Source: Paralichthys olivaceus
Taxonomy: Eukaryota > Chordata > Actinopteri > Pleuronectiformes > Paralichthyidae
NCBI RefSeq assembly: GCF_024713975.1
Contig: NC_091099.1
Span: 14,985,501-15,049,500, forward strand
Reading direction: 5' to 3'
Length of the DNA: 64,000 nucleotides
Shown: positions 1 to 64,000 of the stretch, piece by piece
Numbering within the stretch: position 1 is the first letter of the stretch
Layout: every line of letters begins with the position of its first letter
Notes under the pieces: generated by a model
Seen by the model: the letters and a program-made list of their open reading frames with translations, nothing else
The model's database searches: none
What the model was told of the DNA's origin: nothing
Made by a program: the position numbers and the translations under genes

Positions 1-1
1 A

Positions 2-1472
2 GCTCATCAAAACGAGAAGGCGATAAAGGAGGAGTTTCAGAAGCTGCACCAGTTCCTCTGGGAGGAGGAGAAGACGCGGCTGAAGCTGCTCAAACAGGAA
101 GAGGAAGTCAAGACCCAGGTGATGTGTGAAAAGCTGGCAAACATCAAGGACCAGATCAAAAGAGTCACATCCATCATCAGGGACATGGAGGCAGCTCTGA
201 GAGGGAAGGATCTACCATTTCTGCAGGTACGGCTTCAGACGTCATTCACACAATATTATCACAGTTTACCTGAGCACTGGTGAAAAGAGGAAGTTCTGAA
301 CTCTGACTCCAAACCATAAACTGATCAAGTGGACAAAGGTTCAGAACATGTGCTATTTCTTAGGTCAATATATGGAAAAAAAAGTCTCACCACACCAACA
401 TACGCATGGACAAAAAAGCTAGAGTTGAGGGCACAGAGGTGTGTGCTCTCAGTAGAGCACACACCTCTGTCAAGGCCTGACTGTCCCCTCAATGATGATG
501 TTAAATATTCAAATAGTTTGAGATACTGGACTTAAGCTCATTCTATGTGTAATGAATCTAAAACCCACGCTTCATTAACAAGAAGTATTTCTCCACTTTC
601 TTTGTTCAAATAAAGGACTACAAGAAGACAAAGAAAAGGTATGCACAACCTCTGGTCTGCTAAAATCTGCTCCACATCTCCATCAGACAATCATCAGTAA
701 AATCAATCTAATGTTTCAGGGTCAAATGCAGCATCCGAGAGCCGGAGTGTATCAGAGACATACTGATAAACACTGCAAAGCATCTGGGGACGCTCAAGTT
801 CGGAATTTGTGAGAGTATGTCCAAGATATTTAAATATGGTGGGTGAACAACACGTTATAAAGTTTAAGTTGCTGATTCTGTTTGAATTTTCAATCTCCTG
901 AACATTATTTTTTACTTTCAGTTCCCATCACTCTGGACCCAAACACAGCCCACCCCAACTTAGAGTTCTCTGAAGAACTGACCTGTGTGCAGTACAGCAG
1001 GAGGCAGCTCCTCCCCGACAACCCTGAACGCTGCACCAGCCGCCTGTGTGTGCTCGGAGCCGCCGGCTTCACATCTGGAAGGCACACCTGGACAGTGCAG
1101 GTGGGCCAAAGCAAAGACTGGTACATCGGAGTGGCCCGAGAGTCCGTCCAGAGGAAGACCACCGTCTTCCTCAACCCTGCCGAGGGCTTCTGGGTGATGG
1201 GCCTGTGTAAGGGAGACTCGTTCTGGGCTGAGACCTCACCTCGCACCAAGCTGGTGTTGAAGCTGAGGCCTGAGAGGATCACTGTGGTGCTGGACTGCGA
1301 CAAAGGAAAGGTGGTGTTCATCAACGCTGCTGATATGACGACAATACACACATTCAGAGACAGATTTACAGAGAAGATTTTCCCCTACATCTCCACAGGA
1401 TTGTATGAGGAGGGGAAAGTCTCCAGCCCATTGACAATCTGTCCTCTGACCATAACTCTGGATGTAAAATAG
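2..1472 (+). CDS. TRIM/zinc-binding protein A33-like protein, C-terminal part (coiled coil plus PRY-SPRY); 5' end outside the window
   Basis: Four exons join in phase at 2-226, 616-638, 720-838 and 922-1472, giving 305 codons and a TAG-type stop at 1470-1472. The first exon is rich in Glu, Lys and Leu and is the end of the coiled coil. The 23-nt exon encodes DYKKTKK. The third is the linker. The last is a complete B30.2 domain: PRY motif LDPNTAHPNL, then WTVQVG, DWYIGVARES, GFWVMG and a C-terminal LDCDKGKVVF core. In this family RING and B-box domains precede the coiled coil and give E3 ubiquitin ligase activity; they would lie upstream of base 1, so ligase activity cannot be judged. The 882 ATG of the long reading frame is intronic and not the start. 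The family is greatly expanded in teleosts, so no one-to-one symbol is offered. Confidence 0.88.
433..470. repeat. Perfect inverted repeat, 17-bp arms with 4-base loop
   Basis: Bases 433-449 and 454-470 are exact reverse complements separated by CAGT. The hairpin lies in the TRIM-gene intron between the 2-226 and 616-638 exons. The rest of that intron shows nothing coding. It may be a small remnant of a transposon or a fold-back in the pre-mRNA; function is unknown. Confidence 0.9.
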
Positions 1473-1704
1473 ACTCATACAGGAGACACATCTCTGTACA
1501 AGCAATGAGGACACTGTTTGACAGAAGGAGTGTGAAAGCTTTTATATCTGACAAACGTAATTCACACAAGAAATTCAGCAGCAAACTGAATGACACCAGA
1601 TCATTGGAGTACAATGTATGTATCATTTATGACACAAGATTCTTTCAAATATTTGATTTGCTTAATTTTAGACACATTTCGAAATTAGATTGGATTCTGT
1701 GGCA
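1473..1704. other. Convergent 3' intergenic space between the TRIM-type gene and IGHMBP2
   Basis: Only 232 bases separate the TRIM stop (+) from the IGHMBP2 stop (-). Both 3' UTRs must lie in or across this stretch. I see no canonical AATAAA on either strand between the two stops, so polyadenylation may use variant signals or the UTRs may overlap. Confidence 0.6.
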
Positions 1705-4700
1705 TCAAGTGTCCTTTTCTTTGTTTTTGGTTTTCCTCTGTGATGCCATATCTTTCAGTTTAGAATCCAGTTTTCTTTGCAGATATGCTTTTTTATTAGG
1801 GTCCATGGATTTATCTTTCTTCCCGCTGCCGGCATAAAGAACGCCTTCTTTACTTATTCTCATCCGAGCATGAGACTTGGCTTTTTCTCCGCATCCATGA
1901 ACCTGAAAAAAAAAGGACCGATGAATAGATTTGTGGAAAAACACAACATTTCACACTTTCTGGATAAAAACTGTCACTTGTGGTGAAATATCAGTATACA
2001 CACATATTATTAGAGCTTGACGGATATGAACCTTTCACACATATCAGCATTCAGCTTATCAGCATTTATGAACTTTGTTTTGCAGAATAAAAAAGCAGAA
2101 GAGACATTAAATGTAATACTAATGTTTCTCTTGATTCAAATTGTATATATTTGTGTTGTCTTTTTGTTTATATTTATTAATAATTAAGTTTACCTGTAAA
2201 TATCGAGCCTCTATCACATTTCTGTCACAAGGGTTTGATAACGTCAAATTGTCAAACACGTATATCAGCCGATATATCAGTATCGACTAAAAATCCTTAT
2301 CAGTCGGTCTCTACTTATTTCTCAGAACCTCAAACCAACCACTACTTGGTAGCAGTTTGTTCCTCTTACCTCTGGTATATGATGACTGAGACAGTACTGT
2401 CTATTACAGAAAATACAGAGCTGTCCGAGGGTCAGCACAGACGCTTTACACTTGATGAAACTACACACACTTTCGGCCTTCACGACGGCGTTGATGAGTG
2501 TGTCAAAGTCATCGTCTAGAGCCGCGGCAGCAGCAATATCGCAGACGCCTGCCTTTGTTCGGTTCTTTCCTGGGAGAGAAATGACAAAGACGGCTTGTTA
2601 CTTCTGAGCCCAAAAATCCAGACAGAGATGTGCATATATTGTTTTTCATCATCTTGTGAGCACAACATTTTAAATATCACCCAATGACTTCAGTTAAAAA
2701 CATCCACTGTGATTAATAGAACTCAGCTAATCGAATTCTCACTTTGGAATCTCATAATGAAATTTTCATTGTCATTAGCAGGAATCTTCACCAACATTAA
2801 CACAAGGTAATAATCTTGTTCAAACAAGATATTTTTCCTTTGCACACAGGATATTCTTCATGTGGGAACAAGCTTATTATTTTTTCTCACACAAGATGAA
2901 AAATATCACCTGTGAGGACTTTAGGGGCTCAGTATGTTAAAGAAACAAAAGAGAATTCATTTGGCAGATGTTACATGTTACAAATGAGATGTTTTTAATC
3001 AAACCTTTGGTCTTCTTGGATATTTGGGCCTGAGCTGCTGGGATGCTGCTTTGTTGCTTTTTCTGTTGAGCGTGTTCTTGTCTTTTCTGCTGCTCCCTCT
3101 CCATTCGCTCTAAATGTAAACTTTTCAGATCGAATGCAGGCTGACGCTCACTTTGGGGATTGTGGCTCGTCTCCTCCTCCAGGATCGTCGTTTCCTCTTC
3201 CTTTTCTGCTTGTGTCGGCTCCTCGGCTGATGCTGACTCAAGGGGCCTGGACACACTGATGTACCGGTCTTTCCCCTCACCTTTGCTCTCATGCACAAGG
3301 CCCAGTTCCTCCGCAATCTGGTGGACCAGCAAGCGGTCATGAGAGTTGAAGGATGATGGGAATTGTAGTTCACTCTGATTTAGGTTCTTCAGAAAGCTCT
3401 CCACTTGCTCTCTGATCTCAGTGGCTCTGTTCTTGTTCTGTTCCATCTTTGTCTGCGTCGTTGTGCAGGATTTTGGGTGCTTCTCTGAACCAGCAGTACT
3501 TTCCTTCTTGCTGCTGTAGGTTGATTTCTTTTGTTCTTGCTTCATCTTGCTGGTAGACTGATCTTTGACCCTTTGTTTGGTTGATGTGGAGCTGGTGGTG
3601 GACACATTTGTGTCTTTGTGGTCACGGGTGTAATTCTGTGGCACGATATCCTGGATGTACTCAAAAGCTGTCCTGACCTCACCAAACTCAGTCATGTGAT
3701 CAATCAGGGACTTCAAGAAAGCATGATTCTTGACAGTCTGTGCGTCGCACACTAAAGCAATGTGGCGTCTCGCACGTGTAACAGCCACATTTATTCTTCT
3801 GTCCTCCGCCAGAAATCCAACTTCACCTAAAATTGAAAGAATAAAGACATATGTTTGTATAAATGTAGATTGATTCTGATGAAGTTCATTGTCTGAGGAA
3901 ACAGATACGACTTAAATAAGAGAAAGATAATACCTTTTCTATTGGATCGAACTAACGACAAAACCACAGCCTCTTTCTCTCTGCCCTGAAATCCATCCAC
4001 AGACTTTATCTCCAGCTCTGGATGCCTTGTAGACAGCTTCTGACGCAGAAGATCCACCTTTACACAGAAAGAAAATCAAATTTAACATTATTATTGTGTT
4101 TATAACATGGGTCCAGCAGTCGCAGTTGAGTACAGATATAATGCAATTCCTCAAGTTGGTGTCCTACCTGTAAATTGTAAGGGGCAATAACAGCTATGTC
4201 TCTGGCTTTAACTCCAGCTTCAGTCAAGGCCTTAACATGCAGATCAACAATGTCGACCTCACCTGAGGACACAGTGCACTCAGTTAGATCCCATACAAAT
4301 CAAACAGTAAAAACATTCTGTGTTTCAACAATAAAATAAGACTAACCTTGATTTCCTTTGGACTGCTCATCTGGGACCTCCATTTCACTCAGACCACAGC
4401 CTGACGTGTCGATCAGAAGGAGCGGCGTGCTGGTCTCGTCAACACAGGTCACTCCTGGTAGATCTCTGTTTGGTCAATGACAGCAAATTTAACAGGCATT
4501 AGAGTGAGTTATTATAAACTGGAATAGAAATATGAGATGTTTTCTATAACTAAGCTGCTTCTTACTTTAAAAGATGTCTCTCCACAGAGCTGTGAGCAGT
4601 CAGTCTTCCCTGGTACATCTCTTTGGAGGCCCAGTCCATGATGGCACTGTTCATGCGGTACTGAACCGTCAGCATACGCACCACCGAGTCCCCATACATC

Positions 4701-7514
4701 TGGATGAGTCTCTCCATAAGACTGAGGGACAAGCCTTTTGATGCAGCGCTGTGGGAAACAGAAGACAAACATATACCAAACAACCGAAAAAATATGTTTA
4801 CGAGATCTTTTAAAAGCCCTGAAAACAACCGTTTAGAGCTGTAACTAAATGTTACTAAAATGATTTAAGAGTTCAGTTGGAGAAGAGTGATATATTTCTG
4901 TTCACTGACTTTATTAGAACCTGAAAGGACAAATATGATCACAGATGTAGGTTATAGTCCTTTCACTTGTTTGATGTCAACCCTGGGAGTTGCTTTTTAA
5001 ATCATAAATAATAAAATGCTAGAGAAATGCTTTGGATCCCAAACCACTTTTTCAAGGGAAACATTTTGGCTGAAGACAATAATAAAAACTAAATCTTGAA
5101 TATAATTCTAAAAATAAAAAAAAAAAATAAAAACCTGATCTTTACGTTTGTGATTTGATAGTCGGTGGTAGCTGCTTGTAGTCCCCAGCCAGGATGCACT
5201 TCCGAGCCCGGAGGAGAGCTATCCAGCAGCTGCTCTCCAGGGCCTGAGCACACTCATCTATCACCACCCAATCAAAATGCTCTGCTGGAAGGAACTTCAG
5301 AGGGCCGTCATTACAGGCACCTGCAAATCCAGACAAACACTCTCTGATTGCCGTTCATCATCACTGCTACAACTGAAAAACCTTATCTTCACTTGAGTCC
5401 ATAACTGACCTGTGTTGGTTGATAAGACAACATCAGCACTTTTCAGGATCTGGGCGATGGCTGTTGCTTCCCTGGTCTTCAGCTCTTTTCTCAGCTCCCC
5501 TATTTCTCTTCTGAAATTGAACCGCTCTCCTTTCTCGTGTGTCTTCTTCTTCATTGCACTCTTGAAAATAAATAAATAAATAAAATATTACAAACCAGCC
5601 AAGGTGGCATAAACACTAGAAGGAGAACAGAGTAAAATACTTACAAAAGCTTTATCCATGTCTTTACGGATGTCAGTGATGATGTTTGCATTATCGCTCT
5701 GAGCGAGGATGGCATCCAGTGAATGTTTCTGAATGGACTCCAGCAGTCTGGCAGGGTGACCCAACCTCAGGACTTTGGCCTTACACCTTGCCAACCTCTC
5801 CACTAAATTATCCACAGCCACGTTGGATGAGGCACAGCACAGGATCTGCACGAACACAAGAACCAGATGAAAATGAACCAGTCTAGACAGAAATGATGCA
5901 ATGGCAAATACAGAAACGCTGACATGGACACATAAATATAACTAACTGATCAGTGGAGAAAAATGTTTCTTATTTAACACATTTAACTTCTCGCACCTTT
6001 TGGCCTTGTTTGACTGCTTGCAGGATTATTTCCACCACCGTGGTGGTTTTCCCAGTTCCAGGAGGTCCATGTATCACAGCTAACTCTCTCTGAGACAAAG
6101 CAAAGGACACAGCTTCTCTCTGGGATTCATCCAGATTCAGATTTGAGAATTCAACTTCATCTGATGACATTTAAAAGAAAAGTAACAAGAATTAGTCTCA
6201 TTGATTTGCAAGGTTTTGAAATTGGTGTTTACAGAGTGCTGCACAACGAGCTACTACATACTTGGCTGTGATTGAGCGGAGGGTTTTGAATCTCCAAAAA
6301 GAACATTGATCAGATTGGCTGCTGGTCCATTACCGTATCTGTTTAATGCATTCAAGGCTCTGCAAGCACAAAAACACACTTAAGTTGTTTTAAGGTTTCT
6401 CAGCAGACGTTTAGCTGTATGTGCTCAGTAAAGATGGTTACTCACTTTTTCATGCGTTTGTAGGTGACGTCATTTGCTAATTTTAAAAGGCTGTAAAGAG
6501 CATCTGTGTCAAAACTGAGCCCATCCTTTGAATCATCAAAAGCCACACTGATAGAGGTCTGGCTGACCCTCGTCACGATCCCTGTGCCAATCTGAGAGGC
6601 TGCGGTGCATCCACCCGCGTCATATAAGCCAACAATATCACCTGTAAAAAAAGACATTAGCACATTCAACAGAATTTGAAAACAAAGCCCCCAAATACAC
6701 ACATAAAATGTTGTATTTTTCTCACCAGGCCCAAAGCTGTTGCTCGGTAGAGATGAGAAACCAAGATGCTTTCTTGGCTCTAGGATGACGACTGTGCGTC
6801 CATACAAGCCTGTAGACTGACTTCCTATCTGCAGTTTCAGCAGGCAAACACCTTTATTTTGAAGATCCTTGAGAGAGATGTTCTCCTGCCATAACCTGGA
6901 GGCACAGAACAAGACTAATTTTACAGTCAACTGTCAATAATAGGATTTCATATTTTTATATTTTGTTTGGGAAACATTGAAGGTTAATGTCTGTGTTTCC
7001 AGTAAACCATTCCATGACCTATGTCTAGATATTTACCAATTCCACATAAAGGTCGGTATAGTTGTCTAGGAAACGCCTACACCACCAATAAAAAAAGATA
7101 AAGAACATCCTCTATGGTTCTGTGTCAAATCTGACGCTTAAATTCTACCGACTGCACCTGAATGACGCTGTCATGTCATTTGGTCATGTTATAAAAAGAC
7201 CATCTTCTTTGCATGCAGCCAAAAACTCATGACTCTGTGAATGCATACATCTGCATGTCCACTGTCAGCATGTGTCTTGGACTATATCCAGCCCATGATA
7301 AAATAAACTTGATGATATCAGGCTGATGATCAGGAATGGCATTATGGGAAGTGTAGGATCCAGAATCTATGGAGCTTGACTCATAGGAGGGACTAAAACT
7401 GTCATCGATATCACAGTCTGAATGTTATTTTACTTACCTGGTCTCCTCTATTTCAGCTTCTCTCTCCTCCTCTAGAAGCTCGAGTGTCTTCAACACAAAT
7501 TCTTCAACCGCCAT
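1705..7514 (-). CDS. ighmbp2: Immunoglobulin mu-binding protein 2, SMUBP2 DNA/RNA helicase (UPF1-like SF1B), complete, 15 coding exons, 990 aa
   Basis: Coding exons on the minus strand: 7438-7514, 6726-6895, 6446-6641, 6262-6359, 5997-6160, 5645-5845, 5410-5560, 5146-5320, 4566-4748, 4347-4465, 4168-4262, 3934-4057, 3005-3826, 2370-2569, 1705-1902. They total 2973 nt with every junction in phase; the human protein is 993 aa. Residues 212-219 are the Walker A motif [19 protein letters not shown] (about 371-381) is the Walker B/DE motif, QYRM is motif IV-like, and [12 protein letters not shown] and VAVTRARR are motifs V and VI. An R3H domain spans about 718-777 ([16 protein letters not shown]). 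An AN1 zinc finger begins at Cys894 and Cys899 and runs into the last exon ([12 protein letters not shown]). The family unwinds DNA and RNA 5' to 3', associates with ribosomes, and is mutated in human SMARD1/CMT2S. The first coding exon begins at an acceptor near 7520, so a noncoding exon lies upstream. No broken motif is seen. Confidence 0.97.
2010..2313. repeat. Degenerate short inverted-repeat element (hAT-MITE-like) in an IGHMBP2 intron
   Basis: The left end reads TAGAGCTTGACGGATAT. The right end reads ATCAGTCGGTCTCTA, whose reverse complement resembles the left end imperfectly. Between them is AT-rich sequence with ATATCAGCCGATATATCAG, a motif common in teleost elements of the kind ending in AGGGCTGACCGATATATCGG. 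It lies in the last IGHMBP2 intron (1903-2369). No coding capacity is visible. Confidence 0.55.
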
Positions 7515-7614
7515 CACTCACTATAAAGATAAAATGATTATAAATGTAAAAGCACAGTCCCCAAAACATGTCTGAACTAATTCATGGTTATCTGAGTAAT
7601 GAGGGTGAATCCCA

Positions 7615-7627
7615 CAGTAGTGGAAAG

Positions 7628-7668
<41 letters not shown>

Positions 7669-7735
7669 AGTTTTGAGGTGCTTTAACTTTACTTGAATAA
7701 TTTCTGTTTCTGTTACTTTATGTTTCCATTTTTCA
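7615..7735. repeat. (TA)n microsatellite inside a dispersed repeat fragment
   Basis: About 34 bases of alternating TA at 7632-7665 interrupt sequence of the type AGTGGAAAGTAACT ... TTTTGAGGTGCTTTAACTTTACTTGA. That flanking sequence looks like a widespread teleost repeat with runs of ACTTTACTTGAGTATTTCC. A more diverged relative may lie in CHID1 intron 1 (about 10630-10920). Both calls rest on remembered repeat sequence. Confidence 0.55.
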
Positions 7736-7859
7736 TGACATGGATTTATATTTATGTTCATGGTTTATATACTTGGTTATAATTATAAAGTTCTAATTCC
7801 TTTGAAAATCAGATAATCAGCCTCATACATCCAAGCTTGAAACCACATAAACCAATTTA

Positions 7860-9135
7860 TCTAGTTATCATATATCGTCTTACTCAGAATTTTTATCTGA
7901 ATTCTCTGAATTTCTATCAGAGCTAGTTCTTAGGACAGATAAAATCATTATAGTAGGTGATTTCAACATTCATGTAGATGTTGCCAACGACAGCCTTAGT
8001 TCAGCATTTAACTCAATAGAAATTCTGGACCGATATTCTATTATAGTCGGTGTTTATCTGATAAAACTGTGAATAAATTTAAAGAACTGCTTCCTTCTAG
8101 ACTTTCCTCTCAGCCATGTGTCAGTACAATACAGGAAAGTTGTCAAAACTTTACTCCCACATTAGTTGATAACTTTGTTAATAGTACAGCAGCCTCATTA
8201 AAAACAACCCTGACGCTGTCACCCCGTTAAAAGAAGAAGGTAAATCAGAGATTAGCTCCATGGTATAATTCTCAATTCTTAAAACAGACATCACTGAAGC
8301 TACAGAGGAAGTGGCTTTCCACCAATCAATATGACTTTCACCTAGCCTGGAAGGATAGCCTGATAAATTACAAGAAAGCACTTAGAAATGCCTGAACCTC
8401 TTATTATTCATTATTAATAGAATAATAAAAGAACAACCCCAGGTTCCTCTTCAGCTCTGTAGCCAGGCTGACAGAAAGTCACATCTCTACTGACCCATCT
8501 ATTCCTCTAACCCTGAGCAGCAATGATTTCATGAGCTTCCTTACAAATAAAATTATAACCATCAGGGATAAAATCCACCACCTCCTCCCAATGAATAGAT
8601 ATATTGTCTGGTCCTGAAAGCAAAGCACCAAAATTGAACCAATTTTCTTCTATTGATCTTCCTGAACTGACTCCATATTAAATCACATTAACATTTCTTT
8701 GTTAACCGGCTACGTACCACAAGCTTTTAAGATAGCTGTTATTAAACCTCTGCTTAAAAAGCCTATGCTTGATCCAGAGGTTTTAGACAATTACAGACTC
8801 ATATCTGCCCTGCTCATTTCAAAAATCCTAGAAAAGGCTGTTGCTAACCAGCTGTGTGATTACTTACATAGTAATAGTTTGCTGGAAATGTTTCAGTCAG
8901 GATTTAGAATCCATCACAGCACAGAGACAGCACTGCTGAAAGTCACTAATGGCATCAGATGATGGACTTGTCTCTGTACTCGTCCTGTCGGATCTCAGTG
9001 CAGCATTTGACACCAGAGATCACAGGATCTTGTTACAGACACTAGAACAACATACAGGATCAAAGGAGGAACGACGCCTGGTTATAGACGGCTCCACGTT
9101 GATCCTCTCAATCATTACCATTATGTTTATATGTA
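7860..9135 (+). mobile_element. Defective non-LTR retrotransposon (LINE, probably CR1/L2 group), internally deleted and frameshifted
   Basis: The element runs on the plus strand, opposite to IGHMBP2, inside that gene's first intron. Near 7935-8035 the reading frame IIIVGDFNIHVDV is the core of an apurinic/apyrimidinic endonuclease domain. Near 8699-8960 [17 protein letters not shown] and [15 protein letters not shown] are reverse-transcriptase N-terminal blocks. LSDLSAAFDTRDH (about 8985-9025) is RT motif A with the first catalytic Asp. Motif C (YADD-type) and the rest of RT are missing. Stops and frame changes separate the blocks, and the endonuclease-to-RT distance is too short, so this is a dead copy. 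The family call rests on recognition of the conserved phrases, not a search. Confidence 0.85.
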
Positions 9136-9239
9136 GTTAGTGACACACGTGAGCTGAGACGAGCACAGACACACGTGCTAACATGTTAGCTTGCTAACCT
9201 TACAACTCTCAGCCTTTTAACGTAGCTTCAGTGACTGCA

Positions 9240-9938
9240 CGCGACAATGTCACTCACCTGTTACTATTCATCTGAGGAGACACCGAGAGAGAGGAAACTC
9301 CTGACTAGTTCACGGAGCTGAACTCTGTTGTGTCCTCTGTTACCGGGGAGTTTGTTTATTGACACTTGTCTCTCTGGCTGAAAAAGAATCGTCTTCTTCT
9401 TCTATGTTCATTGGCGGCTAGCAACCAACGTCAAAGGCGCATTACCGCCATCTATCGGATCTGCCTCTTCTGCTGACTCCACATTCAAATTCAAAAACCT
9501 TTATTTACCCCTGGAGGGTAAAATTCTAATTCCCATAGAGCAAGACCCAAGTAAAAACAAGCCAGAAAACAAGGATGACATCAGTGTAAAGTCCACAGAC
9601 GTTTAAACACGCCACAGAAACCTCCCGGAAGTCTCCTCCACTTCTCGATCGCTCCGCAGCGTTTATTTTGAAAAGCCCAAAATGCGGAAGACGCCCAGCT
9701 CTGCTCCAGAAACACGTTGGACTAAGTTGTCAGTGAATCCGGCTCCAGTCGTTTATTATAACTTCGTGTTGACTCGGTCCGTCGGGATGAGTGGAGCCGC
9801 TGTGGCTCGTTGTTCTGTGTGATTCCAGAGACCATGCTGCTTTCTGATCAGTCAGTCAGGGAGGAAGCTGCAAACCTGCAGACCTGAGCGAAAACCCACC
9901 GATTCATCTGAGGGATCATTTCACTTCCTTCATCAGAC
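9240..9938. promoter_or_regulatory. Head-to-head promoter region of IGHMBP2 (-) and CHID1 (+)
   Basis: A minus-strand donor (GTGAG, bases 9253-9257) ends a noncoding first exon of IGHMBP2 at 9258. Its intron would run to the acceptor near 7521. CHID1 starts translation at 9939, with its 5' UTR probably beginning between about 9640 and 9750. The interval is locally richer in CpG (for example around 9640-9800) than its surroundings. A TE-derived piece sits in the middle (9390-9470), followed by CTTTATTTACCCCTGGAGGG near 9499-9520, another common teleost repeat phrase. No TATA box is obvious. The two start regions are a few hundred bases apart, so shared regulation is plausible but not shown. 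Confidence 0.6.
9390..9470. repeat. Short dispersed repeat, copy A (CTTCTTCTTCT ... ATTGGCGGCTAGCAACC)
   Basis: This piece aligns by eye with 33350-33425, sharing CTTCTTCTT, ATTGGCG-G-GGCAACC and GCATTACCGC in the same order and spacing. It is a frequent teleost interspersed fragment of uncertain class. Both copies here lie beside gene 5' ends. Confidence 0.65.
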
Positions 9939-12900
9939 ATGAGAGCCTCGTTAGTGTTGCTGCAGCTCATTTCCTGCTGCTGGCTCGTCGCTGCCACTCT
10001 CTCAAAGACTGATGCCAAGAAGTCTCACAAATCTGAGGCCGAGGTGAGTAAGTTCAGCTGCTCAGCTCCACGCTGGCTGGGAGCTGTCAGATCCTCCTCA
10101 TGTCACCGTGTCCACCTGCATGTAGAGAGGCCTTATCCTCCTCACCTGTCACTGTGCTGCATGTGCACGCCTCACAGAGTCTGCATCACCAATAAGATTA
10201 AATCAATACGTATCTATCGAATCTCTATTCCTCCAAATTCTGAGATGTTGAAAACCAATTTCAATGTTGCTTCCATGCACACTTGTCGTTGTGTCCATTC
10301 AAATACTTTCTGGGCTCGATTGAAAGGTTGTATATAGTTTCAGTCTAAGCTTAATGTGACTAAGTGTTATTACACATTTTAAGGATGAGAATCACAAAAC
10401 ACACTTCATTGTAATCTAATGATTTTGTGCAATAAATGATGAATGCCAAACAATACCCCCAACTGGATTCCTATGTGAATTTAAAGAATATATCAAGTCT
10501 CTACAGATTATATAGACACTAACAATTCTACAAACATTTACATCAACAAATAAAAAAAGCCAAACACATATAAGTACCTGGATAAAAATGCTTATCTATA
10601 TCTGTAAGACTTATTTCTTATACTTCCACATTCAGTAAAAGGCAGAACATTGTACTTTTTACTCAACTCATTAGTATTTGTAGTAAAAAATAAAGTGAGT
10701 GATTTAACGCTGACTTTTTTACATAAAGTTACAACATAATATCCTTCACATACAGTTATATATTAGTAATAATAATCCAATAATACAAGACTACACTGGA
10801 ATGATTCTACATGATACAATGGCTTCTGTTTCTCTACTTGTACTGCAGTTAAATAACATTTGTATTTTATTGTATTATGTATATTGAGTATTTTTAAAGT
10901 GTGTTATAGGTAACCTCTGTGATACTTTATTTTTAATTTAACTATATTTTCAGTCATCAATAACAACTCTTTCTATTCTTTTCTTTTTTAATATTCTGTT
11001 TTTTTAATATTCACTTTTTACTTATCCTATCTAATATGTATCTATCGAAATGTCTGTTTATTTAACTGCACAGTTGCTGTAGCTGATTATTTTCTGTGCT
11101 GAGCACAAACTTGTAATACTCTTAAAGTTGTTTGGTGTGCTCTCCTCTCTCTGACCCCACTGTTCAGACGTCTGTAGTGGATTTATCTGTGCTGGACAGA
11201 GGCCTGGTTGTGTCAGACCCGCTCTGGAAAGACATAGTGAAGGAGGAGAAGAGACACTGTGCTCACATCAAGAGAACATTTCAAGGAGCAGTGCTGGGAT
11301 ATGTCACACCTGTAAGTCTGAACTCCATCTTGCAGCACAACATTAAACTATGTCTTGTTACAGTCCTCACTTATATATTTGTACTTAATCATCATTAAAG
11401 TTGTTGTGAAAAGTATAATTTTTATTTCGGGATGAGAATATATTGGAGGGAAAATCCTCAGTCTTTGTTCTGTGCAAAATAGGTTTTAGAAGTTAGCAAA
11501 GCTTAATGATTTAATCATATGACTTTGAATTAACATTAAAAAGACTGCAACATTGATAAAGCTGAAAATAATTGAGTAATCAATCTGTTTTGATTAACAT
11601 TTCATATTTGCTGATTTCAGCTTCTTCCCTGTTTGGATTTAGTGTCTTTCTTTGACTTGTGTGTAGCTAAATTCTAAATGTGTGGGATGTGCCCACATGA
11701 CAAAACAAACTAGCGGCGCTCTGAGAGAGCATAACTCTGCTAAGGCCAATGCCCTACCTCATCATGTCAAAGAAAGGGAATCTGCCCATTTATTCAGATC
11801 TTCTCCAAAACTATAATTAATCTACCTCTGATTTGAAAAAAGTTTTGCTATTAATCAAGTGTTTGTCATTCTCTGCTCATGAAGAAGAGTTCAAAACCAC
11901 AACATTCAGTCAGCAGCAAAAATCAGTCTTTCAAATTAAAACATATACTAAAGTTGAATACTTCACGATGATTGTTGATAATCCACTGATGTCAAGATTA
12001 TTTATCTTGATAATATTTTTGTCCATATCGTCCAGCCCTTTTATCTGAGTTGTTAGAGGAGGAATAGCCGACTTGAAAAGATGTGCACATGTCCTTGAAT
12101 GAATGTTTTGTATTTTCCTACTCTGCAGTGGAATTCTCACGGCTATGACGTGGCCAAAACGTTTGGCTCCAAACTGACCTCAGTGTGTCCGGTGTGGCTT
12201 CAGCTCCGCCGACGAGGGCATGAAACCTTTGACGTCACGGGACTCCATGATCACGACTCAGGTAATCAGCCAACATCGCTGAGGGGATAGCCAACACTCC
12301 TGTTGTCTTGAGCACATAGTAATGGCCTTTTTTTGTCTTTGCAGGATGGGTCAAAGCTGTGCGCAAGTCCAACAAAAAAGTCAGGATGGGTGAGTAAATA
12401 TCTAACCCCACAACTCACATCTGTGCATGTGTGGTTTCAAATAACTCATTGAAACGCTCCATGTTCTGTATTGCCAGTGCCTCGGCTGTTATTTGACGGC
12501 TGGTCTTACCAGGACTACATGAGCGTGCTGGGGAGTGAGGATGAGATAGAGGAGCTGGGCAGTGAGCTGGTGGATGTTGCAAAGGTAATAACAGTGTTAT
12601 ATGTATCTGTAACTCTCATATCGCAGTGTGCAGTGTTTGTGCAGTTTAACTGCAGACTGTGTGTCCTTGCAGACTGAAGGCTTTGACGGCTTCACCTTGG
12701 AGCTGTGGAGCCAGCTGGGCGGCAACAAAAGAAAGTGAGTTATTCTAACAGCAGCACAATATTCTAAAATAGGACCTCTGGGGAAGTGTTACAGTTAATG
12801 ACACTATGTTGAATCTTCTCTGAGCAGGGAGCTGGTGCATTTAGTAAAACACATCTGTGAGACTTTGAAGGCTAAAAGATTAGACTGCATCCTCGTCATC

Positions 12901-14734
12901 CCTCCTGCTGTGACAAGGTGAACAAAATAAGACTATTTTCTTTGATTATAAATGTTAAATTCTTGCTGATTTACTGTTGCATTTTAAATTTTCCATCCTG
13001 ATCAGTGCGGGGCAGCCAGGTATGTTTGGCAGGGAGGAGTTTGAAGAGTTGGCTCCAGTAGTTGATGGATTCAGCCTCATGACGTACGACTACTCCAGCG
13101 GTGCCAGGTGAGTGCACAGATACACGTGTGTTTGTGATGGAGTAGGTGGAGATGTGATTATAGTAAGTGACATAGCTTTTCTTTTCTTTCCTTGTTTTAA
13201 CAGACCAGGCCCCAGTGCTCCGCTGGCCTGGGTAAGAGACTGTGTTCTCCAGCTCGCACCCAACACTCAGTGGAGGCAGAAGATCCTGTTGGGACTCAAT
13301 ATGTACGGACTTGATTTTGGAAGTCAGGGAACAGAGCCGATTCTGGGAGGAAGGTAAGAAAACACAAAGACTGCTGCTGGAATAAGTTTACATTCGAGCA
13401 ATTAACATGTTTAAATCTTAAAATGTAGAATACTCCGCTGATTAACATTCCTGAAACATTGTTATTGACTTATTTTTCCAAACCATGTTCTTCCGAATCA
13501 TAACCTGACGTCTATGTTATTCACATGGCAACTTGACTTTCGACTCCTCAGTCAGATATCAGGTGTTTTACGCAAGAAGTAGCTAATGTAATCTAATCTC
13601 ATCTCCGGCTGGTTGTTCTTCAATTTCAAACTTGTGGTTTTCAGTTTATCAGACTAACATATAAAGCTGCAGAAAGCATCATTCATTGATGTGTAAACAG
13701 AATCATGTAAAGTCACTACATTTCCCCTTTAAAGTCCATGAGAACTTTCGAGTTAAAAGTATTTGTCTGTAACAGATTCACTATCAAGTGAAGCAACAAA
13801 TAATTTGAAAAAGAAACATCACCTCTATGTGTGAATTTTGATCAGATGTGATGTAGAACATTTACATAAGCAACACCACAGCTGTGTTCAGGGCTCCGTT
13901 CAGTGCAGACTAGGAACAATGACGCATTGAGCACAGTTGTGATACACAAGTTGCAACTATGGCAGCTGAGAAGGCCATTCTGCTAGAGAGCTAGGAGGTA
14001 GAGTACATTACGTCTCGTGCCCGTCGCACATCGTTACAAGCAAACATGTCCTTCAACCTCGAAACAGAAGCAAAATGATGCAAAACGTTTGGCATTGAAC
14101 GGGCCTCGGATTGACTTGTACACAGAAGCAGGCTCCGTCATGTTTTCCCAAGTAAGCCCCGCCCTCATCAAACCAGTGAGAGGAGCAAGGACAAAAACAC
14201 AAATAGAGAAACCTGACTTGTGAAATAACACAAACTATTCTAACTCTGGTAAAAGCTGTGAGACATTCAGAGGTCTAACAATTATGTTTGATTTTCTGCA
14301 GGTTCATTGAGCTCTTGCGAGAACACAGGCCCAAACTTCTGTGGGATGAGTATTCTGCAGAGCATTATTTCACTTACAAAAGGTACTAATAGTACAAAAC
14401 TTTGAATGTGCACATATTTGTTTCTGGCGTCATTTAACAATATCTGTCTCCATTCTTTGACTTCAGGAGCAATGCAGCTAAACATGTGGTTTACTATCCC
14501 ACACTGAAGGTAAAACTCTTCACAGTTTAATTAACTTTCTGTGTAAACAGTCGTTACATTATGTCATCACCAAACAGTTAAACTTATGTTTACTGTTAAA
14601 TATGGATGTTAAACTTTACTTTATTTATTTCACAGTCAATCTACCTAAGAATATCTTTAGCCTCTGAACTGGGAACTGGAGTTTCCTTATGGGAACTGGG
14701 ACAAGGACTGGATTATTTCTATGATCTCCTATGA
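9939..14734 (+). CDS. chid1: Chitinase domain-containing protein 1 (stabilin-1-interacting chitinase-like protein), complete, 12 exons, 386 aa
   Basis: Exons: 9939-10043, 11168-11311, 12129-12261, 12345-12389, 12478-12584, 12673-12734, 12828-12917, 13006-13107, 13204-13353, 14302-14382, 14467-14509, 14636-14734. They total 1161 nt, all in phase; human CHID1 is 393 aa. The N-terminus [19 protein letters not shown] is a signal peptide. A GH18-like barrel follows, with [51 protein letters not shown] and [11 protein letters not shown]. The catalytic GH18 pattern DGxDxDxE is not kept: here DGFTLELW follows the CHID1 family, which binds saccharides and LPS and traffics with stabilin-1 to lysosomes or is secreted, without proven chitinase activity. 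CRHCAH-type cysteines are sparse. The AATAAA at 14870-14875 lies 136 bases past the stop. It converges on GATD1. Confidence 0.97.
10044..11167 (+). other. CHID1 intron 1, AT-rich, with probable repeat fragment
   Basis: No exon is needed here because the flanking exons join in phase. The AT-rich stretch near 10630-10920 (TGTACTTTTTACTC, TTCTCTACTTGTACTGCAG) resembles a diverged copy of the repeat at 7615-7735. Otherwise nothing recognisable. Confidence 0.5.
13354..14301 (+). other. CHID1 intron 9, longest late intron, no coding content
   Basis: The 948-base intron between the 13204-13353 and 14302-14382 exons contains only short chance reading frames. Moderately GC-rich sequence around 13860-14220 reads like an old repeat, but I could not assign it to a family. 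Confidence 0.5.
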
Positions 14735-14869
14735 GAGTTTGAACTTGTGAGTGAAGACTGAGGCACCTCGGATCATCAGCACAAGGATTTTCTTTCTCTG
14801 GAACACGGTGCACCAGAAACACTTGTGCCGGTGCTGGTATTATTTTTCTTTTTCTCCCCAAGCAACGGA

Positions 14870-14926
14870 AATAAAATGAACTCTGAAAGGTTCTGCCTTT
14901 ATGAATAAAACATGGATTTGTTTATT
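14870..14926. terminator. Facing polyadenylation signals of CHID1 (+) and GATD1 (-)
   Basis: AATAAA on the plus strand at 14870-14875 serves CHID1, with a second AATAAA near 14903. TTTATT at 14921-14926 reads AATAAA on the minus strand and is about 320 bases past the GATD1 stop. The two genes therefore end within about 50 bases of each other or overlap slightly. Confidence 0.7.
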
Positions 14927-15247
14927 AAAACGGTACAAGCAGCAGCCGATAGCTACTTCAGTATGTTTTATTCCTTTTAATCTGTGATGCTGCATAAATG
15001 AAATCAACTTATACAGTTTAGTGCAATAACAAATCTTCATCCAGCCGAAGGAGCATGACCATTAGTATGCGATTTTTAATAGATTTATAATAACAGCATT
15101 GCTAAGTGATGAAATTGTATTTACAGTGTGACCAGACGTCTGTTCTGACTCAGCATCTTTCAGTATTTGTCTGAGATGAATGTTTGTTCAATGGCATAAA
15201 TATAAATGTGAATCAATAAGCTGTGCTCCTGATCCACGTTTCTGTTT

Positions 15248-17087
15248 TTACTTGGCGCTGCAGAGCAGGATCAGATTGTGTACAGCGTGTGAGGTGGACT
15301 GCATGTTCTGACCAGTTATCAGGTGTCTGTCTATGACCACATGCACAGCGTCTTCTTGACTTGCTGGAAAGAGAGATAAAAAAAGAAGAGGGGGGGTGTT
15401 AGTTTAGTTTTACAAGTGGAGATTAAATATATGTTGATCTTGTGTGTGCGCTCTGCAGGTCAGTTCACCTGTGTATGATCCTCCACTGTCTTTCACAAAG
15501 TCTTCAACGATCAGGGGCAGGTTGGCGAAGTCAGGCCTCCGCACAAGTTCAAACACTGATGGCTTTAACAAACACACAGTTTTTGTTTTTAATTACACTG
15601 GAGACATATATACATATATTTGGGTGTATTGCCTTGCCATGTTTACTTATGGAAAACGAACCCCCGTTAAACTGTATCCATTGAAGATCCACCTCTGTCC
15701 CTCTGTGGCACAACACAGAGCCGACACTCCCTGTCCCACTGCGCAAACAGGCTCTGCACACAGAAAAAAAAAAAGCATCTGAATCTCTGCAGCAAACACA
15801 CACTTTAAATCCTGACTGAGCCTCACACTCACTTTGCTGAGAGATGAAGTGTGTGAGGATGCGGTGCAGGGAGCCGCTGTGTGCCAGGTCATTCAGCGCT
15901 CCGGGGCAGTCTGGGATGAGCAGTGCCTGGTATCGGGCACCTGCAACAAGGTCGTGATGACATGAAGTGAGCAGAGTCCAGCCAGCAGCAGGAATGAAAA
16001 CAGACAAACAGCCGTGAAATGAATATTCTCACCATCTATAGATTCAAGTTTAGCCGGTGTTGCATAAGGTTTCAAGTTGAAATCCTGCACCCATCTGGCA
16101 GTGCTTTCATCCACTCCAACAAAGTCTATTGGCTTCCCCTGAAAGTCAGTTATTTTCATCACGTCAGTAAGAGCGATCTATGGTGTCCATGTCTAAAGTC
16201 CAAAATGATGAAATATTTACAAATGAACCAAGCACATAGCTCTCTGACAGCTGGGGTATGTAGCAAGTTCAGTTCTCTAACCAATCAGAGAGCTTGTTAC
16301 TGATCACAGATTGTAACCTTGTAATTCTTTTTATTGCCCATTAAATATCCAACAAGGAATAACAATTAAATGTATACATTTACATAGTAATACATTATAT
16401 TTTACTTTTCTTAATTCTCATCTTATAATGGTATCATTAGTTATTAATCATTAATTAAGAAAAGCTATTTCTGGGCCTTTAATAATGGCTAATAACTATT
16501 AAATCTATTAAATACTAGTAAATTACATAAACAGTTTGAGACAGCGGTGCCCACATCTCATTTTAACCTCATTACTCACCTGCCTGTGTGTTAGTGTTAA
16601 TGTCTTATCCGAGACCAAACAGAGTTACTGTATTTTAAGGTATTTGAATTTGTTTCAGAGATCACACATTTGAACATGATGAGAAATAGATTTTGCAGAA
16701 GTTAACGTCTGGTGACTTTCTGTATCGTTGTAAAGAAAGTAATACATGTCTTACCCCAGGTGTGGCAGTCTGCAGGTTGAACACTGAGCTACAGAGAGTG
16801 AAGCACTGATGGAAAGACTTGGCGGAGACTCCTGAACAAACAAACAAACAAACAAACAAACAAACACATCAGCATCAGGAAGATCACTGCACATCTGCAA
16901 ACATAAACAGCTGCAGACTGTTAGTTCAGCCACGTGGTAACAAGTGATTACATCGAGAACCATTGATTTGTAGCAGTGTCCGTGCACTTTGTGTCTCTTC
17001 CTCATTGAACTGGCGGAACAATGAGGGGACGCACTCACCCTGAGGAGAGGAACTGGCCACGATCAAACACGTTGGCTTTGCAGACAT
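15248..17087 (-). CDS. gatd1: Glutamine amidotransferase-like class 1 domain-containing protein 1 (formerly PDDC1), complete, 7 exons, 213 aa
   Basis: Minus-strand exons: 17039-17087, 16755-16831, 16033-16138, 15833-15940, 15662-15753, 15469-15562, 15248-15363. They total 642 nt in phase; the human protein is 220 aa. The start [14 protein letters not shown] opens the first beta strand of a DJ-1/PfpI-like flavodoxin fold. Recognised blocks are [66 protein letters not shown] and the C-terminal [19 protein letters not shown]. The elbow region CAVGQG has Gln where I recall His in human, and no canonical GxCxG nucleophile. The family has no established reaction and is reported on early endosomes. 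The exon 2 acceptor lies directly next to a (CAAA)n microsatellite. The gene is in tandem with CD151. Confidence 0.95.
16835..16866. repeat. (CAAA)n microsatellite at a splice acceptor
   Basis: About eight CAAA units, read GTTT on the coding strand, end four bases before the GATD1 exon 2 acceptor (TTCAG|GAGTC). They replace an ordinary polypyrimidine tract. Confidence 0.9.
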
Positions 17088-17429
17088 GTCGACGATCTCG
17101 ATCTTCCCTCCACATCAAATGTTTCTGTCTGTTTCAAATGAGTAAGAAGAGAACTGTCGATGGAATCTTACAGGAAATAAGAAAACACACGAGGAAGAAG
17201 TCCTGTCAGCTGACAACAACATCCGCTCATGGGATTTCAAAATAAAAGTCCAAGGAGAAGAGGAGGTTTGAACTCCAGAGGGAAGTAGAAACAAACCTAC
17301 ACATGATTGTCTAGTTATTACAGCAAAAATGTAAGACAAATGTATCTGATGATTTGTTTGTCTTTGAACATTGTTAAAGAAAAAAATGTATATATATAAT
17401 ATAATCCTGAAACTGTCTTTTACTCCACA

Positions 17430-17780
17430 TCCACACCAAAATGTAATGGTTTATTCCCAGGCCCCATTGCTCCACTAAGATTGGCAGTCATTTTTGCAAC
17501 TGGAATGATGATCAAGCTCTACCTCCGCCAAGGTCCAACAGTCCCCTTATGAAACCACATTTAAATGAGCCTAATCCAGATTTTTATTTTGGATCTGCAT
17601 CCCATCAAGATCCATGAATTATTGTCTAAGAAATCACTGAAAATGTTGAAAAACGACTATGTAAAAAAGATAAGGGGATCCAGCCCCAGATCCGGACCTG
17701 CACCAAAATTGAATGAGTTCTTCCCTGAAGGAACAGACAAACTAACTTTCACAGGTGAAAACGGAACCTCCTCAGTGAAG
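17430..17780 (-). repeat. Dispersed repeat family R1, copy 1 (reverse orientation)
   Basis: CTACCTCCGCCAAGGTCCAACAGTCCCC, ATCAAGATCCATGAATTATT and GGGGATCCAG...GATCCGGACC...ACCAAAATT match in reverse the elements at 20310, 21310 and 50680. The unit in sense order carries: ATTTCCA-GAAA-GTGGTGGA, then GGGGGCGGATCCAGGAATTTT, then AATAATTCATGGATCTTGATGAAA, then GGACTGTTGGGCCTTGGCGGAGG. No coding capacity is seen; class unknown to me. Confidence 0.75.
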
Positions 17781-18358
17781 GTAAAAATGAGTGGTTACTT
17801 TTTATTTGCACTCCACGAACAAACAATTATTATTTCATTGAAATGATCACTTGGTTACACTGACATACATAAAAAAAAACAATCAAAAAAAAAAGATAAA
17901 TAATAAAGCACCGAGACTGTTGCAAGATGAAATCTTTAAAAATAAAATCAAAATAGAATACAAAATAAAAAATTTATTCAAATATAATTTGTGTTAAAAT
18001 AAATCTAAAAGGGCCGAAGTCATGCATTTGAGTTTGAAGAGAATTGGAACAGAGCTATCCAGCAGCATTACAGTGTCTCCACTGTTTGCTCTTTGACAAT
18101 CATCATTTCATAATTTGAACCGATTAATAATATTATTATTATCATCACTACTTTAGATATAGCGTTTAGACCTACTTAGGAAACCATGACATTCTGAATT
18201 ACATTAGTGAGCTGGATGCAGTTTGTTCTTGTCTTGTGTTTGGTATGAATGACGATAAAGTTTGAATCTCGAATCTTGAATCTCTTGAGCATCCAGAACT
18301 GTGTAAATAATGTGAGGCATCAAGATTTCATGAGAAACATGTTGTGATATTGCAGAAC
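17780..18358 (-). other. Probable CD151 3' UTR and AT-rich spacer
   Basis: Downstream of the CD151 stop (minus strand) the sequence is AT-rich, with TTTATT near 17973 that could act as AATAAA for CD151. Tandem GAATCTT-like units near 18262-18285 resemble the 3' tail of a LINE. No exon is visible. Confidence 0.4.
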
Positions 18359-21300
18359 TCAGTACGGATCTTCTTTCAAATTTCTATAAAGGCAACAAGT
18401 GAACATCATCCCCACAAGCTAAAAGAGAAAAGAGAAGAGAACTTGTTACTTACAAACCACACAGAAACAACCATTGTCTACAGCTCAGTATTTTGCAGAA
18501 CTTTAAAAGAGATAGACAGTGTGGTTTTACCTGAAGAAAAGCAATGCCAATACCCACTGCCCCGAGAATATACAACTGACTCAAGATGAAATCCTCTAGC
18601 TTTAAGATGCAGCCTCCCTGACAGCATGAGAATGGGGGAAAGAAAATTAAAACCTTGCTCATTTAACCTTTTATCCAAATGATCAGCTCTATACTAACCT
18701 CCACCTTGTAGATGTTGGAGGGATGGTCCCTTCGGCCGCAGAGCACACTGGGAGTTTTACAGCAGCTATCAGGAACCAGCTGCCTGTTATCTGCAGCCCG
18801 GATCCACACGCTGTCTCTCCAGTCTGAGTAGTTGTTACTGCCACAGCACTTAAACTGAGAGGGAGGAATAAGGGACAGAAACTAAGATGAGAAAATGGTG
18901 CGTAACATTAAACTGCATCCACGTGCAGAAGGTCATTTAAAATCTTCTGATGCAGTACGACTTCCGCACTTCCTGATGGAGCCTGTCCACCGCCTGTGTG
19001 ACGCTCTCCTCCCCCGGCTGCTGGTATTTCTGCTGCATGGTCACCTTCAGGTTCTGTCTGAGCTCCTCGTCCAGCTGTGAGAGGAGATGCACTTCAGTGA
19101 CGGCTCAGGAAAACAATCTGTCAGCATCCATTTAAAAAAGCCCCTCGTCAAATTCCCTTCCTCCCCTGCTACATTCCACTGTACCTGTGCCCACCACATA
19201 TAACTCACAGCACATGAGCGCAGGCCCCCTGACCCCACGAGCATGCTTTAAACTGACTCACAAACATAAATAGTTTTGTTTCTCGACTGACAAATGTGCA
19301 AAGAGTGACACTGAGCCATCGTATATCAAGATGTAACAGAGAAATAGTTCGATATGAGATGGAAACAGATGGCAGCGGATTACCTGGTAGCAGAAAGGGA
19401 AACACTGGAGCCAGAGAAGAGGGGGAAAAAAAGAGGTGTGAGAAGAATGGAAAAAAAACAGTACAAATGAAGAACATGCACAGAGAGACATGCAAAGAAG
19501 ATCTGCCAGCAAAGAGTGCAACGACTGAAGCATTTCATGAGTGGTAGAAAAAAGAAAGGGAAAGGAAAGGAAGAGGGGGACAAGGTCTGATTTGTAATTG
19601 CTGCAATATCTAAAAAAAACTGATGCCAACAAAAATAATGAAGAAGCACAATCACAAAGTAAAAACATTTACAGGGTACCTCTTGGTAATTTATGTAGGC
19701 CAGTACTCCAGCAATGACTTCCAGCAGGAAAATACACAGCAACAAGATCAAATACTGGAGAAGAAAGCCAGAACATACACACAAACACATAAATAAATGA
19801 AATTCATCTGGTGGTTTACTACATTTCTGTGCTGAAATATGACACTTAACGATTTAAACTATTTGTGCATGACTCAAAAACCAAAATGACAACTGATGCG
19901 GAGAATATACTGTGGGAAAGGAAGTTATTAATCACAAAGGTCATGGTAAATATGGAAACAGACACAGTGTTATAGAGGTTATGGACTTTTTAAGTATTAT
20001 ATCCTCTCTCTGCATGCGTCTGCTCTCTCTCCCACCCTCTTCAGTCCACGCAGCCGCTTGTGATGCCCCTCATTCCTCTGGCATGAGCCGCTCTCTAAAT
20101 CTAAACTCTTAAAGACACACTCTGCGTGACTTTGACCGTTATTTCTGACGGTCATGCCCGTCTGACATAATAAGGAGACAGAAGGTCACCAGGGATTAAC
20201 TTTCAATACACGTAGACCCAGCCTGGGTTGTATGTGTATAAATAGGTTTTTATAGTGTCCTCCCCTGGTTTCTGATTCCAGATACAATAATTATCTACTA
20301 CGTCTATTATGTTACCACCCATGTCTGTGTGTTGGTTTATTTGGACTACACACAATCTACTGAACTGATTTCCACTAAACGTGGTGGAGGGATGGGGCCT
20401 GGGCCTGGGCCTGGAAAAAGCCTATTAAATTTAGGATTGGATAAACGGGTGGATCCAGATCCCCCCCCCACTAACTTTAAGTAGGTTGTATGACAAATTA
20501 ACTACATAGATAATAATCAGACAGAATCATGTGTAGGTTTGTTCATCATTGGAGGAGGTATGTGCTCCACTAAGTGTCATTCTAATGAAATGGGGTTAAT
20601 ACTTTGGTGGAGTGTAGTGAAATATGAAATATACATTTTCTGCTAATAAGGTTGTGACGTTTTGTGCGACTGATCCATCTCACCACAACCAGAAGACTCT
20701 TCATCTCCTTCAGAGTGGCACAGCATCCGATTATTCCGGTCACTATGACGATGACCCCGGCAACTATCAGGATGTAAGCTGAGGCCGAATAAAAGCTGGA
20801 GTTGAGTAAACTGATGTAGTCGCTCTTTTCCATCAGCGTCCACACTCCCACTGCCAGCACTGCTCCTCCTGCCAGCTGAAAGAACGCACTGTTATCTGCT
20901 CAATGCAAGCCAGATGCTTGAAATGTCAAGAATGTGCCACAGCATTTTTTAACTCTTATAAATTAGCTGCTAAAATGTGATCGTAATGCAAAGTAATCAA
21001 CGCCCTATTCTCTCCTGTACGCCTGGAGAGACGTGGAGCGAAAAGTGTTTTTTAAAATCTGATGCACAATATTTTTCTTAGCTCAATATTATCTATTGCA
21101 AACTGTGTGTACACTGCATGATACTTCAAATGTAGTCTGAAGGAACATCATACAGCAACATGTGCATATGTTTACAGAGTATGTGTGAAGAAGACTTTTT
21201 AACAGTGGGAATACAGTAGATTCAGCGTCATAAAATGAAACTCTGCAGTATATTAAACAAAGAATTAAATGATAACATGCTCTAAGTAAATGTTAACCAT

Positions 21301-21945
21301 TACCTCTGCTAAGAAGGTTATGTTTTAACCCCTGTCCGTTTGTTTGTGAGCAAGATTAGGCAAAAAATATTGGACAGATTTCCAAGGAAATGGATGCATG
21401 GATGGATGGATGGATGGAAGGAAGGAAGGAAGGAAGGAATGAAGGAAGGAAGGAAGGAAGGAAAGAAGGAAGGAAGGAAGGAAGGAAAGAAGGAAGGAAG
21501 GAAGGAAGGAAGGAAGGAAAGAAGGAAGGAAGAAGGTGGTATGGGTCATATAGGTAAAGAGTCCATCAAATTGTTTAGATCAAGGGGCAGATCCAGGAAT
21601 TTTTCATCACAGAGATAGAACATTTTTTAAAAACACTTTCAGTGATTTCTCAGAGAATAATTCATGGATCTTGATGAAAAAAGTCAAATATGGTAAGGAC
21701 ACTAATTTCTATGCGTGTTTGCAATCTTGATTTTAATGAAGGGGACTGTTGGGCCTTAGTGGAGGTTTGCGCTCGACTGAGTGAGATTCTAGTTACAACT
21801 GGTATTAATAATCATCACGGTATCTGTCTTGACTTCTGTAAAAATGTCCTTCGGAACTTACCCAGAAAAGAATATTGAATAGAAACAGTAGATATTTCAG
21901 ACAGATTGTCCCACAGGTGTGAGTTTTGTCACCTTGAGTTTCCAT
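18359..21945 (-). CDS. cd151: CD151 antigen (tetraspanin 24), complete, 7 coding exons, 252 aa
   Basis: Minus-strand exons: 21862-21945, 20684-20875, 19680-19754, 18970-19074, 18699-18854, 18531-18617, 18359-18418, totalling 759 nt, all phase 0 at junctions; human CD151 is 253 aa. The start [20 protein letters not shown] leads into TM1. TM2 is [21 protein letters not shown]3 is [18 protein letters not shown], and TM4 is [20 protein letters not shown]. The large extracellular loop has FKCCGS (CCG) and PDSCCK, the tetraspanin cysteines. Cysteines flank the membrane segments for palmitoylation. The tail ends [10 protein letters not shown], with a YxxPhi sorting motif (YRNL). CD151 partners laminin-binding integrins. 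Here the residues corresponding to human QRD194-196 read RRD. The ATG follows a CAGA acceptor, so a noncoding exon is upstream, possibly ending at 22792 (GTAGGAG donor, minus strand). Confidence 0.97.
20310..20590 (+). repeat. Dispersed repeat family R1, copy 2
   Basis: TGATTTCCACTAAACGTGGTGGAGGGATGGGG, CTATTAAATTTAGG, GGTGGATCCAGATCC and the end GGAGGAGGTATGTGCTCCACTAAGTGTCATTCTA follow the R1 order in sense orientation, with an internal deletion. It lies in CD151 intron between the 19680 and 20684 exons. Confidence 0.75.
21310..21800 (+). repeat. Dispersed repeat family R1, copy 3, with internal (GGAT)n/(GGAA)n expansion
   Basis: The start GTCCGTTTGTTTGTGAGCAAGATTA and the end GGGGACTGTTGGGCCTTAGTGGAGGTTTGCGCTC are R1. 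At the point where R1 normally reads GTGGA-GGATGGGG, the copy carries a run at about 21394-21535 that begins as GGAT units and continues as GGAA units with occasional GAAA and GAAT. R1 sequence resumes with GGTATGGGTCA. The microsatellite therefore grew from the element's own purine motif. Confidence 0.8.
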
Positions 21946-23322
21946 TCTGAAAAAAAAGGAACTGATTTATATCAGTATGTTAGTGCAAACATAGAAAACC
22001 TCAGCAAATGAAAAATGTCTCGAGAACATCAGATTGCAAAGAGAGCAGGTTGTTCCCCTCCGTCACTGCTCTCATTTAGTGTGATAGTGATCTCACACTT
22101 GAGCTTGAGTTAGTGCTGGTGTCACTATACACACACACGTTTTCTCTTTCAGTTTGGTTTTGTTCCTCTGCTGATGATGATGGTGATTTACTGAGGGAGC
22201 TCAGATTTAACTACTGTGAATATGAGCTGTACAAGCTGACAACATGTCGTCTTTTTTAAAGTTTAATGTGTGCAGGCTTTGAAAAACATTCACCAGTCGA
22301 CCAAAAACAAAATGTGGTGCATTTCAAACTCACTCACTGATGAAATCAAATATGTTGTGGGGTAAACATACTTAACTTGTGTCACGTGTTGTCCAGCAGA
22401 CAGTTATATATATGTCCCCATCCCAGTAACTTAACCTGATCTTCTCACACCCCAGTGATATACTATTTACTAAATAAATTAGTCAAAGTCTTATTTTATC
22501 CAAACCTCAAATAAACTTTCTCCTTCTATTTTTAGAAATGTGACTTTGAGCATCATGAGTGACAAAAGTCAAAAAGGGTAAAGGCACAACAGATATAAAA
22601 TAACAACCGCATTAAAAAGATGCTTCCCGCATTAAATAAAAGTCTATTTAGCCACAAGATAAAACGCTCCATGCATGAATGTGATCGTTCAGCAAAACAA
22701 AATCTCCTGATGATCACACTCAGTTATTTTTAACTCATTGTGTCATGGAAAAAACTGCTCTGCCTTTCTACTGAGACCAGAATACTCCTACCTGATTTGC
22801 GTTGGTGGACCCTGGAGGATGTAGAATATTGGGGCAACGTCTTCCAGGCTCCCGCTAACCCCAGTGTCAATGTGCTGCTGTCTCTGAAGGTTAGCTGCAA
22901 CAGTGTACGTTTTCAGTTGACACTCAGACCCGAGCGCCTGAGCGTCTGTCCTCTTTTGGCACAGCAGGCAGCTCACCCCTCAGCAGCTATACAGAGTACA
23001 TGTCTGCCCCCAGCTGGTTTCTCATGCATCAAGCTTTTTACCTCTAAAAACAAATGTTTTGCTTATAAGTTAAAAGTTACGCTCACTTGTTATACTTTTA
23101 AGTTATCAGTATACATTAGCCAACTTAAAAGTAATTCTGTTTAAAAAGACAAAAGAGGAGTCATCAAAAAATAATGTTTAATTGGATGGATTATATACAC
23201 AGCATAAACAAACCTTACACACACTGTTCAGTAAACTTGTTCATAGAAAAATATGTGACCTCAGGACAGGAAGTTTACCACAGCGAACCACTTGTTCACA
23301 TTTTTAGTCTTTTCTTCTGTGT
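21946..23322 (-). other. CD151 5' region and CRACR2B 3' flank, no coding exon seen
   Basis: This stretch lies between the CD151 start and the CRACR2B stop. A possible CD151 noncoding first exon ends at 22792. The reading frames at 22740-23144 and 22788-22976 match nothing I know and lack exon support. The CD151 promoter is expected here but cannot be placed. Confidence 0.4.
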
Positions 23323-26300
23323 TTATGTACAGCAGCCTTTTGTAGATGTGTCCTCGCTGAGTAAAAGTGCATCTACATACTGTCGATCATGCCGGGCGAC
23401 CAATGTCCTAAAATATTTCAAATATAAAAATCATTGTGCAGCACAAACTACAGCGTCGGAGACGAGAAATTCATTTGCACACACAATATTTGAAGACATC
23501 ACCGGAGGCTCTGAATATTATGATGAGCATTTGTTCAAAGGTTTCTAAAAAATTCAAATCAGATTCAACACGTCTCTATAACAGTTCAAACAAAAAGTGA
23601 ATTCATTTTAACAATCATGAAGGTAGGATTTATTGTATTGTTCTACATTGTTTTAGTTTGTAAACGAGTGTGGCTACAGCGACACATTCAGTGTAATAAT
23701 ACAATGTACAGGAGAGAAATATCATACCTTGCCAGTTGAGTCATGAGCTCCTCCATGTTATGTCCGGTTTTGGCACTGCACTCGTAAAACAAAGCTTGGT
23801 GCTGCTGTAAAAACCAAAAATGTTAAAAAACCCACAAAGTATAATGATGAAAATCACTGAAGAACATTTTTGAATATTCAAATAAACCTCACCTCTGCCA
23901 GCCTCTGCCCCTCCCTTGTGGTCACCTCTCTGCTTTGTGTGTCTGCCAGATCTAGCTTGTTCCCAAGTAGCATTAAGACCGCACCTTCACACATCTTGTC
24001 CTGTGACAGAGAACAGGTTATACAACTCTTTCTTTATTATTATTTTATCATCAGAATTAAAAACTGAGGTTAACCTACAAAAATAACCTAACGAATAAAT
24101 AAAAGAAGTACTAAAATGTATTAAACTTAAACTCAACTTAAACTTCCTTTATTTATACTACACTTGGATATCTTCAATGACATTTGTGTTTACTTAGCTT
24201 CCTGTTGTACTGTGTTGTGAATAATCTGCACGTTTTCAAATCTTTTGTGTTTTTGCATCCAGCCCTCCATGACACCTCCACCTGTTCACCTTCACAGAGT
24301 CCATCCATCCTCTGACCGCTGTGAAGGAGGGGGAGTGAGTTACGTCATACATGGCGAGGACACCGTCAGCCTTCCTGTAGTACTGCTCAGTGATACTGCG
24401 AAACCTGAACATGGGATTTCAGTCAAGTGGATTAAGAAACATTAATACACAAAAAGAAAATAAGTGAAGATCTTCAACCACTGAAAAATCGAATTAGTTC
24501 TTCCTTGAGTTTAACGCAACATTTGAAGCAAGTTTGAGATATTATGTTTAAAAGAACTGATGGGAAAATGGAAGTGTCAAAGTATGCACAGTCACTGTCT
24601 GTCACTGACGCTGAGGCATAAAAAAGACACATGGCTGATAAACATGAGAATAAGCTGTGTCATATCTGACCTCTCCTGTCCTGCAGTGTCCCACAGCTGC
24701 AGGGTGATGGTGGTGGAGTCCAGAGTTAAGGTTTTCATCTGGAAATCCAAACCTACAAAACAACAGAGGGTCCTGGTTTCATATCTTTACTGACACACTG
24801 AGCAGTGAGTTAATCATTGAGCTGAAACTCTTACCGACTGTAGAACTCGTGTTACTGAGGAAGCGTCCTGTGCAGTAATGCTGGATGAAGGAGCTCTTAC
24901 CCACAACTGAGTTACCCAAGAATACCACCTTGAAAACTTGCCGAGGACTGACAGTTTTGCTCTAAAATATGGGTAAAAGACCAATTTAATGTAAACATAT
25001 GTACTTTTTTATGCCATTAAGAAAGAAAGTGTAAGAAAAATGAAAATCTGTGTGTCGTCATCGTGCTGTGCAAACCACAAACGCTTATTATCATTATTAT
25101 CTTCATCATTACTACCCTCTGTTGCTACAGCTACTATGTCGTACAATTGATAATTTAAGAATAAAATGTTTATTTTCATATGTAATATTTTCCCTACCTG
25201 AGTTTGAGTGTGTTCAACATTTCCCCCCCTGACACTACATGACGGCTGGTGTCTCTTGGATATATTTGTCATCTCTGTGTCTTTGTTCTGCTCCAACTCA
25301 TCAGATGAGCTCAGCTGTCTTCAGGATCCACAAACACACAGAGTTAGTGTCTTACTGAGGCAATATGACTTTTAGTAAATGTAATATCAGATGCAGGTGG
25401 TCAAACAAACCTTTTCAGTGGCTTGTCTTGCAGTAAGTAGTTACCTATGACTGACCCTTTCTTCTCCAAAGTCTTTGTGACGTTTGGATTCTTTTTGTGG
25501 AAAGTGAGGCAGAAGAAACATAAAACATAACATAAAAGTATTAAGATTTAAATAAAGATTTCTACTGTTACAGATATTTAAAGTCTATGGTCAGCAAACA
25601 AAAAACATTCATTAACACCGTGTTCGGGTTATGGTTAGGGTTCAGATACATTTTTATACGTTTAAAAAGTAATGGTTCAATCCTATAGTATTTTTTCTGC
25701 TACAAAGCAGTTTATTATAATCATCTGTTGGCAACTGAAAAGTAGAAAACCATCAGTAGTTAATTATAGTATAGGCCCTGTTCAGACCTGGTATTAACAT
25801 CTGTACTGAGAGATCTAATCTCAAGTGGACAGCTTTAGGTTTGTCTGTTTGCACCCAGTATAAAAATGTGTCTCCTGTGAACACGTGTGATTGGATCTCA
25901 CTGGGCGTGGTAAGAAACAAAATCTAAAAATATGTTTAACTGCTACGGGTAGGACACGTCAGTAGGTGGTCCTTCAAACGTAGCACATGATGTGTTTGCC
26001 TTAACAGAGTGAAAAGAATGCGATTACACGCGCGTCACAGAACAACCGCGATTTTTGTCTAAGTGATCAGATCTCAAGATGTGTTGAAAACGTATTTGGG
26101 GCATTCAGACCTGAACACTGATCACTGATTGGACCACTCAGGACAGATGTTACCACCGGGTCTGAACAGGGTCCAAATTAGAAGAGTTTCTTGAATGAAT
26201 GTTTTGATTCCTTTGTCGGCCCCTTTGGTCAGAAACCAACATGGAAGCTTGAATCCAAAGATTTATGTAATTAACAGCTTTGACAAAACTTCCACTTTAA

Positions 26301-29300
26301 TGTTCCGAAAGAATGTGAATGGGATAAGAGGGAGGATGCTAATAAGTGTGATAAATAAAAGGGCTTTATTGGTTTGGTAAACACTGACCAACTTTTGTTC
26401 ACCTGCATAAATATTGCAATGTACAGAATCATTAATGATCATTTACACTTATTACACTCTGTCCACAGACAGAACAAATGTCTTTTCAGCAAAAATCCTT
26501 CATTTTACTAAACAACATCCACAGAAAAAAAAATTGCTGACATGCACAACTCCCAAACAATGTGAGTGACTTTACCACGAGTTCAGTTAATAACCACTGA
26601 GATAAATAATCATTGTCCATAAAGCATGAAGTCTTTCCACGACTTAGCTTAGGGCGGATAAACCTCCTGATGTGTCCACAGCGTACAAAGGTCCTCACTG
26701 AGGTAGTAAGTTAAAGGCAGAGCAGGAGGAACAGAGCGTCTGTGACTAACCCTCTTATGAGACTGTTGAGCATCTTTTTCATCTCGTAGCCTTTTGTTCA
26801 TGTCCCTGACAAAGACAGAGAAAATCAGTTAGAGACATTCTCACACCGACTGATTCATATGTGGAAAACACTGGAAGAACATGAGCTGATTTTCAGGGAC
26901 AGTTTCAAGTTTCATTTACACATTTCTTGGAGAACTTCATTGAGACAGCAGCAGGTTGGACTCACTTCAACAGTTCCAGTTGTCTTAACAGGCTGTCCTT
27001 CTCTTTCTGAATGTTCTTTGACACCTTCATCACATTTCTACAGAAAAACAACCAAAAGAAAATTTCTGTATTTGGGATATTATAAATAAATCTGTTTGAA
27101 TGATAAAATTACAGCACCCAGCTATTCTAGGTTTTTAAAAAGATTTTTAACTACATGTTTCTGAGCTGTTGTATTTTAGGATGAGTGCCACCAACAGAGT
27201 GGGAAATTCAGAAAGTATTAAGAGATGGAAACCACTCTAGTTTTGAGCTATATTTGTCATTAATTAAAATAAAAGACATGTGCCATCCTTCTTTAATTAT
27301 TACTTCTTTATCATCAGATCATCTCAGTCACAAAAAATGTCTTTCGAGTGATCTTATTTATCTTATTTTCCCCACTTTCGGGAGGTTTTAACTGAAAGGT
27401 TATCGATTTTATTAAATCTCACATCATCTATCTGGTCCCGAATCTCAAAAAAACATTCACTGCCCGCAGCAAGTTTGAACCCAAAAGGAGCTCATATGAC
27501 TCTCATGTGTTTATTGCTGCTTTTATTAAAAAAAGTTTTACAGCAAAGCAGTGACACACTTTCTTTTTCTCAAAAACCTTTATTGAAATAGAGATTTGAT
27601 AACGAATAGTTTTTTTCATCAAGATCCACGAATTATTCCCTGGAAAAATGGGGTAATTGTTGTGTAATCTTGCAACTTCCTGGATCTGCCCTCTGATCCG
27701 TATTCACACTCAAATGTAATGAAATTTTCCCTGACCAATACCACACCCTTCCACCAAGTTTTGTGGAAATCCATCCAGCCGTTTTGGTGTAATCTTGCTC
27801 TCACCTCTGTCTGGCCACTTGTTCATGGGCAGCGCTGAGCTGCAGAAGGCTGAGCTGACCCAGAGCGGCCTGCAGCTGCTCTCTGTTGTTCTCCATCTGG
27901 TCCTGTAGCTGGATGTTGAGGGTCCGCAGCTGCTGGTTCTGCTCCTTAACGTTCACCTGCTCACAGCTCAGCTGCCGGATTCTGGTCTCCAGCTGAAGTC
28001 AAAGATAGGTCCTGTGATTCTCTCATTACACTTTGGCATTATCAGACATAACATTAGGGTCATTTGGATGCCTACCTCTTTCTGTTTGGTCAGTGCGTTG
28101 TCCAGTTCCTGTTCTCGCCTCTTCAGCTCCTCTTCAAGTTGCTTCCCTTTTTGCATCAGCCTAATACTGTCCTTGATTTCAAAATAAATTCATTAAATGC
28201 TGTGATGACAATCACTCTTATTAAATGGCACAAATGTTGGACTAAGGATGTTTTAATGACTGAAAGTTCAGACGAATGTCAGTTAAAAATGTCTTTGTTA
28301 CATCGTTTGCACCGATGACCGTCCTTGTCATTGAAACATTATAAAGCAGAGACTAGAAGCAAGCTTCTTTTCTTTTTCTTCTTCTATTGTTGAATTCTGG
28401 TTCAACTCCCTGCTATTTGGTCGACAAGTCCAAACTATCCCAAAAAATGTTTTTACACTGCAAATTTACTGAACCATGATCTGTTGGTCTAGATTGTTGT
28501 CCAAGGCACCTTTCACACCAGTTATTTCGGTTCATAGTAAACTGAAAAGTCAGAAGGTCCAGATCAAACAACGAAGGTATCGCTCACATCTGTACCTGAG
28601 CCTGGTGTTTCTGTCGCTCCTCTCTGAGTTGACTTTCCAGGTCTTCATAAATGGACCGAACAACCTGATCGTGTTCGCTCTCGCGTCTAAACCAGAAAAA
28701 GAAAATCAAGGTGTCTTGAATTAATTTTAAAACCACCCACAGTTACATTTGGCAGAGTTGATGTATGTCGAAGACAGAGGTTATGAAGTGTGGACCTGCA
28801 CAGGGCTTGTTCCAGACTGTCTCTCTCTCTGATGGAGTCCTGTAAATGGGACACTGTGTGGACCAAGACACTCTCCAGGACACTGAGCAGCTCTGGTCTG
28901 TCTGTCTGGAGCTCACACCACAGAGAACACAGCTCCTGCTGACTGCCACGCAACAAAACAACAACACACAGCATTTAAAAGACTGAGGATATTCAACCTT
29001 AAAAGTCTTACACTGACTTCAAACATCACTTACCTTAAACAAATGTTGTAAAGTTTTATGACCAACTCTTCAGCACTTCGAAGTACTCGAAACTAAACAC
29101 TAGTTTTACAATTTGAACTATGAGTTCTTTAAAAAAGGAGACTGGATATACACGAGTATCTATGAGAAAACATTTCTGTGTTTTTGACAGTGGTGTACAA
29201 TGATGAAAACAAACCATGGATGCAATCAACAATTGTTTTCATTATAGTTTCATATTTTGAGTAATTGCTTCATTATCAATTAATCCTTTAATCTATAATG

Positions 29301-30439
29301 TATTTTTTAAAAAGTGGCAAAAAATGTACATTACAGTTTCTCGAAGTCAAACATAACTCCTTCAAATGTCATGTTTTATCTGATCATCGATCCAGAACTT
29401 AACTATCTAGAATAAGGAAAAGCATTCACATTCGTAAAACCTAGAAAAGAGAAATAGGGGAAGTAATTGATAAACGATCAAAACAGTTGCCAATTTAGTT
29501 TCTGTTGATCAACTAATAGATTGTCTAAGTGTTGTGGTCCCCTTAAGTACATGGTGTAGTGTTTATTCATCTATCTAATATCTTTTATATATTGACACAT
29601 CCATTCAACAGTTGACAAACACATATGTGACAGACGGATTCTACATGTGAACAAATGTGATAATCAGTAGTATATAAAGCCGTTTCTGTGGTTTGTAGAA
29701 AGATATGATCACCCTGTGATAAAACAGTGGTTTCATCTTACTCTTTAAAAAGTTTGTCAGCACCCAACTCCATCAGCATGTTTACAAATCTGATTGCGGC
29801 AGCGTCCTGGGACCAGTCTACCTGGTCCGTATCCTCCTCTGCTTTGTCTCGGCTCAACTCAGTCGTGTCCTCGAGTCCCACCAACTCACCTGAACCGCAG
29901 AGTGAGGAATAGCACAGAAGAATTAGTTAATACTGTATGAGAAGTGTTTTTGTCCATGTTACAGTGAACTGTGGCACCAAATCACTCAAAAACACTACAC
30001 TCACCAAGTCCTGTGTTAAACTCCACAGGAGTGAGGAATCCAATGCTCTCTCGGTCCAGACTCTCAAACACGGTCTCCAGCTGTTCAGGCGACAGCGGCA
30101 GCTCTCTCTCTAGCCTCTGACCAGAAGATGGAAAGTTCAAGTCTCTATAATCAGCCTCAACGTTCTTATTCTGCGACACTAGACGCTCACCTGCATGTCC
30201 CGCTTTGTGATGAAGCCTTTCCCCTCTTTGTCACACAGCAGAAACAGCTCCTTGGCCTTGCCCATGGTCTCTGTCTGCGGACTTCCCGCTGCTGCCGGTC
30301 TGGGTGAAGCCAGTGGGCTGTTTCCAAAACCATGCCTGGGGCTCCCACCGGAAAAGCCCCGTGGTCTGGGGCTCACTGGCACAGCCTCGCCACAGCCCTG
30401 ACCCACCAGCACTTCACCATCATTCAGCCACTGAGACAT
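23323..30439 (-). CDS. cracr2b: CRAC channel regulator 2B (EFCAB4A) ortholog with EF-hands, coiled coil and C-terminal Rab GTPase, 17 coding exons, 650 aa
   Basis: Minus-strand exons: 30191-30439, 30005-30116, 29742-29889, 28796-28942, 28596-28686, 28076-28171, 27805-27992, 26966-27037, 26751-26805, 25411-25490, 25198-25318, 24835-24961, 24671-24752, 24290-24404, 23893-24000, 23728-23804, 23323-23407; 1953 nt, all in phase. Two EF-hand-like loops lie at about 70-81 and 104-115. A long coiled coil rich in Gln, Glu and Leu covers about 165-400. The Rab domain has P-loop GNSVVGKS (469-476), WDTAGQER (516-523), NKLD (575-578) and ECSAK (605-609). The protein ends GCCT, a double-cysteine prenylation-like tail. 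CRACR2A family members bind Orai1/Stim1 and regulate store-operated calcium entry; the long CRACR2A form is Rab46. The neighbour CD151 supports CRACR2B rather than CRACR2A. I chose MSQWLNDG as start; an in-frame ATG six codons upstream lies before or at the acceptor. RASEF is less likely. Confidence 0.9.
25776..26174. mobile_element. Inverted-repeat MITE of about 400 bp in a CRACR2B intron
   Basis: The left end GGCCCTGTTCAGACCTGGTA continues TTAACATCTGT. The right end ACAGATGTTACCACCGGGTC continues TGAACAGGGTCC. The two are near-perfect reverse complements over about 30 bases. Both ends are followed by internal similarity (GATCAGATCTCAAG against GAGATCTAATCTCAAG). There is no coding capacity, so it is a nonautonomous DNA transposon. 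I could not find a convincing target-site duplication, so the superfamily is open. It sits in the intron between exons 25411-25490 and 26751-26805. Confidence 0.85.
27590..27805 (-). repeat. Dispersed repeat family R1, copy 4 (reverse), abutting a CRACR2B exon
   Basis: CATCAAGATCCACGAATTATTCCCTGG, CTTCCTGGATCTGCC and CCTTCCACCAAGTTTTGTGGAAATCC are R1 in reverse orientation. The element's end GTAATCTTGCTCTCAC reaches the splice donor of the 27805-27992 exon, so the donor-side intron is TE-derived. Confidence 0.8.
28973..29741 (-). other. CRACR2B intron, no features recognised
   Basis: AT-rich intron between the 28796 and 29742 exons. No splice-compatible exon is required, since the flanking exons share phase 2. 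Nothing else seen. Confidence 0.5.
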
Positions 30440-30539
30440 GACTGTACAGAGGAACATGGTTATGGATGAGGAGTTGGTGTATGTCCATCATTCAATCGAC
30501 TATTTTCAGGTACTAGGGTGGTATGTGAATGGCACTCAT

Positions 30540-30830
30540 AGATATCAGTTCCATATACATGCAGGATTCTTGTCATCAAGATACAATTAATGATTCCTTG
30601 GGGAAACAGTGTAAAACGTAAAAAAACGTTCTACCTTGCAATGTTAAAGAAAGAGAAAAAAATTCTGCCCCCTGATCTGGATTCACACCAATAATATCCT
30701 TACACCTACCTACTCTGTATCCTTACACCAAGTTGTTATGGTAAACTGTCCTGTAGTTTTTGTGCAATGCTGCAAACTAACAAACTAACACAAATGAAAA
30801 CATAACCTCCTTGGTGCAGAGAATGAAAAC
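30540..30830 (-). repeat. Dispersed repeat family R1, copy 5 (reverse)
   Basis: ATCAAGATACAATTAATGATTCC, TTCTGCCCCCTGATCTGGATTCACACC and TTACACCAAGTTGTTATGG lead to an end with AACATAACCTCCTTGG. This is the R1 order reversed and more diverged. It lies in the first CRACR2B intron. Confidence 0.7.
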
Positions 30831-31569
30831 AACTTTGCCCAGGTGAGCATTGTCTCAATCTTTCAGCAGCATTACAAGTATTTATCACTTGAATTTGTCT
30901 ATTTGAAGCATAATCTTTGCATAATTTGAATTTAAAGACACTTTGGCTCTTCTCTGTTAGTGTTCTTAAATATTGGGAGAAACTGGCCCTACAGGTCCTC
31001 CCTTGTCAAACACCAGGTGAAGAACAAACTCAGCTGTGACTGTGCACATTATCTACAGCTGCTGTGACCAGTTCTTCACTCTATGAGACTTTATTCTTGT
31101 TTAAAGAAAAAAAAAACGATGGAAATGAACATGTTTTTATATAAAAAATGTCGACATATGCAAGGGACACCATTTGTGACAACGACACTTGTCTTCAGAC
31201 ACTGGAGTTGGTTGTCCTCACTTTTTATTCAGATGAGGAAGATATTAATAAAAGCTTTGCAGCCAGAAGGGTCCGTGACTGTGCACCAGGATGTGTAGAG
31301 CACAAAAGAACAGGATGGTGTCATGTGAGAAGAGTTACTGTGTACTTGAAGGGGAGGGTGGATGGCTGCGGGAGCGAGGAGATGCAAATGAACGTTTGCA
31401 TTTGTTTGCATTGTCAGAATTACCAACAATTACACACAAATGTTGCTCTCAGTAGCCATGATGCTAAAAAAACACTGATTTGTGACAAATGCACGCGTCA
31501 TACACAATCAGTCTTCAGGTTAAATGGCATTTCTGTAGCTGCAAAGAAACTCCTCAGCATCGAGGGGGT

Positions 31570-31765
31570 CCTCTCTCAGAGGCTGCCATGTTTTTTACAT
31601 TAGTCCAGACTGGACAAACTAAACACCTTTTGAGATTTTATGAGAACTGGCTGCCACTGGTTCTTTTTCTTGTTTGGAAGGAGAGGGTGAGGTGAGGGGT
31701 GTTCAGCTGCAACATGCAAATTCACCACTATATATCACTACATTCTACACACTGTACCTTTAATT
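31570..31765 (-). repeat. Truncated copy of the TTAA-ended MITE
   Basis: GGTCCTCTCTCAGAGGCTGCCATG, CTGGACAAACTAAA, TGTTCAGCTGCAACATGCAA and the terminal TACACACTGTACCTTTAA match the full element at 47851-48213 in reverse. It lies in CRACR2B intron 1. Confidence 0.75.
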
Positions 31766-31784
31766 TAAACAGAGTTTCCAAATC

Positions 31785-32280
31785 AATGCATCAGACCTGG
31801 GGCCACTGAGCCTTCATTTACAGCCCTCTCCCTCTGAAATGCTCTCCCTAAACAAATAAGACCTTTCACATGTCAAAAGTAAATTAAAAACCCACCTCTT
31901 CACAACTGCTGTTCATGTGTGATCATGTGCTGTATTTTATATTGCTAGTGATTTAGATTGTTATGTTTTAAACAGAGCTGTATAGTTACTGTCCACACCA
32001 AAACTCTCTGCTTACCCCTGCAATCATCTCATATTTTATTTTAGTCATGTCCCTATGTACCTTATTTAAATGCTAATAACTACTGCAATTTTGCAAACTT
32101 GTCTCTGATCGACATTTTGTAATCTCTTGCGTATTCGTTTATACATAACTTTTATCACATTCTATTTTGAGCTATTTGAAGTCTTCGTATCTATTTTATT
32201 GCTACCTGTCTCTGTGTGCAATACACAATCATTTATCAATTTTGGATCAATAGAGTACATATTTATCTATCTATCCATGT
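31785..32280 (+). mobile_element. LINE 3' end with simple-repeat tail
   Basis: The block around 31810-31930 reads in pieces as the C-terminus of a LINE ORF2 (DLSHVKSKLKTHLFTTA), followed by a 3' UTR-like region ending in TATCTATCTATCC. It may belong to the same broad family as the copy in IGHMBP2 intron 1, but lacks endonuclease and RT. Plus orientation, inside CRACR2B intron 1. Confidence 0.65.
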
Positions 32281-32899
32281 AACATATTCTGGAGCATTGT
32301 TAAAACGTTATAAAATAAAGAAAGGAGTATTTTTGATCATTATCTTTGCAGCATAGTGGGATAAAGTAGAAAGTGAACTGTGCCTCAGTATTAAATGAAC
32401 AGCCAGCCCCTCTCTATATATCCAGTCCTGCCATCTGTCAAGGCATAAAAACCTAAAATGAAAAGTGTGTGCTGATAGTGAAGCATCTTGCTGGTGATTC
32501 GTGGAGCCTCCAAAACTTCCTCATGGCGTAAAGATATGCGGGATTTCCCGGTGTTAGTCTTGTGAAAACATTACACGTTAAGGATTTTGTGTGTCAAGAC
32601 GAGACACCAAATAAACAAGCAGACACGCAAAGGTCAAATAAACGCAAACACACCTCAGTCACGCAATATTCAGCGGCAAGGACACGAGGAAAGTGACTTT
32701 ACGACATGTCGTGGGCAACAAAGCTGTCAGTCAAGCTGTCAGTGATAAATAACGCCAGTCTCCACACATGCTACATTCAAACACAGTCTTCACTGTACAA
32801 CAGAAACACGGGCAGTGGCTGTGAGATGAGATCCTCAAACGCACCACGGTGTTCCACGATGTCTCCAATGTGTTAATACGACGACATGAAGCTGCTCGG

Positions 32900-33250
32900 A
32901 ACATAACGAGAGAATTCAATATTAACGGAGGAGAAGCCCTCACACAGCCGCTTGTTACACGGCCTGACACTGAGCTCAGAGTGAACACAGACTGCAGTTG
33001 TGTCTCCGCGGATCGGACTGAGTCGCATTAAGATGTCTGTGTGAGTTGAGAGGAGTTTGTGGAGGCTTGAACTCACCGTGAGCTGCTGCAGGTGTCCCAA
33101 CACCGCGGTCCTCTCAGCCACTACAGCGAGTACCGGCCACAGCCGCCGGGTGGCAGTAGCGACCCCGTGCTGCTGACATGTACCGTAATGATCGGTGTAG
33201 CTCGCTCGCACTCTTCCACCTCTTCAGAGGCAGACTGGGCCCCTGTTGAC
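32900..33250 (-). promoter_or_regulatory. CRACR2B noncoding first exon and CpG-rich promoter
   Basis: On the minus strand GCTCACG is followed by the strong donor GTGAGTTCAAG, so a noncoding exon ends at 33077; it would splice to the coding exon near 30445. The sequence at 33080-33230 is GC-rich with several CpGs (CCGCGG, CCGGCC, GCCGCCGGG). No TATA box is evident. Confidence 0.6.
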
Positions 33251-33349
33251 CTGCAGCCACTGTACATGAAAGTTGTATTAGTCCCCAGACACACAGAAAC
33301 CAAGAAATGACACCTTTTGGTTATTTTAATCAATCAGTGATCATCTTAT

Positions 33350-33425
33350 ATGCTTCTTCTTTATTCTGTTTATTGGCGAGTGGCAACCGAAGCTTGCATT
33401 ACCGCTGTTCCACTGTGCTGGTGCA
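33350..33425. repeat. Short dispersed repeat, copy B
   Basis: GCTTCTTCTTTATTCTGTTTATTGGCGAGTGGCAACC and GCATTACCGC match the piece at 9390-9470 in order and spacing. It lies just upstream of the CRACR2B first exon. Confidence 0.6.
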
Positions 33426-34480
33426 TTGCTCCTGGAGGTACTGCAATACCAGGTCGATGCACAGAGAGGATGAAGCCAGCCCATAATCCATCTCTGTGTT
33501 CAAAAAACCTTCTTCAACTTCCTGTCTCCAATCCAGCTGTATCATCATTTTATATATTGCATTTACACTTTATGGATTCTGTTTACTTTGCATTGGCTTT
33601 TACTCATTAATTTGCTTGTTGTCCGTTTTTGTTGTCTTGTTTTATTTGTCCTCTTTTTGAAGTACTTTTTAAATGCTTTTTGAAAAGTGTTATATAAATA
33701 AAGTTACTATCAGAATTTAATGTAATATCTATTATATTTTCTGTATATTTCATTGTGTTTATATTGCATGTTTACTGATGAATTACAGTACCTTTACTGA
33801 TGTTTCTTATTTTTCATATCTCTGTTGTTGCTATAAGGTGGCAAATTTCCCCATAGTGGATCTAATGAAGGATTATCAAGTCTCGTCTTAAAATAAATTG
33901 GCAGCAGGCAACATGCATTTCCCCTTTTTAAAATGAATTTAATTGATCATTCAACATTAAATTACACAGGTTAATCCAATGATTAATCTCCTTTTTCTGT
34001 AAACACATGTTACAGAGGACAGGAAATCAACATTTCATAAACCAAATCCAAATATTTAACACATGCACTTTATAATTATAAACTGCAGATAAGAGGCATG
34101 GGCAAAATGGCAAAAGGATATGAGCAAGCTGTAGGCTGACAATATATACATTTAATTAAAAAAAATAAAGACAAGTCAAACCTTAACTTGCAAACAACAA
34201 ATAGTAGACAAGAAAAAAAATGAGAGCTAGGATTGAAATGTCAATTTGAAAAGTTGAGTTCAATCTGGGGAACCAAAGAAAACCTGGGCAGTTCTATGTT
34301 TAGTCTAATTGGTAATGAGGTTTTCTTTTCTCCTCCAAATGTTTATTAGCTATTACATTTTCCCATAACAGCTACTTTCTTTAACATTTAGAAAAATAAT
34401 ATGCAACCTATACATCTTCAACATATAACGTACATTCTAAGCTTGGGGCTACATTTTGAGGAATATCTAGAGAACCCATA
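33426..34480. other. Intergenic, CRACR2B to TMEM138, with a LINE-like 3' tail
   Basis: AAAGTGTTATATAAATAAAGTTAC near 33685-33710 resembles the 3' end of a teleost LINE. The rest (33730-34480) is AT-rich with no recognisable exon or repeat. The genes on either side diverge. Confidence 0.4.
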
Positions 34481-34700
34481 CATTGGCTATTACGGTAATA
34501 TCACGAAGACGCGTTACCATGGAACTTGCGGAAATACGTTGCGCCTGAGAGGCAGCGGTGGATGCTCAGAGAAAACTGCGCGGTTTGTTTGTCGTAAAAG
34601 AAGAAACACGAACAGTTTACGGATCCTGTTTGTCTCCACGTGACTTGTTTTCTCCCTTGCGCGTGTTTCTGGTGAGTAAAGGTGATTTAAGTCGTATTCC
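34480..34700 (+). promoter_or_regulatory. TMEM138 promoter and noncoding first exon
   Basis: Base composition shifts to CpG-richer sequence at about 34500-34720 (ACGCGTTACC, TTGCGCCTG, GCGCGGTTTG). A strong donor, TTCTG|GTGAGTAAAG, ends a candidate first exon at 34671. The next exon starts at 35254 after CTTCCTGCTGCAG and carries the coding start at 35634. Confidence 0.6.
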
Positions 34701-35253
34701 TGGAGCATGTTTACGCAACGGGACGCAGTCAAACAGCGTTGTTGTGGTTAACGTAGAAAACGTGTGAGGGGAGAAACTCGAAGTTAAAACCAGATCTGTG
34801 CCTCCGCCTTTGTTGAGTTCACTGTACATGAGTTATATGTTACTAACACTAACAGTCCGAACTAACTATCAGCCGTCTTCTAGTTTATCTGCAGCCAGGA
34901 GTAAATAGCGACAGGCCAGTAGAAGAGACGTTGCGTAAAAACGAGAGTTTTAGCGTCACGCAATAACAACTGGAGGAGTCCACACAGGACAAATTAATCC
35001 TTAATCCCAGCCATGACCTTCCCACGCCTGCTGCCTGTGTAACATGGTTACGTTTACCGCTCATTTATCCGTCTGAGACAGACGTTACATCAGCCCCTCA
35101 CCCACACCCACACACACACACACACACAATGGAGAAGCCAGAGCTGCAAGTGAACACAACATAGCAGCAAGGAATGGTGTAGATACAGATGTAGCCATGT
35201 TTCTTTTGCAATCTCACGATGTAACCACAGTGTCTCTTTTCTTCCTGCTGCAG

Positions 35254-35650
35254 ATGAGGAGACTTTCCACAGCCAAGATGTTGACATGCAACAGCTGAAG
35301 AGGTCAAACCCAGTTAATGTGACGCCCAGGACTTCCTGCATCTTTTATCCCTGAGGAACACAAACAGCATGTTTCTCAACAGAGGACCTTCCTGGAGTAT
35401 ATAACACATAAAGCAAGAGAGTGTTTATGGAAAAGCACACCACTCTCTGACTATGTGAATGGACAAGTTGTTGCTCAGTGGTGTGCGTCTGCTTCTGGAC
35501 CTCTGCAGTGTTTTCATACCAAAGTATGAAGAGTTGTCCGACATCAAGTTCCTGTGTTTGGGATCTGTGAAGAGAGGGAAGGAGGAGGAGAGACGGGGAA
35601 GCCTGGAGGTTTTCCAGGCTCAGGCTCCTGAAGATGCTGCAGACTGGTAA
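35254..35650 (+). other. Upstream open reading frames in the TMEM138 leader
   Basis: The leader exon from 35254 begins with an ATG at its first base that opens a 14-codon uORF (35254-35298). A second ATG at 35459 opens a 63-codon frame that ends at 35650, past the TMEM138 start at 35634 and in a different frame. If this exon is the sole leader, initiation at 35634 would need leaky scanning or reinitiation. The longer frame has no recognisable homology. Confidence 0.5.
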
Positions 35651-37084
35651 CTACTCACTGGTGCTGCTGATCCAGCTCTCGCTGTTGGCCTATGACCTCT
35701 TCGTCAACTCCTTCAGTGAACTTCTGAGGGGAGAGCCTGTCATCCAGCTCGTGCTGTTCATGTGAGTCAGCTGCATGTTCAAAACATCAGTTCATTTATC
35801 AGTGTGTCAACGAAGTAGATTCCAGGGAATTCATTATTTAAATCAGTTATTCATCAATTAAATACACTATAGTTTGCTTACATCTTCAGGTGGTACATTT
35901 TTCTTTGCATCATATTATCACAATGTTTTTTTAAATGCATTTCTATTGGTGTTTTAAAGTTATTTTTATTGATATACAAAAATTGACCAAGGAATTGATA
36001 ACAATCCAATAAATTATAATATGATGGAAGTTGTGGCTTTAATCTCCTGATTTAGCCCACAACTAAATACAGAATGCAATGGTTTGTTTTTATTGAGCTA
36101 ATCTGTACATTTACTGAGATTTACATTGTTCACATATTACAGGCAGTTTTACATAACTTAAAGAAAGTCTTAACACTTTCTATTTTAAGAGTTTACAAGA
36201 ACCGCCATGTCTATTGTCATCCTTGAGTATGTGTATTCATCAAAGCTATTGAGTCAGTACAACTTAATTCAGAAGCTTCTTCTGTCAGTAGCCATGTCAT
36301 TTAGCATGACATTTATTAAACTTTCCTTGATTTGAAAGAAAACACATCCAATTATTTCGAGTGAGTAGTCTGAACTCATGCAGGACCCAGAAAAATCACA
36401 CTTGCACTTCATCTTTCTCTCTGACATGGTCACGTGTATGTTGTGCACCATATTTAATATAAACTGTTCAATGTCTTGCAGAATCCAGGACATTGCCATC
36501 TTATTCAACGTGATCATCATCCTGTTGATGATGTTCAACACCTACGTGTTCCAGGTCGGCCTGGTGTCTCTGCTGCTGGAGAGGTTCAGGGCTCTGCTGA
36601 TCTTCTCCACTCTTTACCTGACCCTCAGCATCTGCTTCCACTGCTGGGTGTTGGTACGCTCCATCACACCAGCACTAAAACTCTTTAACACTATTCTGAG
36701 TGAAATAGCACTGAAATTGATGCTATAAAATATTGACTGTCCTATATCAGAGTAACTGTGAAGTTTACTGAATCTGATTAGAATTTATTTTCTTCTAGAA
36801 TCTTAGATGGCTCAACTCTAACCGCTTTGTTTGGACTGATGGTCTTGAAGCTCTTTTTGTTTTCCAGAGAACAGGTATTTGGTTGATTTAATTCATTCAA
36901 ACATTCTCCATTACAGCTAATCAGTTTTCTGTCCTTAATCATTGAGTATGTGTCTGTCTCTCTGTTATCAGCGGCAGTGTTGTATTACTACTTATACAAA
37001 CGCACAGCAGAGTACATGGGAGACCCCCGGCTGTACGAGGACTCTCTCTGGCTACGTGACGCCTTCGCCAGAGCCCGTCAATGA
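35634..37084 (+). CDS. tmem138: Transmembrane protein 138 (ciliary transition zone), complete, 4 coding exons, 162 aa
   Basis: Coding exons 35634-35761, 36482-36653, 36799-36874 and 36972-37084 total 489 nt in phase, giving 162 aa, as I recall for human TMEM138. The protein starts [20 protein letters not shown], then [86 protein letters not shown] and the C-terminal [18 protein letters not shown]. Four hydrophobic segments fit the four-pass topology. TMEM138 is needed for ciliogenesis and is mutated in Joubert syndrome 16. In tetrapods it sits beside TMEM216; here the neighbours are CRACR2B and TMEM258. AATAAA at 37630-37635 is its likely polyadenylation signal. The start was chosen by homology over the upstream ATGs. 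Confidence 0.97.
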
Positions 37085-38183
37085 CAAAGGGACAGACTAT
37101 AGACGTTGTAACACTGAGCATCGCCATGTGCTACACTGCATTTTGGACTATTTTCCTTCTATATTTGACACTTGGACAGCCTGACACTACTTAACAAAGC
37201 AATTTGGCTGATGTTGAATTTTACAGGTTAAGAGGATGAAGCAAAGTCTAACAGTTTGAGTTAATTGGTTCTTCGTAGCCAAGCAGGCAGACCATGGCAA
37301 ATGCAGCGTTGTATTAATCTGGATTGAGTGTGATAATCTATGTGGCCTTTGCAAATCAATTAGAGTTGTAGACAGTGTAACACATTGAAAGAATTGTCTC
37401 TGTTCAGAAATAGTATCTGTATTAAACTATAGTTATATGTAGAACTACATGCAATCATAGTTCTGATGGAAAGGCTGTATTCCACTGCAAAGGAAGAAAC
37501 AAGGTGGTTTATTTTGCCTTTTTTTTAAGACTAGTTTGTTCTGTTTACATGATAAATAAGCCAATTTCCATAATGGGAAACCTGCCATCTTTGAGTGGGG
37601 ACCATTTGAATTGTGTTCCCGCTGTTTTTAATAAATAATCCTTCTGTAATCCTGGTGTAATCCTTCATCTCTAAGGTGGTCAGTATTATCCTGGAGACAA
37701 GGTGAGACTGTTCTATTTTTAACGCAAAGATAAATCAGGGATTGAGGTTTTAGGCTCTACTAGTGAAACACTGTAAATAGTCTTTAGTGGGTCAAAATAC
37801 CCGTCTATTCCCAAGAACTCAGCAGGTTCAGTTGCAGTGCACTTTGGGTTTGGTCTTTGTGAAACTGTTCAACATTTAAGACACTAAGAGCTTAGAATGA
37901 TCGCAAACATTGCAGCTGTTGGGCTTAAGAAAGACAGGCACAAAAAGTTGTACAAATCCCCTTTACTTGTGAAAACAAAACCAGACTCCATATGACCCCA
38001 AAATATCATCAGTGCAGTCCAATTGAATCCAGATTCAGCTCGTGATGCCTGTAGTTCCACTGGAATGTGTCATATTATAAAGCCAGTCAAAATCTAGGAA
38101 AAGAATAGGGAGTGCAGTTAATAACAACAACACTTATAGTGATTAAAAATAAAAATCATTGGACGTAATATTTGAATTTACCT
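37085..38183. other. Convergent 3' UTRs of TMEM138 and TMEM258
   Basis: TMEM138 3' UTR runs from 37085 to about 37655, with AATAAA at 37630-37635. The remainder probably holds the TMEM258 3' UTR on the minus strand, for which I could not place a clear signal. No coding exon is seen. Confidence 0.5.
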
Positions 38184-41154
<2,971 letters not shown>

Positions 41155-41330
41155 TCTGTGGTAGAGTCGAGCTCCGGTATCAACGATTCAGGCTGAGAAG
41201 GACACGTACTGATTATCTCTTCCGGGTGTCGTCATGACGTAGCGGGGTTACGTGACTGTTTGGGTCTTTATTACCCTCGGTTTGGTCTGTCAGGCTTCTG
41301 CTCCGCACCACAGGCTCAGGTTTCAATCTC
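41155..41330 (-). promoter_or_regulatory. TMEM258 5' UTR and promoter
   Basis: Upstream of the minus-strand ATG the sequence is CpG-richer (TCTTCCGGGTGTCGTCATGACG near 41218-41240). It contains CTTCCGG, an ETS-type site, and TGACGTCA-like TGACGACA. This fits a housekeeping promoter without TATA. Site identities are by eye only. Confidence 0.5.
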
Positions 41331-41580
41331 TTCATATACACACTATGGTTTCAATATTTTGAAAATGTTCTCAATTGAATCAAGTTCTTAAGTGTATCTA
41401 ATAAAGTTGAATATACTATATTGCATTCATTTGATTAAACTTTACTAAACCCCCCAACCTAACCCTTCAATTGAATGACTTGAATATAATCAAATACATT
41501 TAATAATTTAATTGTTAAGTAATTCAATAAATGTATTTGGTTAAATTTGACCAATTACGTTAATTAGACACACACATCTA

Positions 41581-41840
<260 letters not shown>

Positions 41841-41869
41841 CTCCAGCTCAAACCAGGTTGACAATCAAA

Positions 41870-43912
41870 CACAAAGATCAATCACAAATTTATTTACTAC
41901 ATGCAATCATAGTATTACAGCATATTTTTTTTGACAAAATGCTTTGAAAATGTAGCGCTAAAATAGGCTAAAAAGTAAAAGTAGTGATATTAAAATACAT
42001 TTTAGTGTCATGGCATTTTCTCATAACAAACAGTGCTAAAATTAGAAATAAAATGTGTGTCTTCTCTTGCTTATCAATCATTTCTGGGCTCCAATAGCGA
42101 AAAGTTAATATATTATTGATAAAACAACAACCAAAAAAGAACTATAAAAACAATTACATAAAACACATCACATAAAAATGAGCATTGGTAGTAACAAAAT
42201 GAAGCTATACAGTTACATGCAATGCAGTTCTACCAGAGTATGTGAAACCAATCTGGTGCACTGGACAGAGCAGAAGCAGTTCATTGCGTATATACAGTGC
42301 AAAAAGTGCTACAGTGGTTTCATTATGCTAGCTGGTGCATTATAAATAAGCTGAAATAGTACACTATACCCACTGAAGTCATAATAATTATACTCAAAAC
42401 ATTATAGTATTCATATTACGACAAATTCAAAAAACTTTTGTCTGAAAGCTGTTCATCCTATATTCCTATAATGTTGATTTTACATTGGAAATACACTATT
42501 TTTTCTTCTGAATGCATTTACATAGGGAATATGGATTTGAAAACAAATTTTGACAAACGCAACATATAGATGGTGGTTTGAGTAAGTAAGGTGAAAGCTT
42601 TTAAAACAAGAAATTATAACAGAAAGAAAAACAATTTACAAGTCAGTTGTATGAAAAGTTATGAGTGGGTATACTTAATTGAATAGGCACAAAAAAGTGA
42701 AAGTATTCAAAACCCCCACAGAAAAACATGGAAGAGTCCAGTGTATCTTATCTAATTTTGCATAAATACATGCAGTTTCACAGAGTTGCCTCTGAGCTGA
42801 GATGTACCGTTTTAGACAAATGATTGGGCATGCACTGAAATGATATAAGCCATTTATTGCCTCACCAGCATTCTTTCCAGTTAGCAACATACAATCTAAC
42901 CTATTCCAGTGTTTCTTGAAATATTGTCAGTGTTGGACTTTATCCATTATCAGATACAAGTAGCCGTCAGTGTTTCTACATGGTCATTTCCAGTGGTTTG
43001 TTTACTTCTCCAGTCTTATCGCGTTTTATCCAGTAAAAATGTTGAAAAGGACGCTTTCGTTTAAGGACTCGTCATGAGAATTTATTTTTTAAGTTTAATC
43101 CCCTGCATTAACATTTCATGCAACAATTTAATGTTTGATTTGACGCCACAGCTGAGATAGAAATTCTGCACAGTATGTTCCTCTGTGCACAGCGTTTAGT
43201 CTGACACTGTGTGAGGAGACAGTAGACTGTCTAGAGGCTGCAGCAGTCTCAAACACAAAGCTCCACTGTAGAGACCCAGGGTTTGCCAGTGTTCACTACT
43301 GAGGTATATTTTCTTTGTGAGTTGCAACCATTCACTGAGGGCCTTCAGCAGAGGCCAGTCATCTTCTCTCCAGTGTTTACAATTAGTGAACAGTGTTGCT
43401 GTTTTCATCTGACATTGGTGTCTGTGTCCAGGCAGACACACACTTTTATAAAACTTAACACAAAAATGTGTGCAGTGTCATCTACAGAGTCTTAGTCTGG
43501 ACTTTAGATTTAAATGTGAAATCCCCTAAAAAAGTGATATGGCTTACGTATGTTAACTATAGAGGACATAGTGATCAGTAATGAAGTGAGCTATCATGGG
43601 TGTTACTTTCACAATAGCAGTGAACAGTGACAACACACAGTTGTCAATTGACAACATTTTCAGTGACAGAGATAAAAAAGAGAGTGAAACAGTGTTTGAA
43701 AATCCAGTGATCACAGCAATAAGAGATGTCTGAATGCAAATATATGTGGAGGACTTTACAGTGGGACAGTGGTATATAGTTTGTTCTGTATTAAATCTCT
43801 TTAAAAATAATATACAAGAATGATACAAAAACCCTCTCCCACCACAACAGTGTTAAAATGGAAGGAGAAACATGGTGTGTTTAAAGGCACGTGGAGCAAA
43901 TCGTCCTCCTCC
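41870..43912 (-). other. Probable MYRF 3' UTR (about 2 kb)
   Basis: The sequence is AT-rich, free of recognised transposons and open to no coding exon. TTTATT at 41889-41894 reads AATAAA on the minus strand and would end a transcript from the MYRF stop at 43913. The UTR extent is inferred. Confidence 0.45.
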
Positions 43913-62250
<18,338 letters not shown>

Positions 62251-62830
62251 CCTAGCGGGTCCCACATAAAAAATCCATTAAAGTCTCCCGTCGTCCGAAC
62301 CAAACCAATTCGGATCAGGGAAACTCTTCACACGTACATCACTGAATCCGGATTCTAATGGTCGTGACTTTTCTGGTTGTGGTTCAACATGAATCCACCG
62401 CTGTGAGGAGAGCTTCTTCTTCTCTTCTCCTGCTCAGCAACTTGGCGCTGGATTGACGTCCCTTATGGCCAAACGCTTCCAGTGACGCTGCGCACACTTA
62501 AACTCTCAAAGTCTCTGTAAGAAGTGTTTTAATCAGAGCGACAACAAAAATCGTCACGAGAACAATGTCAGAGCATTTTCCTTCAGGCGCACCTTCACTT
62601 CAGCTCCTGCAAGCTGCATAATAAACTAAGGTTTCCCCGCAGAAAAAGTCCCATCTGTCGGAGGGACAACGCGTAAAATCGACGAGGAAAGTATTAGGTT
62701 AAAAAAAAAGTGTGCGTGAAAGTTGTTTAAAGTTGCTGTGGAGTAGTTTCTCTTCCTCCGCTGCTTCTCCCTCTCTCACTCAGACAGGATGAGGAGTCGG
62801 AGGAGAGGAGCTGAGGCAGGTGAGGGATGT
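62251..62830 (-). promoter_or_regulatory. MYRF 5' UTR and promoter region
   Basis: Upstream of the minus-strand ATG, the interval to about 62830 is locally richer in CpG (GTCTCCCGTCGTCCG, GACGCTGCGCAC, CGCGTAAAATCGACGAGG) than the rest of intron 1 or the far flank. No TATA box is evident. The start site cannot be placed exactly. Confidence 0.5.
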
Positions 62831-64000
62831 GCGCCAGGCTGCTGCACTGAAACTCACTGTTAACCACTCTGCTGGATGAAGACGCACAGTGGCGGTATAT
62901 TCAACCAGTTTTCATTTGTTATGTTGTACTATACATTGCAAATTCTATTGTACATATAATATATATACTTTATACTATGTATTATTTAAATTGTACTCTA
63001 TTCAACACTGTAACCATCGCTTTCCAATATCATGAAGCCTTTTTCTTCTAAAAGAGTGGCATTGATTGATTGATTGAGTCAATATTTTGACAATCAATTT
63101 ATCAATTTATCATTTCTCAGACAAACATCCAAATCTTCCATTTCTTGTTTCATAATAGTTGATTAAATGTGCTTAAAATTTTAAGTTTATGTATTTCCAG
63201 CCACATTTGTAAAACATACAGTGGGAAAAAAAGTCTTAAAATAACAAGCTGAAGGTTTCAAAACAAGTGTAATGCTCATTAAGTTCAATCAATGGCCTGA
63301 GTTAAAATGATTTGAATAATTTAAAAAGTAGGTTACTATGTTTTAAAAATAACGGTGCCTTATTTTGACTGTGCACTCAGAGAGATTCTTTTAATTTTTT
63401 AATTTGAGTCACTTAGTGTTGACATTTTACACAGCCATCATCAGCTTTTACAGAGTTAATCATTTAGCTTAAAGTAAATGTAACATGTTGTGTTTCTTTT
63501 ACAAGTTTGGAGATTTGAGTTTTTCTAAACTCTGACTCTTTCATCATCTTGCAGAGATCAGATAAATCAGGGTCACTCTGGAAAGCAATGATGGAGTTTT
63601 CTACTTTAAAATGATGAATCGAGAAAATGACTGCACCGTAATCAGTGCGCTTATTGCAGTCATTATTTAAGACTATGTTTATATCTAAGTAAGTAAGTGA
63701 AATGTATTATCATGCTCTAAAACACCACTGCATTTTTGAAACATGAACTTTAGGCTGAAATCCTTTGTCTTTGCATCAGGGAACACAGATGTGCGTATGT
63801 TGTGCTTCCTCTGGTTTCTGGTCTTTTCCTCTCAGCCAGTTTTATACTGAGTTTTCCTCTGATCCTGACAGAGTGTGAAGAGATACATTGAAAGGACTGA
63901 AAACCCCTCTGAGGAAATTCAATGAGATTGACTTGACTTGCGTGTAACTGTATGAAAACACTTCACCTTAAATAAAACTGTTGATTTAGGAGATTGAAGT
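62831..64000. other. Upstream flank of MYRF, nothing recognised
   Basis: AT-rich sequence with no credible exon, RNA gene or complete repeat on either strand. Confidence 0.5.

Follow-up and report, generated by a model that had tools for sequence, protein, structure and literature searches.

The window, a stretch of 64,000 nucleotides from Paralichthys olivaceus (contig NC_091099.1), holds a predicted gene that is quite probably the teleost CRACR2B in its ancestral full-length form, i.e., a single protein that would combine an EF-hand pair, a long coiled coil, a short linker, a complete Rab domain, and a C-terminal double cysteine. Its spliced frame is open, its GTP-binding motifs are in place, and CRACR2A-like genes have the same architecture, exon for exon. 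On balance, and less firmly, we lean towards a wider reading in which early vertebrates possessed CRACR2B as a fourth large Rab beside Rab44, Rab45, and Rab46; in teleosts it would persist as a membrane adaptor switched by GTP and largely uncoupled from calcium, and mammals would have truncated it to the EF-hand/coiled-coil half, human CRACR2B being a Rab minus its GTPase.

The gene lies on the minus strand, from 30439 to 23323, and its 17 coding exons (Table 1) are predicted to join into one frame of 650 residues, which would specify, in this order, a weak EF-hand pair, a coiled coil, a short linker, a complete Rab, and a C-terminal CCT. All acceptors are AG (17/17) and all donors GT (16/16), while the two remaining frames of the spliced coding sequence contain 30 and 33 stops. 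The six Rab exons are in phase with the 11 coding exons upstream, which open with the ATG at 30439; exons 7, 11, and 12 have acceptors with weak pyrimidine tracts. The initial annotation had placed a Rab fold with P-loop, ECSAK, and GCCT in the exons from 24961 down to 23323 and had joined them in phase to the EF-hand and coiled-coil exons, and both points are borne out, all of these elements being located on the minus strand where it had put them. The Rab domain is not a chance resemblance because Pfam Ras covers residues 464-625 (profile 1-160 of 162, E=4.9e-52); the P-loop, WDTAGQ, NKLD, and SAK motifs all fall within the domain, and the protein ends in KGCCT, a tail that appears suited to prenylation. 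The P-loop exon (exon 13) is directly preceded by a stop and has no in-frame start codon upstream within the exon. Because this start codon is missing, the Rab exons are regarded as part of the window gene, and the possibility that they form a separate gene was ruled out on the same ground, together with the phases common to CRACR2A-like genes.

Table 1. Predicted exons of the CRACR2B-like gene and nearby features, numbered from the first nucleotide of the window
Feature	Position	Strand	Content
Tetraspanin neighbour	18359..21946	-	Complete, 252 aa, seven coding exons; Pfam Tetraspanin E=7.9e-59; reads as CD151
ATTAAA	23177..23182	-	Possible poly(A) signal for the long form; one among 23 AATAAA/ATTAAA sites in 21.9-33.1 kb
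Exon 18	23323..23407	-	C-terminal tail to KGCCT*, predicted prenylation site, residues 623-650; 85 nt including stop codon
Exon 17	23728..23804	-	ECSAK motif, residues 598-623; 77 nt, as in both CRACR2A-like genes and one RASEF-like gene
Exon 16	23893..24000	-	NKLD guanine-specificity motif, residues 562-597
Exon 15	24290..24404	-	Switch region, residues 523-561; 115 nt, as in both CRACR2A-like genes and one RASEF-like gene
Exon 14	24671..24752	-	Switch I to WDTAGQER, residues 496-523; 82 nt, as in both CRACR2A-like genes and one RASEF-like gene
Exon 13	24835..24961	-	Rab P-loop GNSVVGKS, residues 454-496
Exon 12	25198..25318	-	Linker, residues 413-453; acceptor weak
Exon 11	25411..25490	-	Linker, residues 387-413; acceptor weak
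Exon 10	26751..26805	-	Coiled coil ends, residues 368-386
Exon 9	26966..27037	-	Coiled coil, residues 344-368; 72 nt in 3/3 gene models
Exon 8	27805..27992	-	Coiled coil, residues 282-344; 188 nt in 3/3 gene models
Exon 7	28076..28171	-	Coiled coil, residues 250-281; 96 nt in 3/3 gene models
Exon 6	28596..28686	-	Coiled coil, residues 219-249; 91 nt in 3/3 gene models
Exon 5	28796..28942	-	Helical region begins, residues 170-219; 147 nt in 3/3 gene models
Exon 4	29742..29889	-	Acidic linker, residues 121-170
Exon 3	30005..30116	-	EF-hand 2, residues 84-121; degenerate loop at residue 104; 112 nt, likewise in both CRACR2A-like models
Exon 2	30191..30441	-	Start codon 30439 after 2 nt of 5' UTR; residues 1-83, with N-terminal tail and EF-hand 1 (loop at residue 70)
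Exon 1	end ~33077	-	5' UTR; plausible from donor only

It is conceivable, though unlikely, that translation of the upstream half does not as a rule extend into the Rab exons; the gene would then make mainly a Rab-less short form such as CRACR2A-S, and the Rab exons would be rarely used or belong to another transcript. CRACR2A does produce a short isoform (PMC8303950), exons 11 and 12 have weak acceptors, and translation continued beyond exon 10 yields a product of 419 aa, with AATAAA at 26370 and 25716 in the same intron; judging from the sequence, a Rab-less form could end in this intron. However, AATAAA/ATTAAA sites are frequent locally (a raw count of 23 over ~11 kb), and the intact Rab frame and splice sites, the presence of the G motifs, and the lack of a start codon upstream in the P-loop exon argue against such a product as the main one.

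With regard to the identity of the full-length gene, orthology to CRACR2B appears most likely, judging from its position in the tree and from synteny with the presumed human gene order. The tetraspanin gene, which we take to be CD151 (no CD151 chain is among the 11 PDB matches of its product), lies 3' of the window gene in the same orientation, just as human CD151 presumably follows CRACR2B. Human CRACR2B/EFCAB4A is thus the expected orthologue through this neighbour. The initial annotation had supposed, from the neighbouring CD151, that the locus is the true CRACR2B orthologue; the CD151-like gene with its orientation and the position outside the CRACR2A pair agree with this supposition. In a whole-genome search with the full-length query (E<=1e-5, 68 of 347 candidates scored), EF-hand plus coiled-coil matches occurred at the window locus only, but the search also missed the EF-hand exons of CRACR2A-like genes and so proves nothing about a second CRACR2B copy. 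L031-L048 (18 of 20 loci), which are absent from the trees, gave no convincing EF-hand match (one weak match, 37% over 46, in L035). When bacterial and archaeal genomes were scanned with the EF-hand/coiled-coil part for stray vertebrate DNA, 62 pattern matches came up, none of them a relative, and ARAGORN returned no tRNA.

Two CRACR2A-like genes of the same genome, L029 and L030, carry EF-hand 2, coiled coil, and Rab in the architecture of the window gene. In the Rab tree, the window gene joins this pair (94/96) and lies outside it, L029 and L030 grouping without it (96/93), and three RASEF rows form a branch of their own (92/97), apart from the window gene. This tree took in L003, L004, and L005 and left out L002, L006, L016, L026, L007, L008, and L001, with RAB44 absent; an earlier tree took in L002, L006, L016, and L026, with L003, L005, L007, and L008 absent. 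From EF-hand 2 through the coiled coil, the window gene shares 34% and 36% of residues with L029 and L030, whereas these two are 71% identical to each other. On these identities and the 96/93 grouping, the window gene was ruled out as either of the CRACR2A-like copies. Of the two placements that the initial annotation had set against CRACR2B, namely CRACR2A and RASEF, the former is contradicted by the tree, whereas the latter is disfavoured but not formally rejected: the best tree places the window gene outside RASEF, and its forced inclusion there lowers the log-likelihood by 10.2 units (p-AU 0.0585). The whole protein has RASEF 2p5s as its best PDB match, and no CRACR2A Rab is among the best 60 of 946 matches.

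It is quite unlikely that the window gene is some other large Rab, either a third CRACR2A copy or the RAB44 orthologue, that adjoins CD151 by chance. Such an identity would fit with a Rab domain that is about equally near the fish CRACR2A-like copies (48% and 47%) and human RASEF (48%), in comparisons that include neither human CRACR2B nor RAB44. Nonetheless, the CRACR2A-like pair closes without the window gene in both the tree and the identities, and the CD151-like neighbour follows in the same orientation as, presumably, in human.

The exon structure bears on the origin of the Rab half of CRACR2B. In hand-made models of L029 and L030, whose splice sites were picked with the window-gene phases in view, 9 of the 14 comparable exons have the same length in all three genes, and the other five differ by multiples of three. 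When these splice sites were instead chosen by a fixed consensus score, without consulting the window gene, phase was kept in 27 of 28 exon comparisons and length was equal in 17 of 28; the sole exon out of phase is exon 5 of L030 (142 vs. 147 nt). This blind scoring gave lengths other than those of the hand models for L029 exon 3 (148 vs. 112 nt) and for L030 exons 10 and 13. Linker exons stood outside these comparisons, and the EF-hand-1 exons of L029 and L030 were not found in the DNA around both loci. With its stop codon, exon 18 measures 85 nt in the window gene, 85 nt in L029, and 88 nt in L030. Because this exon structure is common to CRACR2A-like genes, the Rab was most probably ancestral rather than gained in fish, in line with what had been proposed at the outset. 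The reverse course, in which a fusion gave the fish gene its Rab secondarily and the ancestral form is the short one of human, is very improbable and was rejected. No evidence in its favour was found; along the whole gene, the exons for coiled coil and Rab agree in length and phase with those of CRACR2A-like genes, and a RASEF-like gene also has Rab exons of 82, 115, and 77 nt.

The EF-hand region is homologous to that of human CRACR2A/EFCAB4B (6psd, reportedly from a dynein-adaptor paper), its best PDB match (E=9.9e-20; the next is 1.1e-7), but its EF-hand scores are below threshold (Pfam EF-hand_7, 25.1 bits vs. a cut-off of 30). At loop positions 1, 3, 5, 7, 9, and 12, EF-hand 1 reads D,E,K,F,T,D, which is non-canonical, and EF-hand 2 reads D,E,I,F,T,E, with isoleucine at position 5, compared with D,D,N,Y,T,E in EF-hand 2 of human CRACR2A. 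It is EF-hand 2 that is reported to bind Ca2+ in Rab46 (PMC8303950). Ca2+ binding by the window protein looks impaired from these loops, and the degraded loop of EF-hand 2 makes it probable that calcium controls the protein weakly or not at all; thus, the description of a calcium-sensing Rab in the initial annotation is not upheld. A table in PMC8156796 lists mouse Efcab4a with Ca2+ sensor activity, which counts against a calcium-uncoupled reading. The coiled-coil region is rich in Q/L/E/R, has 1 Pro in 190 residues, and aligns with the CRACR2A-like coiled coil without internal gaps from residue 250 onward; hydrophobic residues at heptad a/d positions reach 0.41 vs. 0.24 (best of seven registers, without shuffle control).

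With calcium control probably weak or absent, it is reasonable to propose that the Rab form of CRACR2B is mainly a GTP-switched adaptor. Prenylation would anchor it on vesicles, GTP would switch its binding to membranes and effectors, and the coiled coil would dimerise and may couple vesicles to dynein-dynactin, as reported for CRACR2A/Rab46. In mammals, only the half with EF-hands and coiled coil might have been retained, which would resemble CRACR2A-S, the isoform without a Rab. The usual view of human CRACR2B is that of a small CRAC-channel regulator with EF-hands, and we take it to be a protein of ~399 aa with EF-hands and a coiled coil only, without a Rab. This human protein probably descends from a membrane-traffic switch minus the GTPase half. 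CRACR2B/EFCAB4A is listed among CRAC regulators in a passage of PMC4824159. In the open papers searched, no account of CRACR2B/EFCAB4A as a Rab was found; genome annotations may already show such a Rab. If the ancestor was a full Rab, human CRACR2B is better understood as a vesicle adaptor in truncated form, comparable with CRACR2A-S. Fish would then offer an intact CRACR2B for testing the role of the Rab half, and the large-Rab family would gain a fourth branch. The EF-hands of this branch seem to have lost their normal calcium ligands, which would provide a natural test of the weight of calcium control in large Rabs.

Within the context of known large Rabs, the long form of CRACR2A (Rab46) follows the domain order of the window gene, from EF-hands through coiled coil and Rab to a double-cysteine tail. 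The window gene carries GLDF and SAK, whereas the CRACR2A-like copies carry GIDY and SAC or SAY, and its EF-hand 2 is degenerate by comparison with that of CRACR2A. Moreover, a proline-rich linker has been described for Rab46, whereas the linker of the window gene contains 4 Pro among its 74 residues and lacks PxxP. Rab44 is another large Rab, likewise built of EF-hand, coiled coil, and Rab (PMC8303950). RASEF/Rab45, which has the domain order of the window gene (PMC8303950), resembles it in the GxDFQ-K motif, in the absence of a proline-rich linker, and, in one RASEF-like gene, in the lengths of three Rab exons.

The candidate CRACR2B gene on the minus strand of the window reads from an ATG at 30439 to a TAA at 23323, and its 17 coding exons join into a single frame of 650 residues, with AG at 17 of 17 acceptors and GT at 16 of 16 donors; the other two frames of the spliced sequence hold 30 and 33 stops. 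Residues 464-625 match the Ras-family GTPase model of Pfam (E=4.9e-52), residues 61-112 contain hits to EF-hand models with scores below the cut-offs, and the C-terminus is KGCCT. The frame and the Ras match confirm the initial annotation in its observation of a complete Rab in frame with the upstream exons.

Because the P-loop exon opens after a stop, with no ATG ahead of the P-loop within it, translation of the Rab requires an upstream exon. Stronger evidence than this missing ATG that the Rab exons are part of the gene comes from comparison across the genome (588 Mb, 25 contigs). When 20 stretches selected from Rab-exon matches were searched with tblastn, two carried EF-hand 2, coiled coil and Rab, i.e., the CRACR2A-like genes L029 (C7, 6.5 Mb) and L030 (C23, 6.3 Mb), whose EF-hand-2 exons are 72% and 67% identical, respectively, to human CRACR2A (6psd) over 39 residues; the corresponding exon of the window gene matches 6psd at 22/38 residues, counted by hand on the alignment. 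Among the 14 exons comparable in the three gene models, nine are of equal length in all (112, 147, 91, 96, 188, 72, 82, 115 and 77 nt), and the length differences in the remaining five are all divisible by three. Splice sites in the L029 and L030 models were picked with the phases of the window gene in view, and the comparison was therefore repeated blind, with a fixed consensus score as the sole basis for choosing sites: of 28 exon comparisons, 17 then gave the same length, and the difference was a multiple of three in 27 (exception, L030 exon 5). Two unrelated halves would not agree so closely. The longest intron between coding exons (1260 nt, 26750-25491) follows the coiled coil; with AATAAA sites at 26370 and 25716, it is a possible end point for a short isoform lacking the Rab. 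Ras-profile matches in the genome number 156, and 14 of them, clustered on contig C6 (about 1.75-2.5 Mb), share a single score of 48.5 bits (profile 1-49, 67-aa frame); a P-loop exon may thus have undergone tandem expansion there recently.

From EF-hand 2 to the coiled coil, the window gene is identical to L029 at 101/300 positions (34%) and to L030 at 109/300 (36%), and the latter two share 222/313 (71%). Its Rab domain is about equally close to L029 (48%), L030 (47%) and human RASEF (48%); L029 and L030 are 62% identical there. The best PDB match of the whole protein is RASEF (2p5s), and the 60 top-ranked of 946 matches include no CRACR2A Rab chain. Of two RASEF-like genes in the genome (C7, 13.1 Mb; C4, 8.9 Mb), the one modelled shows Rab exons 82, 115 and 77 nt long as well. 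A ten-row tree of Rab domains, which had no RAB44 row, grouped the window gene with the CRACR2A-like pair (94/96), outside the pair itself (96/93), and placed the three RASEF rows on a separate branch (92/97); it separated large Rabs from the outgroup with weak support (66/35). Since forcing the gene into RASEF in this tree yielded p-AU 0.0585, that assignment is disfavoured but not rejected. Another ten-row tree, with other outgroups and human RASEF as the only RASEF, gave 83/91 for the window gene with the CRACR2A pair. Contig C7 carries a CRACR2A-like gene (6.5 Mb), a RASEF-like gene (13.1 Mb) and the window gene (15.0 Mb), the window itself spanning C7:14985501-15049500.

Features by position in the window, unless another locus is named
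Feature	Position	Strand	Remark
P-loop exon	24961-24835	-	preceded directly by a stop in its own frame
Tetraspanin	21946 to 18359	-	complete, 252 residues; 3' of window gene, same strand
GATD1-like reading	15.5-16.2 kb
IGHMBP2-like helicase			R3H and AAA domains found
OST5/TMEM258 match			domain search
NDT80 domain, as in MYRF			domain search
Degraded EF-hand-2 loop	L030 8903-8792	-	valine at position 12

We take the tetraspanin neighbour to be CD151; its 11 PDB matches, led by tetraspanin-7, do not include CD151. The other neighbours, which read as IGHMBP2, TMEM258, MYRF and GATD1, fit human chromosome 11; the piece 15896-16177 of the GATD1-like stretch gave no Pfam match. In the gap adjoining the IGHMBP2-like gene, fragments at 7851-8959 (plus strand) resemble LINE reverse transcriptase, with an RVT_1 match under the cut-off at 8666-8959 (E=6.4e-4). 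Given the grouping with, and outside, the CRACR2A-like pair and the CD151-like neighbour, the proposed identity as CRACR2B is probably right. Because CRACR2A, RASEF and Rab44 all share this form, parsimony would predict an ancestral Rab in CRACR2B, which the mammalian copy may have lost, as the initial annotation proposed.

The further proposal that this Rab senses calcium is unsupported. Of the two EF-hands of Rab46, it is the second that is reported to bind Ca2+ (PMC8303950). The EF-hand-2 loop is DADGNGYLTPQE in 6psd; that of the window gene has isoleucine at position 5, and EF-hand 1 is non-canonical in both, so a calcium-sensing role is doubtful here. A table in PMC8156796 credits Efcab4a with Ca2+ sensor activity, which, for the mouse protein, speaks the other way. 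L029 retains a canonical loop (DPDGNGYLSLDE); that of L030 is altered (DTERTGYLTLEV), and calcium binding was possibly lost in this copy after duplication.

PMC8303950 gives the large Rabs as Rab44, Rab45 and Rab46, with CRACR2B unmentioned; the accessible passages of Klopper 2012 (PMC3425129) name Rab44 and Rab45, and neither CRACR2 nor EFCAB4. No treatment of CRACR2B/EFCAB4A as a Rab was found in titles and abstracts of the open-licence papers listed, and genome annotation databases may well already contain a predicted full-length protein from fish. We infer a mechanism in which the protein, since its G motifs are intact, should bind and hydrolyse GTP and would be prenylated at CCT. The linker has only four prolines among its 74 residues and lacks a PxxP motif, so the protein is not expected to bind Vav1 by way of a proline-rich segment. 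CRACR2A/Rab46 resides on vesicles, bound to dynein-dynactin, and is let go on Ca2+ (PMC6605797 and PMC8303950); by analogy, the fish protein would be a dimeric, GTP-switched vesicle adaptor under weak calcium control.
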